Origin: Thauera humireducens
GTDB lineage: Bacteria > Pseudomonadota > Gammaproteobacteria > Burkholderiales > Rhodocyclaceae
Length of the DNA stretch: 64,000 nucleotides
Direction: 5' to 3'
NCBI RefSeq assembly: GCF_001051995.2
Contig: NZ_CP014646.1
Location: 496,001-560,000, forward strand
The position numbers were made by a program, and so were the translations under genes. Positions 1 to 64,000 of the stretch are shown here, in pieces. Under the pieces are notes generated by a model. It had not been told where the DNA came from and searched no databases. It saw only the letters and a list, made by a program, of their open reading frames with translations. The number at the start of each line of letters is the position of its first letter. Within the stretch, counting starts at the first letter, position 1.

Positions 1-804
1 GTGCTGACCCTGGCCGCCCTGTTCGCGCTGGAGCGGGACCGCCGTCTCGGCGACGCGGTGCAGCCGGGGTTTCCCAAGGTGCACGCCACGACCGACCAGG
101 AACGGGTGGCCTCGCTGGCGCTGCACCATGCCATCAGCGCAATTCCGGTGGTCGATGCGAAGGGCAAGCTGCTGGGCGTGGTGCCCTCAGCAGCGCTGAT
201 GCACATCCTGCGCCGCGAACACGTCGAGGACCTCCACCGTTTCGCCGGCATCGCGCGCGAGACCACGCTCGCGCGCGAGGCGATCGAGGCGCCGCCCCTG
301 CGCCGGTTGCGTCACCGCCTGCCGTGGCTGCTGCTCGGGCTGGCGGGCAGCATGCTGGCGACGCTGATCATGTCGCGTTTCGAAGGGGCGCTTGCGATCG
401 ATCCGGCGATTGCGTTCTTCGTCCCGGGCCTCGTCTATCTGGCCGACGCCATCGGCACGCAGACCGAGGCCGTCGCGGTGCGCGGCTTGTCGCTGAGCCA
501 TGCCCGCATGCGCACCATCATCGGCGGCGAGGCGCGCACCGGCGTGCTGATCGGTCTGGTCATGGGCGGGCTGACCTTTCCCGCCGTGTGGCTCGTGTTC
601 GGCAGCGTCCACCTGGCGGTTGCGGTCGCGGTAGCCCTGGTGGTGGCCGGCGGCATCGCCACGACCGTGGGGCTGGTGCTGCCCTGGTTGCTCGGCCGCT
701 TCGGCAGCGATCCCGCCTACGGCAGCGGGCCGATGTCCACCATCATCCAGGACCTCCTGACGCTGCTGACCTATTTCGTCGTGGTCAGCCTGATCGTCGG
801 CTGA
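1..804 (+). CDS. mgtE: MgtE-type magnesium transporter, C-terminal part (5' truncated by window edge)
   Basis: The visible 267 residues hold one CBS-like regulatory segment (about 25-75) and then five hydrophobic helices (about 105-267) typical of the MgtE/SLC41 membrane domain. The conserved transporter motif is seen as FFVPGLVYLADAIGTQ near residue 138, and the last-helix motif STIIQDLL near 246. The usual AGN of the first motif reads ADA here, a variant site worth noting. MgtE proteins are about 450 residues, with an N-domain and two CBS domains before the membrane part, so the true start lies outside the window and the GTG at base 1 is probably internal. Inner-membrane Mg2+ or divalent cation transport is inferred from the family. 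Confidence 0.8.
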   Translation: MLTLAALFALERDRRLGDAVQPGFPKVHATTDQERVASLALHHAISAIPVVDAKGKLLGVVPSAALMHILRREHVEDLHRFAGIARETTLAREAIEAPPLRRLRHRLPWLLLGLAGSMLATLIMSRFEGALAIDPAIAFFVPGLVYLADAIGTQTEAVAVRGLSLSHARMRTIIGGEARTGVLIGLVMGGLTFPAVWLVFGSVHLAVAVAVALVVAGGIATTVGLVLPWLLGRFGSDPAYGSGPMSTIIQDLLTLLTYFVVVSLIVG

Positions 805-833
805 CGGCAAGGGACTGCGGCGGGCACCGGCGT

Positions 834-1220
834 TCAGCCGGCCAGGCGTGCGCCGAGCTCGAGCACCTCGGCCGGGATGTCGCGCGGCGCGCCCGCGGGT
901 GTGGCGGCCGCGCTGCGGATCAGGCGCGTGACCACGGGCTCCAGGGGCAGGGATGCGCCGAAGTGCAGCGGTGTGCCGTGGTGGAAGATCGCGAGGGTCG
1001 GGAAGCTGTCGAGTTCGATGTCGCCCACCAGCTCGGCATCGTCCTCGATGTCGGCCCAGGCGAACACCATCTCGGGATGGGCGAGCGCGATGCGCTCCAG
1101 CACGGGCTGGAACTCGCGGCAGGTTCCGCACCAGTCGGCGCAGAGCGCGATGACGATCACCGGCCCGTCGGCAAGGCGCGGGTGAGCGGGAAGGCTCTGG
1201 ATCGGGTGCAGGGCGGACAT
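834..1220 (-). CDS. Thioredoxin-like protein (WCGTC active site)
   Basis: A 128-residue protein with a thioredoxin fold. The CADWCGTC motif puts the active-site cysteines at 31 and 34, and a cis-proline loop (DSFPTLAIF) follows near residue 74. No signal peptide is visible, so it is probably a cytoplasmic thiol-disulfide protein. The frame stays open upstream, but that extension runs antisense inside the next gene and has shadow-like composition, so the ATG at 1220 is chosen. It lies 11 bp downstream of rlhA on the same strand and may be cotranscribed with it. Its partner is unknown. Confidence 0.8.
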   Translation of the reverse strand: MSALHPIQSLPAHPRLADGPVIVIALCADWCGTCREFQPVLERIALAHPEMVFAWADIEDDAELVGDIELDSFPTLAIFHHGTPLHFGASLPLEPVVTRLIRSAAATPAGAPRDIPAEVLELGARLAG

Positions 1221-1231
1221 GGGGGCGGGGT

Positions 1232-3211
1232 TCAGTTCCGTGCTGCTGCGGTCTTGTCGCTGCCCGGCTTGCTCGGGAAGAAACTGACCTTCTGGGCCAC
1301 CACGGTGTCGCGCATCTTCGTGATGTGCGGCTTCATCGCGCCGACGACGTGCATCTCGCAGCGCTTGCAGTCGAAGCGCAGGGTCAGCGTCTCGTTGCCG
1401 TTGACCAGCTGCATCGGGTCGGGGCGGATGCCTTTCACTTCCTTCGGGCACAGGTTGAAGCTGTAGCGCAGGCAGTGCTTGGTGATCATCAGCGAGACGT
1501 CGTCGGTCTCCTGGTTCTCTTCGAAGGCCGCGTCGATGAGCTTGACGCCGTGCCTGGCGTAAAAGACGCGCGCCTTGTCGTTGAGCACGTTGGCGAGGTA
1601 GCTCAGCGCGTCCTGCGGGTAGGGCACCGGCGGCTCGACCGCGGCGGCGCGCGGCGGGCGCGCGTGGGCCGCGATGCGGGCGGCTTCCAGGCGTTCCACG
1701 GCCTCGCGGCGCAGCGCGTTGAGCTGGCCGGCGGGCAGGAAGGGCACGGTGGGCAGGTCGAGCGTGATCGCGTCGAGGGTGAAGATGGTGTTGCCCAGCT
1801 TGCCGAGGTGCTCGTGCAGCGTGGCGAGCGCGCGCTCGGCGTTCTGCGCCGGCTCGAGGGCGGCGGCGAGCGTCGCGGTGGCGCTGACGCCGTCCTCGTC
1901 GCGCAGCGTCAGCGCCAGGCCGTCACCGGTGACGGCGAGCTGCGCGTCGACGCGGAGGCGGCGCTCGGCGGACTTCTTTTCCAGCGCACGCTCGAACGCG
2001 TGGTCGTGGTTGCGGAACACCGAGGTGCCCGGCACCAGTTCGGCCGGCAGCGCGTCGGACGGGAAGATGCGGTCGATGCCCTCGCCGCCGCCGTTGGGCT
2101 CCGAGCGGTTCACCCGCAGGCCGGTGAGTTCGCCCTTGGGCGTGTACCAGGTCAGGCCGTCGGCGTTGTGGATGGGCGAGCTGCGCTCGACATCGAAGAA
2201 CTTGCGGCCCTTGGTGTCGATCTTCGTCACCCGGCCGATCGGCTCGCCCACGAACTTGGGCGACTCGAAGGCCTCGATGCCGTGCTGGCGATCGTTGGCG
2301 AAGTAGTCGGTGTAGCCGCGGTTGAAGGTCTTGTCCGCCTGCGGGGTGAACAGGAAGGTGGTGCGACCGCTCGAGGCGCGGCGATACGCCGGGCCGTCGG
2401 CGTCCGGGTGCTCGATGATCTCGTCGAGCAGTGTGCGGTAGTGCGCGGTGATGTTCTTGACGTAGGAGAGGTCCTTGTAGCGGCCCTCGATCTTGAACGA
2501 GCTGATGCCGGCCGCGGCCAGCGCGCGCAGGTTGGCGCTCTGGTTGTTGTCCTTCATCGACAGCATGTGCTGCTGGCTGGCGATGGTGTTGCCGTCCTTA
2601 TCCTTGAGGTCGTAGGGCAGGCGGCAGGCCTGCGAGCATTCGCCGCGGTTGGCGCTGCGCCCGGTGTGGGCGTGGCTGATGTAGCACTGGCCGGAAAACG
2701 CCACGCACAGTGCGCCGTGCACGAAGTACTCAAGTTGGCAGGTGGTGGCCGCGGCGATCTTCTTCACGTCATTGAGCGACAGTTCGCGCGCCAGCACGAT
2801 CTGCGAGAAGCCCACGTCCTGCAGGAAGCGCGCCTTGCTGGCGTCGCGGATGTCGGTCTGCGTGCTGGCATGGAGCTGGATTGGCGGCAGGTCGAGCTCG
2901 AGCAGGCCCATGTCCTGCACGATCAGCGCGTCGACGCCCGCATCGTAGAGCTGCCAGATGAGCTTGTGCGCCGGTTCCAGTTCGGCATCGAACAGGATGG
3001 TGTTGGTGGCGACGAAGACCTCGGCGTGGTAACGGTGAGCGTGCTGCACCAGGCGGGCGATGTCTTCCACCGTGTTGTCCGCCGAAGAGCGTGCGCCGAA
3101 GGCCGGGCCGCCGATGTACACCGCATCCGCGCCGTGGTTGATGGCCTCGATGCCGAAGTCGGCGGTCTTGGCCGGGGCGAGGAGCTCGAGGGTGTGACGG
3201 GGATGGCTCAT
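1232..3211 (-). CDS. rlhA: 23S rRNA 5-hydroxycytidine synthase / U32-family peptidase-like protein
   Basis: A 659-residue U32-family protein beginning LELLAPAKTADFGIEAI. It carries the conserved U32 segment with ECSQACRLPYDL and further cysteines (CEMHVV) near the C-terminus. In E. coli the long U32 protein RlhA (YdcP, about 650 residues) makes 5-hydroxycytidine at C2501 of 23S rRNA, whereas the tRNA enzyme TrhP is about 450 residues. Length and the C-terminal extension favour RlhA. The ATG at 3211 is preferred over an upstream in-frame TTG at 3241 because family alignment begins right after it. It probably uses prephenate and an iron-sulfur cluster, as known for the family. Confidence 0.85.
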   Translation of the reverse strand: MSHPRHTLELLAPAKTADFGIEAINHGADAVYIGGPAFGARSSADNTVEDIARLVQHAHRYHAEVFVATNTILFDAELEPAHKLIWQLYDAGVDALIVQDMGLLELDLPPIQLHASTQTDIRDASKARFLQDVGFSQIVLARELSLNDVKKIAAATTCQLEYFVHGALCVAFSGQCYISHAHTGRSANRGECSQACRLPYDLKDKDGNTIASQQHMLSMKDNNQSANLRALAAAGISSFKIEGRYKDLSYVKNITAHYRTLLDEIIEHPDADGPAYRRASSGRTTFLFTPQADKTFNRGYTDYFANDRQHGIEAFESPKFVGEPIGRVTKIDTKGRKFFDVERSSPIHNADGLTWYTPKGELTGLRVNRSEPNGGGEGIDRIFPSDALPAELVPGTSVFRNHDHAFERALEKKSAERRLRVDAQLAVTGDGLALTLRDEDGVSATATLAAALEPAQNAERALATLHEHLGKLGNTIFTLDAITLDLPTVPFLPAGQLNALRREAVERLEAARIAAHARPPRAAAVEPPVPYPQDALSYLANVLNDKARVFYARHGVKLIDAAFEENQETDDVSLMITKHCLRYSFNLCPKEVKGIRPDPMQLVNGNETLTLRFDCKRCEMHVVGAMKPHITKMRDTVVAQKVSFFPSKPGSDKTAAARN

Positions 3212-3304
3212 GGGGGCGGCTCGGGCGCGTGTCTGTCGCAAGCGCTTGATTGGAAAGGGCGCGATGATAGCAATAGGCCCGGTTCTTGACGAGCGGACCG
3301 TGTC

Positions 3305-3646
3305 TCAGCGCCGCTGGCTGCGCAGCCAGGCCGGCAGCAGCACGAGCAGCCCGACCGCATCGGCGAGCCAGTCCCAGGGGTCGCCGAAACGGTGCCCGGT
3401 CTGGGACTGGGCCAGCTCCATCGCTGCGCCATACAGCAGGAGGCCAAGGGCGATGGCGACCGGTCTCGTCGGCCACGCCACCAGCGCGAACAGCGCCAGC
3501 GCGGCGAACAGGACGGCATGCTCGATCTTGTCCTGCCACGACACGAGCCTGGCCACATCCGGCGCGGGCATCAGGGCGAGCCAGAATACGGCGACCAGCG
3601 CCAGCACGAAGGCGATTCGAATCAGGGTGCGAACGGATGAGGTCAT
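3305..3646 (-). CDS. VanZ-like membrane protein
   Basis: A 113-residue protein with four predicted hydrophobic helices and the VanZ-family signatures: FWLALMPAP in the first helix/loop, a conserved QDKIEHAVLFAALA segment (D-K-x-x-H), and GDPWDWLADAVG before the last helix. VanZ-like proteins are widespread in Proteobacteria with no settled function; the name comes from a teicoplanin-resistance gene. It is monocistronic, divergent from the sugar dehydrogenase at 3748 and upstream of rlhA. The family call is secure and the role unknown. Confidence 0.8.
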   Translation of the reverse strand: MTSSVRTLIRIAFVLALVAVFWLALMPAPDVARLVSWQDKIEHAVLFAALALFALVAWPTRPVAIALGLLLYGAAMELAQSQTGHRFGDPWDWLADAVGLLVLLPAWLRSQRR

Positions 3647-3747
3647 GAAGAGTCCTAGAATCGTTCCCGAACGCCAGGCGGTTCGGGGTGCGTGGGCCGC
3701 GGGCGGGGCCGAGGCCGGCGAAAAGCGCCGCTAACAGGGAGGAGCGC

Positions 3748-4884
3748 ATGATGAAGATCATTCACAGGATTGTCCTGTCGGCGGGGCTGGTGTTCGGCCT
3801 GGGGCTGTCCGTGCCGGGCTGGGCGGCGGACCGGGTGCTTCAGTCGGAAACGGGGCCCCTGCGTGTGACCGAAGTTGCGCACGGGCTCGATACGCCCTGG
3901 GCGCTGGCCTTCCTGCCGGATGGCCGGCTGCTCGTGACCGAGCGGCCAGGGCGCATGCGGCTCGTCGCACGCGACGGGTCGCTGTCCGCACCCATTGCCG
4001 GCGTGCCACCGGTGCATGCCCGCGGACAAGGCGGTTTGCTCGACGTGGCGCTCAGTCCGGACTTCGGCACTGACCGGACGATCGTGTTTTCGTTCGCCGA
4101 ACCGACCGCGGGCGGTGCCCGTACGGCAGTGGCGCGGGCACGGCTGGACCTCGAGCGCCTGAGGCTGGAGGACGTCAAGATCATCTTCGCGCAGAACGAA
4201 GACCCCTCGGGCAGCCACCACTGGGGCTCGCGTCTGGTGTTCGACCGCGCGGGCAACCTCTTCGTGACGCTGGGCGACCGCTTCCATTCGCGCGACCGTG
4301 TGCAGGCGCTGGACAGCCACATCGGCAAGGTCGTCCGCATCCGGCCCGATGGCAGCGTGCCGGCCGACAACCCCTTTGTGCAGCGGGAGGGCGCGCGGCC
4401 CGAGGTGTGGTCCTACGGCCACCGCAACGTGCAGGGCGCAGCGCTGCATCCGGTGACCGGCGAGCTGTGGGCGCACGAGCACGGCCCCCAGGGCGGCGAC
4501 GAGCTCAACCGCGTCCTGTCCGGGCGCAACTACGGCTGGCCGGACATCACCTACGGGCGTGAATACGTGATCGGCACGAAGATCGGCGAGGGCACGACAC
4601 GGCCGGACGTGGAGCCGCCGGTGACGCAATGGACGCCGTCGATCGCGCCCTCGGGCATGAGCTTCTACACCGGCGATGTGTTCCCGCAGTGGAAGGGGAA
4701 TCTTTTCGTTGGCGCGCTCAAGTTCCAGTTGATCGCGCGCCTGGTGCTCGACGGGGACAAGGTGGTGCACGAGGAGCGCATCGAACTGGGCCACCGCGTG
4801 CGCGACGTGCGCGAGGGGCCGGACGGCCGGCTGTGGCTGCTGGACGAGAGCGGCGGACGCGTGTTGCGGATCGACCCGGCCTGA
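3748..4884 (+). CDS. PQQ-dependent sugar dehydrogenase family protein (glucose/sorbosone dehydrogenase fold)
   Basis: A 378-residue protein with a signal peptide ending after GWA (about residue 26), so periplasmic. The mature part is a six-bladed beta-propeller of the soluble aldose sugar dehydrogenase (YliI/Asd) family. Typical segments are GLDTPWALAFLPDGRLLVTE, a GSHHWGSRLVFD histidine segment, GHRNVQGAALHP and EHGPQGGDELN. Enzymes of this family oxidise aldoses with PQQ. The start at 3748 is set by a strong Shine-Dalgarno AGGGAGGAG (3736-3744) and the signal peptide; the open frame further upstream overlaps the VanZ promoter region. The substrate is unknown and PQQ dependence is inferred from the family. 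Confidence 0.85.
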   Translation: MMKIIHRIVLSAGLVFGLGLSVPGWAADRVLQSETGPLRVTEVAHGLDTPWALAFLPDGRLLVTERPGRMRLVARDGSLSAPIAGVPPVHARGQGGLLDVALSPDFGTDRTIVFSFAEPTAGGARTAVARARLDLERLRLEDVKIIFAQNEDPSGSHHWGSRLVFDRAGNLFVTLGDRFHSRDRVQALDSHIGKVVRIRPDGSVPADNPFVQREGARPEVWSYGHRNVQGAALHPVTGELWAHEHGPQGGDELNRVLSGRNYGWPDITYGREYVIGTKIGEGTTRPDVEPPVTQWTPSIAPSGMSFYTGDVFPQWKGNLFVGALKFQLIARLVLDGDKVVHEERIELGHRVRDVREGPDGRLWLLDESGGRVLRIDPA

Positions 4885-4912
4885 GCCGGCGTGAAGCCAG
4901 GCCCGCCGTTCG

Positions 4913-7276
4913 TCAGCCGGCCTGCTTGATCGCCATCACCGCCTGGTTGCGCAGGGTACGCAGCAGGGCCAGCTCCTGCTCGCTGATCTCGATCTCGCCG
5001 GCATTGTCCTTGTCGGCGTAGATCATTCCCACCGGCCGGCCCTTGATCATCAGCGGGAACAGCACGAAGGTGCGCGAGGGCACGTTTCTCCGGTACCAGG
5101 CGGGGATGCGCGCGGCGATCTTCGTCTCGTCGATGTCCTCGATCAGGATGTCCACCCCCTTCGCCGTGGCGACGTTGAAGACGTTGTCCGGGTGGGCCGA
5201 CAGGCTGAAGCGCAGGTGACGGGCGAGTTCGGTCGCGCCGGGGCCGAAGCCGAAGCGGCCGGTCATCTCGTTGCTGCGCGCATCGCGCACGCACAGCAGC
5301 ACGCGCTTGAAGCCCATCGCGCGGTACATCGTCTCGAGGATGATGCGCAGCACGTCGTTGAGCTTGAAGTCCTCGACCAGCGTGTTGCTGATGTCCTGGA
5401 TACCCGAGCTGAGCACGGCCTGCGGGTCGGCCGGTTTCTCGCCGGCCAGCGCCGCTTCGGCCACCGACTTCTGTTCGAGCACCGCCTCCGAAGGCATCTG
5501 CGTCTCGGTGGTCGCGTGCGGGTGGATCAGGGTCTCCTCGCTGTCGAAGCTTGCGAGATTGCGGCCGATGCGGGTCTGGCGCAGGTTGATCTTGATGATC
5601 TGGGCGAAGTTCTCGATCTCCTGCACCGCGGCCTGCATGAGCTCGCGCACCGCCTTCAGCTCGACCGGCACCGCATCGGCAAAGCGACCCGCGATGGCTT
5701 TCATCGCCTTGTCGCGTTCGGCCGGGGCGAGGTGCGCGACCGCGTCGCAGTATTCGTTGGCAACCGCCGACAAGGCGCGCAGCCGGTCTTCCTGGGTCGC
5801 CGGCCGGCGCACCGCGCCCGCGGGCAGCTTGCGCATGCTCTCGAGAATCACCTGCGGAAAGCCCCAGCTGCGTGCGAGGCCGATGCCCAGGTCCTCGAAG
5901 CTCACGCCCAGCACGCGCTGGGCGGCCACATCCTCGCGGTAGTCGTGCTGCGTCATCACGCGGCGGATGTCCTCGGACTCTTCCGGAAAGTAGTACTGGC
6001 ACAGCAGACGCCCGAGGCTGTGGAAGATCGAACAGATGTAGGCCTGCTCGAGCTCGCGGGTCTTCATGTGCTTGGCGAGGTCGCGCGCGAACAGCCCCGC
6101 CAGGCAGGCTCGCAGGAACTCCTCGCGCAGCAGCGCCGCATGCGACTTGTTCTGCAGGTGCTCGAACAGCAGCACCGTGATGGCGATGTTGCGGACGGTG
6201 TCGAAGCCGAGCACGACCAGGGCGCGCGACACCGTGCTGATGCGTCCGCTCGCCGGGCGGTAATGCACCGAGTTCACCAGCCGCAGCAGCTTGTTCGTCA
6301 GCGAGAAGTCGCGCAGCACCAGGTTGGACAGGGTGTCGATGTTCTCGGCCTCGCTCGAGGCGATGCGGTTGATCGCCGCGACCGATTCGGAGAGTGCGGG
6401 GAAGTCGCCGCGGTGGCGCATGCGGCGCAGCAGGAAATCGACCGCGCCGGAGCCCGCCGGTGCGCTTGGTGCTTCCTGGGGATTGAGCCACGCGTCGAGG
6501 GCGACGCGGAAGTCCTCGGCGCTCTGGAAGCGGGCCGCAGGGTCGAGCGCCGCGGCGCGCAGGGCGATGGCCGCAAGCGCCTCGTCGACGTCCGGCGCGT
6601 CCTTCGGCAGCGTTACCGGCACGGTGGCGGCGAGCTGCAGGGCGCGCTGCGGGTCGCGTTCACGCATCACGCGGCGTCCGCTGATCATCTCCACCAGCAT
6701 CACGCCGGCAGCGAACACGTCGTTGGACGGCGCGACCTGGCGGCTGCGGATGTACTCGGGCGCCATGTAGCCGGGCGTGCCCGACAGCGTGGTGCCGGCG
6801 GTGTCGGCGTCCAGGCGTTGCGCGATGCCGAAGTCCATGACCCGCGGCTTGCCGTCGACGTCGATCAGCACGTTGCTGGGCTTGAGGTCGCGATGGACGA
6901 TGCCTTCGGCGTGGGCCGTCGACAGTGCGGTGAGGATGTCGATGCACAGCCGCGCGGCATCGGCCGCGGGCAGGGGGCCGTGCTGCTGGAGATGCGTGCC
7001 GAGGTTGTCGCCCGGCACGTACTCGAACACCAGGTAGACGTCGCCGGCTTCCTCGCCCGCCTCGAACACCGGGACGATGCCCGGATGGCGCAGGCGGCTG
7101 ACGGCGCGCGCCTCGGCCAGCAATGCGGCGTTGTCACGCCGCTCGGCCGCGCTGAAATGCAAGGTCTTCACCGCCACCTCGCGCTCGAGCTGGGGGTCCC
7201 AGGCCAGGTAGACGATGCTCTGGGCGCCGCGCCCGAGTTCGCGTCGAATGTCGAATCGCCCGATCTTGCGTGTCAT
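4913..7276 (-). CDS. Ser/Thr protein kinase-HDOD-GAF fusion protein
   Basis: A 787-residue cytoplasmic signalling protein. Residues 1-265 form a complete Hanks-type kinase: glycine-rich loop ELGRGAQSIVYLAWD, ATP lysine K37, catalytic HRDLKPSN (D130, N135), DFG at 148-150, and APE at 172-174. All residues needed for activity are present. About residues 290-495 are an HDOD domain (catalytically dead HD relative). About 620-787 are a GAF sensor domain. HDOD proteins act as signalling scaffolds and GAF domains bind small ligands, so a kinase tuned by a ligand is a reasonable inference. The ATG at 7276 fits the kinase N-terminus. It is convergent with the sugar dehydrogenase and divergent from dgkA. 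Confidence 0.9.
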   Translation of the reverse strand: MTRKIGRFDIRRELGRGAQSIVYLAWDPQLEREVAVKTLHFSAAERRDNAALLAEARAVSRLRHPGIVPVFEAGEEAGDVYLVFEYVPGDNLGTHLQQHGPLPAADAARLCIDILTALSTAHAEGIVHRDLKPSNVLIDVDGKPRVMDFGIAQRLDADTAGTTLSGTPGYMAPEYIRSRQVAPSNDVFAAGVMLVEMISGRRVMRERDPQRALQLAATVPVTLPKDAPDVDEALAAIALRAAALDPAARFQSAEDFRVALDAWLNPQEAPSAPAGSGAVDFLLRRMRHRGDFPALSESVAAINRIASSEAENIDTLSNLVLRDFSLTNKLLRLVNSVHYRPASGRISTVSRALVVLGFDTVRNIAITVLLFEHLQNKSHAALLREEFLRACLAGLFARDLAKHMKTRELEQAYICSIFHSLGRLLCQYYFPEESEDIRRVMTQHDYREDVAAQRVLGVSFEDLGIGLARSWGFPQVILESMRKLPAGAVRRPATQEDRLRALSAVANEYCDAVAHLAPAERDKAMKAIAGRFADAVPVELKAVRELMQAAVQEIENFAQIIKINLRQTRIGRNLASFDSEETLIHPHATTETQMPSEAVLEQKSVAEAALAGEKPADPQAVLSSGIQDISNTLVEDFKLNDVLRIILETMYRAMGFKRVLLCVRDARSNEMTGRFGFGPGATELARHLRFSLSAHPDNVFNVATAKGVDILIEDIDETKIAARIPAWYRRNVPSRTFVLFPLMIKGRPVGMIYADKDNAGEIEISEQELALLRTLRNQAVMAIKQAG

Positions 7277-7452
7277 GGGTGTGGAGAAAGAAGGCCGGTT
7301 TGCGCAGCCGGCAGCGCAGTGTTGCTGGGTGCGGCACGCTATTACGTTTCGCCCGCGGCGTCCAGCGTGCGCATCCGCGTGCAGGACTGCAACCGGAATG
7401 ACGCAGGATGTGTGCAATCATCCCGCCTTTGCGACGTTTTGGAAGAAGCTGA

Positions 7453-7821
7453 ATGGAGAGTCCATTCAAGGGCAAGACCGGCCTGCGCCGCGTCTGGAAC
7501 GCCTTTCACTATTCGCTCGACGGGCTGCGCGCGGCCTACCGCCACGAGGACGCCTTTCGCCAGGAGGTCTGGCTGGCGCTGCTCCTGATCCCGCTGGCGC
7601 TGTGGCTTGGAGACGGGGCCGTGTCGAAGGGGCTGATGATCGGCAGCGTGATGCTGGTGCTGATCGTCGAACTGATCAACTCGGCCATCGAGGCCACCGT
7701 CGACCGCATCTCGCTCGAAAGCCACCGCCTGGCGAAGCGCGCCAAGGATATCGGCAGCGCGGCTGTGCTGATCGCGCTGCTCAATGTCGGCGTGGTCTGG
7801 GGGCTGGTGCTGTTCGGATGA
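7453..7821 (+). CDS. dgkA: Diacylglycerol kinase
   Basis: A 122-residue integral membrane protein of normal DgkA length. It has an amphipathic N-terminus, three membrane helices (about 37-52, 58-76 and 100-119) and the family signature ELINSAIEATVDRI, which carries the catalytic/metal-binding glutamates, followed by KRAKDIGSAAV. It phosphorylates diacylglycerol to phosphatidate in the inner membrane, recycling the diacylglycerol left by transfer of lipid head groups to periplasmic glycans and lipid A. It is a single gene, followed by a perfect hairpin at 7839-7859. Confidence 0.95.
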   Translation: MESPFKGKTGLRRVWNAFHYSLDGLRAAYRHEDAFRQEVWLALLLIPLALWLGDGAVSKGLMIGSVMLVLIVELINSAIEATVDRISLESHRLAKRAKDIGSAAVLIALLNVGVVWGLVLFG

Positions 7822-7838
7822 GATGATCCGGAAATGAA

Positions 7839-7859
7839 ACCGGGCGCAGCGCGCCCGGT
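7839..7859 (+). terminator. Hairpin at the convergent end of dgkA and the MepK-like gene
   Basis: Perfect 9-bp arms ACCGGGCGC / GCGCCCGGT enclose a 3-nt loop, 17 bp after the dgkA stop. Only a weak T cluster (CTTTC) follows, so it is a plausible but not classical rho-independent terminator. It could serve both convergent genes. Confidence 0.5.
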
Positions 7860-7926
7860 CGAACTTTCGAAATGGCCTGGCGCAGAACCCGCGCCGGGAA
7901 GCGCCGGGTCCGCACTCAAGCCACAC

Positions 7927-8487
7927 TCAAGCCGATTTGGGACCCCAGTGGCGCACCGGGCCGGTATCGATATGGACGAAGTCGGAGTCAGGGTAATAGC
8001 CGACCCCGCCTGCACCGAGGGCGATCGCCGCATCGCGCACGCGGGCGGTGTCGCAACCGACCAGGCGGATGTCGATGGCCTTGCCGTCCATGTGCAGGCT
8101 GCGCTTGGCGACGCCGCCGCCGGTCTTGCGCAGCATCGCGTTCGTCTTGGGGGAACGGTAGCCGGAGATGATTTCGAAGGTCTCCCCGCCGCAGCTCACG
8201 CTGAGTGCGTGGAGGATGTCGTACAGTCGGGGATCCATGCGGGCCACTTCGCCGGTCCGAAAGTCGCGGAGCAGCCAGTTCATGCGCTTGATCGCCGGCT
8301 CGATGTAGCCGCGGCGGTTGCGGAACGCGGTGCTGAGACGTTCGTCGGTGTGGGTGTGTCGAAAGGACAGGTGGAGCATGTCGCCCGCCTCTGCAGAAGC
8401 AAAGGGAAGGGCCAGCGGTAGCGAGGCGAGGCCTTTCAGGAACAGACGGCGATGCGGGACGGTGTGGTGGCGGGAACGTGAGAACAT
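7927..8487 (-). CDS. MepK/YcbK-like DUF882 murein endopeptidase, Tat-exported
   Basis: A 186-residue protein of the DUF882/peptidase M15 group. The N-terminus has a twin-arginine motif HRRLFLKG (12-19) and a hydrophobic stretch ending near ASAEA, so export by Tat is likely. The zinc-site residues of the family are present in SLHMDGKAID (H132, D139) and DFVHID (H172). In E. coli MepK cleaves meso-DAP cross-links, including the 3-3 links made by L,D-transpeptidases. The divergent neighbour at 8525 is just such a transpeptidase, so the pair probably makes and remodels 3-3 cross-links. Confidence 0.87.
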   Translation of the reverse strand: MFSRSRHHTVPHRRLFLKGLASLPLALPFASAEAGDMLHLSFRHTHTDERLSTAFRNRRGYIEPAIKRMNWLLRDFRTGEVARMDPRLYDILHALSVSCGGETFEIISGYRSPKTNAMLRKTGGGVAKRSLHMDGKAIDIRLVGCDTARVRDAAIALGAGGVGYYPDSDFVHIDTGPVRHWGPKSA

Positions 8488-8524
8488 GAATAAACTTCAG
8501 TCCGTACAAGCACTTGAAGGCGGC

Positions 8525-10192
8525 ATGCTAATCGAACTCGGGATTGGTTTGCGCAAATCAGTTGTAACGGTCGCGACCCTTGTGACGGTGGCCCTGATCG
8601 GTGCGCCGCAGACAACTCTGGCCGTGGGCGTCGCGTCGGCGGACGGCGCCGCCGCCGGGCAGCCGGCCGCAGCGCTGCCTGCGTTGATCGAGGCGGGCCT
8701 GCTGGCCGGTGCCTACGACGTCGACGAGACCGTCCAGATCTTTTACCGGCAACGGGGCTTTCAGCCCGTCTGGAATCGGCCCGAGCGCATCCACGAACTG
8801 ATCGCGGCGGTCGAAGCCTTGCGTGACCATGGGCTGGATCCTTCGGAGTTCGAGGCCGATGGCCTGCGCGCCGAGGCGTCCCTGTCCGTGGCCGCACTCC
8901 CGCCCGAGCGGCAGGTCGAGCGGGAGCTGCGCTTGACGGGCACGCTGGCCCGCCTGGTGCAGCAGATTCGCTTCGGCAGGGTCGATCCGCGCGGCCTCTA
9001 CCGCATGTGGAACTTCTCGGTGCCGGAGCAGGCCTTTGAGCGCGCCCTGCGGCTCTCGCGCGTCGTTGATGGACCGTCGCTGCAGGCGGCCGTGGAAGCC
9101 CAGGCGCCCGATCTGCCGCTCTATCGCGAACTGCGCGCAGCGCTGCAGCAGTATCGCGCGCTGGCGGCCTTGGGCGACTGGCCAAAGGTGCCCGGCGGCG
9201 CAACCCTGCGGCCGGGCGAGCGCAGCGCGCGCATGCCCGCGGTGCGAGCCCGGTTGGCGGCCGAGGGCGAGGGTGATGACGGGTTGGTCGGCAGCGACGA
9301 TCCGGCGCGCTACGACGACGCGCTGGCCCAAGCCGTGATGCGCTTCCAGCGGCGTGCCGGTCTGGCGCCGGACGCGGCCATCGGGCGGCAGACGGTCGAT
9401 GCGCTCAACATCGGCCCCGCGCAACGTGTCGACCAGATCCGCGTCAACCTCGAGCGCCTGCGCTGGGTGGCGCAGGACATGCAAGGCGATCACCTGCTGG
9501 TGGACATCACCGCATACCATGCTCATCTCCGGCTCGGCGGGCTGCCTGCATGGTCGTCGCGTGTGATCGTCGGCAAGTCCGCGCGGGCGACGCCGGCCTT
9601 GCTCGACAGCGTTCAGCACCTCGTCTTCAACCCGAAGTGGGTGGTTCCGCCGACGATCCTGCGCGAAGACGTGATCCCGGGCGTGGTGCGCAACCCGGAG
9701 TACCTCGCCGATCATCGCATGCGCGTCGTCGACCGTTCCGGCCAGGCGGTCGATCCGGCACTGATCGACTGGCAGAACGCGAGGCGCAGTGGTTTTCCCT
9801 ACATGATCGTGCAGGCGTCGGGCGCAGATGGATCGCTCGGGCGGATCAAGTTTTCGCTCGCCAATCCCTACTCGATCTACCTGCACGACACCAACGCGCG
9901 TTCGCTGTTCCGGCGCGACGCGCGCGCACTGAGTTCAGGCTGCGTGCGACTGGAGAAGCCGCAGGAGCTGGCGCTGATCCTGCTCGACGATGCCGCGCGC
10001 TGGACCCCCGAGGCGCTGGAGGCGGCGCTGGCGGGCGGCAAGACCCGCAGCGTGCCGGTGGCGCGCGAGATCCCGGTGCTGCTCCACTATGCGACTGCCG
10101 GCCTGGACGATGAAGGACGCTTCCAGTTTCGCCCCGACATCTACGATCGCGATACGGCGGTGCTGGCCGCCTTGAACGCCGCGCCTCGCTGA
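8525..10192 (+). CDS. L,D-transpeptidase, YcbB/LdtD type
   Basis: With the start at 8525 the protein has 555 residues: an N-terminal signal peptide or anchor (hydrophobic to about residue 33), an LdtD scaffold domain (about 55-230), a peptidoglycan-binding helical domain (about 235-320) and a YkuD catalytic domain (about 345-500). The catalytic motif ALSSGCVRL has C473, with a histidine in SIYLHDTNAR upstream. It forms 3-3 cross-links in periplasmic murein. An alternative ATG at 8486 overlaps the start codon of the divergent gene. The ATG at 8525 has GAAGG 4 bp upstream and gives a conventional signal peptide, so it is preferred with moderate certainty. Confidence 0.88.
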   Translation: MLIELGIGLRKSVVTVATLVTVALIGAPQTTLAVGVASADGAAAGQPAAALPALIEAGLLAGAYDVDETVQIFYRQRGFQPVWNRPERIHELIAAVEALRDHGLDPSEFEADGLRAEASLSVAALPPERQVERELRLTGTLARLVQQIRFGRVDPRGLYRMWNFSVPEQAFERALRLSRVVDGPSLQAAVEAQAPDLPLYRELRAALQQYRALAALGDWPKVPGGATLRPGERSARMPAVRARLAAEGEGDDGLVGSDDPARYDDALAQAVMRFQRRAGLAPDAAIGRQTVDALNIGPAQRVDQIRVNLERLRWVAQDMQGDHLLVDITAYHAHLRLGGLPAWSSRVIVGKSARATPALLDSVQHLVFNPKWVVPPTILREDVIPGVVRNPEYLADHRMRVVDRSGQAVDPALIDWQNARRSGFPYMIVQASGADGSLGRIKFSLANPYSIYLHDTNARSLFRRDARALSSGCVRLEKPQELALILLDDAARWTPEALEAALAGGKTRSVPVAREIPVLLHYATAGLDDEGRFQFRPDIYDRDTAVLAALNAAPR

Positions 10193-10239
10193 CGCGCTGG
10201 TCGCTGGCGCGGCCGGTCCCTGTCACGCAGCAGACACGC

Positions 10240-10263
10240 CGGCGTAACGCCGCGGTCTTTTTC
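10240..10263 (+). terminator. Possible small hairpin plus T-run after the L,D-transpeptidase gene
   Basis: A 5-bp GC stem CGGCG / CGCCG with a TAA loop is followed by GGTCTTTTTC. It looks like a weak rho-independent terminator for the transpeptidase gene. It lies only about 8 bp before the start of the next co-oriented gene, which would then need a promoter of its own that is not visible, so the call is tentative. Confidence 0.35.
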
Positions 10264-10270
10264 GCCGCCT

Positions 10271-11515
10271 ATGCTGCGGCGCATGAAAGCGATCGATTTC
10301 ACGACCGAAGAGCTCTGTCATGATCCGCGGCTGCGTATCGCCCTGGTGACCGAGACCTGGCCGCCGGAAGTCAACGGCGTGGCAATGACGCTCAAGCGCA
10401 TGGTCGATGGCCTGATCAAGCGCGGCCACAGCGTGCAACTGGTGCGGCCGAAGCAGACGCCTGGCGACGTGGCACTGCGGGGCGGCGCGCTGGAGGAGGT
10501 GCTGTCGCGCGGGCTGAAGCTGCCGCGCTACGACGGCCTCAAGCTCGGCCTGCCGGCCAAGTCGCGGCTGGTGCGAACCTGGACGCGGCAACGGCCCGAT
10601 CTGGTGCATGTCGCCACCGAGGGGCCGCTCGGCTGGACCGCGGTCTCTGCCGCCGCCAAGCTTCGGCTGCCGGTGACCTCCGATTTCCACACCAACTTCG
10701 ACCACTACAGTGCGCACTACGGCGTGGGTTGGCTGCGCCAGCCCGTTGCGGCCTATCTGCGCCGCTTCCACAACCGCACTGCCGCCACCTTCGTACCGAC
10801 CGGCGAACTGGCCCACGCGCTCGCCGGTCAGGGTTACGAGCGGGTCGAGGTGATCTCGCGCGGGGTGGATACGACGCTGTATTCGCCCGCCCGTCGCAGC
10901 GACGAACTGCGCGCGCAGTGGGGTGTGGCGCCCGGCGGTCTTGCCGTGGTCAGCGTCGGCCGCCTTGCGCCCGAAAAGAACCTGGGCCTGACCCTGCGCG
11001 CGTTCGCGGCGATCCGCCAGCAGCGGCCCGATGCGCGCATGGTGGTGGTCGGCGACGGCCCGATGCGCGAGGCGCTCGCGCGCGAATGTCCGCAGGCGGT
11101 GCTCGCCGGCATGCGCCACGGCGAGGATCTGGCGGCGCACTATGCGTCGGCCGACCTCTTCCTTTTCCCCAGCCTCACCGAGACCTTCGGCAACGTCACG
11201 CTGGAAGGCATGGCGAGCGGGCTATGCACCGTCGCCTACGACTACGCCGCGGCGGCCGAAGTGATCCACGATCTGCACAACGGCGCTGTGCTGCGTTGCG
11301 GTGACGAGGACGGCTTCATCGAACGTGCGGTGCAACTGGCCTGTGCGGATGAACTGCGCACCGAGATCGGCCGCGAGGCGCGGCGCAGCGCGGAGGGCAT
11401 CGACTGGGAGCGGGTGAACGACCATTTTGCCGAAGCGCTGGTGCGCGTCTGGCGCGGTGGCGTCGGTGCCCGCGATGGCAAGACCGTGTTGCGTACGCAG
11501 GAGGCGGAAAGCTGA
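10271..11515 (+). CDS. Glycosyltransferase family 4 (GT-B fold)
   Basis: A 414-residue GT4 enzyme. The N-terminal domain shows ALVTETWPPEVNGVAMTL (acceptor domain entry) and FHTNFDHYS. The C-terminal donor domain has VGRLAPEKNLGLTLRA and the family E-x7-E region in LFLFPSLTETFGNVTLEGMA. It resembles bacterial mannosyl- or glucosyltransferases acting on diacylglycerol or lipid precursors. No membrane span is visible. A second in-frame ATG at 10283 is an equally possible start, and neither has a clear Shine-Dalgarno. The stop overlaps the next gene's ATG by 1 nt (TGATG), so it is translated together with the LpxH-like hydrolase, which points to envelope glycolipid synthesis. The substrate is unknown. 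Confidence 0.85.
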   Translation: MLRRMKAIDFTTEELCHDPRLRIALVTETWPPEVNGVAMTLKRMVDGLIKRGHSVQLVRPKQTPGDVALRGGALEEVLSRGLKLPRYDGLKLGLPAKSRLVRTWTRQRPDLVHVATEGPLGWTAVSAAAKLRLPVTSDFHTNFDHYSAHYGVGWLRQPVAAYLRRFHNRTAATFVPTGELAHALAGQGYERVEVISRGVDTTLYSPARRSDELRAQWGVAPGGLAVVSVGRLAPEKNLGLTLRAFAAIRQQRPDARMVVVGDGPMREALARECPQAVLAGMRHGEDLAAHYASADLFLFPSLTETFGNVTLEGMASGLCTVAYDYAAAAEVIHDLHNGAVLRCGDEDGFIERAVQLACADELRTEIGREARRSAEGIDWERVNDHFAEALVRVWRGGVGARDGKTVLRTQEAES

Positions 11516-12375
11516 TGCCAGCCGTTCGAGCGATCTTCATCTCCGATGTGCATCTGGGCACGCGGGCGAGCCAGGCCGACCGCCTGCATGCCTTCCTGAA
11601 GGAGTACGAGTCGGAGTACCTCTACCTGCTGGGCGACATCATCGACTTCTGGGCGATGAGCCGCAGCGTGCAGTGGGCGCCCGCGCACAACACGGTGGTG
11701 CAGAAGGTGCTGCGGCGCGCGCGGCATGGCGACAAGGTGTTCTTCATCCCGGGCAATCACGACGAGACCCTGCGCGAGTACGCCGGCATCGCGTTCGGCG
11801 ACATCCGCGTCGAGAGCGAGTGGATCCACGAGACCATCGACGGTCGCCGCTACTGGCTGATCCACGGCGACGAGTACGACCAGGTCACGCGCCACCACCG
11901 CTGGGTGGCCGTGCTGGGCGACGTGGCCTACAACGCGCTGGTGCGGCTGAACCTGATGCTGTCGCGCGTGCGCCGCCTGTTGCGCATCCCTGGCTACTGG
12001 TCGCTGGCGGGCTACGCGAAACAGAAGGTGAAGCGCGCGGTCAGCTTCATCTTCGACTTCGAGGATGCGGTCGCACACGCGGCCCAGCAGCGCGGGGTCG
12101 ATGGCGTGATCTGTGGTCACATCCACTGGGCGGCCGACCGCCGCATCGGCAACGTGCGTTACCTGAACTGCGGCGACTGGGTCGACACCTGCAGTGCCGT
12201 TGTGGAGCACTACGACGGCCGAATCGAGGTGTTGCAGTGGGGCGCGCAGGCCGTGCCCCAGGCGCGCCCGGACGAGCCCGGCGTTTCCGTGCCCGCCGCG
12301 CAGCCGGCGGAGCCGGCGACTGCGGCGAAGTCCGTGCTCGAACTCGAGCGCCTCTATCTCACTCCCGACGTCTGA
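11515..12375 (+). CDS. LpxH-like metallophosphoesterase (UDP-2,3-diacylglucosamine hydrolase family)
   Basis: A 286-residue calcineurin-like phosphoesterase with the full metal-site set: SDVHLG (D11, H13), LLGDIIDFW, PGNHDE, IHGDEYD and CGHIHWA. It belongs to the COG2908 group that contains LpxH, which hydrolyses UDP-2,3-diacylglucosamine in lipid A synthesis. It is longer than LpxH (about 240) and coupled by a TGATG overlap to a glycosyltransferase, so it may act on a related nucleotide lipid rather than be the essential LpxH. The C-terminal 45 residues are low-complexity Ala/Pro. Its end overlaps the convergent 77-aa membrane protein gene by 22 bp. Confidence 0.85.
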   Translation: MPAVRAIFISDVHLGTRASQADRLHAFLKEYESEYLYLLGDIIDFWAMSRSVQWAPAHNTVVQKVLRRARHGDKVFFIPGNHDETLREYAGIAFGDIRVESEWIHETIDGRRYWLIHGDEYDQVTRHHRWVAVLGDVAYNALVRLNLMLSRVRRLLRIPGYWSLAGYAKQKVKRAVSFIFDFEDAVAHAAQQRGVDGVICGHIHWAADRRIGNVRYLNCGDWVDTCSAVVEHYDGRIEVLQWGAQAVPQARPDEPGVSVPAAQPAEPATAAKSVLELERLYLTPDV

Positions 12376-12587
12376 TCGCGCGCTGCCGGGGGCTCGCGCA
12401 TTAGCCCGACGGCAAGGCGGATGCCGAGCCAGGCATTGACCAGCGCAAAGCCCGCCACCACGATCATCGCCAGCGGCACGAGGGGGTAGGTGCGCAGGAT
12501 CCAGGCCAGAACCGACGACATCACATTGAGCACCACCATCATCCAGAAGGCCGGATTGCGGGGTTGCCAGAGGCGGGAAAGCTTCAT
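12354..12587 (-). CDS. Small two-helix membrane protein of unknown function
   Basis: A 77-residue protein with two hydrophobic helices (about 13-31 and 37-60) and a charged C-terminal tail. Its ATG overlaps the stop of the upstream MFS gene in an ATGA (12584-12587), strongly suggesting translational coupling to that transporter. The much longer open frame continuing upstream through the MFS gene is an out-of-frame shadow. I do not recognise the family. It could be an accessory subunit of the exporter, but that is only inferred from coupling. Confidence 0.7.
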   Translation of the reverse strand: MKLSRLWQPRNPAFWMMVVLNVMSSVLAWILRTYPLVPLAMIVVAGFALVNAWLGIRLAVGLMREPPAARDQTSGVR

Positions 12588-13825
12588 CGGGATTCCAGGG
12601 CAGGGTGGGCCCGCAGCCTGCCGCGGCGCGCGATGAAGAGGACCGCCAGCGCCAGGACGACCTCGATGGCGCCGATGGTGATGAACACCGGGGCATTGGG
12701 GTTGGCGGAGAATTGGCCGTAGAACGCCAGCAGCAGACTGCTGATGAGCGGTCCGGCAGCGAAGCCGAGTGACCCCGCCATGTTGAACGCGGCCAATGCG
12801 CTGGCGCGGCAGTCCTCGCCACCGTAATGCGCCGCCAGCACCAGCGAGGGCGCGTACATCAGCGCGGCGATGACGCCGCCGGCGGCCATCGTGCCGACCA
12901 CCCAGTCCGGCGGCACGAAGACCAGCGCGCCGAGAAAGACGCCGTACAGCACGCTGCCCGCGACCATCATCAGCAGCGGATCCCAGTGGCGCGACAGGTG
13001 GCCGGCTGGCCAGGTCAGCAGCGAGAACGGAATCAGGAAGGCCGCCATCGCACCGCCGATGGCGCGTGCATCGAAGCCGAGGGTGAGCCCGAGATAGAGT
13101 GACAGCGTCGACACGATGAAGCCGACCGTGAGCCGGTCGGCAAACGAGAAGGCGAGCGGGATCGCCAGGGCCCGGCGGGTGCGCAGCGTGGCGAGGATCT
13201 CGCCGATCGCGAGGCGGGGGCGGGCGCCGCCGCTGTCCTGCAAGGCGATGGCGCCGAGGCCGGCCAGTGCCACCGACAGCAGGCCGCCACCCAGCGGCAC
13301 CCACGCCGGGTCGATGCCGCCGATCACGCCGCCCAGCGGTGCGCCAGTGGCCACGCCGAGGCTGATCGCTGCGCCGATCGCACCCATGCGTCCGCCCAGC
13401 CCGCCGCGCCCGACGTGGTCGGCGCCCAGCGCCATCAGCAGCGACAGCGCGGACATGTGGGCGAAGCCTTCGATGAGGCGCAGGGACAGCAGCAGGGCGT
13501 AGCTGTCGATGTGGCGGTAGGCGAGGGCAATACCGAGCAGCGTCAGGCCGTTCAGGGCCAGCGCAGCGACGGCGAACGCCTTGCGCCGGCCGAGGCGGTC
13601 GGACAGCAGACCGGCGATCGGTGCGCCCAGCAGCGCACCGATCATGTTGATGGACATGAAGAAGTGGCTGGCGAACTGGCTCAGGCCGGCGAAGCGCTGT
13701 GCGGTGAACTCCGACAGCACCGGCACCATCCCGGTCACCGGCAGCATCAGTCCGAACAGCAGCAGGAGCGGAGCGAGCGTCCGTACCGGGGCGATGCCAT
13801 CGGAGGCGGTGGAAGGAGCGGCCAT
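12584..13825 (-). CDS. MFS transporter
   Basis: A 413-residue major facilitator protein with 12 predicted membrane helices and the loop 2-3 signature GLLSDRLGRRKAFA (MFS motif A form). The half-and-half layout resembles drug/metabolite proton antiporters of the DHA1 type. The start at 13825 (MAAPSTASDG) is chosen because upstream in-frame codons look non-coding; no strong Shine-Dalgarno is visible at either start. The downstream 77-residue membrane protein is ATGA-coupled to it. The substrate cannot be told from sequence. Confidence 0.82.
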   Translation of the reverse strand: MAAPSTASDGIAPVRTLAPLLLLFGLMLPVTGMVPVLSEFTAQRFAGLSQFASHFFMSINMIGALLGAPIAGLLSDRLGRRKAFAVAALALNGLTLLGIALAYRHIDSYALLLSLRLIEGFAHMSALSLLMALGADHVGRGGLGGRMGAIGAAISLGVATGAPLGGVIGGIDPAWVPLGGGLLSVALAGLGAIALQDSGGARPRLAIGEILATLRTRRALAIPLAFSFADRLTVGFIVSTLSLYLGLTLGFDARAIGGAMAAFLIPFSLLTWPAGHLSRHWDPLLMMVAGSVLYGVFLGALVFVPPDWVVGTMAAGGVIAALMYAPSLVLAAHYGGEDCRASALAAFNMAGSLGFAAGPLISSLLLAFYGQFSANPNAPVFITIGAIEVVLALAVLFIARRGRLRAHPALESR

Positions 13826-14054
13826 GGAGGAAGAGGCGGGACGGTAAGCGCCCAATGATACGCTGACCGCACCGTGCCCAAGCCCGGCCCGAGGGGAAAG
13901 GGCTTCCGCCCCGGGCACGCGCAGCCAGCGTGCGCCTCAAGCCGTTATGCCTCGCCGAATCCGTCCGTTTCCAGCGCGTCGCGATGCGGCGCGGGTCCGG
14001 CATTGCCGAGCGAGGCCGCAGTCAGCGTGCTTGCGTGCAACGGCCTTCGACTTG

Positions 14055-14759
14055 TCAGTCCTCGTCGCGACCCAGGCGCGGAAAGCCGCCCGCGATCCAC
14101 CTGACAGCCTCGGCATTGGTGAGCCGGAAGTCCGGCCGAACGCGCTCCTGCGCCACTTCCTCGCCTTCGTCGTCGATGGCGCTGAGCGTGGCAAAGGGCT
14201 CGTATTCGTCGGGCGTGATGTCGAGCCGGATTTCCCACTGGCGTTCGAGCGCGAACACCGTCAGGCGCTTGTGCAGGGCTGCGTGTGCCTGTTGCGCGTG
14301 GCGCTGCAGCACCTCGGTCGCCGTCTTGACCAAGGTGTTGAAAGCGGACTGGTCGAGCGGCTTGGGGTTCTTCTTGTCCCGTCCCATGGTCCAGGGGCCG
14401 ACGAGGGCGGGTTCGGGCTCGCCGTCCTTGAACATCTCGACGGCCCAGCCGTCGTCATCCTCGTTCTTGACGACGCGTGCGGTCCAGCCGTTGTCGTGCC
14501 ACAACCGGTCTTCGCGAATCGCGGTGTTGGAACTGTCCTGTGCGGCATCGGTTGAATCAGTGGGGGCGGGGAGGTCTGTGTGCTGCATGGGGCCTGGGGC
14601 TGGAGTCGGGGTGGAGTCGATGGCGTCGTGCGCGATCAGGCGCGGCTGCGGGGACGTCGCAGGCGGGGCGGCAAGCCTGGACGCTGCGCGAGTCCGTGCG
14701 GGCCGGGCCGTGGGTGCGGGCATGACTGCGTCTGGGAGGGCAAGACTGAGTTGGCTCAC
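14055..14759 (-). CDS. Hypothetical protein with Ala/Pro-rich N-terminus
   Basis: A 234-residue soluble protein I cannot assign. Residues 1-80 are low-complexity (Ala/Pro/Thr) and probably disordered. Residues 82-234 look like a folded acidic domain, with aromatic clusters (LWHDNGWTARV, DDDGWAVEMF, ALVGPWTMGRDKK) and an amphipathic helix (FNTLVKTATEVLQRHAQQAHA). No signal peptide or membrane segment is present. The GGATAG box at 14765-14770 is 5 bp from the ATG. It stands alone, next to the IS5-family element. Confidence 0.65.
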   Translation of the reverse strand: MSQLSLALPDAVMPAPTARPARTRAASRLAAPPATSPQPRLIAHDAIDSTPTPAPGPMQHTDLPAPTDSTDAAQDSSNTAIREDRLWHDNGWTARVVKNEDDDGWAVEMFKDGEPEPALVGPWTMGRDKKNPKPLDQSAFNTLVKTATEVLQRHAQQAHAALHKRLTVFALERQWEIRLDITPDEYEPFATLSAIDDEGEEVAQERVRPDFRLTNAEAVRWIAGGFPRLGRDED

Positions 14760-14796
14760 GTGAGGCTATCCGGGGTGCTTTCCGAGAGACTGAAAG

Positions 14797-14802
14797 TTTA
14801 TA
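14797..14802 (-). promoter_or_regulatory. Candidate -10 box upstream of the hypothetical gene
   Basis: On the minus strand TATAAA lies about 38 bp before the start codon in an otherwise GC-rich stretch, giving an expected transcript start near 14790. No good -35 at 16-18 bp is present; TTGCAC is only 14 bp away. The rest of 14803-15014 shows nothing recognisable. Confidence 0.3.
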
Positions 14803-15014
14803 CAGTTATTGCGTTCGTGCAAGCCTGCCGGAATCACGATGTCGAGGCGCCACCGGCATGGCAGGTTTTCCCCAGCCGGTGGGGACAGGCTTGTGGGGCG
14901 ACTTGTGGATGGGGACCTCGAATAACCCGAGGTTTTCAGTGAATCCCGCCGCGCAATGATGACCGCGAACGAATTCGACCCAATTTCTTTGGCAAACCAC
15001 CGCGTTTCTCGGCG

Positions 15015-16187
15015 GGGTTGCCTCGTTTTTGCCTCGAATCGTCCCGGGCATCGGCGATTCGGCCCATTTCGGGCGTCAGAAGGCCTCGATGCCGGCCTTC
15101 CGGAAGTAGACCAGCCGCTTCAAGTTGTAGCAGGCGGCCATCATCATCATCGCAAAGTTCGCCCGCGCCTGACCGATGGTGCGCAGCAACTTGCCGCCCA
15201 TCTGCTCGATGGCGGCAAATACATGCTCGACCCGGACGCGCGTTTTGGCGATGCGCTGGTTACGCCGCTGCTGGCACTCGGACAGCGGCTTGTTGCGTTT
15301 GCCCTTCCTCTGGATCTGATTCCGGAAGCCCTTCTCTTTGAGCCAGGCTTCACGCGCCTCGGACGGGTAGCCTCGGTCGGCATAGACGTCCCGACTCGTG
15401 TTGCCCGCATCGAAGACGTTGTCGAAGTGCTGGCTGTCGTGCGTACTCGCCGTGTCGGTCTCGATTCGGCGAATGATCTTGTATTTCTTGTCGACGTTGA
15501 TCGAGAGCTTGTAGCCGAAGTGGCTCTTGCCGTGCTTCTTCGTCCAGGTCGCGTTGATGTCCTTCTGGCGCCGCTTCGCAGGCTTCCAGTCGGCGGGCAT
15601 CGCACCTTGCTCGATCAGCGCCTTCTCGCCTCGGCTGTTGTGCTGCTTGGGGGCGGGGACCAAGGTGGCGTCGATGATCTGACCGCCGCGCGCGATGAAA
15701 CCCTGCTTCAACAGCTGCGCCGAGACTCCGTCAAAGAGCGCCTTGGCGCCCGCTTCACCGATCCGGTTCTCGAACATCCACACCGTGGTGCGGTCCGGCA
15801 CGTGGGTCGCGTTCACCAGTCCGCAGAAGCGCTTGTAGCTCATGCGGTCGAGCAGTTGGTACTCCATCTGCTCATCGGACAGGTTGTACAGACGCTTGAG
15901 CACCAGGATCCGTACCATCGTCTCGGTCGGGTACGGCGGACGCCCGCCCTGCGCGCTCGCCGGGCGCGGCGCAACCTCATCCACCTCGGCCGCCAACGCC
16001 ACAAAGTCGATGTGCGACTCGATGTCGGCCAGCGGGTCGCCCAGCGAGTCGAGCTTCTTGCGGTGGTGTTCGTCAGCGAACAGGTCAGTCTTGATAGCGC
16101 TACGCGGTTTCATCGGTGCAGCCTGCGGCGTTCAGGGCGTCGTAATTTTACCAAGGGCGGGCGAGACGGAGGTTTTTCGAGGCGCCC
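15015..16187 (-). mobile_element. IS5-family insertion sequence
   Basis: A single transposase gene sits inside about 1.17 kb bounded by candidate imperfect inverted ends. The left end around 15015-15036 (GGGTTGCCTCGTTTTTGCCTCG) read inward resembles the right end around 16168-16187 read inward (GGGCGCCTCGAAAAACCTCC). They share the GCCTCG core, but the central A/T tract is inverted, so the boundaries are uncertain by tens of bases. No clear target duplication is visible. The length fits the IS5 family (about 1.1-1.3 kb). Confidence 0.55.
15076..16113 (-). CDS. IS5-family transposase (intact)
   Basis: A 345-residue DDE transposase. An N-terminal DUF772-type region (TDLFADEHHRKKLDSLGDPL ... 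MVRILVLKRLYNLSD) is followed by the catalytic core: D in QIIDATLVP, D in DVYADRGYPS, and E in RVRVEHVFAAIEQ (the Y-x2-R-x3-E-x6-K like region). The frame is full length with no stop or frameshift, so the copy may be active. It catalyses cut-and-paste movement of its own element. It lies between a hypothetical gene and the ars operon promoter. Confidence 0.93.
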   Translation of the reverse strand: MKPRSAIKTDLFADEHHRKKLDSLGDPLADIESHIDFVALAAEVDEVAPRPASAQGGRPPYPTETMVRILVLKRLYNLSDEQMEYQLLDRMSYKRFCGLVNATHVPDRTTVWMFENRIGEAGAKALFDGVSAQLLKQGFIARGGQIIDATLVPAPKQHNSRGEKALIEQGAMPADWKPAKRRQKDINATWTKKHGKSHFGYKLSINVDKKYKIIRRIETDTASTHDSQHFDNVFDAGNTSRDVYADRGYPSEAREAWLKEKGFRNQIQRKGKRNKPLSECQQRRNQRIAKTRVRVEHVFAAIEQMGGKLLRTIGQARANFAMMMMAACYNLKRLVYFRKAGIEAF

Positions 16188-16320
16188 GGATAAGTGCCAG
16201 CAGGGCGCGGCCGTCCTGGGAACGACGCTGATGCCTCACAAATAGGCAGCGGCGGGGCGTGGCGTGTCAGCGCGGTCTTTATGGCCGCGCTCAGGCTGCC
16301 TGCAAAGAAACGGTCATAAT

Positions 16321-16364
16321 TCGCGGCAATAATTCAACTAATATTAAAACGTTGTCGAACGGAG
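16321..16364 (+). promoter_or_regulatory. AT-rich promoter/operator region of the ars operon
   Basis: Just before gap a sharply AT-rich segment contains the perfect 8-bp palindrome TAATATTA (16339-16346), inside AATTCAACTAATATTAAAAC. AT-rich imperfect dyads of this kind are usual ArsR-family operators, and the operon encodes an ArsR. TAATAT could also serve as a -10 box. A GGAG (16361-16364) supplies the ribosome site for gap. About 50 bp further upstream there is a hairpin with 7-bp arms AGCGCGG/CCGCGCT (16269-16275, 16285-16291) of unknown role. Confidence 0.45.
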
Positions 16365-16371
16365 ACCGTAT

Positions 16372-17415
16372 ATGAAAGTGGGCATCAACGGCATGGGCCG
16401 CATCGGGCGGCTGGCACTGCGTGCAGCGATGGGCGCGGCGGAGCGGCCGGCAGACGATCCGCGCGCCGGCAACCGCCTGGAAGTCGTGCACCTCAACGAA
16501 CTGAAGGGCGGAGCGGCGGCGACCGCCCACCTGCTGGCCTTCGACAGTGTGCAGGGCAAGTGGCGCGCCGACCTCCGCGCCGAGGGCGAGGACACGATCC
16601 GTATCGACGATCGTACGCTGTCGTTCTCGTCGCACGCCACCGCCGCGGAGATCCCCTGGGGCGAACTTGGGGTGGACGTGGTGCTGGAATGCACCGGCAA
16701 GTTCCTGACCCCCGAGACCCTGCAGGGCCACCTCGATCGGGGCGCCAAGCGCGTGATCGTGGCCGCCCCGGTCAAGAGCGGCGGCGTGCTCAACATCGTG
16801 GTCGGCATCAACCACGAGGCCTATGATCCGGCGCGCGACCGCATCGTCACCGCGGCCTCGTGCACGACCAATTGCCTCGCGCCGGTGGTGAAGGTGGTGC
16901 ATGAGAACCTCGGCATCCGCCACGGCCAGATCACTACCATCCACGACCCCACCAACACCAACCTGGTGGTCGACGCACCGCACAAGGATCTGCGCCGCGC
17001 GCGCAGTTCGCTGATGAGCCTGGCGCCCACCACCACCGGCAGCGCCACCGCGATTGCGCTGATCTACCCGGAGTTGAAGGGCAAGCTCAACGGCCACGCG
17101 GTGCGTGCGCCCGTGTTGAACGCCTCGCTCACCGACTGCGTGTTCGAGTTGCAGCGCGAGACCACGGTGGAGGAGGTGAATGCGCTGTTCAAGGCCGCGG
17201 CCGAAGGTCCGCTCGCCGGCATCCTCGGCTACGAGGAGCGCCCGCTGGTGAGCGTCGATTACGCGCGCGATACGCGCAGTTCGATCGTCGACGCGCTCTC
17301 CACCATGGTCACCGACGGCACGTTGCTCAAGGTTTACGCCTGGTACGACAACGAGATGGGCTACGCCTGCCGCATGGTCGACCTCGCCTGCCACATGGAC
17401 GCCGTGGGCATCTGA
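16372..17415 (+). CDS. ArsJ-associated glyceraldehyde-3-phosphate dehydrogenase
   Basis: A 347-residue GAPDH with NAD-binding [15 protein letters not shown] at the N-terminus, the catalytic SCTTNC (C164) and a histidine in [10 protein letters not shown] (H191). It lies 5 bp upstream of arsJ. In the known arsenate pathway, this dedicated GAPDH uses arsenate in place of phosphate to make 1-arseno-3-phosphoglycerate, which ArsJ then exports. That gives arsenate resistance without reduction. Placement as the first gene of an ars operon and pairing with arsJ separates it from the glycolytic enzyme. Confidence 0.92.
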
Positions 17416-17420
17416 AAACC

Positions 17421-18674
17421 ATGCAACACGCCGCGCGCAACTACGCCATCGTCACCGCCGCCTACTGGGGCTTCACGCTCACCGACGGCGCGCTGCGCAT
17501 GCTGGTGCTGCTGCATTTCTATCGGCTCGGCTACTCGCCCTTCACACTCGCCTTCCTGTTTCTGCTCTACGAGGCGGCAGGTGTACTGGCGAACCTGGTG
17601 GGCGGCTGGCTGGCGACGCACTACGGCATCGCGCGCATGCTGGCGGTGGGCTTGGTGACGCAGATTGTCGGCTTCGTGCTGCTGTCGGTGCTCGATCCGG
17701 GCTGGACGGCGGCGATGGCGGTGGCCTGGGTGGTGGTGGCGCAGGGCATCTGCGGCGTGGCCAAGGACCTGACCAAGACCGCGAGCAAGTCGGCGATCAA
17801 GATCACCCAGGCGGAGGCGAAGGCCGAGGCCCAAGGGGGGAGCCCGGGGCAACTCTTCAAGTGGGTAGCGTGGTTCACCGGCAGCAAGAATGCGATGAAG
17901 GGCATCGGCTTCTTCCTTGGCGGCCTGCTGCTGGAGACCCTGGGCTTTCGCGGCGCGCTGTGGGCGATGGCGGGGCTGTTGGCGCTGGTGCTCGCGGGGG
18001 TGCTGCTGTCGCTGCCGCCGATGATGGGCAGAAAGAAGGCCTCGAGGTCGGTGCGCGAACTGTTTGCCAAGAACCCCGGCATCAACGCCTTGGCCGCCGC
18101 GCGGGTGGTGCTGTTCGGTGCGCGCGACGTGTGGTTCGTGGTCGGGGTGCCCGTGTTCCTGTACTCGGCGGGCTGGACCTTCACGATGGTCGGGACCTTC
18201 CTCGCCGCGTGGACCATCGCCTACGGCGTCGTGCAGGCGCTGGCGCCGCAGATCGTGCGCCGCAGTGCCGACGGCCTCAGCCATGAGGTGCCGGCGGCGC
18301 GGCTGTGGTCGGCGCTGCTGGCGTTGATTGCGGCGGCGCTGGCGGTGGCGGTGTGGCTGCAGGCGCCGAATCTGGAATGGGTGGTGGTCGGCGGGCTGGG
18401 GCTGTTCGGCTTCGCCTTCGCGGTCAATTCCTCGGTGCATTCCTACCTGATCCTCGCCTACGCAGGCTCGGAGAAGGCGGCAGAGGATGTCGGCTTCTAC
18501 TACGCCGCCAACGCGCTCGGCCGCTTCATCGGCACGCTGCTGTCGGGCCTGCTGTACCAGTGGGGCGGGCTGCTGTATGCGCTGATCGGTTCAGCCGTGA
18601 TGCTGCTGATCTGCTGGCTGACGACGCTGGCCCTGCCGCTGGCACGTCACGATGCCGCCCGGGCGGAGTCCTGA
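17421..18674 (+). CDS. arsJ: ArsJ organoarsenical efflux MFS permease
   Basis: A 417-residue MFS protein with about 12 membrane helices. It begins ARNYAIVTAAYWGFTLTDGALRML, typical of the ArsJ family, and has the long central loop with KDLTKTASKSAIKITQ. It follows the dedicated GAPDH by 5 bp. ArsJ exports 1-arseno-3-phosphoglycerate from the cytoplasm; outside, the compound breaks down and releases arsenate. The function rests on family similarity plus the diagnostic neighbour. Confidence 0.93.
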   Translation: MQHAARNYAIVTAAYWGFTLTDGALRMLVLLHFYRLGYSPFTLAFLFLLYEAAGVLANLVGGWLATHYGIARMLAVGLVTQIVGFVLLSVLDPGWTAAMAVAWVVVAQGICGVAKDLTKTASKSAIKITQAEAKAEAQGGSPGQLFKWVAWFTGSKNAMKGIGFFLGGLLLETLGFRGALWAMAGLLALVLAGVLLSLPPMMGRKKASRSVRELFAKNPGINALAAARVVLFGARDVWFVVGVPVFLYSAGWTFTMVGTFLAAWTIAYGVVQALAPQIVRRSADGLSHEVPAARLWSALLALIAAALAVAVWLQAPNLEWVVVGGLGLFGFAFAVNSSVHSYLILAYAGSEKAAEDVGFYYAANALGRFIGTLLSGLLYQWGGLLYALIGSAVMLLICWLTTLALPLARHDAARAES

Positions 18675-18692
18675 GCGATCTGGAGAACGAAT

Positions 18693-19025
18693 ATGGAAAA
18701 GAACATTGCGCTGCCGATCTTCGAGGCCCTGTCCTCGGGCATTCGCCTGGACGTGTTTCGCCTGCTGGTGCGCGTCGGACCCGAGGGCATGGTGGCGGGC
18801 GAGCTGTCGGCCGCACTCGATGTCCCGCCCACTAACCTGTCCTTCCATCTGAAGACGCTTACCCATGCGGGCCTGGTGTCGGCCGAGCAGGAAGGCCGCT
18901 TCCAGCGCTACCGCGCCAACATGGCGCTGATGCGCGAACTGGTCGCCTACCTCACCGAGGAGTGCTGCGCGGGGGCGCCCGCGCTGTGCGGCGTCGATGC
19001 CTGTGCCTCGGGATTGAACTGCTGA
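18693..19025 (+). CDS. arsR: ArsR-family arsenic-responsive repressor with C-terminal cysteine site
   Basis: A 110-residue winged-helix repressor. The recognition region is ELSAALDVPPTNLSFHLKTL (38-57). The classical alpha-3 C-x-C-x2-C site of R773-type ArsR is absent. Instead cysteines cluster at the C-terminus (C91, C92, C99, C104, C110), matching the ArsR type in which a paired Cys-Cys plus a later Cys bind As(III). It should release the operator before gap when arsenite binds. GGAG lies upstream in TGGAGAACGA. It sits between arsJ and arsC in the operon. Confidence 0.92.
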   Translation: MEKNIALPIFEALSSGIRLDVFRLLVRVGPEGMVAGELSAALDVPPTNLSFHLKTLTHAGLVSAEQEGRFQRYRANMALMRELVAYLTEECCAGAPALCGVDACASGLNC

Positions 19026-19073
19026 ACTGCAAGACCGCCCGATCCGGGCTCATAACGATTACTGGAGTCTCCC

Positions 19074-19580
19074 ATGTCCGACAAGATCTACAACGTGCTC
19101 TTCCTGTGCTCGGCCAACTCGGCGCGCAGCATCATCGCCGAGGTCATCCTCAATCAGATCGGGAAGGGCCGGTTCCGGGCCTTCAGCGCCGGCAGCCATC
19201 CGCGCGGCGAGGTGCACCCGATGACCCTGCAGGTGCTGCAGGGCCAGGGCTACGACACCAGCGCGCTGCGCAGCAAGAGCTGGGATGAGTTCGCACGCCC
19301 CGACGCGCCGCAGATGGACTTCGTGTTCACCGTGTGTGACCAGACCGCCGGCGAGCTCTGCCCGGTGTGGCCCGGCCAGCCTCTGACCGCCCACTGGGGT
19401 TTCGCCGATCCGGTCAAGGTCGAGGGCAGCGAGCAGCGCCAGCTCGATGCCTTCAGCCAGATCCAGAACCAGATCGCCAATCGCCTGCGCCTGTTCCTGA
19501 GCCTGCCGCTGGCCAAGCTCGACCGCCTCGCGATCAAGCACGAGATCGACCGCATCGGCCAGACCTCGGCGGAGGCATGA
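19074..19580 (+). CDS. arsC: Arsenate reductase, low-molecular-weight phosphatase type
   Basis: A 168-residue LMW-PTP-fold arsenate reductase. The P-loop is LCSANSARS (C12, R18) and the general acid region WGFADP has D112. Further cysteines at 88 and 96 ([10 protein letters not shown]) can carry the disulfide relay to thioredoxin or glutaredoxin. It reduces As(V) to As(III) for export by the next gene's product. Its stop and the acr3 start are 1 bp apart. With gap-arsJ in the same operon the cell has two parallel arsenate routes. Confidence 0.93.
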
Positions 19581-19581
19581 G

Positions 19582-20613
19582 ATGGGGCTGTTCGAACGCT
19601 ACCTGACGGTTTGGGTCGGGCTGGGCATCCTCGCCGGCGTCGGCCTGGGGCTGGTCGCACCGGGCGCCTTCCAGATGATCGCCGGCCTCGAGTTCGCCCA
19701 GGTCAACCTGGTGGTGGCCGTGTTCATCTGGGTGATGATCTACCCGATGATGATCCAGATCGACTGGCATGCGGTGAAGGACGTCGGCAAGAAGCCGCAG
19801 GGCCTGCTCCTGACGCTGGTGGTCAATTGGCTGATCAAGCCCTTCACAATGGCGGCGCTCGGCGTGCTGTTCTTCCAGCATCTTTTCGCGCCCTGGGTCG
19901 ATCCCGCTTCGGCCAGCGAGTACATCGCCGGCATGATCCTGCTCGGCGTGGCGCCGTGCACCGCGATGGTGTTCGTGTGGAGCCAGCTGGTGAAGGGCGA
20001 TCCCAACTACACCCTGGTGCAGGTGTCGGTGAACGACCTCATCATGGTGTTCGCCTTCGCCCCGATCGCCGCCTTCCTGCTCGGTGTCACCGATCTCACC
20101 GTGCCGTGGGAGACCTTGCTGCTCTCCACCGTGCTCTATGTCGTCCTGCCGCTCGTGGCCGGTATGGCGACCCGGCACGTGCTCGAACGCCGTTCGGCAC
20201 AGGCAGTCGCTGAATTCGTCGGCCGGCTGAAGCCCTGGTCCATCGTCGGTCTGATCGCCACCGTGGTGCTGCTGTTCGGCTTCCAGGCACGCACGATCGT
20301 GGCGCAACCACTGGTGATCGGCCTGATCGCGGTGCCGCTGCTGGTGCAGAGCTACGGCATCTTCCTGATCGCCTACATCGCCGCGAAGGCGATGAAGCTG
20401 CCGCACAACGTGGCGGGGCCGGCCTGCCTGATCGGTACATCCAACTTCTTCGAGCTGGCGGTGGCGGTGGCGATCTCGCTGTTCGGGCTGAACTCGGGCG
20501 CGGCGCTGGCAACCGTGGTCGGCGTGCTGGTGGAAGTGCCGGTGATGCTGTCGCTGGTGGCGATCGTCAACCGCACGCGGTACTGGTTTCCGGCGCCGAT
20601 CGCGCGGCGCTGA
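19582..20613 (+). CDS. acr3: Acr3-family arsenite efflux transporter
   Basis: A 343-residue membrane protein with ten predicted helices of the BART/Acr3 fold. The essential helix-4 cysteine lies in [15 protein letters not shown] (C126), and a conserved glutamate sits in [10 protein letters not shown] in helix 9. It exports arsenite using the proton gradient. GGAGG (19571-19575) provides its ribosome site inside the end of arsC. It is the last gene of the ars operon; a 12-bp self-complementary CGCGCTAGCGCG (20621-20632) follows the stop and overlaps the end of the convergent gene. Confidence 0.94.
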
Positions 20614-20624
20614 GCGAAACCGCG

Positions 20625-20858
20625 CTAGCGCGAGCTGTTTGCTTGCGGATCGGCGGACCGGCTGGGGTCGGGGGTGTCCTCGGGAAGGTCGAGGCCCCAG
20701 TCGCCATGCATGTACCAGTCGTCGCCAAGCATTTCCGCAGGGTGCATGGTGCGCCCAGAACCGTTGCCGCACCCGAGGGCGTCTGCTGCGCAGTACTTGT
20801 CGCAACCCCAGCAGATGCGCTCGGGGTGCTTCGGGTGGAGGGGGAACTTCTTGGCCAT
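20625..20858 (-). CDS. DUF3079 family small cysteine-rich protein
   Basis: A 77-residue protein starting KKFPLHPKHPERICWGCDK and containing four cysteines (C-x2-C-x3-C ... C) that could bind a metal, then a G-x-G-S-x-R-T-x-H-P segment. This is the DUF3079 family, found in Betaproteobacteria, with no known function. It is convergent with acr3 and shows no operon partner. Nothing recognisable is seen in 20859-21031. Confidence 0.8.
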   Translation of the reverse strand: MAKKFPLHPKHPERICWGCDKYCAADALGCGNGSGRTMHPAEMLGDDWYMHGDWGLDLPEDTPDPSRSADPQANSSR

Positions 20859-21031
20859 GGGAAGCCCTGCAGAAGGGGAGTGCCCAAGGCTAAGCCTTTG
20901 CCGCAGTCAATGCACTGACTGCAATCAAGTCTGGAAGGTTTTGCTTTGGAGATGCCCGTGCAGTCCGCCCGACGAGGGGTGCTCTGCCGTTGCCTGTTCG
21001 GCCCGTAGAACCTGATGCAGAACGCCAGGTA

Positions 21032-21064
21032 GAAAAAGAAAAAGCCCTGAAGAGTCAGGGCTTT
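21032..21064 (-). terminator. Rho-independent terminator of the tRNA-Ser gene
   Basis: Perfect 10-bp arms AAAGCCCTGA / TCAGGGCTTT with a 4-nt loop (21041-21064), followed in the minus direction by TTCTTTTTCT. It lies 11 bp after the tRNA 3' end. Confidence 0.85.
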
Positions 21065-21075
21065 CTTGTGTTCGG

Positions 21076-21166
21076 TGGCGGACAGGGCGGGATTCGAACC
21101 CGCGTTGGGATATTATCCCAAACACGCTTTCCAGGCGTGCGACTTAAACCACTCATCCACCTGTCC
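21076..21166 (-). tRNA. tRNA-Ser(GGA)
   Basis: A 91-nt class II tRNA. The acceptor stem GGACAG/CTGTCC, discriminator G and encoded CCA (21076-21078) are all present. The anticodon loop reads CTGGAAA with anticodon GGA, which decodes UCC/UCU. A long variable arm is built on TTGGGATAATATCCCAA. The T arm GCGGGTTCGAATCCCGC is perfect. It stands alone with its own promoter and terminator. Confidence 0.95.
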
Positions 21167-21179
21167 ATCGAAGCCCGGC

Positions 21180-21208
21180 AGTATAGCCGAAAGAGGCGGG
21201 CATAGGAA
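21180..21208 (-). promoter_or_regulatory. Promoter of tRNA-Ser(GGA)
   Basis: Minus-strand -10 TATACT (21180-21185), 17-bp spacer and -35 TTCCTA (21203-21208). A GC-rich discriminator (GCCGGG) follows the -10, as usual for stringently controlled stable-RNA genes. The predicted start near 21173 is 7 bp before the mature tRNA. Confidence 0.6.
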
Positions 21209-21238
21209 GAAAAAGATGTGAGGCGAGAGGCGCGTGCT

Positions 21239-21598
21239 TCAATCGGCCAAGTAGGTCTTGACTTCGGCCAGCACGGCCTTCAGTTCATGTTTTAGCGGGC
21301 CGACATCCGCTTCGGTCGGGCGATAGGCGGAACCGGCCTGCTTGCAGCGCGATTCGATGCGCTGCGCGATCTCGACGGCGTTGGCGGCATGGAGCTGGGC
21401 CAGCGTACCGCGCACGGTGTGCGTCACCCGGGCCAGCGCCAGCGCATCGCCGGCTGACGCCGCGGCCTGAAGGTCGGCCTGCGCACCATCATGCCAATCC
21501 GCGAACGCGCCAAGCACGCTGACGACGACGGCCTTGTTGTCGAACAGGTCGTGAAGCAGGGCCCGAGGGTCGAAGTGCGTGTAGCTTCCTTCCGGCAT
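21239..21598 (-). CDS. Stand-alone HPt phosphotransfer protein
   Basis: A 119-residue all-helical protein of the HPt domain family. The phospho-histidine motif is VTHTVRGTLAQLHA, H60 with R63-G64 replacing the more common K-G. It starts right after the stop of the receiver gene (no gap), so the two form one transcription unit and probably one phosphorelay step. No histidine kinase is near, so the phosphate donor must be encoded elsewhere. Monomeric HPt proteins pass phosphate between receiver domains. Confidence 0.8.
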   Translation of the reverse strand: MPEGSYTHFDPRALLHDLFDNKAVVVSVLGAFADWHDGAQADLQAAASAGDALALARVTHTVRGTLAQLHAANAVEIAQRIESRCKQAGSAYRPTEADVGPLKHELKAVLAEVKTYLAD

Positions 21599-21976
21599 TC
21601 AATGGCTCCCGGGGCTGCCGATGGTTTGGGTCAGGGCGGCGACCGTGACGGGCTTGATCAGCACCGCATCGAAACCGTCGGCCAGAAAACGGTCGATGTC
21701 CTCGTTCATCGCATGTGCCGTGTAGGCAACGATACGGACATCCTTGCACTCCGGATTGCTCCGGATTCGTGCGCACGCCTCTTCGCCGCCGATGTCCGGC
21801 ATCGAGATGTCCAGCAGGATCACTGCAGGACGAACCGACTGGAGACGATCGAGCATCGGGGCAGCGCCTTCGAACGCCTCGATGCGCCAGCCGAGGCGTT
21901 GCATGAGCGCAGTCGCGACCTTGACGTTGATTGCGTTATCGTCGGTGACGAAGGCCAGGTTCTGGTCGATATCCAT
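21599..21976 (-). CDS. Single-domain response regulator (CheY-like receiver)
   Basis: A 125-residue receiver domain with no output domain. The acidic pair is D12-D13, the phospho-acceptor D56 (ILLDISMPDIGG), the switch threonine T86 and lysine K108 are all present, so it should be phosphorylatable. The sequence TDDNAINVKVATALMQRLG is typical of receivers found at the end of hybrid kinases, so it may derive from one. A second possible start is the ATG at 22000. It is directly followed by the HPt gene. The stretch 21977-22223 shows no gene. Confidence 0.82.
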   Translation of the reverse strand: MDIDQNLAFVTDDNAINVKVATALMQRLGWRIEAFEGAAPMLDRLQSVRPAVILLDISMPDIGGEEACARIRSNPECKDVRIVAYTAHAMNEDIDRFLADGFDAVLIKPVTVAALTQTIGSPGSH

Positions 21977-22223
21977 CAGTCGATTCGCCGGGCGGAACAT
22001 TCGAAGCTGCGTGGCCGTTAAGACCGACCCGCCACATGCGGCGAGTGTAGCGCTAACCGGTTGTCCTTCGTCATCGCCGAGCGGTCGGAGTCCGGTTCCA
22101 GGGTTGCAGCGTGGGTTTTCGAGTCGGCGTCTGTTCGGTAGCCCTGACTCGGCGTTCGGTCCGTAGGCGAGTCTGCGCGCCACATCACCGCAACATGCGC
22201 ATCGACCCCGGCCGAGGCCGGCG

Positions 22224-22841
22224 TCAGCCGGTCGTGCGGGTGCGCCGGCGCTGCGCCACCAGCGCTTGCATGTAGCCGTGGAGTTCGTGGAAGGGGACAG
22301 GCTTGCGATACGCGGTGACGTCCTCGGGGAGGCCACCTTCGGCCGCGATCTCTTCAGCGCTGAGGGCAGATACCACGACGATGGCGACTTCGCTGGCGAG
22401 CGGGTTCTCGCGCAGGCGCCGGATCATCTCGAAGCCATCGAGGCCGGGCATGCGCAGGTCTGCGATGAGCAGATCGGGCGGCTCGCGGCCGACTTCAACG
22501 AGGGCGTCGAGGCCGTGATCAAACACGCACAACTCGATATCCATCGTCCATTCGCCGAAGGTTTCGCGGTACACCTGCTGCAGCAGGCTGTCGTCTTCGA
22601 CCACCACCACCCGGAGCTTGGCGCCGTTGTTGCGCGGACGGGCGCTGCCCGTATGCTGGCTGCGGGCGAGGAGCGCATCGACCGAGTCCTGACGGATGCG
22701 GCGGTGGCCGCCGGCCGTCTTCCAGCCTGCCAGGGTTCCGCTCTCGACCATCTGCTGGACCGCTCCGAGCGAAAGTCCGAGCTGGCGGGCGGCCTGAGCG
22801 GTGCTGATGAATTCGCGTGTGGAGTCAGCGTTGCGCGCCAT
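22224..22841 (-). CDS. Response regulator with N-terminal MerR/excisionase-type HTH and C-terminal receiver
   Basis: A 205-residue protein with an inverted domain order. Residues 11-60 are a helix-turn-helix of the MerR/excisionase class (STAQAARQLGLSLGAVQQMV, then GGHRRIRQDSVDALL). After a short linker, a complete receiver domain spans 75-200 (E82-D83-D84, phospho-acceptor D128, S158, K180). Most response regulators have the receiver first. It probably binds DNA through the small HTH and is switched by phosphorylation. It lies upstream of the orphan REC and HPt genes on the same strand, so the three may form one pathway. The start is the ATG at 22841. Confidence 0.82.
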   Translation of the reverse strand: MARNADSTREFISTAQAARQLGLSLGAVQQMVESGTLAGWKTAGGHRRIRQDSVDALLARSQHTGSARPRNNGAKLRVVVVEDDSLLQQVYRETFGEWTMDIELCVFDHGLDALVEVGREPPDLLIADLRMPGLDGFEMIRRLRENPLASEVAIVVVSALSAEEIAAEGGLPEDVTAYRKPVPFHELHGYMQALVAQRRRTRTTG

Positions 22842-22882
22842 TTGTGATCCGACGAAATGCGTAAAACAGTGAAAATAACAGC

Positions 22883-22908
22883 ATTGGGTCGATTGCGGCA
22901 AACCCAAT
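22883..22908. promoter_or_regulatory. Inverted repeat upstream of the HTH-receiver gene
   Basis: Perfect 7-bp arms ATTGGGT (22883-22889) and ACCCAAT (22902-22908), 12 bp apart, in the AT-richer divergent region 42-67 bp upstream of the HTH-receiver gene. The size fits an operator for a small HTH protein, possibly autoregulation. Weak minus-strand boxes TTGCCG and TTATTT with 17-bp spacing overlap it. The divergent gene begins 211 bp away. Confidence 0.35.
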
Positions 22909-23119
22909 TTTGACCGGGCCAAATTATTCTTACAAATGGGTGATCTGACCAGCGCACATGACCCTTGGATGCGTGCTTGCGCCGCACCGCGGTGATACGC
23001 AAGGGGCCTTCGGCGAGCCGGCAGAGTGGCGGTACAATTGTGCTCCGCGCGCTGGCGTCGGCTTGATGCCTGGCCTTGCGCTGGGCTGGATGGAATGTGA
23101 CGCGACCTCGGGGGTCTGC

Positions 23120-23506
23120 ATGAACACATCGAAGAACGTTCTGGGTGGGCCATTGCTGGCCTGCAGTTACGCCCCGCTAACCGGGTTCTACCGGACAGGA
23201 TGTTGCGAGACGGGGCCGGAGGATGCCGGCCGTCACGTCGTCTGCGTGCGGGTTAGTGAAGCGTTTCTGGCTTTCTCGCGCAGTGCCGGCAACGACTTGT
23301 CGACGCCTCGGCCCGAGTACCGCTTTGCCGGCCTGAAGCCGGGTGACCGCTGGTGCCTGTGCGCGCTGCGCTGGAAGGAAGCATGGGAGGCGGGGGTTGC
23401 GCCGCCGGTCGTGCTCGAGGCCACGCACGAGTCGGCCCTGCGTATCGTCGATCTCGACACCCTCAAGGCGCACGCCTTCGGCACTGCGGCGGGCTCGCGG
23501 GACTGA
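23120..23506 (+). CDS. DUF2237 family protein
   Basis: A 128-residue protein beginning NTSKNVLGGPLLACSYAPLT and containing GFYRTGCCETGPEDAGRHVVC and GDRWCLCALRWKEAW, the hallmarks of DUF2237. It has seven cysteines and no signal peptide. The function of the family is unknown. The ATG at 23120 is chosen because the family N-terminus begins there; an open frame reaching 22958 lacks similarity. It is 7 bp upstream of the RavA-like gene and on the same strand, so possibly cotranscribed. Confidence 0.82.
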   Translation: MNTSKNVLGGPLLACSYAPLTGFYRTGCCETGPEDAGRHVVCVRVSEAFLAFSRSAGNDLSTPRPEYRFAGLKPGDRWCLCALRWKEAWEAGVAPPVVLEATHESALRIVDLDTLKAHAFGTAAGSRD

Positions 23507-23513
23507 GCCCGCC

Positions 23514-24962
23514 ATGGCGTCCGAGGCCGTCGTACCTGCCCACGACTGGCCGGCACGCCTGTCGCCGATTCTCGTCGCGCTGGAAGCGGGGCTCGTCGAG
23601 CGCCGACTGCCGCTCCGACTGGCCTTGCTTGCGGCACTGAGCGGCGAGCACACCCTGCTGATCGGTCCGCCGGGCACGGCCAAGAGCGTACTCGCCCGCC
23701 GCGTGCATCTGGCGTTTCGTGACGCCCGCTATTTCGAGCGCCTGTTGACGCGCTTCACCGTGCCCGAAGAGCTGTTCGGCCCCTTGTCCATCCGTGCGCT
23801 GGAGGAGGATCGCTATGAGCGTCACACCGCGGGTTTCCTGCCCGATGCCACGGTGGCTTTCATCGACGAGGTGTTCAAGGCCAACAGCGCCATCCTCAAC
23901 GCCCTGCTGACGCTGCTCAACGAGCGAGAGTTCGACAACGGCGCGGGTCGCCAGCATTGTCCGTTGGTGAGTGTCATCGGCGCCACCAACGCCGTGCCCG
24001 AGGACGAAGTGGCGGAAGCCTTCTTCGACCGTTTCCTCGTGCGCCTGAGCGTGGGGCCGGTGAGCGCGGGCGGCTTCGAGCGTCTGATGCTCGACGCGGC
24101 CTCAGTCCCCTTTGGTGAGGCAGGCGTCGCCATGCCTGCGGCCTTGTCGGCTGCCGAGCGTGCCGCCTTGTCGCAGGCTGCGCTGCAGGTCGCCTTGCCG
24201 GACGAGGTGCTGAGCCACCTCGGTGCCTTGCGGACCTGGCAGGCGGAGCGGGGGAATTACGTTTCCGATCGGCGCTGGGTCAAGCTCGGGCACTTGCTGC
24301 GCACTGCAGCAGCCTGCGAGGGGCGCGACAGTGTTTCGGCGTGGGATCTTGCCTTGGCACCGTATTGCGTGGCGGCCGATGCGAGCGAGCAGGGCGAGAT
24401 CGCAGCGTGGCTGGCGGCGCGCCTGGGCGTGCGGGCGGTCTGGTCGCCACCGCGATTGACTCGCATCGTCGAGGCGTTCGAAGCCCAGCTGAGCGCCGAG
24501 CGTGCGGCCAACGACCTCGACTACGACGAGGCTGGCCGGCTGCGTTTCTCCGCGATCGGGCAGGCGCAGGAGCAGGCCGAGGCGCTTGCGGGTGCGATTG
24601 GCGATGCCAAGGGCGGGGCGGGCGCGCTGCGCATGAGCTATTCGCGCCAGCGCCGCTACGGCCCATTGCACATCGGCGCACGCACGCGCCAGATCGACGA
24701 ACTGCTTGAACGCATCGCCCGGTACCAGCGTGAGCTGGCGGCCCAGCGCGCGGCGCTGGCGGACTGGAGGGCCGGCAGCCTGTGGGCGCCGCCGCGCTTC
24801 GCCGAGCAGGCGCAGACGGTGCTGGAAGGTGTGGCCGCTGCGCTCGGTGCACTCCAGGTCCGCGCGAGCGAGGCCCGCGCCGGGTTCGAGTCGCTTCCCC
24901 GTCTTGCGGAAGGGGCAGGAAGCGCACCGGAGCCGGTCGCGCACGAACCGTTCGTCGACTGA
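23514..24962 (+). CDS. ravA: RavA-like MoxR-family AAA+ ATPase
   Basis: A 482-residue AAA+ protein. Walker A is LIGPPGTAKS (49-58), Walker B VAFIDEVFKA (about 114-123), and sensor 1 GATNAVPED near 160. The C-terminal part has the long helical/LARA-like extension of RavA (E. coli RavA, 498 residues). It is followed 12 bp later by a VWA protein of ViaA type, the known partner. The RavA-ViaA pair is a chaperone-like system acting on respiratory complexes such as fumarate reductase and linked to aminoglycoside sensitivity. Family placement is firm; client proteins here are unknown. Confidence 0.85.
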   Translation: MASEAVVPAHDWPARLSPILVALEAGLVERRLPLRLALLAALSGEHTLLIGPPGTAKSVLARRVHLAFRDARYFERLLTRFTVPEELFGPLSIRALEEDRYERHTAGFLPDATVAFIDEVFKANSAILNALLTLLNEREFDNGAGRQHCPLVSVIGATNAVPEDEVAEAFFDRFLVRLSVGPVSAGGFERLMLDAASVPFGEAGVAMPAALSAAERAALSQAALQVALPDEVLSHLGALRTWQAERGNYVSDRRWVKLGHLLRTAAACEGRDSVSAWDLALAPYCVAADASEQGEIAAWLAARLGVRAVWSPPRLTRIVEAFEAQLSAERAANDLDYDEAGRLRFSAIGQAQEQAEALAGAIGDAKGGAGALRMSYSRQRRYGPLHIGARTRQIDELLERIARYQRELAAQRAALADWRAGSLWAPPRFAEQAQTVLEGVAAALGALQVRASEARAGFESLPRLAEGAGSAPEPVAHEPFVD

Positions 24963-24974
24963 GGGCGAGGCCAG

Positions 24975-26600
24975 ATGGAAGAGGCGCGCCCCATGCCCTG
25001 CCTGTTCGAGCCCCTCGAAGCCCGGCTGGCGGTGCTCGACGCCTTGCCCCCCGCCCTGTGGCTCGGCGGCATGACGCACGCAGGTGGGCGGCTGGAACCC
25101 CGCTTGCTGGCCCTGCAGACGTGGCGCGGACTGCTGGCGCAGGGCCTGAATCCACTTGATCGCCTTGCACCGGGGCCGTTGTCCGACGCGGACTGGCCCG
25201 CGCCTGTGCTACGCGAAGCATTGAAGACCTGCTTCGACCACCTGCAGCTGGCGCGCTACTGCGAGGCGCATGCCGATCTCGCCGATCTGGTGCTGCAGAG
25301 CTTGCTGTTCCATCTCGACCTCATTGTCGATTACCGCGATCGCGGTGCAGGCGAGGCCGCGGCAGCGCGCATCGCGATCGAGGCCTTCCATGCCGACTGG
25401 GCCGAGCGGTGCGGCGAGATCGACGAGCTCGCCGCGGCCTTCGGTGAGCTGGGCGACCTGTTCAAGAACACGCGCTGGGATACCTTGCGCGGCCTGCTGC
25501 GCAGCCGCGAGTGGCAGGACCTGGTGCGCATCCGCAGGCTCGTCGAGAGATTGCCCGAGCTGGCACGACTCATCCGCAGCCTTGGGCGGGCTCAGCCGGT
25601 CGAACCGGCGCCGACCGACAGCCAGCACAGGCAAAGCGTCATGATGCCGGCGCTGGCGCTGCAGGCCGACGCGCATACGCAGCGCGTACCCGACATGCCG
25701 GGGGAGACACGCGGCGTGCATCGTTCCGATCGTCTGGCGCGCATGCTGCCGGCAGAGGCCATGTTGCTCGGCCATCCCCGCCTGCGCTTCGTCTGGCATG
25801 CCCGTCGCGCCGAACGTACGCTGCTGTGCTATGAAGACGACGACCGTCTGCGCGAGCGGCATCACCACCCTCTGCCGGTGCCGCGCCCACAGCCGCGTCC
25901 GGCGCCGGCCCCGCGGCTTGCGATGGGACCGATGCTGGTCTGCGTCGATACCTCGGGATCGATGCAGGGTGGCGCCGAGGCGGTGGCCAAGGCCGTGGTG
26001 CTGGAGGCGGTGCGCACCGCCCACGCGCAGCACCGGCCCTGTCGCGTCTTCGCGTTTGGCGGTGAGGGCGAGGTGGTCGAGATGTTGCTGGCGCTCGATC
26101 CCTCCGGTGTCGCACAGCTCGCGCGCTTTCTCGGTCAGGGCTTCCACGGCGGCACCGACATCTGCGGCCCGATCGAGCACGCCCTCGCGCGGCTGCAGGA
26201 AGAGGACTGGCGACTGGCCGACCTGCTGATCGCCTCCGACGGTGAATTCGGCGCCACCCCCGCGGTGGCGGCGCGCCTGCAGCAGGTGCGCCGTGAACAG
26301 GGGCTCCGCGTGCAGGGGGTGTTGATCGGCGACCGCGAAACCATCGGCCTGCTCGAGCTGAGCGACGCGATCTTCTGGGTGCGCGAATGGCGCCGCTTCG
26401 GCCCGGCGGCTGAGGCTGGCCGCTACGGAGAGGGGGGCGAGGGCGGCGAGGGCGGCGGCTCGCCCGTGCATTCGAGCAGGCTGACGGCCGACTACTTTCC
26501 CGGTGCGCTGCGCACGCCGGACAATCTCGCCCGCACGCAGCCGCCCGAAACCGCTGCTGCTGCGGTGCGTGCCGGTCGGCATCGCGACGCGGCGTCGTGA
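24975..26600 (+). CDS. viaA: ViaA-like VWA-domain protein
   Basis: A 541-residue protein. The N-terminal half is helical (ViaA-type). The C-terminal half holds a von Willebrand A domain with an intact MIDAS: DTSGSM near residue 325, a conserved T in GGTDICGPIEHAL, and ASDGEF. A Gly/Glu-rich segment near residue 480 and a 50-residue tail extend it beyond E. coli ViaA (483). It follows the RavA-like ATPase. ViaA binds and stimulates RavA and brings clients. A GGCCAG just before the ATG is a weak ribosome site. Confidence 0.85.
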   Translation: MEEARPMPCLFEPLEARLAVLDALPPALWLGGMTHAGGRLEPRLLALQTWRGLLAQGLNPLDRLAPGPLSDADWPAPVLREALKTCFDHLQLARYCEAHADLADLVLQSLLFHLDLIVDYRDRGAGEAAAARIAIEAFHADWAERCGEIDELAAAFGELGDLFKNTRWDTLRGLLRSREWQDLVRIRRLVERLPELARLIRSLGRAQPVEPAPTDSQHRQSVMMPALALQADAHTQRVPDMPGETRGVHRSDRLARMLPAEAMLLGHPRLRFVWHARRAERTLLCYEDDDRLRERHHHPLPVPRPQPRPAPAPRLAMGPMLVCVDTSGSMQGGAEAVAKAVVLEAVRTAHAQHRPCRVFAFGGEGEVVEMLLALDPSGVAQLARFLGQGFHGGTDICGPIEHALARLQEEDWRLADLLIASDGEFGATPAVAARLQQVRREQGLRVQGVLIGDRETIGLLELSDAIFWVREWRRFGPAAEAGRYGEGGEGGEGGGSPVHSSRLTADYFPGALRTPDNLARTQPPETAAAAVRAGRHRDAAS

Positions 26601-26646
26601 CCACCCGCCTGAAGCCAACCCACAGACCGTGTCCGGGATCTCGTCC

Positions 26647-27483
26647 ATGACCTTCGCTTCCGATCTCATCGCCGAACTCGAACGCGCCACGGCCGGCCAC
26701 CCCGTGCCGCGCGTGCGTGCGCTTCATTTGCCGCCGCCCGAGGCGGCTGCGTCGAAGAATGGCGAGTTCTGTGCGCTGGAACTCGACGACGGCGCGCTCG
26801 GCATCGCCTACGTGCTGCTCGACGACGCCCTCACGCGGCTGTGCGCTGCGGGCGATCGGGCGGGCGTGGCCGGCATGGATGCGCTGCAGCTTGCGCGCGA
26901 GTTCGTCGGCGGTGCCACCGACCTGCGGCGTACGCTCGGTTTCGCCGCGGCCAACGCGCTGTCGCGCAGCGTCATGGACCGCATCGGCTTTGCGCCGCCG
27001 CGGGCCACCGATTCGATCGGCGGCATCGCGCCGCAGGCTGGTGACCACATCGGCATGGTCGGGCTGTTCTCCCCACTGCTGAAGCAGGTCACCGCAGCCG
27101 GTGCGCGACTGACGGTGGTGGAGCTGAACCCGGACTACGCCGGACAGTACGACGGCTATCGCGTCACGCTCGACGCGGCCGAGCTCGAAAGCTGCAACAA
27201 GGTGCTGTCGACCAGCACCATCCTGCTCAATCACTCGGTTGATCGCATGCTGGCGCACTGTCGCAACGCGACGCGCATCGCGCTCATTGGCCCGAGCGCG
27301 GGCTGCCTGCCTAATCCCTTGTTCGCGCGCGGCGTACGTGTCGTGGGCGGCAGCTGGGTGAGCGACCGCGCGGGCTTCGTCGATGCGCTGCGCAGTGGGG
27401 CGGCCTGGGGTGGGTTCGCCTACAAGTTCGCCCTTACGCCGGAAAACTGGGCCGTTGCCGATCGGCACTGGTCGGGGGTGTGA
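26647..27483 (+). CDS. DUF364/DUF4213 family protein (putative heavy-metal chelation domain)
   Basis: A 278-residue soluble protein. The N-terminal part (1-90) resembles DUF4213. The C-terminal part (about 110-260) is the DUF364 fold, with GDHIGMVGLFSPLLKQ, VVELNP and STSTILLNHSVDRML, then GPSAGCLPNPLF. Family structures suggest a Rossmann-like domain with a possible metal site, but no activity is established. It is 46 bp after viaA on the same strand and precedes a DUF1992 gene. Co-location with RavA/ViaA, which remodel metalloenzymes, is suggestive only. Confidence 0.75.
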   Translation: MTFASDLIAELERATAGHPVPRVRALHLPPPEAAASKNGEFCALELDDGALGIAYVLLDDALTRLCAAGDRAGVAGMDALQLAREFVGGATDLRRTLGFAAANALSRSVMDRIGFAPPRATDSIGGIAPQAGDHIGMVGLFSPLLKQVTAAGARLTVVELNPDYAGQYDGYRVTLDAAELESCNKVLSTSTILLNHSVDRMLAHCRNATRIALIGPSAGCLPNPLFARGVRVVGGSWVSDRAGFVDALRSGAAWGGFAYKFALTPENWAVADRHWSGV

Positions 27484-27494
27484 CAGGCCGCGCC

Positions 27495-27812
27495 ATGCCG
27501 TCCATCTACGACATCCTGGCCGAACAGCGCATCGCCGATGCGCTGCGTCGCGGCGAGTTCGACAATCTGCCGGGCGCGGGCAAGCCCCTGGTGCTCGACG
27601 ACGAGCTCTTCGTGTCGCCCGAGCAGCGCATGGCGAACAAGGTCTTGCGCAATGCAGGCTTCAGTCCGCCCGAGGTCGGCCTGCGCAAGGAGATCGCGAA
27701 GTTGCGCGCCGAGATTGGCGAACTCGAGGACGGCGAACGGCGCAGCGCCCTGCGGCGCCGGCTGGCGATGCTGATCGTGCAACTGGGCGAGATTGCGCGC
27801 AGCGGGCACTGA
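27495..27812 (+). CDS. DUF1992 (DnaJ-homologue subfamily C member 28-like) protein
   Basis: A 105-residue protein with the DUF1992 hallmark IYDILAEQRIADALRRGEFDNLPGAGKPL and a C-terminal helical region rich in charged residues. The family is named for similarity to a human DNAJC28 region, but it has no J domain (no HPD). The ATG at 27495 fits the family start better than the in-frame ATG at 27480. It is 11 bp after the DUF364 gene. Function unknown. Confidence 0.82.
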   Translation: MPSIYDILAEQRIADALRRGEFDNLPGAGKPLVLDDELFVSPEQRMANKVLRNAGFSPPEVGLRKEIAKLRAEIGELEDGERRSALRRRLAMLIVQLGEIARSGH

Positions 27813-27908
27813 CCGGGCTGTGATGCGCCGAGCGTGACATTGCTCACGCCGCGGAACGGCGTTGTCAATGTCACAATCGCGAGTCCGTTGAAGCCATGGA
27901 AGCGCCTG

Positions 27909-28340
27909 ATGTCGGACAGGATCCTCACCGCAGTCGTCGCCAGTCTCGTGCTGGTCTTGCTGCTGCTCATCTACGGCATCGCCACGCTGGGCTCGAACAC
28001 GGCGGACAGCGACCGCGTGCTGCCCGAACGCCACCATGCCCGCATTGGGCAGGTCGTATTCCGTTCCGAAGGTGGAATGACGCGCATCAATCCCGCCGTT
28101 GCGTGCGCCACGCGCGACGCGTGCGAGCTGGTTGACCGGATCGCCGCAGAGGTCAAGGACGGCATCCAGGCGCTCGGCGGGGCGCACCCGGTTCACGCGC
28201 TCGAGACGACCGAAGGCAAGCTGCAGCTGCAATCCGCGCTCACGGCCCATGTCCAGCAGCTTGTGCAACGGAACACCGGCAATCCGTCCGACATCGTGAC
28301 GGTGTTCTTCGACGAGATCATCTCGACGACGGTCGATTGA
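27909..28340 (+). CDS. Hypothetical single-pass membrane protein
   Basis: A 143-residue protein with one N-terminal membrane anchor (about 6-26, ILTAVVASLVLVLLLLIYGI) and a periplasmic domain with two cysteines (ACATRDACEL) that could form a disulfide. A GGAAG box 6 bp upstream supports the ATG at 27909 over one at 27834. The C-terminal segment NPSDIVTVFFDEIIST loosely recalls FliL-type proteins, but similarity is too weak to claim. The family is not recognised. It lies after the DUF1992 gene with a 96-bp gap. Confidence 0.6.
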   Translation: MSDRILTAVVASLVLVLLLLIYGIATLGSNTADSDRVLPERHHARIGQVVFRSEGGMTRINPAVACATRDACELVDRIAAEVKDGIQALGGAHPVHALETTEGKLQLQSALTAHVQQLVQRNTGNPSDIVTVFFDEIISTTVD

Positions 28341-28531
28341 CGTGCCAGGCGGGGCGCGGAGGCGGCGCCCGTGTCTCTGGCGCCCGCGCTTCGTCGTCTG
28401 CCATCACCTAATGCATTCGCATATACTGTGCGCCGTTTTGCGGTGCAGCACGCTACGCCAGCGTTCGTGGCAGCGCTCGATTGACGCCGCCGCCAAGCAG
28501 ATCGCCCCGATCGAACAAGGAGAATCACAGC

Positions 28532-29944
28532 ATGAGCCGTCCTACCAAGATTGCGACCGCGCTGGTCGCGATCGCGCTGATCTACCCCGCCGCCACGTGG
28601 TTTTCCGGCCAACGCATCCAGGCGGTCCTGGACGAGCACTATGCGGACATGAAGTCGCACCCTTCGCTGAAGGTCAGCGAGCGGACCTATGAACGCGGTG
28701 TGTTCAGCAGCACCGAGAAGGTCAGCTTTGAAATGGCGATGCCGGTGGCGGCCGAGGACGGCACGGTGCAGGCGGGCGAGCCGCTGCGCATGACCATCAG
28801 CAGCCGCATCCAGCATGGTCCCGTGCCCGGTTTCGAAACGCTTGCCGCAGCCATGCTCGACAGCGAAGTCGTGCTGGAAGGCGAGGTCGGCGCTGCGCTG
28901 CGCAAGTCGCTGGGCGGCAAGGCGCCGCTCGTGGCGCGCACCGTGGTGAAGTTCGACGGCGGCGGACATTCGGCGATGACCAGCCCCGCCTTCGAGCTTG
29001 CCGTCCCCGACGGCACGGGCCAGGCCTTGCGCATCGGCTTCAGCGGCCTCAAGGCCGACATCGATTTCAGCGCCGGGATGCGCAGCTACACGATGAAGGG
29101 GACGGCAGACGGCCTGTCGATGGAAGACCCCGACATGCTGATAGAACTGTCGGGGCTGGTGTTCGACGCGGACCAGCATCGTCTGTTCGACGACGAAGCC
29201 TGGCTGTATGCCGGCAAGCAGCGCGCGACGGTGGCTTCGATGAAGGCCGAGGCGAAGGAGGAGGGCGAGCTCGGCGACACCCGTTTCGAGCTGGAGCTCC
29301 TGAGCTACGACATCGATATGCCGGGCAAAGGCGAGTACCTCGACATCAAGGCACTGATGGGCACCGAAGTGCTGCGCGTGGCGGACGTCGACTACGGCCC
29401 CGCACACTACGACTTCTCGATCAGGCACCTGCATGGGCGCACGCTGATGGATCTGTATCGCAAGCTGCTGGAGATCAGCGGCGATCCTGCCCAGCTCGCC
29501 CAGCAGACCGAGGACCCGGCAGCGCTGTTCGCGCCCCTTGCCGGACCCGCGATGACGCTGCTGGCCCACGACCCCGAGTTCAGCATCGACCGCATCAGCT
29601 TCACCAGCCCCCACGGCACGGCGGCCCTGTCGGCTGAAGTCAGTCTCAAGGGCGTCCAGCCCGACGAGCTGAGCAATCCGCTGATGCTGCTCGCCAAGCT
29701 GCGCGCCTCCGCCGACCTTTCGGTGCCGCAAGGCCTGCTCCTGGCGTTCGCCAGCAACGAGGCAGAAGACCCGGAAGAGGCCGACTTCGCGGCCGCCCAG
29801 CTGCAGCAGCAGCTCGAGCTGCTGGAAGCCCAGGGCTATCTCCAGCGTCAGGGCGATCAGGTCAAGACCAGCGCGGCGTTCTCCCAGGGACAGCTGACGG
29901 TGAATGGCCGGCCGTTCAATCCGCTGGCGATGGGCGGGCGCTGA
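28532..29944 (+). CDS. YdgA-family DUF945 protein
   Basis: A 470-residue protein with an N-terminal hydrophobic segment (about 6-24) that anchors or exports it. It then has the DUF945 start pattern SGQRIQAVLDEHYADMK ... YERGVFSSTEKVSFEM. E. coli YdgA (502 residues) is the family type; the group is periplasmic or membrane-anchored with no assigned function. AAGGAG (28517-28522) 9 bp upstream fixes the start. It is monocistronic: a 190-bp gap precedes it and a 147-bp gap follows, both without recognisable genes. Confidence 0.82.
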   Translation: MSRPTKIATALVAIALIYPAATWFSGQRIQAVLDEHYADMKSHPSLKVSERTYERGVFSSTEKVSFEMAMPVAAEDGTVQAGEPLRMTISSRIQHGPVPGFETLAAAMLDSEVVLEGEVGAALRKSLGGKAPLVARTVVKFDGGGHSAMTSPAFELAVPDGTGQALRIGFSGLKADIDFSAGMRSYTMKGTADGLSMEDPDMLIELSGLVFDADQHRLFDDEAWLYAGKQRATVASMKAEAKEEGELGDTRFELELLSYDIDMPGKGEYLDIKALMGTEVLRVADVDYGPAHYDFSIRHLHGRTLMDLYRKLLEISGDPAQLAQQTEDPAALFAPLAGPAMTLLAHDPEFSIDRISFTSPHGTAALSAEVSLKGVQPDELSNPLMLLAKLRASADLSVPQGLLLAFASNEAEDPEEADFAAAQLQQQLELLEAQGYLQRQGDQVKTSAAFSQGQLTVNGRPFNPLAMGGR

Positions 29945-30091
29945 AGCAACACGACCCAGGTCATAAGCGCTCCAAATCCGAGGATCACTGTGCATCACGT
30001 CACAGCTCGGTCGGTGCGTCGGGCTGTCTGTCACAGAACCGACGCAATCCGCATCTAGATTCCACGGCGCTCCGCTTTCGCCGTGAACTAG

Positions 30092-31717
30092 ATGAAGATC
30101 CGACACCAACTGGTGAGCTTGCTCGTTGTCACCATCGTCGCCCTGATCGGGCTTTCCGTGCTTTCCTTTCTGCAGCTCAAGCGCACCGCTGAGCTGACGC
30201 GGGATCTGACCGATCGCGCCATTCCTGCGTTGGCTGCCGCCAATGAGCTGCGGTCGAGGGTCGTCCTCTACAACGAGACGACCGTCTCGGCCTTTCGTGC
30301 GCCGGACCTGTTCTCGACCGCCGAACTGCGTGAGCGTCTGCAGTCAGGGCATGCCCAGATTGCGCAGAGCGTCTCCGAGCAGCTGGACTACACGTCCGAC
30401 CCGACGCAGCTCGGGCTCATCAGCCAGATTCGGGAGAGCCTGCAGCACTACGTCGAGGCTGGAGAACAGGCGCTCGCGTTCGTGGGCGGCGATCAGGTCG
30501 AGCTGGCGCAGGCGGTGATATCCGGCAATGCCGAGCCCCACATCCGGGAGATCGAGCAAGTGCTCGAGACGCTGCTCGTGGAGAAGGGGCGGTCGCGCGA
30601 CGAGGCTGTGCGGGCGCTGGAGACGGCGCAGAAGGATGCGCGGACACTGATGGGCATTGCGCTTGCCGTCACGGTGCTGTTGCTGCTCATCCTCGGTGTT
30701 CGCCTGTACCGGCGGATCGTGGGGCCCTTGCGGGTGATGGAGGCCAAGATGCATGCCATCGCGACGGACCTGGATTTCACGCAGCGCGTTCCGGTCGGTC
30801 GCGATGACGAGCTTGGGCAGTCCGTTCGCACCTTCAACATGCTCATGGAGGCCGTGAGCGCGGCGCTCGGCGAGATGGCGGCCGTCATTCGCGACAACGA
30901 GGTCATCGCGCACGAAATGCAGCGCTCGGCGACGGAGGTGTCCCGTATCGCCGACGAGGGCAAGGGCTCGACCGTGGAGATCCGCGGCGCGGCGCGGGCG
31001 GTGCATGATCAGATCGAACAGATCGAAACGGCGACGAATACCGCGGGTGAGCTTGCTGCATCGTCCCGCGAACGCGCCATGACGAGCAGTGAGGCGATCG
31101 GCCGCACGGTCGAGGACATCAATGCGCTCGCAGCGAGCGTGGGGGCTGCGGCGGATCGCGTCTATGCGATGGAGTCGGTGGGCGCGAGCATCTCGACGCT
31201 GGTGGGCGAAATCCGGGACATTGCCGACCAGACGAACCTCCTCGCACTCAACGCCGCCATCGAAGCCGCCCGGGCTGGCGAATCCGGTCGCGGCTTCGCC
31301 GTCGTCGCCGACGAAGTGCGCAAGCTGGCTGAACGCGTCACGTCGGCCACACGCGCGATCACCGAGCAGGTATCCGCCATCAATACCACGTCAGCGGAGT
31401 CGACGACCCTGATACGGCGCGTCGAGGCGGATCTGCGGCGCAACATCGCGCTTGCCGCTCAGGCCAAGTCCGCGATGGACGAGGTGCGGACGTCGTCGCT
31501 CAAGGTCACGGCGGTGGTGGGTGACATCGGCGGCCAGGTTCAGGCTGGCTATCTCTCCGGCAGCGACATCCTGAGGCGCTCCGACACCATCGCAGGGCTG
31601 ATGGCCGAGGCAGTCGATACGGCCGCAACCACCAGCGCGCTGGCCGACAACATGCGCCAGATGTCGGCCCGGATGCTGTCGATCGTGCACAGGTTCAGGG
31701 TCGGCTTGCCTGGTTGA
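30092..31717 (+). CDS. Methyl-accepting chemotaxis protein (copy 1)
   Basis: A 541-residue chemoreceptor. TM1 is 8-27, a 155-residue helical periplasmic sensor follows, TM2 is 186-206, then a HAMP domain and the cytoplasmic signalling hairpin. The hairpin tip is at about 373-415, with [20 protein letters not shown] and [12 protein letters not shown] fully conserved. No CheR/CheB docking pentapeptide is seen at the C-terminus. It is a paralogue of the receptor at 34935: both begin with an IRH-x-LVSL segment and have similar sensor length. The two flank the polyamine operon. Confidence 0.93.
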
Positions 31718-31923
31718 GGGACATCGGACGCGGTTTACCGTCGAGGCGTTCGCTGATCGCCAGCCTCGAGGAAGCGGGGTCTCTGGCCGTGGTCGTCTAT
31801 CCGCTGAGTACGCCTGCGCCGGAATGATCGAGGCATGGGGGCAGGTTTTCCATGCTGTCAGGATCATTGCCGGGCAGGCGGGGCCATGACGACCGATCTG
31901 GCTGCCGAGGCAGCCCTTCGAGC

Positions 31924-33213
31924 TTACCTTGCGCTGGCGGTCTTCCGCTGCTCGCGGCTGAAACCGACTTCGCGCTCGGGATCGAGCAGGCGGTCGCCCG
32001 CGGCGTCGCGAATGCGGGTCGGCAGCCCCATGCCGTTCATCAGCTGGATGAAGGGCAGCGGATCGAGCTCCTCGACGTTGGCCATCTCGCCGATGTCCCA
32101 GGTGCCGTCGGCGATCAGCATCGCCGCCGCCACCGCCGGTACGCCGGCAGTGTAGGAAATCGCCTGACTGCCCACTTCGCGGTAGCACGCCTCGTGGTCG
32201 CACACGTTGTATAGCAGCACTTCCCTGGCCTGGCCGTTGCGGGTGCCCTTGATCAGATCGCCGATGCAGGTCTTGCCGGTGTAGTTGGGCGCAAGCGAGG
32301 CCGGGTCAGGCAGGACCGCCTTCACGACCTCGAGCGGGACCACCTCCTGGCCGCGCGCGGTGCGCACCGGCTTCTCGGAGAGCAGGCCGAGATTCTTCAG
32401 CACGTTGAAGACGTTGATGTAGTGCTCGCCGAAACCCATCCAGAAACGGATGTTCGGCACGCCGAGGGTCTGCGACATCGAGTGCAGTTCGTCGTGGCCG
32501 GTGAGGTAGGCGGCCGATTTGCCGACCACCGGCAGGTCCCATTCCTTGCGATGCTCGAACATCGCGTTTGCCTTCCAGGCGTTGTCCTCCCACGACCACA
32601 CGGTGGAGGTGAACTCGCGGAAGTTGATCTCCGGGTCGAAGTTGGTCGCGAAGTAGCGCCCGTGACTGCCGGCGTTGATGTCGATGATGTCGATCGACTC
32701 CACCTGGTCGAAGCAGTGGTCGACCGCGTAGCGCGCGTAGGCATTGACCACGCCGGGGTCGAAGCCGACACCGAGCACCGCGGTGACACGGGCGTCCTTG
32801 CACGCCTCGCGGCGCTTCCACTCGTAGTTGGCATACCAGGGCGGCGTCTCGCACACCTTGGCCGGGTCCTCGTGGATCGCGGTGTCGAGGTAGGCCGCGC
32901 CGGTGTCGATGCAGGCGGCCAGCACCGACATGTTGAGAAAGGGCGAGCCGACGTTGATGACGATCTGGCTGCGCGTGGCGCGGATCAGGAACTTGGTTGC
33001 CTCGACGTCCATTGCGTCGAGGGCGTGGGCCTTGAGCTGGCCCGGCTGCTGCATGCTGCCCTTGTCCTCGATGGAATCGATGATGGCCTGGCACTTTGCG
33101 AGCGTGCGCGACGCAATGTGGATATTGCCGAGAAGGGCATTGTTCTGTGCGCACTTGTGCGCCACCACGTGAGCGACACCGCCCGCTCCGATAATCAGGA
33201 CATTACGCTTCAT
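31924..33213 (-). CDS. Carboxynorspermidine/carboxyspermidine dehydrogenase (saccharopine dehydrogenase family)
   Basis: A 429-residue enzyme with N-terminal Rossmann motif IIGAGGVAHVVAHK and the family segments NVGSPFLNMSVLAACIDTGAAYLDTA and GFDPGVVNAYARYA. It belongs to the CASDH group, which condenses aspartate semialdehyde with putrescine or diaminopropane to carboxyspermidine or carboxynorspermidine using NADPH. It is the last gene of xre-nspC-CASDH, 36 bp after nspC, whose product carries out the next reaction. Which diamine is used cannot be told from sequence. Confidence 0.92.
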   Translation of the reverse strand: MKRNVLIIGAGGVAHVVAHKCAQNNALLGNIHIASRTLAKCQAIIDSIEDKGSMQQPGQLKAHALDAMDVEATKFLIRATRSQIVINVGSPFLNMSVLAACIDTGAAYLDTAIHEDPAKVCETPPWYANYEWKRREACKDARVTAVLGVGFDPGVVNAYARYAVDHCFDQVESIDIIDINAGSHGRYFATNFDPEINFREFTSTVWSWEDNAWKANAMFEHRKEWDLPVVGKSAAYLTGHDELHSMSQTLGVPNIRFWMGFGEHYINVFNVLKNLGLLSEKPVRTARGQEVVPLEVVKAVLPDPASLAPNYTGKTCIGDLIKGTRNGQAREVLLYNVCDHEACYREVGSQAISYTAGVPAVAAAMLIADGTWDIGEMANVEELDPLPFIQLMNGMGLPTRIRDAAGDRLLDPEREVGFSREQRKTASAR

Positions 33214-33249
33214 TTACATCTCCCATCACTCTGGTTTGACCGCACTTCG

Positions 33250-34356
33250 TCAGGACAAGCTGCTGACGTAGTCGTCATACGAAAAATCGCGCACGAGGCG
33301 CACGCTGCCGTCCAGTTCGCGGACGGCGATGGCCGGCATGTGGATGCCGTTGAACCAGTTCTTCTTCACCATGGTGTAGCCGCCGGCATCTCCGATCGAG
33401 ATACGGTCGCCGACCTGCAGCGGGCGGGCGAAACGGCCCTCGCCGAAGATGTCGCCGGCGAGACAGGTCTTGCCGCAGATCTGATAGACGTACTCACCCT
33501 GTCCATCGCCGATCGGCGCGGTTTCGCGGTAGATCAGCAGGTCGAGCATGTGGGCTTCGGTCGAGCTGTCGACCACCGCGAGCTGTTTGCCGTTGAAGCC
33601 GGTGTCGAGCACGCTGACTTCGAGCGTGGTGGTGTGGCGCACGGTGGCCTCGCCCGGTTCGAGATAGACCTGCACGCCCCATTTGCTGGAGAAGTGGCGC
33701 AGACGCTCGCAGAAGGCGTCGAGCGCATAGCCCGGCGAGGTAAAGCTGATGCCGCCGCCCAGGCTCACCCATTGCAGCCGCTGCAGGATTGCGCCGTAGC
33801 GGCGCTCGACCTCGCCCAGCAGCGCATCGAACCGCGCGAAATCGTCGTTCTCGCAGTTGTTGTGGATCATCACGCCGCTGAGACGATCGATCACCGACAG
33901 GATGCGGGCAGGATCGGATTCGCCCAGCCGGCTGAAGGGCCGCGCCGGGTCGGCGAGATCGAATCCGGCGCAGCTGACGCCCGGGTTCAGGCGCAGGCCC
34001 ACCGGCTTGCCCATTGCGGCGGGTGCAAAGCGCTCGAGCTGATTGATCGAGTTGAAGATGATCTTGTCGCTGTGGGCGACGACTTCATCGATCTCGTGGT
34101 CGGCGAAAGCCACGCTGTAGGCATGGGTCTCGCCGCCGAACTTCTGCTGACCCAGTTTGACCTCGTACAGCGACGACGAGGTGGTGCCGTCCATGTGCTC
34201 GCGCATGAGATCGAACACCGACCAGGTCGCGAAGCACTTCAGCGCCAGCAGCACTTTTGCGCCGGACTGCTCGCGCACGCGGTCCATGATCTGGAGGTTG
34301 CGCAGCAGGGCCGACTTGTCGATGAGGTAGTAGGGGGTCGAGATCGTTTCTTGCAT
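33250..34356 (-). CDS. nspC: Carboxynorspermidine/carboxyspermidine decarboxylase
   Basis: A 368-residue fold-III PLP decarboxylase of the NspC family. The PLP lysine is K40 (LLALKCFATWSVFDLM). The glycine loop is WVSLGGGISF, EPGEA binds phosphate, and CGKTCLAGDIFGE carries the active-site cysteine. It decarboxylates carboxynorspermidine or carboxyspermidine to norspermidine or spermidine, completing the aspartate-semialdehyde route. It lies between the Xre regulator (8 bp upstream) and CASDH. Confidence 0.94.
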   Translation of the reverse strand: MQETISTPYYLIDKSALLRNLQIMDRVREQSGAKVLLALKCFATWSVFDLMREHMDGTTSSSLYEVKLGQQKFGGETHAYSVAFADHEIDEVVAHSDKIIFNSINQLERFAPAAMGKPVGLRLNPGVSCAGFDLADPARPFSRLGESDPARILSVIDRLSGVMIHNNCENDDFARFDALLGEVERRYGAILQRLQWVSLGGGISFTSPGYALDAFCERLRHFSSKWGVQVYLEPGEATVRHTTTLEVSVLDTGFNGKQLAVVDSSTEAHMLDLLIYRETAPIGDGQGEYVYQICGKTCLAGDIFGEGRFARPLQVGDRISIGDAGGYTMVKKNWFNGIHMPAIAVRELDGSVRLVRDFSYDDYVSSLS

Positions 34357-34364
34357 CAGGGTTC

Positions 34365-34718
34365 CTAGTGTTCGCTGGCGGTGACCTTGGTCCGGCTGCC
34401 GCGTTTCTTCGCGGCTCTCGTCTCGCCGAGATGATCGATGATCACCGCGTTCTGATCCGGAAACGTCGCCACCAGCGCGAGCTGGCCACCGACACTCTCC
34501 ACGTAGTGCCGCAGGGTGGACAGGAGCATGTCGCTGCGCTTTTCGAGGCGCGAGATGGTGTCCTGCCCGACGCCCAGCGTCTCCGCCAGGTCTTCCTGGG
34601 TCCGTTTCGCGCGTTTGCGCAGTTCCTTCAACGTAGCCAGCGGCAGGGCGACCAGCTCAGTGCTTCCATTGCGGCCGGCAGGACGTACCGGATCCTCGTC
34701 GCCGTGCTTTCTTGCCAT
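34365..34718 (-). CDS. Xre-family regulator leading the polyamine operon
   Basis: A 117-residue protein with a Xre/Cro helix-turn-helix at about 30-80 (LKELRKRAKRTQEDLAETLG, then QDTISRLEKR), followed by a short domain (TLRHYVESVGGQLALVATF) of the kind seen in HigA-like antitoxins, and a basic tail. No toxin gene adjoins it. It is the first gene of the operon with nspC and CASDH (8 bp spacing). A promoter overlapped by a near-perfect 32-bp palindrome lies 37 bp upstream, so it probably represses itself and polyamine synthesis. Confidence 0.85.
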   Translation of the reverse strand: MARKHGDEDPVRPAGRNGSTELVALPLATLKELRKRAKRTQEDLAETLGVGQDTISRLEKRSDMLLSTLRHYVESVGGQLALVATFPDQNAVIIDHLGETRAAKKRGSRTKVTASEH

Positions 34719-34751
34719 GCCGAAGTCTCTTCGATCGCTTAAGGAGGCTGG

Positions 34752-34780
34752 ATTATGGCATTAAAACCATATGCTTTCAA
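34752..34780 (-). promoter_or_regulatory. Promoter of the xre-nspC-CASDH operon
   Basis: Minus-strand -35 TTGAAA (34775-34780), 17-bp spacer and -10 CATAAT (34752-34757): five of six matches to each sigma-70 consensus box with ideal spacing. The expected transcript start is near 34745, 27 bp before the Xre start codon. The promoter is almost wholly inside the palindrome listed separately. Confidence 0.7.
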
Positions 34781-34786
34781 TGCCAT
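34755..34786. promoter_or_regulatory. 32-bp palindromic operator overlapping the Xre promoter
   Basis: Arms ATGGCATTAAAA (34755-34766) and TTTCAATGCCAT (34775-34786) are inverted repeats with a single mismatch across 12 bp, separated by CCATATGC. The palindrome covers the -35 and the edge of the -10 of the minus-strand promoter. That placement is what is expected for a repressor site bound by the adjacent Xre protein. Confidence 0.65.
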
Positions 34787-34934
34787 GTGTCTCTGCCGGC
34801 GGGTGGGCGTCGTAATGCCTGGTGCCAATCGGGCGGCGCCGCAGGAAACGGGGTGCTGCGTCGCGGCAAACCTTGCATGCGTGTCACATTCGAGGACAAG
34901 AATCGTGCAGGTTCCGATCCTGGGCAGCGCATTC

Positions 34935-36575
34935 ATGAGCATCAGACACAGTCTCGTATCCCTCATCGTCATCACCACTGCCTTGCTGATTTCGATCGGC
35001 GTGATCGGTGGCGGCCACTACCGTCATAACACCGAACTCATCCAGTCCCTGACCGACGATGCGATCCCCGGCGCATTGATTGCCGCCGACCTCAGTGCGG
35101 ACCTCAAGCAGGCCGAGCTTGAACTGATCAAGCTGGTCATTGCGCCGACGCCGGACATCATCGAAAGCGTTGAGCGCAGCCTGCGCGCCCAGCATGCGCT
35201 GCTGGGCGAACGCCTCCGGTCCCTCAGCCAGCTTCCCTCGTCACCGACGGAGCGCGCCCTGATCGAGCATGCATCGCAGCGGCTCGCGGACTATCAGGCC
35301 TCGACCGAGGACATCGTCGGCCTGGCGCGCTCGGGGCAGCGCCTGCTGGCCGAGGCAAGCCTTTACGCCAATGCGGCGGAATATGAGCGTGAGCTGCAGC
35401 AAGTGCTGGACACGCTGCGCATCGAGAAGCGCAGAAGCAAGGATCAGGTCGTCGAGGTGCTGGAAGCGGGGCTCGATAAGACGATCTGGGTGCTGGGCGG
35501 AGCGGGAGGCCTGACCCTGCTCGTGCTGATCGCGCTCGTCATGCGCCTGCATCGCAACATCGTCACGCCGCTGCGGGCGATGGAAGGCACCATGGGCGCC
35601 ATTGCGAACTCACTCGATTTCACCCAGCGTGTGCCGGTGACGCGAAATGACGAGATCGGTCAGTCGGTGCGGGCCTTCAATACGCTGCTCGATACCCTGC
35701 AGGCTAGCCTGGGGGCCATGATCGAGATCATCCGCAGCAACGAAGGTGCAACCGCCGAGATGCACCAATCGGCCCAGGTGGTTGCGCACATCGCCTCCGA
35801 AGGCAGCGGCTCGTCGAAACGTATCCAGCAAGCGGTGCGCTCGATACAGGAGCACATCCGGGAGATCGACCGGGAATCGCGTCAGGCCGGGCGGATCACC
35901 GAGGAGTCCAGCCAGGCGGCGACGTCGCGCAGTGCCGTCATCCGCGAGACGGCGAACCGCATCGAGGCGTTATCGACGTGCCTCGAAGGCGCGTCCGGTC
36001 AGGTGTTCACCCTGGCCCGGGAGGTAGGCGAGATTGAAAGCGTGGTGTCCGAAATTCGCCAGATTGCCGATCAGACGAACTTGCTGGCACTCAACGCGGC
36101 GATCGAGGCCGCCCGTGCAGGAGAAACCGGCCGGGGTTTCGCAGTGGTTGCGGATGAAGTGCGCAAGCTCGCCGAGCGCTCGGCCGCTGCGACGGAGTTG
36201 ATCAACCAGCGCCTCGGTCGCATCCACCATGCATCCCATGAGTCCACCGCGCTGATGGAGCAGGTCGGCGTTGAAATGGCGCACAGCGTCACCCTGGCGC
36301 GCTCGGCGGGAGAGGCGATCGAGAGCATTGAGCGTTCGGCGGTCGGGGTCATCGAAGTGGTCGGCGAGATCATTCGCCTGGTGCAGATCGGCCAGGGCTC
36401 GAGTTCCGAGATCGTCGAGCAAGTGGGCACCATCGACGTACTGCTCGATCAGGCCCATTCGGCGGCGCGCCATACGAAGGGTGCCGCCGACCGCATCCGC
36501 GATATCTCGGTCGAGCTGGTATCGATCGTGTCCCGCTTCCGCATCGAAACGGCAAGCGCATCGGCACGCGGGTGA
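34935..36575 (+). CDS. Methyl-accepting chemotaxis protein (copy 2)
   Basis: A 546-residue chemoreceptor with TM1 at 8-27, a helical periplasmic sensor domain, TM2 at about 183-203, HAMP, and the signalling tip [20 protein letters not shown] at about 372. It is paralogous to the receptor at 30092. The open frame extends upstream to 34755, but that extension would run through the operator/promoter of the divergent xre gene and lacks a transmembrane start, so the ATG at 34935 ([13 protein letters not shown]) is taken. A small ORF with a strong ribosome site follows 14 bp after its stop. Confidence 0.93.
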
Positions 36576-36589
36576 GTGCTGGGAGGCTG

Positions 36590-36736
36590 ATGCAAGACCG
36601 GAAGGTGGCGCGCCGGCACGGGGTGATCCCGATCTCGGCGGCAGAGGCGGCCGTGGTGTGGTGCCATTTGCCGGGCGGCTTCTTCGATGTGACGGCGAAA
36701 CGTCGGCTGATCGCCGACGGTCCATTTTCCTGCTGA
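36590..36736 (+). CDS. Possible 48-residue protein downstream of the chemoreceptor
   Basis: A short frame with a GGGAGG box (36581-36586) close before its ATG. The product is basic at the N-terminus (QDRKVARRHGVIPIS), with a central AEAAVVWCHLPGGFFDV segment. It ends 1 bp before the stop of the convergent ssuB. The family is unknown and coding status is unproven; the ribosome site and operon position are the only support. Confidence 0.35.
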   Translation: MQDRKVARRHGVIPISAAEAAVVWCHLPGGFFDVTAKRRLIADGPFSC

Positions 36737-37591
36737 TCACGCAGCCCAACGCCAGGCATTGAAGGGCGGCGCCAGTGGCTGCGTGACCTCTTCGAGCGGC
36801 GGATGCTGCAGCACCCGCCGGAGAATGCGGTCTTCCAGCGCGGTGAAATCCGTGATCGCGCGCTCGCGCGGGCGGTCAAGTGGCACGGCCAGGTCGAGTG
36901 CCAGCTCGCTGTCCTCGATCAGCAGCACGCGATCAGCCAGGGCAATGGCCTCGGACACGTCGTGGGTGACGAGCAGGGCGGTAAAGCCTTGTGTCTGCCA
37001 CAGGCGTTCGATCAGCGTATGCATCTCGATGCGAGTCAGTGCGTCGAGCGCGCCCAGCGGCTCATCGAGCAACAGCAGGCGGGGCTTGTGGATCAGTGCG
37101 CGGGCGAGGGCGACACGCTGGCGCTGTCCCCCGGACAGCCGTGAGGGCCACTCATCGGCGCGGTCGCTCAGGCCGACGTCGGCCAAGGCGGTCAGGGCCG
37201 CGGCACGTCGTTCGCGTGCCGAGCCGGGCAGGCCGAGGGCGACGTTGTCGGCGACGGTCTTCCACGGCAGCAGGCGCGCGTCCTGGAACATGATGCGTAT
37301 CGCGTCGTGCGTCTCCCGTAGGGGGCGGCCATCGATCGCAATCGTCCCTGCCGTCGGCGACTCCAGGCCGGCCAACAGGCGCAGAAGGGTGCTCTTGCCG
37401 CAACCGCTGCGCCCGACGAGGGCGACGAACTGGCCGGCTGGGATGTCCAGGTCCAGGGACTGCAGGACCTGGCGGTCTCCATAGTGCTTGCTCAGGCCTT
37501 GCAGGCCGATGCGCACGCCGGTGGGGCGATGCGTCGCCGCACCGGTGGGCGCGGCCAGGGCGCGCACTTCATTCGAGTCGATGATGCCCAT
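36737..37591 (-). CDS. ssuB: Aliphatic sulfonate ABC transporter, ATP-binding protein (copy 1)
   Basis: A 284-residue ABC ATPase. Walker A is [10 protein letters not shown], the Q-loop [10 protein letters not shown], the signature [15 protein letters not shown], and Walker [13 protein letters not shown], with switch H in [13 protein letters not shown] and the overall pattern are typical of the SsuB/TauB/NrtD group. A GGAG lies about 8 bp before the ATG at 37591; the open frame upstream overlaps the permease gene and is a shadow. It is the last gene of ssuADCB and energises sulfonate uptake. Confidence 0.92.
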
Positions 37592-37629
37592 CGAGGGTTC
37601 TCCAGGGTCGTGGTGACAGCGGGCGGGTG

Positions 37630-38421
37630 TCAGTGCCCGGCGTAGGCCGTGTTCCAGCGCAGCAGTCGCCGCTCCAGCAGCCGAGCGGCGACGTCTGCCA
37701 GCTTGCCCAGCACGGCGTAGAGCAGGATGGCGGCGACGACGATGTCGGTCTGCAGGAACTCGCGGGCGTTCATGGCCATGTAGCCGATGCCGGAGCTGGC
37801 GGCGATGGTCTCGGCGACGATCAGCGTCAGCCACATGAAGCCGAGCGCGTAACGCACTCCGACCAGGATGCTGGGCAGCGCGCCGGGCAGGATCACGTGA
37901 CGGAACAGCGACCAGCCCGACAGGCCGTAGGAGCGCCCCATCTCCACCAGCGCAGCATCCACCGAGCGGATGCCGTGGAAGGTGTTCAGGTACACCGGGA
38001 AGAACACGCCCAGCGCGACCAGGAACAGCTTGCCTTCCTCGCCGATGCCGAACCACAGGATTACCAGCGGGATGAGCGCGAGGTGAGGCACGTTGCGCAC
38101 CATCTGCAGCGTGGTGTCGAACAGGTTTTCCGCCAGACGGTAGCCGCCGTTGATGAGGCCGAAGAAGAAGCCGATACCGCCGCCGATGGCGAAGCCGATC
38201 GCCGCGCGCACGAAGCTGGCCTGCAGATGCACGAACAACTCGCCGGAGGCGGCCAGAGTCCAGGTTGCGGCCAACACGGCCGAGGGCGCGGGCAGGATCC
38301 GCGTGGACAACCAGCCAAGCTGGGCGGCGACCTGCCAGCCTGCGAGGATGGCGAAAGGGACCAGCCAGGGGCCGACGCGGCGCAGCGCACGGCCTGCGGC
38401 AAATGGTTTCGGAGTGGTCAC
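37630..38421 (-). CDS. ssuC: Aliphatic sulfonate ABC transporter, permease (copy 1)
   Basis: A 263-residue BPD-type permease with about six helices and the EAA-like loop [39 protein letters not shown] at 38421 is taken as start because it follows a GGGGACAG box, begins TTPKPF and lies 16 bp after the ssuD stop; upstream ATGs would fall inside ssuD. It forms the inner-membrane channel of the SsuABC importer. Confidence 0.9.
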
Positions 38422-38437
38422 GGTCGCTGTCCCCGGG

Positions 38438-39613
38438 TCAGCTTTGCGCAGCCTTGGGCGCCTGCGCATAGCCGACGATCTCGCCCATCGGCGCGACGCG
38501 GCGCCTGGATGCGCCAGGTGGCGCCAGCTGGGCAGTGTCGCGGCCGGCCAGCGGCAAGTGGGGGAAGACCAGCTCGGCGAAGCGGTAGGCCTCTTCCAGG
38601 TGCGGATAGCCGGACAGCACGAAGGTGTCGGCCCCGAGCGCGGCGTATTCCTTGATGCGCTCGGCGATGATCTTGCCGTTGCCCACCAGGGCGGTGCCCG
38701 CGCCGCCTCGCACCAGCCCGACGCCCGCCCACAGGTTAGGGGCGATTTCAAGCTTGCTGCGGTCGCCGCCGTGCAGTTCGCGCATGCGGCGCTGGCCTTC
38801 GGAGTCCATCTGGCCGAGCGCGCGCTGTGCGGTGGCGATGGTGTCGTCGTCGAGCTGGCTGATCAGTTCGTCCGCTGCCTGCCAGGCTGCCGCCTCGGTC
38901 TCGCGCGGGATCACGTGCAAGCGCATGCCGAACCGCACCTGACGGCCTTCCTTCTCGGCGCGCTCTCTGACATCGGCGAACTTTCGCGCCACCTCGGACG
39001 GCGGTTCGCCCCAGGACAGGTAAAGCTCGACATGTCTGGCTGCGGTGTCGTGCGCGCGGTTCGAGGAGCCGCCGAAGTAAAGCGGCGGATACGGCTGCTG
39101 CACCGCCGGGAAGAGCTGGCGCGCGCCCTTGACCTCGACATGCCGGCCCTTGTAGTCGACCGTTTCGCCTGCCAGCAGGCGCTTCCATACCTCGAGGAAC
39201 TCGTCGGCATGATCGTAGCGTTCGTCGTGGCCCAGGAAGATGCCGTCGGCCTCGAGATCAGAGGAGTCGCCGCCGGCCACGAGATTGATCAGCAGCCGGC
39301 CATCGGACAGGCGGTCGAAGGTGGCGGTCTGGCGCGCGGCAACGGTCGGCGACGTGGTGGCCGGCCGCAGTGCGACCAGGAATTTCAGCGTGCGCGTGAC
39401 CGGGATCAGGCTGGAGGCCACCACCCAGGCGTCCTCGCAGGCACGCCCGGTCGGAATCAGCACGCCGCCGTAGCCCAGGCTGTCGGCCGCCTGTGCGATC
39501 TGCTTCAGGTAATCGTGGTCGACTGCGCGTGCGCCGTGCGCGGAGCCGAGGTAGCGTCCGTCACCGTGGGTTGGCAGGAACCAGAAGATGTCGAGTGGCT
39601 TATGTTGAGGCAT
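38438..39613 (-). CDS. ssuD: FMNH2-dependent alkanesulfonate monooxygenase (copy 1)
   Basis: A 391-residue luciferase-like TIM-barrel enzyme. It begins [17 protein letters not shown] and contains the SsuD active-site region [15 protein letters not shown] and the flexible-loop/Arg region [14 protein letters not shown]. With reduced FMN from an SsuE-type reductase it splits C1 and longer alkanesulfonates into aldehyde and sulfite. No reductase gene is in this operon; the nearest (53062) lies in another sulfur operon of the window. It is about 60% similar by eye to the copy at 51904. Confidence 0.93.
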
Positions 39614-39639
39614 GGTGGAGGTCCGGTTTCGTGGATCAA

Positions 39640-40611
39640 TCAGTGTGCCGGACGCCACACGACCGATGCGACGTCGAGCTTTTTCGGGATCAGCTTCAGC
39701 CCGGTGAGGGTGTCGGCCATCTGCTGCTGGTGGCGGATCACATCGTCGGTCAGTGGCTTGACGCCATAGCCGTAGCGCGAGATCGACACAGCGGCCACGT
39801 CGACCGGCAGGCCGATCTGCGGCGCAACGATGGCGGCGGCCTCCGCCTGGTTGCCGCCGACCCACTCCCCGGTTTCGTTGATCGCCTCCAGGGCGGAGGC
39901 CAGCACCTGCGGATGCTTCTGTACGAAGGGGCGTGAGGCGATGTAGAAGTTGTAGTTGTTCGCGATGCCCGTGCCGTCGGCCAGGATGCGCGCATCGAGT
40001 TGCGCTTCGGCCGCAGCCCCGAAGGGGTCCCAGATCACCCACGCGTCGACCGCGCCGCGCTCGAAGGCAGCGCGGGCGTCGGCCGGCGGCAGGAACGCCA
40101 CCTCGACATCGCTGTACTTCAGATTGACCGATTCCAGCGCCTTCACCAGCAGGTAATGCACGTTGGAGCCTTTGTTCAGCACCACGCGCCTGCCTTTCAG
40201 ATCGGCCAGCGACTTGATCGGAGAATCCTTCGGTACGAGCACCTTCTCCGCGCGTGGCGCGGGTGGTTCGTTGCCGACATAGACGAGGTCCGCGCCTGCA
40301 GCCTGGGCGAACACCGGCGGCGTCTCGCCGACCACGCCCAGGTCGATGCTGCCGACGTTGAGCCCCTCGAGCATCTGCGGGCCGGCAGGGAATTCGGTCC
40401 ACGTTACCTTCACGCCCTCGGCCTTCAGGCGTGCTTCGAGATTGCCGCGCGCCTTTACGATCGAGAGTGTCGAGCCCTTCTGCCAGCCGATGCGGATCTC
40501 GGGGGTGTTGGCGAGCGCAGCAGGGGTCGAGAGCGCGATCGGTGCTGCCGCTGCTGCGAGCAGCCCCTTGAGAACGGAACGCCGAGAGAGGGCGCTGGAC
40601 GAAGTGGACAT
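39640..40611 (-). CDS. ssuA: Aliphatic sulfonate-binding periplasmic protein (copy 1)
   Basis: A 323-residue type II binding protein. A twin-arginine leader ([16 protein letters not shown]) ends at ALA before residue 30, and then SsuA features follow: [41 protein letters not shown] and [17 protein letters not shown]. An AGGAG box about 6 bp upstream fixes the ATG at 40611. It delivers sulfonates to SsuBC. It heads the ssuADCB operon, and a 30-bp element shared with the operon at 50869 lies about 100 bp upstream. Confidence 0.93.
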
Positions 40612-40707
40612 GATTGGACTCCTGATGTGTGTCGGGGAAGGGGGCCGTGGCCGACGGGTCTGTGGGCCCGGTTGTCGGAGCGCATTAGACGACGCGTTCA
40701 GCCCGCC

Positions 40708-40737
40708 ATCGAACCAAGAAAAACCGCTTTGCTTATC
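40708..40737 (-). promoter_or_regulatory. Shared 30-bp sulfur-operon element, copy A (upstream of ssuADCB)
   Basis: On the minus strand it reads GATAAGCAAAGC, GG, then TTTTTCTTGGTTCGAT. The same element with 28 of 30 identical bases lies at 50924-50953 upstream of another sulfur-type operon in the same orientation. Strict conservation between otherwise unrelated intergenic regions marks it as a regulator site. A LysR-type sulfur regulator (CysB, Cbl or SsuR) is the likely binder, by analogy with known ssu control in Proteobacteria. Confidence 0.65.
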
Positions 40738-40853
40738 GACGGTCTCGTGGAATCGTTTGCAGATTCCGGTCTTTGGCCGTTGGCGAATGCAATCGCCAGG
40801 CGCTTTGGCGCGCGCGTCCGCACGGCGGGGCAGACTCATTCAAGGAAGTATCC

Positions 40854-40940
40854 ATGGCGGATTTCCTGGGCAGTTTCCTGCTGGCGGCCGCGCTGACGCC
40901 GGGGCATGCGCTGTCGGCCGTCCCTAATCGACAAGCCTGA
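40854..40940 (+). CDS. Possible 28-residue leader-like peptide upstream of the sulfide dehydrogenase genes
   Basis: A short ORF preceded by CAAGGAAG about 5 bp before its ATG. The product starts ADFLGSFLLAAALTPGHALS, which resembles a free signal-peptide or hydrophobic leader. It ends 82 bp before the cytochrome start. It could be a leader peptide, a remnant of a lost gene, or chance; coding is not proven. Confidence 0.3.
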   Translation: MADFLGSFLLAAALTPGHALSAVPNRQA

Positions 40941-41022
40941 ATACCTCAGCAGAATTTCTTCGTTGGGTTTCGTCGGCGGATAAGAGAGCATCCGCCGCCT
41001 CGACTCTTTGCGGAGAATTCAC

Positions 41023-41343
41023 ATGCGCGCTCCCGTTCGCGCCCTTGGCGCCGTTGTTGCGGCCTCGGCGCTTCTTTCAACTTCCCCGGTACAGGCCGAG
41101 GCGGGCGACCGCCAGGTGCGCGTCTGGGCGGCGACTTGCGCCGCCTGCCATGGCACGGATGGCCATGCCCAGGCCGGCATGACGAGTCTGGCTGGACGTG
41201 ACGCCGACGATCTCTACGCGCTGCTCAGCGACTTCAAGAGCGGTGTTCGCCCGGCGACGGTCATGCACCAGCACGCCAAAGGGTATTCCGACGATGAACT
41301 GAAGCGGCTGGCCCAGTGGTTTGCCGCCCAACCGAAGCGCTGA
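41023..41343 (+). CDS. fccA: Monohaem cytochrome c subunit of sulfide dehydrogenase
   Basis: A 106-residue protein with a signal peptide cleaved after VQA (about 25) and one c-type haem site CAACH (39-43). M81 in ATVMHQHAKGYSD is the likely sixth ligand. It is located 11 bp upstream of the flavoprotein gene, so it is the electron-accepting haem subunit of a flavocytochrome c sulfide dehydrogenase, in the periplasm. It is small (class I, single haem) compared with the dihaem FccA of Allochromatium. GGAG lies 7-8 bp before the ATG at 41023. Confidence 0.88.
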   Translation: MRAPVRALGAVVAASALLSTSPVQAEAGDRQVRVWAATCAACHGTDGHAQAGMTSLAGRDADDLYALLSDFKSGVRPATVMHQHAKGYSDDELKRLAQWFAAQPKR

Positions 41344-41354
41344 GGTGGATGCTC

Positions 41355-42638
41355 ATGAATACGATTGATCGCCGCGGATTCATCAAGGCTTCCGCCGGTC
41401 TGGCGGCTGCACTGGGCGCTGGCCTCGGCGCCGGTGCGTGCGCGACACCGGTGGGGCGCGCGTCGCTGGGGCGCGTCGTCGTCATCGGCGGCGGCTTCGG
41501 CGGCGCCACGGCCGCCAAATATCTGAAGAAGTGGGAGCCCCGCCTCGAGGTCACGCTGGTTGAACGCAACCAGAATTTCGTCTCCTGCCCGATCAGCAAC
41601 CTGGTGCTGGCCGGTGTCAAGCAGATCGAGGACATCACCATCGCCTACGACGGCCTGGCCAAGTACGGCGTACGCCTTGTGCGCGACGAGGCCGTGGCCA
41701 TCGATGTCGACAAGCGCGAGGTTCGACTCGCCAAGGGCGACCCGTTGCCGTGGGACCGGCTCATCGTCGCGCCCGGCATCGATTTCCTCTACGACCAGAT
41801 TCCCGGTCTCGACAGCGTCGAGGCGCAGCAGCAGGTCCTGCATGCGTGGAAGGCAGGGGCGCAGACCGTAGCGCTGCGCAAGCGTCTCGAAGAGTTGCCC
41901 GATGGTGGCGTCTTCGCGATCTCGATCCCGAAGGCGCCCTACCGTTGCCCGCCGGGACCGTACGAGCGCGCCAGCGTGATCGCCAACTATTTCAAGCAGC
42001 ACAAGCCGCACGCCAAGGTGCTGATCCTCGACGGCAACCCGGACATCACCTCGAAGAAGGCGCTGTTCCTGCAGGCCTGGGAGGAGCGCTACAAGGGCAT
42101 CATCGAGTACCGTCCGAACAGCGTGCTGCAGGATTTCGACCTGCGCGGCAATGTCGCGAAGCTCGAGTTCGACACTGTTCGGGCCGACCTCTTCAACGTC
42201 ATTCCACCGCAGCGCAGCGGACGTATCGCCACCCCTTTAGCCAATGTCGGAGGCCGTTGGGCAGGCGTCGATTTCCGCAGCTTCGAATCGACCGCCGTTC
42301 CAGGCGTGCATGTGATCGGTGATGCGACGGCTTCGGCGCCCGGCATGCCGAAGTCCGGCTTCATGGCCAACAACCACGCCAAGGTGGCGGCGGATGCGGT
42401 CATCGCCAGCCTCACCGGACTCCCGCCGAATCCGACGCCGATCATCGCCAACACCTGCTACAGCTTCGTTTCCGATCGCGACGTGGTGCATGTGGCCTCG
42501 GTGCACAAGTTCGATACGCAGGAAAACACGCTCCTGCCGGTCAAGGGTGCGGGCGGGCTATCCGCGGTCGCCAACGATCTCGAAGGCAAATACGCACTGG
42601 CCTGGGCCCGCAACATCTGGGCCGATGCGCTGACCTGA
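41355..42638 (+). CDS. fccB: Flavocytochrome c sulfide dehydrogenase, flavoprotein subunit
   Basis: A 427-residue FAD protein with a Tat leader (DRRGFIKASAG, cut near residue 30) and dinucleotide motif VVVIGGGFGGATAAKYL. C78 in NFVSCPISN matches the cysteine that holds FAD covalently in FccB. C198 (YRCPPGPYER) and C368 (NTCYSFVS) match the redox disulfide. It oxidises sulfide to sulfur species in the periplasm and passes electrons to the cytochrome encoded just before it. The ATG at 41355 is preferred over 41349 by spacing from GAGG. Confidence 0.93.
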   Translation: MNTIDRRGFIKASAGLAAALGAGLGAGACATPVGRASLGRVVVIGGGFGGATAAKYLKKWEPRLEVTLVERNQNFVSCPISNLVLAGVKQIEDITIAYDGLAKYGVRLVRDEAVAIDVDKREVRLAKGDPLPWDRLIVAPGIDFLYDQIPGLDSVEAQQQVLHAWKAGAQTVALRKRLEELPDGGVFAISIPKAPYRCPPGPYERASVIANYFKQHKPHAKVLILDGNPDITSKKALFLQAWEERYKGIIEYRPNSVLQDFDLRGNVAKLEFDTVRADLFNVIPPQRSGRIATPLANVGGRWAGVDFRSFESTAVPGVHVIGDATASAPGMPKSGFMANNHAKVAADAVIASLTGLPPNPTPIIANTCYSFVSDRDVVHVASVHKFDTQENTLLPVKGAGGLSAVANDLEGKYALAWARNIWADALT

Positions 42639-42673
42639 TCCGCGATTTAAACTTGCTGGCAGAGGAGGTAGGA

Positions 42674-43522
42674 ATGGAAGACCAAGCCGACGGCGTGCAG
42701 CCGGCCCTTGCGCAGCGCGCGCGGGCATTTCTCGACCGCTTGCCGCTCGGGCGCGGGGGCGGGCGACAGTTGCGCCGACTGTCGGAAGGTGGCGTGGTGG
42801 GCGACTGGTTCGGCTGCGAACTGTCGAGTGTCTTCCAGCCGATCGTGCGGCCCGCCGACGGTAGCACGATCGGCTACGAGGCCTATCTGCGCATCCTTGG
42901 CAGCGGCGAGCGCGCACTTTCGCCGTGGGCCCTGTTCTCCTCGAACGCGGACGATGACCGCCTGGTGGCGCTGGATCGCCTGGCGCGGACCGTCCATGCG
43001 CTGAACTTCCTGGCCTCGGTCGAAGGTGACGGCTTGCTCTTCCTCAACGTTCACGGCCGCCTGCTGGCCGCCGTCAGCAGCGACCACGGTGCTGCATTCC
43101 GCAAGGTGGTCGATGCGCTGGGCCTGCCGCCGGAGCGTATCGTCATCGAGACTCCGCTCGAGGCCAGCAGCCAGCCGGACCTGCTGGCCTTTGTCCTGCG
43201 AAACTACCGCAACAACGGCTTCCAGGTTGCCATCAATGTCGAGTCGCCGATGCAGTGGCAGACCCTCTCCGGCCTGGTGCCGGCGCAGTTCGTGAAAATC
43301 GACAGCGCTCGCCTGTTCATTGCCGAAGACTGGCAGGCGCGCCTGGGGTGGCTGGTGAGCTTGCGCGAACGTGCGAACGTCGTCGTGACGCGACTCGAGC
43401 ACAAACTGGACGGTGTTCCGGATGAGACCCTGCTCGCCCAAGGGTACGCCTATGGCCTGCCGGCCCCGCGCGCTGCGATCACGCGCGCGGAGCGCTACGC
43501 CCTCGATCGCTTCGCCTTCTAA
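42674..43522 (+). CDS. Degenerate EAL-domain protein
   Basis: A 282-residue protein. The EAL fold is recognisable from about residue 45: FQPIVRP, LFLNVHGRLL, RIVIETP and FVKIDSARL. The catalytic motif EALLR reads EAYLR (69-73), and the DDFGTG metal motif is replaced by INVESP, so the two essential aspartates are missing. It should not cleave c-di-GMP but might bind it or a partner. AGGAGG (42663-42668) is a strong ribosome site. It is co-oriented with fccAB (35-bp gap) and the next FAD gene (11-bp gap). Confidence 0.82.
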   Translation: MEDQADGVQPALAQRARAFLDRLPLGRGGGRQLRRLSEGGVVGDWFGCELSSVFQPIVRPADGSTIGYEAYLRILGSGERALSPWALFSSNADDDRLVALDRLARTVHALNFLASVEGDGLLFLNVHGRLLAAVSSDHGAAFRKVVDALGLPPERIVIETPLEASSQPDLLAFVLRNYRNNGFQVAINVESPMQWQTLSGLVPAQFVKIDSARLFIAEDWQARLGWLVSLRERANVVVTRLEHKLDGVPDETLLAQGYAYGLPAPRAAITRAERYALDRFAF

Positions 43523-43533
43523 AGGGTACGACG

Positions 43534-44940
43534 GTGAAAGATGCGTCCTGTCCGCCGCGCACGCGGCACGTTGTCATTGTCGGCGGTGGGTTCAGCGGCA
43601 CGCTGACTGCGGTCCATCTGCTGCGTGAGGCAGCGCCGGAGCAGGTTTGCATCACCTTGATCGAGCAGCATGCGCGTGCTGCCCGCGGGTTGGCGTATCG
43701 CATCTGGGATGACAGCATGCTGCTCAACGTGCCCGCCGGCAACATGAGCGCACTCGCTGAGGAGCCAGGGCATTTCCTGACCTATTGCCGCGACATCGAT
43801 CCGGCCTTCAATGAGGGGTCGTTCGTTCCTCGCCGCCTCTTCGGAGACTACCTGGAGCACACGCTGCGCGTTGCTGAGCTCTGCAGCGCAACGTCGTTCA
43901 CACGCGTTCGTGCCGAGGCCGTGGCGGTGCGGCGAATGCCGGCATTGCGACGCTTCGAGATCAGTTTGGACAATGGTGCTGCGCTCGCGGCCGATCAGGT
44001 GGTACTCGCGCCCGGACATGTGGCGACGCAGACCTTGCCCGTCGCTGACGCATTGGCCGGATCGGGTCGCTATGTGGGCAACCCTTGGGATTACGGGGCG
44101 ATGGATCATGTTCCCGGCGGACAGACCGTTGCGGTGCTTGGCACCGGGCACACCGCGATTGACGCACTGTTCCGCCTGACCAGCCGCGATGACGCGCGCA
44201 AGGTCTATCTGCTGTCACGTCGCGGTCTGCTGCCCAAGGGGCACCGTACTCGCCCGCAGCCACCCGCGACGATGGCCTTTCCAGACTATCTGGAGGGGCT
44301 GGAGCCGACCACCTTCGCCTACCTGCGAGCCATCCGGCGCCAGATTCGCCTGCTCCAGCAAGAGGGACAGAACTGGCGGGATGTGATCAACGGGCTGCGC
44401 CCTCACACCGCCGAGCTCTGGCGCAGGCTGCCGTATGGGGAACGACGACGTTTCCTCTCGCGTGTCGGGCCATGGTGGGACATCCACCGCCATCGTCTCG
44501 CGCCGACGGCCTATCGGCGCCTGCAAGGCCTGCTCGATTCCGCGCAGGCCGAGGTCCTTGCCGGGCAGGTCATCGGCATGCAGGTGCAAGGCCAGGGCGT
44601 CCGCGTGAAGCTGAAGCCGCGTGATGGCGGCCCGGTGCGCGAACTCGAGGTGGCCGCCGTGGTGAATTGCACCGGCCCCGACTACGACGTCACGCGTCTC
44701 ACGGCGTCGCGTCTCATCGTGCAACTGCGGGAAGAGGGCTATCTGCGGCCGGATCCGCTGCACATCGGGATCGAATTGGATGAGCACTACAACGTGATCG
44801 GCAGGGATGGCTACCGGGTAGCGGGACTGCATTACGTCGGCCCCATGCTGCGAGCGCGCTACTGGGAGGCGATCGCCGTTCCGGAGTTGCGTCGTCACAC
44901 GCAGGACCTCGCCCGCCATCTGCTGGAACGCCCGGCCTGA
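43534..44940 (+). CDS. FAD/NAD(P)-binding protein, COG4529 (YdhS-like) family
   Basis: A 468-residue flavoprotein with FAD motif VVIVGGGFSGTLTAVHLLR and a second dinucleotide motif AVLGTGHTAIDALFRL. The segment GLAYRIWDDSMLLNVPAGNMS is typical of the FAD-NAD(P)-binding family that includes YdhS. No export signal is present, so it is cytoplasmic. The GTG start at 43534 follows AAAGGG. It is the last gene of the fccAB-EAL unit and could recycle sulfur intermediates or thiols, but no activity is known for the family. Confidence 0.8.
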   Translation: MKDASCPPRTRHVVIVGGGFSGTLTAVHLLREAAPEQVCITLIEQHARAARGLAYRIWDDSMLLNVPAGNMSALAEEPGHFLTYCRDIDPAFNEGSFVPRRLFGDYLEHTLRVAELCSATSFTRVRAEAVAVRRMPALRRFEISLDNGAALAADQVVLAPGHVATQTLPVADALAGSGRYVGNPWDYGAMDHVPGGQTVAVLGTGHTAIDALFRLTSRDDARKVYLLSRRGLLPKGHRTRPQPPATMAFPDYLEGLEPTTFAYLRAIRRQIRLLQQEGQNWRDVINGLRPHTAELWRRLPYGERRRFLSRVGPWWDIHRHRLAPTAYRRLQGLLDSAQAEVLAGQVIGMQVQGQGVRVKLKPRDGGPVRELEVAAVVNCTGPDYDVTRLTASRLIVQLREEGYLRPDPLHIGIELDEHYNVIGRDGYRVAGLHYVGPMLRARYWEAIAVPELRRHTQDLARHLLERPA

Positions 44941-44967
44941 AGTCCGGCCCTCCACGGCTGAAGCCTT

Positions 44968-46311
44968 TCAGATGAGGGCTTGCACGAGGCCGATGGAAGC
45001 GCACGCAGCGATTACGCTCATGACGTCCTGCTTGTACTTCCACAGTGCGATGAAGGCTCCCAGCGAAATCAAGGCGTAGAACCATTCGAAGCCACCTGAG
45101 AATGGTGCAGCCTCGGTCGCGTGCGGGAAGATCACGTGCCAGCCGAAGAACAATGCAAGGTTGAGTATCACCCCGACCACGGCGGCCGTGATGCCGGTGA
45201 GCGGTGCGGTGAATTTCAGGTCGCCGTGGGTGGACTCCACCAGCGGCGCCCCTGCGAGAATGAATACGAAGCTCGGCAGGAAGGTGAAGAAAGTGGCCAC
45301 CGATGCGCCGACGAAGCCCGCCAGCAACAGGGCATCGGGACCGAAGATTTCCTTGGTCCAGGCACCCACGAAGCCGACGAAGGCGACCACCATGATCAGC
45401 GGCCCGGGCGTGGTCTCGCCCAGGGCCAGACCATCGATCATCTGTGTGCCGGTGAGCCAGCCGTAGGTGTCGACGCCGCCCTGATAGACGTAGGGCAGCA
45501 CGGCATAGGCACCGCCGAAGGTGACGAGCGCGGCCTTGGTGAAGAACTCGCCCATGGTACGCAGCACCGGTTCGTCGAGCACGGCCATCGCCGCGCCCCA
45601 GAGGATCGCCGCCGCAACAATCAGTGTGACGAGGTAGGTCCAGCTGAAGCGCGTATGGGGCAGGGGTGGAGTGTTGTCATCGATCAGGGCGGGGCCGTAG
45701 TCCTTGTCGGCGCCAGCATGTCCGCCGCCGACCCTGAACTTGTCCGGCGCCAGTTTGCCGCCGAGCGCGCCGAGCAGGCCGGCGCCGACGACGATGTAGG
45801 GAAAGGGTATGCCGAAGATGAAGATGGCCACGAAGGACACCGCCGCGAGCGCCCACAGCAGCCGGTTCTTCAAGGCCCGCGAGCCGATGCGCCAGGCGGC
45901 GAACACCACAATCGCCACCACCGCAGGCTTGATGCCATTGAAGATGCCCTGCACGAGAGTCAGGTCGCCGAAGGCCAGGTAGATGTAGGTCAGCGCTGCC
46001 AGGATGAACAGCGATGGCAGCACGAACAGCGTGCCGGCGACGATGCCGCCCCAGGTCCGATGCAGCAGCCAGCCGATGTAGATGGCAAGCTGCTGCGCCT
46101 CGGGCCCGGGCAGCACCATGCAGTAATTGAGCGCATGCAGAAAGCGCCGCTCCGAGATCCAGCGCCGATTCTCGACCAGCTCCTGATGCATGATCGCGAT
46201 CTGCCCGGCAGGGCCGCCGAAGCTGATGAAGCCGAGCTTCAGCCAGAACAGGAAGGCTTCGCGGAAGGAGGGCTGGGCGGGGTGCTGAGTCAGCGGTGGG
46301 CTGGCATTCAT
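44968..46311 (-). CDS. chrA: ChrA-family chromate transporter
   Basis: A 447-residue bidomain CHR protein. The N-terminal half has SFGGPAGQIAIMHQELVENRRWI and PGPEAQQLAIYIGW; the C-terminal half has TFGGAYAVLPYVYQ and LGETTPGPLIMVVAFVGF. Both are CHR signatures. ChrA exports chromate, a sulfate analogue. Here it ends an operon of sulfur-type genes (66 bp after the permease), with no chrB regulator, so a role in oxyanion balance during sulfur starvation, such as sulfate or sulfite movement, is possible. Confidence 0.9.
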   Translation of the reverse strand: MNASPPLTQHPAQPSFREAFLFWLKLGFISFGGPAGQIAIMHQELVENRRWISERRFLHALNYCMVLPGPEAQQLAIYIGWLLHRTWGGIVAGTLFVLPSLFILAALTYIYLAFGDLTLVQGIFNGIKPAVVAIVVFAAWRIGSRALKNRLLWALAAVSFVAIFIFGIPFPYIVVGAGLLGALGGKLAPDKFRVGGGHAGADKDYGPALIDDNTPPLPHTRFSWTYLVTLIVAAAILWGAAMAVLDEPVLRTMGEFFTKAALVTFGGAYAVLPYVYQGGVDTYGWLTGTQMIDGLALGETTPGPLIMVVAFVGFVGAWTKEIFGPDALLLAGFVGASVATFFTFLPSFVFILAGAPLVESTHGDLKFTAPLTGITAAVVGVILNLALFFGWHVIFPHATEAAPFSGGFEWFYALISLGAFIALWKYKQDVMSVIAACASIGLVQALI

Positions 46312-46377
46312 GTCGGTTGGTCCTCCTGGTCCCCGATTGTCGCTGACTTGATGCTGCGCGGCGCGCCGCTATGCGAT

Positions 46378-47133
46378 TCAGCGCTTGTGCAGCCAGCGGG
46401 CGTACAGCCACCGTGCCGCATGGTCGAGCGCGAAACCCAGCGCGCCGATGATCAGGATCGCCGCCATCAGGTCTGGGTAGGCGAGGCGGTCGCGGGCGTC
46501 GAGAATGAAATAGCCCAGCCCGGCCGACACCCCGAGCATCTCCGCGGGCACCAGAATGATCCAGATGATGCCGATCGCGAGCCGCACCCCGCTCAGGATG
46601 TGGGCGACGATGCCCGGCAGCACGACGCGGAAGATGGTCTCGAAGCGGGTGGCAGACAGGCTGCGTGCGAGCATCAGCCAGTTGCGATCGAGCTGCGCGA
46701 CGCCGGCCGCGGTGTTGAGCAGGATCGGCCACACGGCAGCGAAGGCGAGCAGGAAATACACCGGCGCGTCGCCCACGCCCAGCACCATGACTGCGATCGG
46801 CATCCACGACAGTGGCGAGATCATGCGCAGGAACTGGAACAGCGGCGTGGTCGTCTGCGCGAACACGCGCGACACGCCGGTGAGGATGCCCAGCGGCACG
46901 CCGATCGCGAGCGCCACCCCGAGGCCGACTGCCACCCGCTGCAGGCTGACGCCGATGTGATCCCACATCAGCGGGTCGACCACCAGCCTGGCAAGTGCCC
47001 GTAGTGCCTCCACCGGAGCGAAGTTGGCGAGGATTGGCGTGTCGGTGGCCAGCAGCAGGGTGGCTACCGCCCACAGGGCGGCAGCCAGCGCGAGGCCGAG
47101 GACGGGGAGGGTCAGCGGTGTGGGCATGCGCAT
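46378..47133 (-). CDS. ABC transporter permease (nitrate/sulfonate/taurine type)
   Basis: A 251-residue BPD permease with six helices and the cytoplasmic loop LMLARSLSATRFETIFRVVLPGIVAHILSGVRLAIG. Its ATG overlaps the stop of the binding-protein gene by 1 nt (TGATG). It forms the membrane channel for the importer encoded by the two upstream genes. The family covers nitrate, cyanate, taurine and sulfonate uptake; the substrate is not determined, but sulfur context favours an organosulfur compound. Confidence 0.88.
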   Translation of the reverse strand: MRMPTPLTLPVLGLALAAALWAVATLLLATDTPILANFAPVEALRALARLVVDPLMWDHIGVSLQRVAVGLGVALAIGVPLGILTGVSRVFAQTTTPLFQFLRMISPLSWMPIAVMVLGVGDAPVYFLLAFAAVWPILLNTAAGVAQLDRNWLMLARSLSATRFETIFRVVLPGIVAHILSGVRLAIGIIWIILVPAEMLGVSAGLGYFILDARDRLAYPDLMAAILIIGALGFALDHAARWLYARWLHKR

Positions 47134-48371
47134 CAGACCACGATGGTTTCCTGCCGCAGCAGGTTGGCCGGCAGGCCAAAGACCTGCGGACCGCCTACGG
47201 CGTCGATTGCCACGCGCACGAAGCGGTCATCGACCAGGTCGCGCGCCACGAAGGCTGGGTCGAGCTTGGCGAGGAAACTCGCATCGCCTTCGACCTTGGT
47301 GGTGAGCAGGCTGCGCACCAGCTCTTCGGTGTAGGACGGGAAGGGGTAGGGCTGGAAATCGATGCGGCGCTGGTGCCAGCCCTTGTTGCGGGCCACGCCG
47401 CTGTCCTCGTAGATCTTGTAGTCGGTGGCGGACAGCACCTTCGCCAGCACCTCGACCGTGTGCGGCGTGTAGCGGTTGTCGCCATTGGCGGCAAGTAGCT
47501 TGGCCGCCTCGAGCTGGTTGCCGCGCGTCCACAGCTGGGCCTTGACGATCGCGTTGGTGACGCGCTGGGCCCACTGCGGGCGTTCGGCGATGTCGCGTTC
47601 GGACAGGAAGGTCACGCAGCAGGCGTGGTCCTTCCAGACGTCGCCGGAGAAGCGCAGCACCTTGCCGACCTTGTTGATCTCGGCCGCGGCATTGAAAGGG
47701 TCGGCGACGATGAAGCCGGCGATGCCCTTGCCGGCCAGCGCCGACACCATCTCCGCCGGCGGCAGCACGATCAGGTTGACCTCGTTGGCTGCGATCGAGG
47801 TGCCGCGCGGTCGGGTCACCGCGGTCAGGCCGTTGGCCACCAGCAGCTTCTGCAGCAGGATGTTGTGGATCGAGTACCAGAACGGGATCGCTACCGTCTT
47901 GCCGCCGAGGTCCGTCACCTTGTTGATGTCGTGTGCGACGGTCAGCGCCGAGCCGTTCATGTGGTTCCAGGCCACCACTTTGGCCGGGAAGTTGGTGCCG
48001 TAGCGCACCCACAGGGTCGTCGGCGACAACAGGTGGATGACATTCACCTGGCCGGAGACGAAAGCCTCGACGATCTGCGCCCAGCTTCGGAAAAGGCGCG
48101 GCGCTTCGGTGCGCAGGCCTTCGGCTTCGAAGAGCTTGCGCGCATGCGCGACCAGTAGCGGCGTCGCATCGGTGATCGGCAGGTACCCGATCCTGACCGG
48201 CACGTCGTCACCTTTGGCGGCCTGTGCCATGGCGTCGCCCGCGCGCAGCATGGGCACGGCGAGGCCTGCGCCGGTCAGGGCAGACAGGCGCAGGAAGTCG
48301 CGGCGGGTCATGCCGCAGCCGCAGTCGGACGACAGGCAGATGTGGGGTCGGGTGGCGGGTTTGTAGTCCAT
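47133..48371 (-). CDS. ABC transporter substrate-binding protein, NrtA/SsuA-like, Tat-exported
   Basis: A 412-residue binding protein, longer than SsuA (about 320) and close to the NrtA/CmpA size. The N-terminus has a cysteine-rich stretch (HICLSSDCGCG) before a Tat motif TRRDFLRLSAL. The mature part starts VRIGYLPITDATPLLVAHAR, as in NMT1/nitrate-binding proteins. The pre-Tat cysteines are unusual and their meaning is unclear. The ligand is unknown; the neighbours suggest an organosulfur compound rather than nitrate. Confidence 0.87.
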   Translation of the reverse strand: MDYKPATRPHICLSSDCGCGMTRRDFLRLSALTGAGLAVPMLRAGDAMAQAAKGDDVPVRIGYLPITDATPLLVAHARKLFEAEGLRTEAPRLFRSWAQIVEAFVSGQVNVIHLLSPTTLWVRYGTNFPAKVVAWNHMNGSALTVAHDINKVTDLGGKTVAIPFWYSIHNILLQKLLVANGLTAVTRPRGTSIAANEVNLIVLPPAEMVSALAGKGIAGFIVADPFNAAAEINKVGKVLRFSGDVWKDHACCVTFLSERDIAERPQWAQRVTNAIVKAQLWTRGNQLEAAKLLAANGDNRYTPHTVEVLAKVLSATDYKIYEDSGVARNKGWHQRRIDFQPYPFPSYTEELVRSLLTTKVEGDASFLAKLDPAFVARDLVDDRFVRVAIDAVGGPQVFGLPANLLRQETIVV

Positions 48372-48387
48372 GGTTTGTAGTTCCTGT

Positions 48388-49230
48388 TCAGGAGTCGTTC
48401 GGCGCTGGCGCGAGCGTGGCGGCAGCGCCCTCGGCCGTTGCGCGCAGGGCAGTCAGGACCTGCATCCGCAGCGTGGTGACCGCTGCGGGGTGGTCTTCGC
48501 GCGGATGCGGAATGTCGACCGCCCACTCACGGTGGATGTGGCCGGGTTTGCCGGCCATCAGCAGAATGCGATCGGCGACGAGGATGGCCTCGTCGATGTC
48601 GTGGGTGACGAGCAGCACGGCCGCATGCCAGCGGTGAACGACCTCCACCAGCAGCCGCTGCATTTCGGCGCGGGTGATCGCGTCCAGGGCCGAGAAGGGC
48701 TCGTCGGCGAACAACAGCTCGGGCTCCCGGGCCAGCGCGCGGGCCAGCGCGACACGCTGGGCCTGCCCGCCGGACAGCTCGGCGGGCCAGGCCTGCTCGC
48801 GCCCAGCCAGACCAACGGCGGCCAGCGCCTCCTGCACGCGCGCCTTGCGGGCGGCGGCGTCGATGGCGGGCTGGTGCTTGAAGTCCAGCCCGAAGCTGGC
48901 GTTATCGAACACGTTCAGCCAGGGCAGCAGGCTGGCCTGCTGAAACACCAGCGCGCTGCGTGGATGCGGCTGGTGCAAGGGCTGGCCAAGAAAGCGCACT
49001 GCCCCGGCTCTGGCTGTTTCCAGGCCGGCGAGCACGCGCAGCAAGGTCGATTTGCCGCAGCCGCTGCCACCCAGCAGGCAGACGATCTCGCGCCGACCGA
49101 TGCCGATCGAGACGTCCTCGAAGGTGGGGCCGGCTTTCGCGTAGGCGAAGGACAGGCGCTCCGCGGAGAGCACCTGTTCGCCGGCGGGATCCCTGCCGAG
49201 GGTTGAGGCAAGCGGCTGCGGCGCGTTCAT
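48388..49230 (-). CDS. ABC transporter ATP-binding protein (nitrate/sulfonate/taurine type)
   Basis: A 280-residue ATPase with Walker A LLGGSGCGKST, Q-loop FQQASLLPWL, signature [15 protein letters not shown], Walker B LLFADEPFSALD and H-switch VTHD. Its ATG at 49230 overlaps the stop of the acyl-CoA dehydrogenase-like gene in ATGA, tying the transporter to that enzyme. It energises import with the permease and binding protein downstream. Confidence 0.9.
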   Translation of the reverse strand: MNAPQPLASTLGRDPAGEQVLSAERLSFAYAKAGPTFEDVSIGIGRREIVCLLGGSGCGKSTLLRVLAGLETARAGAVRFLGQPLHQPHPRSALVFQQASLLPWLNVFDNASFGLDFKHQPAIDAAARKARVQEALAAVGLAGREQAWPAELSGGQAQRVALARALAREPELLFADEPFSALDAITRAEMQRLLVEVVHRWHAAVLLVTHDIDEAILVADRILLMAGKPGHIHREWAVDIPHPREDHPAAVTTLRMQVLTALRATAEGAAATLAPAPNDS

Positions 49231-50312
49231 GCTTTGCAGGCTCCGGCCTGCTTGGCGAGTTCGCCCTGCAATTGCGTGAGGCTGGGGGTGATCACCGGGA
49301 TGAAAGCACCCTCTACCCAACGCCGCGCGAAGTCACGGTTCTGGTCGCGCAGGTAGGCGCGTCCTCCGCTGGCGTCGAGTTCCAGCCCGAGCGCGCTCTG
49401 CACGATCTCGGCAAGCCGGATGCGGATGCGGAACAGCGCGGCCGGCTCGGCCACGAAGCGGCGGCTCGCCAGCCCGTCGCGGACCGCGCCGACGAGTTGT
49501 TCGAGTTCGGCCGAGACTTCGCCGACACGCGGCAGCAGGATGCGATGGGCACCCTGGCCGTGCTGGGCGGCGGTGCGCAGCGCCACGCGCGCAAGGCCGA
49601 TCGACATCCCCAGTTGCAGTGACAGGAAGGCCGGACGCACGCCGGGGCAGAAACTGCGCGCATCCTCGTGCAGCACGTGCTCGGGGCCGATGTCGGCGGC
49701 GCTCACATCGATGGCCGCGGTGTTGCTGCCGCGCAGCGCCACCAGGTCGAGGTCCGCGCTGCGCGCCACGCCTTGCTGGCTGTCGGTGAGCGCGACGACC
49801 ATCGGTGTTGCGCCATCGCTGCGTTCGACAGCGGCCGCGACGATGAAGCCGGCCTTGCGCAGGTTTGTCACCCACGGCAGACGGCCATCGAGCTCCCAAC
49901 GCGCACCGTGCTGCGTCGCCCGCAGCTGCAGCGATTCGATGCCCGAGAGGAACTTCATCGCGTTCGACAGTCCGGTGGCGCCGGCGAATTCGCCCGTCAG
50001 CAGTGCCGGCAGCCAGCGCTCGCGCAGTTGCGTGTTGGGCGACTGCAGCAGGTATTCGATGAAGGTGCGCTGGCCCCAGAACACGAAGGCTGCGGTCAGC
50101 GAGCGCTCGGCAATGGCGGCGATCGCCTCGACGCCGTCGAAGGTGGCGCCGCCGTCCCCGCCCAGAGACTGGGGCACGCCGATGCGAAACAGCCCGCGCC
50201 GGCCCAGTTCCGGGACGAGCTGGTCGGCGTCGGCCGCACCGAGGTTGTAGGCCTCGGCGTTGATGGAGAACCAGCTGAGGTCGGCGTCGACCGCATCGAT
50301 GCGCGCGTTCAT
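49227..50312 (-). CDS. Acyl-CoA dehydrogenase-family flavoprotein
   Basis: A 361-residue protein of the acyl-CoA dehydrogenase superfamily in the branch near DszC/SfnB monooxygenases. The N-terminal helical domain, the central beta domain (GATGLSNAMKFLSG, WELDGRLPWVTNLRKAG) and the C-terminal helices are recognisable. The catalytic glutamate of true acyl-CoA dehydrogenases is not evident, which suits a flavin-dependent oxygenase or oxidase. It is ATGA-coupled both to the AhpD gene upstream and to the ABC ATPase downstream. The substrate is probably the imported organosulfur compound. Confidence 0.8.
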   Translation of the reverse strand: MNARIDAVDADLSWFSINAEAYNLGAADADQLVPELGRRGLFRIGVPQSLGGDGGATFDGVEAIAAIAERSLTAAFVFWGQRTFIEYLLQSPNTQLRERWLPALLTGEFAGATGLSNAMKFLSGIESLQLRATQHGARWELDGRLPWVTNLRKAGFIVAAAVERSDGATPMVVALTDSQQGVARSADLDLVALRGSNTAAIDVSAADIGPEHVLHEDARSFCPGVRPAFLSLQLGMSIGLARVALRTAAQHGQGAHRILLPRVGEVSAELEQLVGAVRDGLASRRFVAEPAALFRIRIRLAEIVQSALGLELDASGGRAYLRDQNRDFARRWVEGAFIPVITPSLTQLQGELAKQAGACKA

Positions 50313-50869
50313 GGCTGCAGTACCCCCGGGCGGAAGTCCTGCAGCTGCGGGTTGATCTCGCTGGCCGCCAGGTTGTTGGCGAAGTTGCAAAGCGTCGCCA
50401 GGCTGATGCCGAGCACGACTTCGAGCGCTTGGGCTTGGTTGAAGCCTGCGTTGAGGAAGGCCTTCAGTTCGCCATCGCCGACGTTGCCGCGACTGACGAT
50501 GACCGCGCGGGTGAAGGCGACGAGTGCGTCATAGCGCGGATTGCCGGTGGCGCCGCGCTGCTGCAGTGCCACCACCGTGGCGCGTTCGAAGCCCGCCTTC
50601 TTCAGCGCGATCGCCGAATGTCCGCTCACGCAGAACTCGCAGCCGTGCACGCTGGCGGCGGTGATCTGCACCACTTCGCGCTCGGCCAGCGTCAGGCTGG
50701 CGCGACCATTGATCTCGCCGACGGTGAAGTAGGTTTCCACCGCGGTGGGTGCGTTGGCCAGCACGCCGATCAGGTTGGGCACGAAGCCGTTGTTGGCGAG
50801 TGCGCGCTCGATGAAAGGACGGCTGGCTTCGGGGGCCGTTTCGAGGCTTTGCAGGGGCAGGCGGGACAT
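50309..50869 (-). CDS. AhpD/carboxymuconolactone decarboxylase-family protein
   Basis: A 186-residue AhpD-like protein with the redox motif HGCEFCVSGH (C77, C80, H84), preceded by EREVVQITAASV, the standard CMD fold signature. Such proteins act as peroxidases or thiol-redox partners. It heads the operon AhpD - flavoprotein - ABC transporter - ChrA. A likely role is protection from peroxide or reactive products of the flavin enzyme next to it. The shared 30-bp regulatory element lies 55-84 bp upstream. Confidence 0.85.
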   Translation of the reverse strand: MSRLPLQSLETAPEASRPFIERALANNGFVPNLIGVLANAPTAVETYFTVGEINGRASLTLAEREVVQITAASVHGCEFCVSGHSAIALKKAGFERATVVALQQRGATGNPRYDALVAFTRAVIVSRGNVGDGELKAFLNAGFNQAQALEVVLGISLATLCNFANNLAASEINPQLQDFRPGVLQP

Positions 50870-50923
50870 GGTGTTCGATCCGTATTGGAAAACCGGCGCA
50901 ATTGTGCTGAAGCAGGGCCACGG

Positions 50924-50953
50924 ATCGAACCAAGAAAATCTGCTTTGCTTATC
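50924..50953 (-). promoter_or_regulatory. Shared 30-bp sulfur-operon element, copy B (upstream of the AhpD operon)
   Basis: On the minus strand it reads GATAAGCAAAGC, AG, then ATTTTCTTGGTTCGAT. It is identical at 28 of 30 positions to 40708-40737 and has the same direction relative to its operon. It probably binds a CysB/SsuR-type regulator. No sigma-54 signature is present here. Confidence 0.65.
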
Positions 50954-50990
50954 ACCGGTGAGTGCATATCGATGTGACGATCGGCGCGGT

Positions 50991-51029
50991 GCCGGCCACC
51001 TCCGGGATAGAGCCCTTGAGGTGACCGGC
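50991..51029 (-). terminator. GC-rich hairpin after the amidohydrolase gene
   Basis: Arms GCCGGCCACCTC (50991-51002) and GAGGTGACCGGC (51018-51029) pair with one mismatch around a 15-nt loop, 36 bp after the amidohydrolase stop. There is no T-run, so it could be a rho-assisted end or an mRNA-stabilising structure. Confidence 0.4.
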
Positions 51030-51064
51030 CGCCCCGAGGGTTTCGCAACTCAGACTCCAATCGG

Positions 51065-51907
51065 TTACAGCCTGAACAGCCGCGCTGCGTTGCCATACAG
51101 CGCCTTGTCGAGCGCCGAAGCGTTCAGTCCCAGCGCCAGAAAATCGTCGATCGACTGGCGGATCGGGCGGAAGGGGTAGGACGAGCCGAACAGGAGCTGG
51201 TCGGCCATGAAGCCGTTTGCCGCCTCGACATAGCCCTTGCTGCCAGCGACGAACAGGTACATGTCGGGCACGAGGTGGATGTTCTCGTAGCGAAAAGCGA
51301 GACCAATGGCCTGCGCCATGTTCGGCCACCAGCCGTGGTAACAGACGATGGGCAGTTGCGGAAACGCGCGTGCCACGTTGGCCAGCGGCGCCGGATCGTT
51401 GAAGCGCGGGTCGGGCGTGGTCGGGCCGGTCATCAGGAACACCGGCACGCCCAGCTGTGCGCACACCTCGTAGATGGGAAAGTAGGCTGGGTCGTCGACA
51501 TGGCGCGCCGGGCTGCCGAAGCCCGGCTCGATGTCGATGCCCGCCAGCCCGAGTTCGCGGATCGCGCGTTCGGCTTCATCCACCGCGGCACGGCCCTGGA
51601 TCACCGGATCGACGCCGGCGATGCCGAGCAGCTCGTCGTGGCCGTGCGTGATGCGGTGGATCAGCTCGATCGGCAGGTGCTGGGCGGGCGTGTGGCGGCC
51701 GACGACGACCGCCTTGGTCAGACCGGCCTCGCGTACTTCGGCGAGGAAGCCGTCCTGCGTGTGCGAGCGGGTGAAGTGTTCATCACTGCCGCGGGTGCCC
51801 ACGCGCCGGTTGAGCCAGCGCGCGGTCTCGTACTCGGGCGTGCCGGGCGTGGCGCCGAAGAAGTCGTGCAGGAAGGCCGGGCGGCAGCGCAGGTCGATGA
51901 CTTTCAT
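51065..51907 (-). CDS. Amidohydrolase-2 family protein (COG2159)
   Basis: A 280-residue TIM-barrel hydrolase/decarboxylase of the amidohydrolase-2 group. It shows [33 protein letters not shown], a conserved H in [14 protein letters not shown], and a C-terminal D/N region [10 protein letters not shown]. The N-terminal H-x-H metal motif common in the family is not clear. Its ATG overlaps the stop of the monooxygenase gene (ATGA), so it is made together with an SsuD/MsuD-type enzyme and probably processes its product or a precursor. This is not part of classical ssu or msu operons. Confidence 0.82.
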
Positions 51908-53046
51908 GCGGCCTCCTTGATCGGGGTCTTGACCGTGCTGGCGTCGAAGGGCCCGCCGGTGATGACCTGGTCCTGAGTCGTGACCGGCGCCTTGCCCGGC
52001 AGCAGCGGGAACACCAGCTCGGCGAAGCGCCAGGCTTCCTCAAGGTGCGGATAGCCGGAGAGCACGAAGCTGTCCACACCGAGGTCCGCATACTCCTTCA
52101 GGCGTGCGGCTACCGTTTGCGGATCGCCCACCAGCGCGGTGCCGGCACCGCCGCGCACCAGGCCGACGCCCGCCCACAGGTTGGGACTGACTTCCAGCCT
52201 GTCGCGCCGGCCGCCGTGCAGCGCAGCCATGCGGCGCTGGCCTTCGGAATCCATCGAGGCGAAGCGTGCCTGCACCTTGGCGATGGTCTCGTCGTCCAGC
52301 CGGCTGATCAGCCGGTCGGCCTCGGCCCAGGCTTCCTCGTTCGTCTCGCGCACGATCACGTGCAGGCGCACGCCGAAGCGCACCTTGCGCCCGCGTTCGG
52401 CGGCGCGCGCACGCACGTCGGCGATCTTCTCGGCCACTGCCGCGGGCGGTTCGCCCCAGGTCAGGTAGGCGTCGACCTGCTCGGCCGCGAGATCGTGTGC
52501 GGCGTTTGACGAGCCGCCGAAGTAGAGCGGCGGATGGGGCCTCTGCACTGCCGGGAACAGCAGTTGCGCGCCTTCCACTGTGTGATGCTCGCCAGCGTAG
52601 TCGACCGTTTCGCCCTGCAACAGGCGGCGCCAGATGGTCAGGAACTCGCTCGCCTCGTCATAACGCGCATCGTGGTCGAGGAAGATGCCGTCGCCGGCCA
52701 GTTCGGCCGAGTCGCCGCCTGCGACCACGTTCAGCAGCAGCCGGCCGCGGGTGGCCTGGTCGAGCGTGGCCGCCATGCGCGCCGCCGCCGTCGGCTTGGT
52801 CAGCGCGGTGCGCAGCGCGACCAGCAGCTTCAGCTTGCGCGTCACCGGGGCCACGCTGCCCGCGACGACCCAGGGGTCGAGGCAGCCGCTGCCGGTCGGG
52901 ATCAGGATGCCGTCGTAGCCAAGGTTGTCGGCAGTCACCGCGATCTGCTGCATGTATTCGATGGTGACCGGGCGACCGGAGTTGGATTTGCCGAGATAGC
53001 GGGTGTCACCCGAGGTGGGCAGGAACCAGAAGATGTCGAGACTCAT
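51904..53046 (-). CDS. FMNH2-dependent sulfonate monooxygenase, SsuD/MsuD type (copy 2)
   Basis: A 380-residue luciferase-like enzyme beginning [17 protein letters not shown], with [15 protein letters not shown] and [14 protein letters not shown]. It is closely related to the ssuD copy at 38438 but clearly distinct. It lies 15 bp after an FMN reductase gene, so electron supply is provided in the operon. It could be the methanesulfonate (MsuD) or an alkanesulfonate enzyme. The C-terminal tail ([12 protein letters not shown]) differs from copy 1. Confidence 0.9.
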
Positions 53047-53061
53047 TGGCTTGGTCTCCGT

Positions 53062-53646
53062 TCAGGCGGCAGCACGCACGAAGCTCGGCTGGCTGGAGCC
53101 GATGCTCGCGCGTTTGCGCAGGAAGGGGCGCGCACGCTCGGCGGCAAGATCGATGCGTGCCTGCAGCGCCGGGCTGGTGATCTGGTAATCCTGGATCTCA
53201 GCCTCGCTGCCATACACGCCGATCGGCAGGGTGTGGGCCTGGAAGAAGCTGAACAGCGGGCGGAACTGGTGTTCGAGCACCAACGCATGGCGGTCGCTGC
53301 CGCCGGTGGCAGCGAGCAACACGGGGACATCGATCAGCGCGTTCTGGTCGACGAAGTCGAACAGGTGCTTGAACAGGCCGGTGAAGGACGCCCGATACAC
53401 CGGGCTGGCCACCACTAGGAAGTCCGCCGATTCGATCGCGGCGATATCGGCCTTGACGTCGTCCGGCAGTTGCGACGGATAGAGCGCGCCCGCCAGCTTG
53501 GGGCCTATGGCGCCGAGTTCGATCAGGCGCACATCGATCGGCGCCTGATCGCCCAGGGCGTCGATCAGGGCTTCGACCACGGTCAGGGTGCGGGAGGGGC
53601 GCTGCAGCCCACCGGAAACGGCGACAACCTTGATTTGCTTGCTCAT
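53062..53646 (-). CDS. NAD(P)H-dependent FMN reductase (SsuE/MsuE type)
   Basis: A 194-residue flavodoxin-like reductase with VVAVSGGLQRPSRTLTVVEAL (phosphate loop), VVASPVYRASFTGLFKHLFD and the signature LLAATGGSDRHALVLEHQFRPLFSFF. It supplies FMNH2 to the monooxygenase encoded next and possibly to the ssuD copy at 38438. A GAAGGTG box precedes the ATG at 53646. It is the first gene of a three-gene operon with a sigma-54 promoter at 53704-53719. Confidence 0.92.
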   Translation of the reverse strand: MSKQIKVVAVSGGLQRPSRTLTVVEALIDALGDQAPIDVRLIELGAIGPKLAGALYPSQLPDDVKADIAAIESADFLVVASPVYRASFTGLFKHLFDFVDQNALIDVPVLLAATGGSDRHALVLEHQFRPLFSFFQAHTLPIGVYGSEAEIQDYQITSPALQARIDLAAERARPFLRKRASIGSSQPSFVRAAA

Positions 53647-53703
53647 GCTTTCACCTTCGTCTGTTGTGTGAGTCGTGCCGGAACTGGCACTCAAAGGTGC
53701 TTT

Positions 53704-53719
53704 AGCACGAGCTGTGCCA
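53704..53719 (-). promoter_or_regulatory. Sigma-54 promoter of the FMN reductase operon
   Basis: The minus strand reads TGGCAC-AGCTC-GTGCT: perfect -24 and a -12 keeping the essential GC with exact 10-bp GG-to-GC spacing. The predicted start near 53692 gives a leader of about 46 nt. An A/T-rich stretch and a dyad pair lie upstream. Confidence 0.75.
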
Positions 53720-53769
53720 GATAAAAGAAATAATGAAAACAGTAGCTTGGGTGTTTCATGGGTGGGATT

Positions 53770-53819
53770 CTGCTGCCTGCGCAGCAGTTCCGGCCAGCCG
53801 GCTGGTGATCAGGCAACAG
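53770..53819. repeat. Tandem activator-type dyads upstream of the FMN reductase operon
   Basis: Dyad 1 CTGCTG-CCTGCG-CAGCAG (53770-53787) is perfect. Dyad 2 CTGGTG-ATCAGG-CAACAG (53802-53819) has one change per arm. Their centres are 32 bp apart, and dyad 1 begins 51 bp upstream of the -24 box. The same layout occurs at the two other sigma-54 promoters of the window. Confidence 0.7.
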
Positions 53820-53833
53820 CCGGCTGGCCGGAA
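53788..53833 (-). terminator. Long hairpin at the end of ssuABC copy 2
   Basis: Perfect 17-bp arms TTCCGGCCAGCCGGCTG (53788-53804) and its reverse complement (53817-53833) with a 12-nt loop, starting 5 bp after the ssuB stop in the minus direction. There is no T-run. The loop overlaps dyad 2 of the next operon's control region. Confidence 0.65.
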
Positions 53834-53837
53834 TCCA

Positions 53838-54656
53838 TCACACCGCGAACGACAGCGACGCGAAGTCGACGGGTTCGAGCGGGCGCGGCCTGGCCGCCAG
53901 TTCCCCGGTCAGATCCAGGTAGTCGAGTTGCTCGCCATGCAGCAAGGTGAGCGCCCGTGCCTGTGCGTGGCTCAGTTCCACGGCGGCCCGATCGCGGGGC
54001 CGGGGCAGTCCGACCTCGATCTCGCCGGCGATGCGTCCCGGGTTGGCCGACATCACGAAAATCCGATCGCTCAGGTACGCCGCTTCGTCGATATCGTGCG
54101 TCACCAGCAGCAGCGTCGTACCGTGGCGTTCGGCCAGCGAAAGCAGCAGGTCCTGCAGGCGCATGCGGGTGAAGGCATCGACCGCGCTGAACGGTTCGTC
54201 GAGCAGGAGCAGGGCGGGCTGGGCGAACAGCCCGCGTGCAATCGCCGCACGTTGCGCCATGCCGCCGGACAACTGCTTCGGATAGGCGTCGGCGAAATCC
54301 GCCAGGCCGACCTCGGCGAGCAGTTCTCTGACTCGCGGATGGCCGCCGCCGCCTCGCCCGGCCTCGAAGCCGACGTTGTCGGCTACGGTCAGCCAAGGCA
54401 GCAGGCGCGGCTCCTGGAAGATGAAGCCGACGTCGGGCGAATGCAGGTGCGGCGCGGCGCCCTTGATGCGGACGGTGCCGCGGTAGTCTTCATCCAGCCC
54501 GGCGACGATGCGCAGCAGCGTGCTCTTGCCGCAGCCGCTGGGGCCGAGCAGGCTGACGATCTCGCCGGGCCGGATGTCGAAGCGGACGCCGTCGATCACC
54601 GAGCGCGACTGGAAGCGCTTGTCGCTGACGTTCAGCGCAAGAAGGGGTTCGGACAT
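53838..54656 (-). CDS. ssuB: Sulfonate-type ABC transporter, ATP-binding protein (copy 2)
   Basis: A 272-residue ATPase with Walker A LLGPSGCGKST, Q-loop FQEPRLLPWL, signature LSGGMAQRAAIARGL, Walker B LLLLDEPFSAVD and VTHDIDEA. It belongs to the SsuB/TauB group. It is the last gene of the ssuA-ssuC-ssuB unit (12-bp spacing), is followed at once by a 17-bp hairpin, and provides energy for organosulfur uptake. No monooxygenase is in this unit. Confidence 0.9.
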   Translation of the reverse strand: MSEPLLALNVSDKRFQSRSVIDGVRFDIRPGEIVSLLGPSGCGKSTLLRIVAGLDEDYRGTVRIKGAAPHLHSPDVGFIFQEPRLLPWLTVADNVGFEAGRGGGGHPRVRELLAEVGLADFADAYPKQLSGGMAQRAAIARGLFAQPALLLLDEPFSAVDAFTRMRLQDLLLSLAERHGTTLLLVTHDIDEAAYLSDRIFVMSANPGRIAGEIEVGLPRPRDRAAVELSHAQARALTLLHGEQLDYLDLTGELAARPRPLEPVDFASLSFAV

Positions 54657-54668
54657 TGTCGTGCCTCC

Positions 54669-55514
54669 TCAGGAACGCTTACCGTCATAAACGTCACGCC
54701 ACGCCAGCAGCCGGCGTTCGGCGAGCTGCAGCACGCTGTCGCTGAGCTTGCCCAGCAGTGCAAGCACGATGATCGCCACGATCACCAGGTCGGCACGCGC
54801 CATCTCCCTGCCGTCGGTCAGCAGGTAGCCCAGGCCGCGCGTCGCGGCGATCAGTTCGGCCGCGACCAGGAACATCCAGGCCAGCGACAGCCCGGTGCGC
54901 AGGCCGGTGAGCAGATTGGGCAGCGCGGCCGGCAGGAAGATGCGCACGATCAGCCGCCAGCCCTTCACGCCAAAGATGCCGCCGACCTCCACCAGCTTGC
55001 GGTCCACGTTCTGGATGCCGGCGACCAGATTCAGATACACCGGAAAGAAGGCGCCGATGGCGATCAGCGTGATCTTCGGCGCCTCGTCGATGCCCAGCCA
55101 AAGCAGCAGCAGCGGTACCCAGGCCAGCGAGGGGATGGCGCGCAGCGCCTGGAAACTCGGGTCGAGGTAGGCCTCGAGCTCGCGCGACAGGCCCACCGCG
55201 GCGCCGACGACCAGCGCCAGCACGGCGCCGATGGCAAAGCCGGCCAGCACGCGCAGGCCGCTCACCCCGATGTGGCCCAGCAGTTCGCCGCTGGACGCAA
55301 GATCGGACAAGGTGACGACCAGCTCGGACGGGGGCGGCAGCAGGTGGGCGCTGGCCCAGCCCAGTCGCACCGCGGCTTCCCAGATCACTACCAGCCCAAG
55401 CGGCACGACCCAGCCCTTGAACTGCGCGGCGAGCCGCCGCCCCTGTCGGGGGCGGTGCGCCGTATCCAGGGGCGTGGCGGGCAGCGGCGCGTCCAGTGTC
55501 GAAGCCTTGCTCAT
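54669..55514 (-). CDS. ssuC: Sulfonate-type ABC transporter, permease (copy 2)
   Basis: A 281-residue permease with about six helices and loop EVGGIFGVKGWRLIVRIFLPAALPNLLTGLRTGLSLAW, typical of SsuC/TauC. A hydrophilic N-terminal extension of about 35 residues precedes TM1. It is spaced 10 bp from ssuA and 12 bp from ssuB. It forms the inner-membrane channel. Confidence 0.9.
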   Translation of the reverse strand: MSKASTLDAPLPATPLDTAHRPRQGRRLAAQFKGWVVPLGLVVIWEAAVRLGWASAHLLPPPSELVVTLSDLASSGELLGHIGVSGLRVLAGFAIGAVLALVVGAAVGLSRELEAYLDPSFQALRAIPSLAWVPLLLLWLGIDEAPKITLIAIGAFFPVYLNLVAGIQNVDRKLVEVGGIFGVKGWRLIVRIFLPAALPNLLTGLRTGLSLAWMFLVAAELIAATRGLGYLLTDGREMARADLVIVAIIVLALLGKLSDSVLQLAERRLLAWRDVYDGKRS

Positions 55515-55524
55515 GATGGGACGC

Positions 55525-56496
55525 TCACTTCACCACGGCGCGTGCATGCGCCGGTTCGACCAGGGCGTCGATCACGGCCGCCACGTCGGTGCCCTTGCGC
55601 ACCAGGTCCTCCTCGACCAGGATCGGGGCGGCTGCCTTCAGGGCCTCCACATGCTGTGCCCCCGGCACCGGCGTGCTGAAGTCGTTGCGCGACAGCTGCA
55701 GCCTGGCCACTTCGAGCGGCAGCTTGGCCTCCTCGGCAACAAGGCGGGCGGTGTCGTCCGGGTTGGCGAGGATCCACTGGCGCGCCTTTTCATAGGCGGC
55801 GATGACCCGCTGCACGTAGTCCGGATGCTGGGTCGCGAAGCGCTCGGTGGTGTTGAGGAAACCATAGGTGTTGAAGGCGACGTTGCGGTACAGCAGGCGC
55901 GAACCCGCTTGCACCTCGCTGCCGGCCATCAGTGGATCGAGCCCGGACCACGCGTCGACGCGTCCCTGCTCCAGTGCGGCCCGCCCGTCGGCATGCTGCA
56001 GCGCGAGGATCTCGACGTCGGTCTTGGACAGCCCCTCCTGCTGCAGGCTGCGCAGCAGGAACAGGAAGGGGTCGGTGCCCTTGGTCGCGGCCACCTTCTT
56101 GCCCTTGAGGTCTTTCACCGACTCGATCGGCGAATCCTTGGGCACGACCAGGGCCGTCCATTCGGGGCGCGAATACACATATACGCTCTTGATCGGGTTG
56201 CCGTTGGCCTTCGATAGCACGGCGGCCAGGCCGGCGGTGGAGCCGAAATCGACGCTGCCGCTGTTGAGGAATTCGAGCGCGCGGTTGCTGCCCTGGCTCA
56301 GCACCCACTTCACCGGCACGCCGTCGGCCTTCAGGTCTTCCTCCAGCCAGCCGAACTTCTTCAGCACCAGGCTGGGCGGGGAGTAGTAGGCATAGTCGAG
56401 GCGGACCTCGGCAGGCTTGTCGGCGGCGTGGGTGAGGCCGGTGGCGAGCAGCACGCCGGCAGCGGCGAGGGTGAGGCGTTTGAGGGTCTTGAACAT
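55525..56496 (-). CDS. ssuA: Sulfonate-type periplasmic binding protein (copy 2)
   Basis: A 323-residue SsuA-like protein with a Sec signal peptide cut after THA (about 24), then VRLDYAYYSPPSLVLKKFGWLEEDL and SGSVDFGSTAGLAAVLSKANG. Copy 1 (39640) uses a Tat leader instead, and the two differ strongly in the ligand cleft region, so the ligands probably differ. First gene of the unit. A sigma-54 promoter lies about 40 bp upstream. Confidence 0.9.
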   Translation of the reverse strand: MFKTLKRLTLAAAGVLLATGLTHAADKPAEVRLDYAYYSPPSLVLKKFGWLEEDLKADGVPVKWVLSQGSNRALEFLNSGSVDFGSTAGLAAVLSKANGNPIKSVYVYSRPEWTALVVPKDSPIESVKDLKGKKVAATKGTDPFLFLLRSLQQEGLSKTDVEILALQHADGRAALEQGRVDAWSGLDPLMAGSEVQAGSRLLYRNVAFNTYGFLNTTERFATQHPDYVQRVIAAYEKARQWILANPDDTARLVAEEAKLPLEVARLQLSRNDFSTPVPGAQHVEALKAAAPILVEEDLVRKGTDVAAVIDALVEPAHARAVVK

Positions 56497-56536
56497 GATG
56501 AATCCCGATGGGGTTGTTGAATCAGGGATTCACTAA

Positions 56537-56552
56537 CGCAGTGATCGTGCCA
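56537..56552 (-). promoter_or_regulatory. Sigma-54 promoter of ssuABC copy 2
   Basis: The minus strand reads TGGCAC-GATCA-CTGCG: perfect -24 and a -12 with the conserved TGC at exact spacing. The predicted start near 56526 gives a leader of about 30 nt. The A/T-rich linker 56554-56580 lies between it and the upstream dyads. Confidence 0.72.
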
Positions 56553-56605
56553 GAAATAATAGTTGTTTTATTTCAATTGCTTGAGTTGATTGTGGAGGGC
56601 GAGTT

Positions 56606-56653
56606 CTGCTGGATTTGCAGCAGACGGGCGCAGCGCTGCTGCGAATCCAGCAG
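56606..56653. repeat. Tandem activator-type dyads upstream of ssuABC copy 2
   Basis: Dyad 1 CTGCTG-GATTTG-CAGCAG (56606-56623) and dyad 2 CTGCTG-CGAATC-CAGCAG (56636-56653) both have perfect 6-bp arms. Their centres are 30 bp apart (about three helical turns), and dyad 1 begins 54 bp upstream of the -24 box. This is the best copy of the shared element. Confidence 0.75.
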
Positions 56654-56738
56654 ACCGCCTGCAGACGTTTTGAGCCCGCCGACAACGCAAACGGGGCCGC
56701 ATTGCTGCGACCCCGCTCGTTCGTCGGTTTCCCGTTGA

Positions 56739-57395
56739 TCAGATGCGCTTGTTCAACTTTAGAGCCAGTTTGTCCCCGCCAAACTGGATGACCGTCACCA
56801 GCACCACCAGCAGCACGATCACGGTCAGCATCACATCGGTATCGAAGCGCTGATAGCCATAGCGGTAGGCCAGGTCGCCCAGTCCCCCGGCACCGATCGC
56901 ACCTGCGACCGCAGAGGCGTTGATCATGCTGACCACCGTGATCGTGAAGCCGGCGACGATGCCCGGCCGCGCCTCGGGCAGCAATACATGCCAGATGATG
57001 TGCCAGCGCTTGCAACCCATTGCCTGCGCCGCTTCGACCAGGCCGCGATCGACCTCGCGCAAGCTGACTTCGGCGATGCGGGCGAAGAAGGGGACTGCAG
57101 CCGCGCTGAGCGGGACGATCGCGGCCCACACGCCGTAGCTGGTGCCGACGATCAGGCGGGTGATGGGAATCAGGGCCACCATCAGGATCAGGAACGGAAT
57201 CGAGCGGATGACGTTCACCACGCTGCCCAGCACGTTGTTGGCCCAGCGCGCCTCGAAGATGCCATCGCGCGAGGTGGCGACCAGGATCAGCGCCAGCGGG
57301 ATGCCGAGCAGCAGGGTGATCACCGACGACACGCCGATCATCACGAAGGTGTCCCAGGTGCCTTCTATCAGGCGGTCAATGAGCAGGGGCGACAT
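56739..57395 (-). CDS. metI: Methionine ABC transporter, permease
   Basis: A 218-residue permease with five to six helices and the MetI loop EVDRGLVEAAQAMGCKRWHIIWHVLLPEARPGIVAG. MetI proteins are about 217 residues, so it is full length. Its ATG overlaps the preceding metQ stop by 1 nt (TGATG). It imports methionine or a related sulfur compound with MetN and the two MetQ-like proteins. Last gene of the operon. Confidence 0.93.
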   Translation of the reverse strand: MSPLLIDRLIEGTWDTFVMIGVSSVITLLLGIPLALILVATSRDGIFEARWANNVLGSVVNVIRSIPFLILMVALIPITRLIVGTSYGVWAAIVPLSAAAVPFFARIAEVSLREVDRGLVEAAQAMGCKRWHIIWHVLLPEARPGIVAGFTITVVSMINASAVAGAIGAGGLGDLAYRYGYQRFDTDVMLTVIVLLVVLVTVIQFGGDKLALKLNKRI

Positions 57396-58219
57396 CAGTT
57401 CTTTTCCCAGAGCCGGAAGTAGAGGTCACCGAATCGTTTATCGAGTTCGGCACGGACGGCGGGCGAGTTCTGGTAGATGGCGACGAACTGCGCGACCCGG
57501 GGATCGTCCTTGCTCTTGGGATGGGCGACGAAGTGGATGCCGTACTTGCGGCTTTCGGACTCCGACTCCCAGTGCAGCGCAGATTTCGGGTCGATGACGC
57601 CCGAGGCGAGCAGGAAGTGGGTGAAACCGTGGGCCAGATCGACTTCATTGACGGCCAGCGGCAACTGGTGGAAATCGATCTCCAGCAATTTCAGCTGCCT
57701 GGGGTTGTCGATGATGTCGTTCAGGGTCGCTCTTGGACCGGCTCCGGGCTTGAGCTTCAGCAGCCCGGCGTCCTGGAGCAGATGCAAGCCGCGGGCGAAG
57801 TTCACCGGGTCGCCGGCGAGTGCAACGCGGGCGCCGTTGGGCAGGTCCTGAAGGCGCTGGTATCTCTTGGAGTAGAGGCCGGTCTTGTTGACGATACCGA
57901 TCGCGACCGGCTCGAGATTCAAGCCCCGTTCTTTCTTCACGACATCCAGGAACAGGCTGTGCTGGAAGTAGTTGAGGTCGATTTCGCCGTTGGCGAGGGT
58001 CACGTTCGGCGACACCGGATCGGTGAACTCGATCAGTTTGACGTCGAGCCCCTGCTTCTTCGCTTCCGCGACCGCCACTTCGAGTGGTGCAGCAAACCCC
58101 GCATTGGTCCCTACCTTCAGCGGGCCGGAGGCGGCCGTGGCGGGGCTGGCGATCGCACTCAGCAGGCCGGCGAGCAGGAGTGTTCTTGCCAGTTTTCGAA
58201 TGGACTGTAAGGCTTTCAT
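57395..58219 (-). CDS. metQ: MetQ-like substrate-binding protein (second copy)
   Basis: A 274-residue NlpA/MetQ-family protein with a signal peptide cut after ATA (about 29). The mature part has LKVGTNAGFAAPLEVAVAEAKKQGLDVKLIEFTD and LNYFQHSLFLDVV. MetQ is usually a lipoprotein, but no lipobox cysteine is present here, so it is probably free in the periplasm. It lies between metN and metI. A second binding protein in one operon suggests that one transporter serves two ligands. Confidence 0.9.
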   Translation of the reverse strand: MKALQSIRKLARTLLLAGLLSAIASPATAASGPLKVGTNAGFAAPLEVAVAEAKKQGLDVKLIEFTDPVSPNVTLANGEIDLNYFQHSLFLDVVKKERGLNLEPVAIGIVNKTGLYSKRYQRLQDLPNGARVALAGDPVNFARGLHLLQDAGLLKLKPGAGPRATLNDIIDNPRQLKLLEIDFHQLPLAVNEVDLAHGFTHFLLASGVIDPKSALHWESESESRKYGIHFVAHPKSKDDPRVAQFVAIYQNSPAVRAELDKRFGDLYFRLWEKN

Positions 58220-58245
58220 GTGTCTGTTTCCTTCGAGTTGTGTGC

Positions 58246-59322
58246 TTAAACGAGGCTGACGTAGCCCACGTGATGGATCTTGTCGGCGAGGCCCTGCGCC
58301 CGCCGGATGATGTCCGCCGCCGGCTCGCTGGAGTCCACGCTCACCAGCAGATGCCCTTGCGCGCGGTTCTGGATGCGGTCGATGCCGCCATGCACCAGCC
58401 GCGTGCCCGCGCCCAGTACGTTGGCGATCGACAGCAGATCGGGGTCGCGGCGGCTGACACCGGTGAAGTGCAGGTCGAGCAGCAAGGCTTGCGCTTCGGT
58501 CGTGCGTTCGGGGTGGATGTGGCCGTTCAGGTCGTCGGGCAGGTCGTGATGCACGGTGCCGAGCAGGGTGCGAGTGACTTCATGCTGAGGGTCGCCGAAC
58601 ACCTGCCACACCGGCCCATGCTCCACCACGCGGCCGCGCTCCAGCACCACCACGCGGTGGCAGATCTCGTGGATCACTTCCATCTCGTGCGTGATCAGCA
58701 CGACGGTCAGTCCCAGGCGCCGGTTGATGTCCTTCAGCAGGGCGAGGATGGCCTGGGTGCTTTCCGGGTCGAGCGCCGACGTGGCCTCGTCGCACAGCAG
58801 GATCTCGGGCTGGTGCACCAGGGCGCGGGCGATGCCGACACGCTGCTTCTGCCCGCCGGACAACTGTGCCGGGTACATGTCGCGCTTTTCCGACAGGCCG
58901 ACCAGTTGCAGCGATTCGGCCACGCGACGTTCGATCTCGGCCGGCTTGATACCCGCCACCTTCAGCGGCAGGGCGACGTTCTGCCACACCGTCTTCGCCG
59001 ACATCAGGTTGAAGTGCTGGAAGATCATGCCGACCCGTCGGCGCAGCGCCACGAGCTGGGCTTCATCCAGGCTGCCGATGTCCCGCCCGTCGATCAGCAC
59101 CTTGCCGCTGCTCGGATCTTCCAGCCGGTTCAGGGTGCGGATCAGCGAGGACTTGCCCGCGCCGCTGCGGCCGATGATGCCAAAGATCTCGCCGCGCTGG
59201 ATGTCGAGGTCGATGTCTTCCAGCGCGGTGACGGCGCCGCGGCCGGTGTCGTACGTCTTGCCGATTCCTTCCAGCCGGATGTGGGCAATCGACTGTTCGA
59301 TGTGCGTTGCAAGCCGGTCCAT
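58246..59322 (-). CDS. metN: Methionine ABC transporter, ATP-binding protein
   Basis: A 358-residue ATPase with Walker [16 protein letters not shown]-loop [12 protein letters not shown], signature [15 protein letters not shown], Walker [17 protein letters not shown] and the MetN-type [10 protein letters not shown]. The last 90 residues form the C-terminal NIL regulatory domain that binds methionine and inhibits transport in MetNI. It sits 2 bp after the first metQ. Together with metI it forms the importer. Confidence 0.94.
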
Positions 59323-59324
59323 GA

Positions 59325-60158
59325 TCAGTGCTCCCAGGCCGCGGTGTAGAACTGGCCGGAGTGCTGGTCGAGTGCGGCGCGCACGGCGGGTGAGGTGTGA
59401 TAGACCTTGACGAACTTCTTCAGGCGCTCGTCATCCTTGCCCTCGGGACGGGTGACGAAATGCACCGCGTAAACCTTCTGGCCCTGGCCGTCGAAAATCA
59501 GTGCCTTTGCCGGGTCGATCGTGCCTGCGAGCTTGAGGTAATGCGGCATGCCCTGAGCGAGGTCGACGTCATCCAGCGCGCGTGCCAGCTGCACCGCCTC
59601 GAGCTCGATGATCCTGAGCTTATTCGGGTTGTCGACGATATCGGCCTGCGTCGTCTTATAGCCGGTGCCCGGCCTGAGCTTGATCAGCCCGGCTTTCTCC
59701 AGCAGCTGAAGGCCGCGCGCGCCATTGACCGCGTCGCCGGCGATCGCCACCTTGGCGCCGACCGGGATGTCGGACAGCGCCCTGTGCTTCTTCGAGTACA
59801 GACCGACGTTGTTGATGATGCCGATGGCGGCCGGCACCAGATTGAAGCCGCCTTCCTTGTTCGCGTTCTCGAGGAAGGGAATGTGCTGGAAGTAGTTGGC
59901 GTCGATGTCGCCTTTCGCCACCGTGAGATTGGGCGTGTTCCAGTCGGTGAATTCGACCAGCTCGACCTTCACGCCCTGTGCAGCAGCCTCCTGCACGGCG
60001 ACCTCCAGCGCCGGCACGAAGGCAGCGGTCGTGCCGAGCTTGAGCGGCTTGTCGGCGGCAGCCTGGGCCAGACCCATCGTCGAGCTGGCAACCGCGGCGA
60101 TGGCGAAGGTTTTGAGCCACTTGGCGGCAGCGTGGCGGATCGGGTTGTTCGTGCTCAT
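59325..60158 (-). CDS. metQ: MetQ-like substrate-binding protein (first copy)
   Basis: A 277-residue NlpA/MetQ-family protein. The signal peptide ends at AQA (about 34), and the mature part has [34 protein letters not shown] and [14 protein letters not shown]. Like the second copy it lacks a lipobox cysteine. The two share only moderate similarity, so ligands may differ, for example methionine and a sulfoxide. It heads the operon metQ-metN-metQ-metI, driven by the sigma-54 promoter 64 bp upstream. Confidence 0.92.
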
Positions 60159-60221
60159 GTTTCACTCCTGAAGGGGTTTGGAATAAGGCTGACTGCTTGT
60201 GAATCAGGCTGGAAGGAGATG

Positions 60222-60237
60222 AGCAAGAGCGGTGCCA
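60222..60237 (-). promoter_or_regulatory. Sigma-54 promoter of metQ-metN-metQ-metI
   Basis: The minus strand reads TGGCAC-CGCTC-TTGCT, a full match to the sigma-54 consensus in both boxes and spacing. The predicted start near 60211 gives a leader of about 53 nt. It is the strongest of the three sigma-54 promoters. Confidence 0.82.
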
Positions 60238-60289
60238 GAGAACTAAAGGTTTATGAAACAAGGGTTTGTGGTTTTACTGCGAGGACGCG

Positions 60290-60338
60290 CTGTTGAATTT
60301 GCAGCGCCGCTGCAGGCGGAGTGCGCCGCCTTCAGCAA
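60290..60338. repeat. Tandem activator-type dyads upstream of the met operon
   Basis: Dyad 1 CTGTTG-AATTTG-CAGCGC (60290-60307) matches the best copy at 56606 in 14 of 18 positions. Dyad 2 GTGCGC-CGCCTT-CAGCAA (60321-60338) keeps only the CAGCA half. Centre spacing (31 bp) and distance to the -24 box (53 bp) match the other two promoters. Confidence 0.5.
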
Positions 60339-60504
60339 CGCTCGCGGTCAGGGCGAATACCGCCATGTCGCCGCAACGCCGAAATCCGGGAATGCAATTC
60401 CAATCAACTTCGTTTGCCCGCTGTTTTTCCCTTGCGTGGATCTGCGATCATTGGCCCCACATGAACGATCGGGCGTGCGCTGATGCGCCCGTCCCGGAAC
60501 ACCG

Positions 60505-62601
60505 ATGACTCGAGAAGACCGTAACCCCGACCCCCTGATTGACGTTCCGCGCGACGGTCGCGTGCTGGGTGCCTGCCCGCACGACTGTCCGGACACCTGT
60601 TCGCTCCTGACCACGGTTCGCGATGGCGTTGCCATCAAGGTGCAGGGCAATCCCGGCCATCCGCAGACGGCCGGCGTGCTGTGCACAAAGGTGTCGCGCT
60701 ACACGGAGCGGACCTATCACCCCGAGCGCGTGCTCGCGCCGCTCAGGCGTGTCGGCCCCAAGGGCGCAGGGCGCTTCGAGCCGGTCAGCTGGGATGAGGC
60801 GCTCGATGACATTGCCGGGCGCTTGAAGGCGATTGCTGTGCGCGACCCGCAGGCCATCGTGCCCTACAGCTACGCGGGCACGATGGGGCTGGTGCAGGGC
60901 GAGAGCATGGCGGCGCGCTTCTTCCATCGTCTCGGTGCGTCGCTGCTCGACCGTACGTTGTGCGCATCGGCCGGCGCGATGGCGCTGGAAGCCACGCTGG
61001 GAACCAGGCAGGGCACGCGGGTGGAACACTTCGCCGATGCGCGCCTGATCCTGATCTGGGGGAGCAACCCGATCAACAGCAACCTCCATTTCTGGCGTTA
61101 CGCCCTCGAAGCCAAGCGCAAGGGCGCGAAGCTGGTCTGCATCGACCCGCGGCGCTCGGAAACCGCGGAAAAATGTCATGCGCACCTCGCACTGCTGCCC
61201 GGCAGCGATGCGGCCCTGGCCTATGCCCTGATGCACGAGCTGATCCGCAACGACTGGCTGGATCACGACTACCTGGCGCGCCACACGCTGGGGTGGGCGG
61301 AACTGCGCGAACGCGCGCTGCAATGGCCGCCGTCGCGTGCGGCCGAGATCTGCGGCCTGACCGAAGCGGAGATCGTCGCATTGGCCGCCGACATCGGCGC
61401 CAGCTTCCAGCGCCGGGAGCCTGTCGCCATCCGTCTCAACTACGGCATGCAGCGTGTGCGCGGCGGCGGCAACGCGGTGCGGGCGATCGCCTGCATTCCG
61501 GCCTTGATCGGCGCCTGGCGGCATCGTTCCGGGGGGCTGCTGCTGAGCAGTTCGGGCGCCTTCCCGGTCCAGCGTGCGGTCCTTGAGCGGCCGGACCTGC
61601 TGCGACGTTCGGGCGTGGCGCATCCGCGCACGCTCAACATGAGCACGATCGGCAACGACCTGCTGCGTCCCGCGTCCGAGGCCTTCGGTCCGCGCATCGA
61701 GGCGCTCGTGGTCTACAACAGCAATCCGGTGGCGGTGGCGCCGGAGTCGGGCAAGGTGGTGGCCGGGTTTGCGCGCGAGGACCTGTTCACCGTGGTTCTG
61801 GAGCATTTCCGCACCGACACGGCGGATTACGCGGACTATGTGCTGCCCGCGACGACCCAGCTCGAGCACTGGGACATTCATTCGAGCTATGGCCATACCG
61901 ATGTGTTGCTCAACCGCCCGGCGATCCCGCCGCTGGGTGCGGCCAAGCCCAACTCGCAGATCTTTCGCGAGCTGGCGCGACGCCTCGGTTTCGACGAGCC
62001 GTGTTTTGCCGACGACGATCTGGCCTTGTGCCAGCAGGCCTTCGACGAGCGTGTCGACTTCGAGCGACTGCTGGTGGAGGGCCATGTTTCCCTGGCCGTG
62101 CCGGAGACGCCCTTTGCCGAGGGGCAATTCCCGACCCCGTCGGGCAAGTGCGAGTTCTTCAGTGCGCGGCTTGCTGCGGCCGGACATGACGGTTTGCCGG
62201 CCGTGCTGCCGAACTACGAGGCGCTGGGCTCGGACGAGCGCTACCCCCTGGCGATGATCTCGCCGCCGCCGCGCAACTTCCTCAACTCCACCTTCGTCAA
62301 TGTCGATAGCCTGCGCGACGGCGAAGGGGGGCCGAATCTGGAGATCCATCCCGACGACGCCGCGCCGCGGCAGATCGCCGACGGCGCGCGCGTGCGCGTC
62401 TTCAACGACCGCGGCAGCTATCACTGCATCGCCCGGGTCGGCCTGCGCGCTCGGCCTGGAGTGGTCAATGGGCTGGGCGTGTGGTGGCGAAAGCTCAGTC
62501 TGAGCGGCACCAACGCCAACGAGCTCACCAGCCAGAAGCTGACGGACCTCGGCGCGGCACCGGTGTTCTACGACTGTCTGGTCGAGGTCGAACCGGCCTG
62601 A
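60505..62601 (+). CDS. Molybdopterin-dependent oxidoreductase with [4Fe-4S] cluster
   Basis: A 698-residue enzyme of the DMSO-reductase superfamily. The N-terminal cluster site is C24-x3-C28-x3-C32 ... C60. The bis-MGD domains follow (DARLILIWGSNPINSNLHFWRYALEAKRKG; C-terminal SPPPRNFLNSTFVN and GDGARVRVFNDRG-type MGD loop). C153 in DRTLCASAGAMAL is placed where the Mo ligand may lie. No Tat signal is present, so it is cytoplasmic and soluble, and no partner subunit genes adjoin. Its position opposite the metQNQI operon suggests reduction of a sulfoxide or oxidation of a sulfur compound. The substrate is unknown. Confidence 0.85.
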   Translation: MTREDRNPDPLIDVPRDGRVLGACPHDCPDTCSLLTTVRDGVAIKVQGNPGHPQTAGVLCTKVSRYTERTYHPERVLAPLRRVGPKGAGRFEPVSWDEALDDIAGRLKAIAVRDPQAIVPYSYAGTMGLVQGESMAARFFHRLGASLLDRTLCASAGAMALEATLGTRQGTRVEHFADARLILIWGSNPINSNLHFWRYALEAKRKGAKLVCIDPRRSETAEKCHAHLALLPGSDAALAYALMHELIRNDWLDHDYLARHTLGWAELRERALQWPPSRAAEICGLTEAEIVALAADIGASFQRREPVAIRLNYGMQRVRGGGNAVRAIACIPALIGAWRHRSGGLLLSSSGAFPVQRAVLERPDLLRRSGVAHPRTLNMSTIGNDLLRPASEAFGPRIEALVVYNSNPVAVAPESGKVVAGFAREDLFTVVLEHFRTDTADYADYVLPATTQLEHWDIHSSYGHTDVLLNRPAIPPLGAAKPNSQIFRELARRLGFDEPCFADDDLALCQQAFDERVDFERLLVEGHVSLAVPETPFAEGQFPTPSGKCEFFSARLAAAGHDGLPAVLPNYEALGSDERYPLAMISPPPRNFLNSTFVNVDSLRDGEGGPNLEIHPDDAAPRQIADGARVRVFNDRGSYHCIARVGLRARPGVVNGLGVWWRKLSLSGTNANELTSQKLTDLGAAPVFYDCLVEVEPA

Positions 62602-62612
62602 GCCCTGCCGTT

Positions 62613-62650
62613 CGCATGTGCCGGGCGCCCGCGGACGTCCGGCACATGCG
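62613..62650. terminator. Bidirectional hairpin between convergent genes
   Basis: Perfect 12-bp arms CGCATGTGCCGG (62613-62624) and CCGGCACATGCG (62639-62650) with a 14-nt loop fill the 51-bp gap between the oxidoreductase and SfnB-like genes. There is no T-run on either side. It probably ends or protects both messages. Confidence 0.5.
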
Positions 62651-62652
62651 AC

Positions 62653-63969
62653 TTACGCCGTCGTCGTCCCGACGCTCCAGTAGAAGCCGGGCGTGGTGCC
62701 GTTGAGCGCATGGTCTCCCACCACCCGGGCCTTGAAGATCACCGGGTTGTGCGACGCCAGCGTGCGGGCGTTGCGCCAGTGGCGATCGAGCCGGCGGTCT
62801 TCCTGCACGGCCGAGGCGCCACCGACGTCGAACAGTCGGGTGGTGGCGTTCAGCACCGTATCGACCAGGCCGACCTGCGCCTTGGCAGCGGCCAGTTCGA
62901 CGTCGACCAGCAGGCTCTCGGGGATGGCTTGGCCATCCTGGCGCAGGCGGTCGATGTGCCCGAGCCTGGCCGCCACCGCGCGCACCGCGGTTTCGCCGAT
63001 GAAGGCGGTGCTGGCGAGTTGGCCGATGACCTGCTGGATCAGCGGGTCCTCGCGCGGCGTGGTGCCGCTGCCGTGGCTGAACACGCGCTTGCGCGGGCGA
63101 ACGAAGGCGCAGGCGTCGCGCTCGATGGCGCGGGCGATGCCGGTCAGCGTGGCCAGATGCACGAGCTGGAAGAATGCGGTCATCGGCGTCGGCCCGCTAC
63201 GGGAATAGCGCCAGATTGCATCCGCATCGACCTCCACGTCGGTGAAGCAGGTGGTGCCCGAGCCGGTCAGGCGCTGCCCGAAGCCCTTCCAGTCGTCGAT
63301 GCGTTCGACGCCGGGCGCATCGGCGCGGACAAGCACCGTAACGCCGCGCTCGCTGCCATCGTCCTCCTGCAATTGTGCGGTGGCGGCGATCCAGTCGGCG
63401 TACAGCGATCCGCTGCTGTAATACTTGGTGCCATTCAGGTGCAGCACACCGTCGCGCCGGGTGATCCGGGTCGCCTGCGTGCCGAGTGCGCCGTCGCCGG
63501 CCTCTGTGGTGGCGTTGCCGAAGATCTCGCCGGCCGCGGCGCGTTGCAGCCAGACGGGATGCTGTGCCGGATCGATTTCGGCATACAGGCGTTCGATCTG
63601 GCCGAAATGAGCGCGGAAGATGTTGGGCAGGTTGGAGTCGGCTTCGGCAAGTTCGATCAGCAGGTCGAAGAACTGCTCGACCGTGGCGCCGAAGCCGCCG
63701 AATTCCACTGGCACACGCAGCGCCCCGAAGCGGGCGTCGCGCAACCAGCCGACGGCGTCGAAGGGCAGTTCGCGTCCATGTTCGCGCGCGGCGGAACGCT
63801 CGGCGATGCGTGAGAAGATCGGGCGGAAGCGTGCGGCCAGCGTCTCGTAAGCGGGAGCATGCGCCGCTGCAGCCGGCGGCGTCGTCGATGGAAAGGGATA
63901 GGGCATCGATTCGAGACTGGCCGGAACGACGAGATCCGGCTGGGGGAGGTTGTGCAGGCGCGCGTTCAT
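62653..63969 (-). CDS. sfnB: SfnB-like acyl-CoA dehydrogenase-family sulfur-acquisition oxidoreductase
   Basis: A 438-residue flavoprotein of the acyl-CoA dehydrogenase/DszC superfamily. After a 40-residue Pro/Ala-rich N-terminus come the helical domain (LRVPVEFGGFGATVEQF), the beta domain (GNATTEAGDGALG, LHLNGTKYYSSGSLYADW) and the C-terminal helices ending PGFYWSVG. The SfnB family is found in sulfone/sulfonate operons such as those for dimethylsulfone use, and is thought to be a flavin-dependent oxygenase. A GTGGAG box 6 bp upstream supports the ATG at 63969. Its promoter region lies outside the window. Confidence 0.82.
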   Translation of the reverse strand: MNARLHNLPQPDLVVPASLESMPYPFPSTTPPAAAAHAPAYETLAARFRPIFSRIAERSAAREHGRELPFDAVGWLRDARFGALRVPVEFGGFGATVEQFFDLLIELAEADSNLPNIFRAHFGQIERLYAEIDPAQHPVWLQRAAAGEIFGNATTEAGDGALGTQATRITRRDGVLHLNGTKYYSSGSLYADWIAATAQLQEDDGSERGVTVLVRADAPGVERIDDWKGFGQRLTGSGTTCFTDVEVDADAIWRYSRSGPTPMTAFFQLVHLATLTGIARAIERDACAFVRPRKRVFSHGSGTTPREDPLIQQVIGQLASTAFIGETAVRAVAARLGHIDRLRQDGQAIPESLLVDVELAAAKAQVGLVDTVLNATTRLFDVGGASAVQEDRRLDRHWRNARTLASHNPVIFKARVVGDHALNGTTPGFYWSVGTTTA

Positions 63970-64000
63970 GCGAACTCCACAGTGCTGTTTGCGGTATTGG

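Follow-up and report, generated by a model that had tools for sequence, protein, structure and literature searches.

Three operons of an organosulfur gene cluster in Thauera humireducens start behind predicted sigma-54 promoters with similar inverted repeats upstream, which raises the question of which regulator acts on them. Here, we analysed the 64,000-nt stretch of DNA that contains these promoters (the window), the remainder of the genome, and the corresponding loci of related and distant genomes. The CTGYTG-N6-CARCAG dyads upstream of the promoters are very probably the enhancer sites of an SfnR-like sigma-54 activator whose gene follows 6.4 kb after the end of the window; a single regulator would then connect four operons of the organosulfur cluster.

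The three boxes were identified by pattern match on the minus strand and read TGGCAC-N5-NTGC (GTGC, CTGC, and TTGC, respectively); no further match to TGGCAC-N6-TGC was found in a pattern scan of the window. With GG and GC at the fixed spacing of TGGCAC-N5-TTGC and a gene downstream, each is predicted to be a sigma-54 promoter. P1 (TGGCACAGCTCGTGC, 53705..53719, -24 T at 53719) leads the msuE operon (msuE start at 53646), P2 (TGGCACGATCACTGC, 56538..56552, -24 T at 56552) leads ssuA-C-B (ssuA start at 56496), and P3 (TGGCACCGCTCTTGC, 60223..60237, -24 T at 60237) leads the metQ operon (metQ start at 60158). Exact CTGCTG-N6-CAGCAG dyads begin at 53770, 56606, and 56636. The first is the proximal predicted operator of P1 (CTGCTGCCTGCGCAGCAG, 53770..53787), 50 bases above the -24 T, and is accompanied by a distal predicted operator with two mismatches (CTGGTGATCAGGCAACAG, 53802..53819) at 82 bases. 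The other two exact dyads are the proximal (CTGCTGGATTTGCAGCAG, 56606..56623) and distal (CTGCTGCGAATCCAGCAG, 56636..56653) predicted operators of P2, 53 and 83 bases above the -24 T. At P3, the proximal predicted operator is degenerate (CTGTTGAATTTGCAGCGC, 60290..60307; three mismatches, 52 bases above the -24 T), and the distal position (60321..60338, 83 bases above) is essentially one half site that scores 1.6 bits and is equalled by 88 of 3000 shuffles. Centre spacings from the proximal to the second position are 32 (msuE), 30 (ssuA), and 31 (metQ). These measurements bear out the three sigma-54 promoters with exact box spacing, the dyad upstream of each -24 box, and the two perfect copies at the middle promoter that the initial annotation had described. 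Its shared tandem dyad with a spacing of 30-32 bp holds for the distances but not for the quality of the copies, which is unequal: tandem pairs are good at msuE and ssuA, whereas the metQ promoter combines a single degenerate dyad with a weak half site. A fourth promoter of the same sort (P4), 6.5 kb past the metQ promoter and outside the window, has weak sites like P3.

All genes behind P1 to P3 are encoded on the minus strand. The msuE operon includes the FMN reductase gene msuE (53062..53646; TIGR03566 above cut-off), a gene for an SsuD/MsuD-type FMNH2-dependent alkanesulfonate monooxygenase (51904..53046; TIGR03565 above cut-off) and, downstream, an amidohydrolase gene (51065..51907; PF04909). 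P2 precedes a sulfonate-type ABC importer (53838..56496) encoded by ssuA (55525-56496; SsuA_fam above cut-off), ssuC (54669-55514), and ssuB (53838-54656), with the best hits of SsuC and the ATPase below equivalog cut-offs. P3 precedes a methionine-family ABC importer (56739..60158) encoded by metQ (59325-60158), metN (58246-59322), metQ2 (57395-58219), and metI (56739-57395), of which MetI scores above cut-off and MetN and both MetQ below.

A genome-wide scan for dyads paired with -24/-12 boxes, as proposed in the initial annotation, revealed more dyads than expected by chance, and strict pairs at the msuE and ssuA promoters alone. In the 4.17-Mb genome, 12 copies of the exact dyad were counted, as compared to four for the backwards control, and three of the 12 copies are in the promoters described above. 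The -24/-12 box alone was not enriched genome-wide (78 vs. 83 in the control) and was discarded as a genome-wide marker. CTGYTG-N6-CARCAG with a box within 38-68 bp was present only at the msuE and ssuA promoters, and the half site CARCAG with a box gave 10 matches (control 3), four of them cluster promoters. Among 63,983 window positions, a weight matrix ranked the four msuE and ssuA dyads 1-4 (P1 proximal first, P1 distal fourth) and the metQ proximal dyad 10th; a second matrix again placed these four dyads in ranks 1-4, with the P1 proximal dyad second and the P1 distal one fourth, and the metQ proximal dyad 10th. The first matrix was trained on other genomes only and the second also without the own genus, so that they are independent of the own genome and genus, respectively, but not of the motif idea, as training sites were chosen by motif resemblance.

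The candidate activator gene encodes 366 aa at 70436-71536 on the window scale (minus strand), with its PF00158 match at contig positions 566961-567446; it is one of 18 PF00158 matches, 14 of them strong, in a profile search of the genome. It is located outside the window, as the initial annotation had stated, yet at a distance of just 6.4 kb and within the cluster of the three promoters, next to genes of the DszC/MsuC, SfnB, and NtaA types (family matches below equivalog cut-offs, except NtaA/DmoA). The protein has a sigma-54 interaction AAA+ domain with a GAFTGA loop and a C-terminus that matches Fis helix-turn-helix structures and is alignable with the helix-turn-helix of the Pseudomonas msu-operon activator; its Pfam HTH_8 match falls slightly short of the cut-off (19.7 vs. 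22 bits). It lacks receiver and PAS domains and is short, in line with its class (~360-370 aa). In the phylogenetic tree, rooted at the midpoint, it is placed in a group that comprises 46 rows (100/99), separate from 13 other own EBPs. The earlier designation as SfnR type is apt insofar as this group includes Pseudomonas SfnR, but the two proteins belong to separate subclades (91/93 and 80/88, both unstarred); judged by its sequence, the Thauera activator is a relative of Pseudomonas SfnR, with no orthology implied. A need for the activator in dimethyl sulfone use through SfnG, and sulfone use itself, are not indicated, as a search of the T. humireducens genome at E <= 1e-60 gave no match to SfnG. 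In the related genomes G103 and G250, an SfnG match is located behind msuE. No dyad is present in the 500-base region that surrounds and precedes the start of the activator gene (best 1.5 bits), and autoregulation via this operator is therefore not indicated.

Presence of the activator gene coincides with tandem dyads within the genus. The gene was found in 8 of 29 genus genomes, seven of which have tandem dyads at gaps of 49-53 and 80-83, and the eighth (G699, with a gene fragment at a contig end) has no tandem in its single scored match. Activator-free genomes showed no tandem dyads at 20 scored match loci from 16 of 21 genomes; the best combined score at these loci was 4.5, as compared to 13.3-42.0 at the own four promoters. 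In total, 38 match loci were inspected and 36 scored (L214 and L215 gave no score), and CARCAG-plus-box matches without a locus were scored only where sequence was fetched. Six non-cluster matches in gene-bearing relatives (L268, L271, L272, L274, L277, L284) scored -21.0 to 9.8. The score of 9.8 derives from a single-dyad promoter adjoining a second activator gene of G696. CARCAG plus box occurred in 24 of the 29 genomes at 67 places, as compared to 49 in the control, and most of these matches are therefore due to chance; full-dyad scoring alone distinguishes genomes that carry the activator gene from those that lack it. Tandem pairs are kept at ssuA and msuE in Thauera and precede msuC/ssuD-like genes in Zoogloea. 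At the family level, dyad plus box was detected in 7 of 297 genomes (9 places, control 1), and the activator is encoded in six of these seven vs. 38 of all 297 (hypergeometric 2e-5, kinship ignored). The strict pattern was found in 4 of 397 genomes of a phylum scan (the own genome, G354, G435, G539; 5 places, control 0). Judged from the matched letters only, the G539 match and the family-scan match in G070 look like coding sequence. Distant genomes with homologs are mostly without this geometry. In Ideonella (L069), two good dyads at gaps of 51 and 92 precede a reading frame without a sulfur-gene match.

In Pseudomonas, SfnR acts with sigma-54 on sfnFG, sfnA, and msu genes, as known from P. 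putida DS1 and P. aeruginosa PAO1. In Pseudomonas-like genomes, a CTGYTG-N6-CARCAG-type dyad with at most one mismatch is located upstream of sfnG in 8 of 11 cases and precedes the msuE-msuD-msuC-activator operon at a gap of 82-83 in all four such loci among 12 stretches; the dyad-box pair is missing in 4 of these 12 stretches (L305, L308, L314, L315). Pseudomonas loci L090-L112 and L116 were rejected as SfnR, as they represent other short activators, without a C-terminal helix-turn-helix where aligned. Given the dyad above the Pseudomonas-like msu-activator operon and sfnG, CTGYTG-N6-CARCAG most likely represents the operator used by activators of the SfnR-type group. The open literature searched, which did not include the primary P. 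putida and P. aeruginosa SfnR papers, yielded no SfnR binding sequence, and the dyad provides a concrete candidate operator for this receiver-less sigma-54 activator group. The local regulon under one SfnR-type activator that had been postulated from the window is supported by the gene in the cluster, its co-occurrence with tandem sites in the genus, and the similar dyads at Pseudomonas-like msuE and sfnG.

It is improbable that the dyads instead serve a different sigma-54 activator encoded in this genome, with the SfnR-like gene as a mere neighbour. While the 14 strong PF00158 matches and the lack of strict dyad plus box in 32 of the 38 homolog-bearing family genomes are compatible with such a scenario, the SfnR-like gene and the tandem sites occur together across the genus (a survey of this activator only), and a similar dyad precedes the Pseudomonas-like operon that ends in a homologous activator gene. 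In homolog-bearing genomes without strict sites, either the targets are elsewhere or other subclades use other sites. A qualifying promoter was absent in 35 of 49 annotated stretches, and a looser scan of 30 loci, mostly from those misses, recovered pairs in only two (L065, L205). This scarcity also speaks against assignment of the dyads to the SfnR-like activator, as do the weak sites at P3 and P4, the hairpin formed by the P1 distal copy, the mostly single Pseudomonas-like dyads at other distances, the four Pseudomonas-like stretches that lack a pair, and the missing tandem in G699.

The arrangement of dyads and boxes also bears on a reading of the dyads as sites for a sulfur regulator of the LysR type (CysB, Cbl, or SsuR type) or for some other repressor, with functionally coincidental sigma-54 adjacency. 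LysR-type control of ssu/tau genes is common, and the inverted-repeat form alone is compatible with such sites. However, across 93 TGGYAY-N6-TGC sites in 74 stretches (some redundant, and with L198, L201, and L203 included for a pattern match), 50 dyads with at most one mismatch were found upstream and none within 200 bp downstream, and 22 of the 50 have gaps of 50-53 or 81-84 bp to the -24 T (8 of 183 positions). These preferred gaps, the 30-32 bp phasing, and the linkage to a sigma-54 activator gene make a LysR-type or repressor site very unlikely. That the repeats are terminators or random GC-rich palindromes is scarcely credible and already disfavoured: a perfect inverted repeat (53788..53833, 17-bp arms, fold ~-40 kcal/mol) is built around the P1 distal dyad, and exact dyads also arise by chance, with 9 of the 12 elsewhere in the genome, but other genus members have dyads at the same positions and none of 3000 shuffles each reached the P1 and P2 scores. 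The 53788..53833 repeat could possibly be the ssuB terminator; no T run was seen there.

If the SfnR-like activator binds the dyads, as we infer, two dimers would be positioned about three helical turns apart on one DNA face, at distances of ~60 and ~90 bp above the -24 box. The bound dimers might nucleate an AAA+ ring, which would contact sigma-54 polymerase through the GAFTGA loop and thereby open the msuE, ssuA, and metQ promoters as well as that of the acyl-CoA-dehydrogenase/ntaA/sfnB-like genes outside the window. As the activator has no receiver domain, control is probably exerted by its own abundance, presumably at sulfate shortage, in line with reports on SfnR of Pseudomonas, which is under CysB. 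According to titles cited in PMC8234197, sfnFG of P. putida is SfnR-dependent, and SfnR expression in this species is under CysB and induced by sulfate starvation.

The Thauera case extends the control system known from Pseudomonas and is not a new kind. Common to both are a receiver-less sigma-54 activator of ~366 aa encoded beside msuC-like genes, the target classes msuE, msuD/ssuD, sfnB-like, and ntaA-like, and, in Pseudomonas-like genomes, a dyad of the CTGYTG-N6-CARCAG type ahead of a -24/-12 box. Unlike the mostly single Pseudomonas-like dyads at other distances (82-83 or 98-176), those of Thauera are tandem and promoter-proximal (gaps ~50 and 82) and also precede ssuACB and the metNIQ importer; moreover, the Thauera activator belongs to another subclade and its genome lacks an SfnG match. 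For AauR, PMC7962211 likewise describes enhancer sites that are inverted repeats and come as a pair in front of a single -24/-12 promoter, namely two TTCGG-N4-CCGAA motifs upstream of aatJ; AauR differs in being a two-component activator with another site and a role in glutamate uptake.

It is an even bet that several SfnR-like activator clades in beta- and gammaproteobacteria inherited CTGYTG-N6-CARCAG as their operator from a common ancestor, and that dyad number, promoter distance, and target organosulfur genes evolve. If so, one pattern would predict sulfur-starvation sigma-54 regulons across both classes. The tandem arrangement at ~50/82 in Thauera and Zoogloea, as opposed to single dyads at 82-83 or 98-176 in Pseudomonas-like genomes, suggests that enhancers can change their distance from the promoter without much change in operator sequence. 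The pattern could be used to scan other genomes for unrecognised sulfur-scavenging genes. Candidate targets of this kind are a TonB-dependent receptor gene in Pseudomonas-like genomes and the methionine-type importer in Thauera.

Sigma-54 boxes of the form TGGCAC-N5-NTGC were found by pattern scan on the minus strand before three sulfur operons of the window, as the initial annotation had claimed, with the -24 T at 53719 for msuE (start 53646), 56552 for ssuA (start 56496) and 60237 for metQ (start 60158). Family profile searches identify the operon products as MsuE, an alkanesulfonate monooxygenase and an amidohydrolase, as SsuA-C-B and as MetQ-N-Q-I, respectively. The tandem dyad said to be common to these promoters holds in its geometry at all three, but not in its sequence. 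The proximal dyads lie 50, 53 and 52 bases from the -24 T of msuE, ssuA and metQ, and the distal positions 82, 83 and 83 bases. Exact CTGCTG-N6-CAGCAG occurs at 53770, 56606 and 56636, whereas the msuE distal dyad (53802) has two mismatches, the metQ proximal dyad (60290) has three and the metQ distal position retains only a half site. The operator geometry is thus common and the sequence quality unequal. The msuE distal dyad forms the centre of an inverted repeat whose 17-bp arms match perfectly (53788-53833, fold about -40 kcal/mol), beside which no T run was seen. The amidohydrolase gene (51065-51907), next after ssuD in the msuE operon, is retained there in several relatives with 93-95% identity. 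A molybdopterin oxidoreductase gene of the DMSO-reductase superfamily (60505-62601, plus strand) diverges from metQ across the operator region; the pattern scan gave no sigma-54 box for it. Near the sulfur genes lies a chromate transporter gene (44968-46311); chromate is a sulfate analogue.

Scanning for CARCAG plus box revealed a fourth minus-strand promoter beyond the window, TGGCATGGATGCTGC (fetched stretch L061:6744-6758, or 66744-66758 on the window scale, -24 T at 66758), before an acyl-CoA-dehydrogenase/NtaA/SfnB-like operon. Its best two operator positions within 200 bp have gaps of 83 and 52 bases, and both sites are weak.

The exact dyad occurs at 12 places in the 4.17-Mb genome versus four for the reversed control pattern, three of the 12 in the window's cluster, while the box by itself shows no excess (78 places versus 83 in the control). 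CTGYTG-N6-CARCAG with a box at 38-68 bp (the strict pattern) matches only at msuE and ssuA, so that the remaining nine exact dyads have no linked box. The looser combination of CARCAG and box has ten places versus three in the control: three in the window, the fourth promoter at contig position 562744 and six others. Eight of the ten were scored with a weight matrix trained on other genomes, the four cluster promoters reaching 13.3-42.0 and four others -22.4 to -2.0. None of 3000 dinucleotide shuffles of the upstream regions reached the msuE or ssuA scores; for metQ, 3 of 3000 reached the proximal, 88 the distal and none the joint score.

The genome encodes 14 strong sigma-54 activator domains. 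The activator gene had been claimed to lie outside the window, and a homolog search located an SfnR-like candidate at contig 566439-567536, about 6.4 kb beyond the end of the window, with DszC/MsuC-like, SfnB-like and NtaA-like genes as neighbours. Its 366-aa product contains GAFTGA and, at the C-terminus, a Fis-related helix-turn-helix, no receiver domain was found in it, and its closest named relatives are Thauera proteins. In a midpoint-rooted tree of 59 proteins, it shares one group with Pseudomonas SfnR (100/99), apart from 13 other activators of the same genome.

Family f16 genomes appear to be Pseudomonas-like, judging from the relatives of their activator. All 11 examined sfnG-bearing genomes have an activator homolog matching through the helix-turn-helix; of eight without sfnG, seven have partial or weaker matches only and one (G358) has a homolog. 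A dyad lies upstream of sfnG in 8/11 (two of the eight begin with T), with a recognised box in six (gaps 98-99 in four, 153 and 176). Operons of msuE-msuD-msuC-activator type carry a dyad with at most one mismatch at gap 82-83 from a TGGTAC box (4/4 loci). Some dyad-box pair within 260 bp was present in eight of 12 Pseudomonas-like stretches and absent from four. In the genus genomes G103 and G250, sfnG lies inside the msuE operon, between msuE and the monooxygenase gene (compare window 51904-53646). Excerpts of the literature place msu genes together with sfnR and cite SfnR/sigma-54 work on sfnFG (PMC8234197), and report that sulfur starvation of P. aeruginosa strongly induces sfnG, msuD and msuE (PMC12581299); a search of titles and excerpts from the open literature gave no SfnR binding sequence. 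Two Pseudomonas-like genomes, G354 (L307:5703-5866) and G435 (L216), have an operator at gap 51 before a TonB-receptor plug-domain gene, a possible sulfur-uptake target; G354 also has a sigma-54-like box in divergent orientation and, about 9 kb off, an SfnR-like gene.

Given the dyads at sfnG and msuE operons and the common tree group, the Thauera activator probably works like SfnR. The suggested SfnR type is upheld by that group and qualified by the different, moderately supported subclades of the two proteins and by the lack of an SfnG match (E <= 1e-60) in a homolog search of this genome. The proposed sulfur-cluster regulon would be a further case of known SfnR/sigma-54 control rather than a new type. 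Activator dimers may occupy the two dyads, 30-32 bp or about three turns apart, on the same face of the DNA; from 50-53 bp upstream of the promoter, they would promote AAA+ ring assembly, and the ring would contact sigma-54 polymerase by bending of the AT-rich spacer. We infer the binding to the dyads, the signal and this contact step.

The activator gene is present in 8/29 genus genomes, seven of which have tandem dyad pairs. In the eighth, G699, a fragment of the gene lies where a contig ends, and the single match scored shows no tandem dyads. Among the 21 activator-free genus genomes, 16 gave 20 match loci (best score 4.5) and five no CARCAG plus box match. Across 297 family genomes, 38 carry the gene and seven the strict pattern, six of these seven with the gene. 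The strict pattern was not found in 32 of the 38, a qualifying dyad-box promoter is missing from 35 of 49 annotated stretches, and a looser scan of 30 loci, mostly chosen from misses, gave dyad pairs in two. Good support for the tandem arrangement is accordingly confined to the clade around Thauera and Zoogloea and to scattered others.

In a survey of 74 stretches with 93 box sites, which includes duplicates and three stretches chosen for pattern match (L198, L201, L203), 22 of 50 upstream dyads lie at gaps 50-53 or 81-84, and none lies within 200 bp downstream of a box. Genus relatives keep the dyad gaps while their operons are rearranged: 53/83 at ssuA in G250, G700, G702 and G704, and 49-50/80-81 at msuE in these four and G103. 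The G103 metQ promoter has gaps 52/83, as here, with weak sites. In G696, dyad pairs at gaps 51/81 and 52/82 lie near sulfur genes, and a single dyad adjoins a second activator gene. In Ideonella, two dyads (gaps 51 and 92) precede a gene that shows no sulfur match, and Zoogloea has a pair at gaps 52/84 before msuC-like genes. Two adjacent convergent SfnR-like genes on Zoogloea stretches L066 and L068, with unequal similarity (78% and 55-58%), suggest a duplicated activator.
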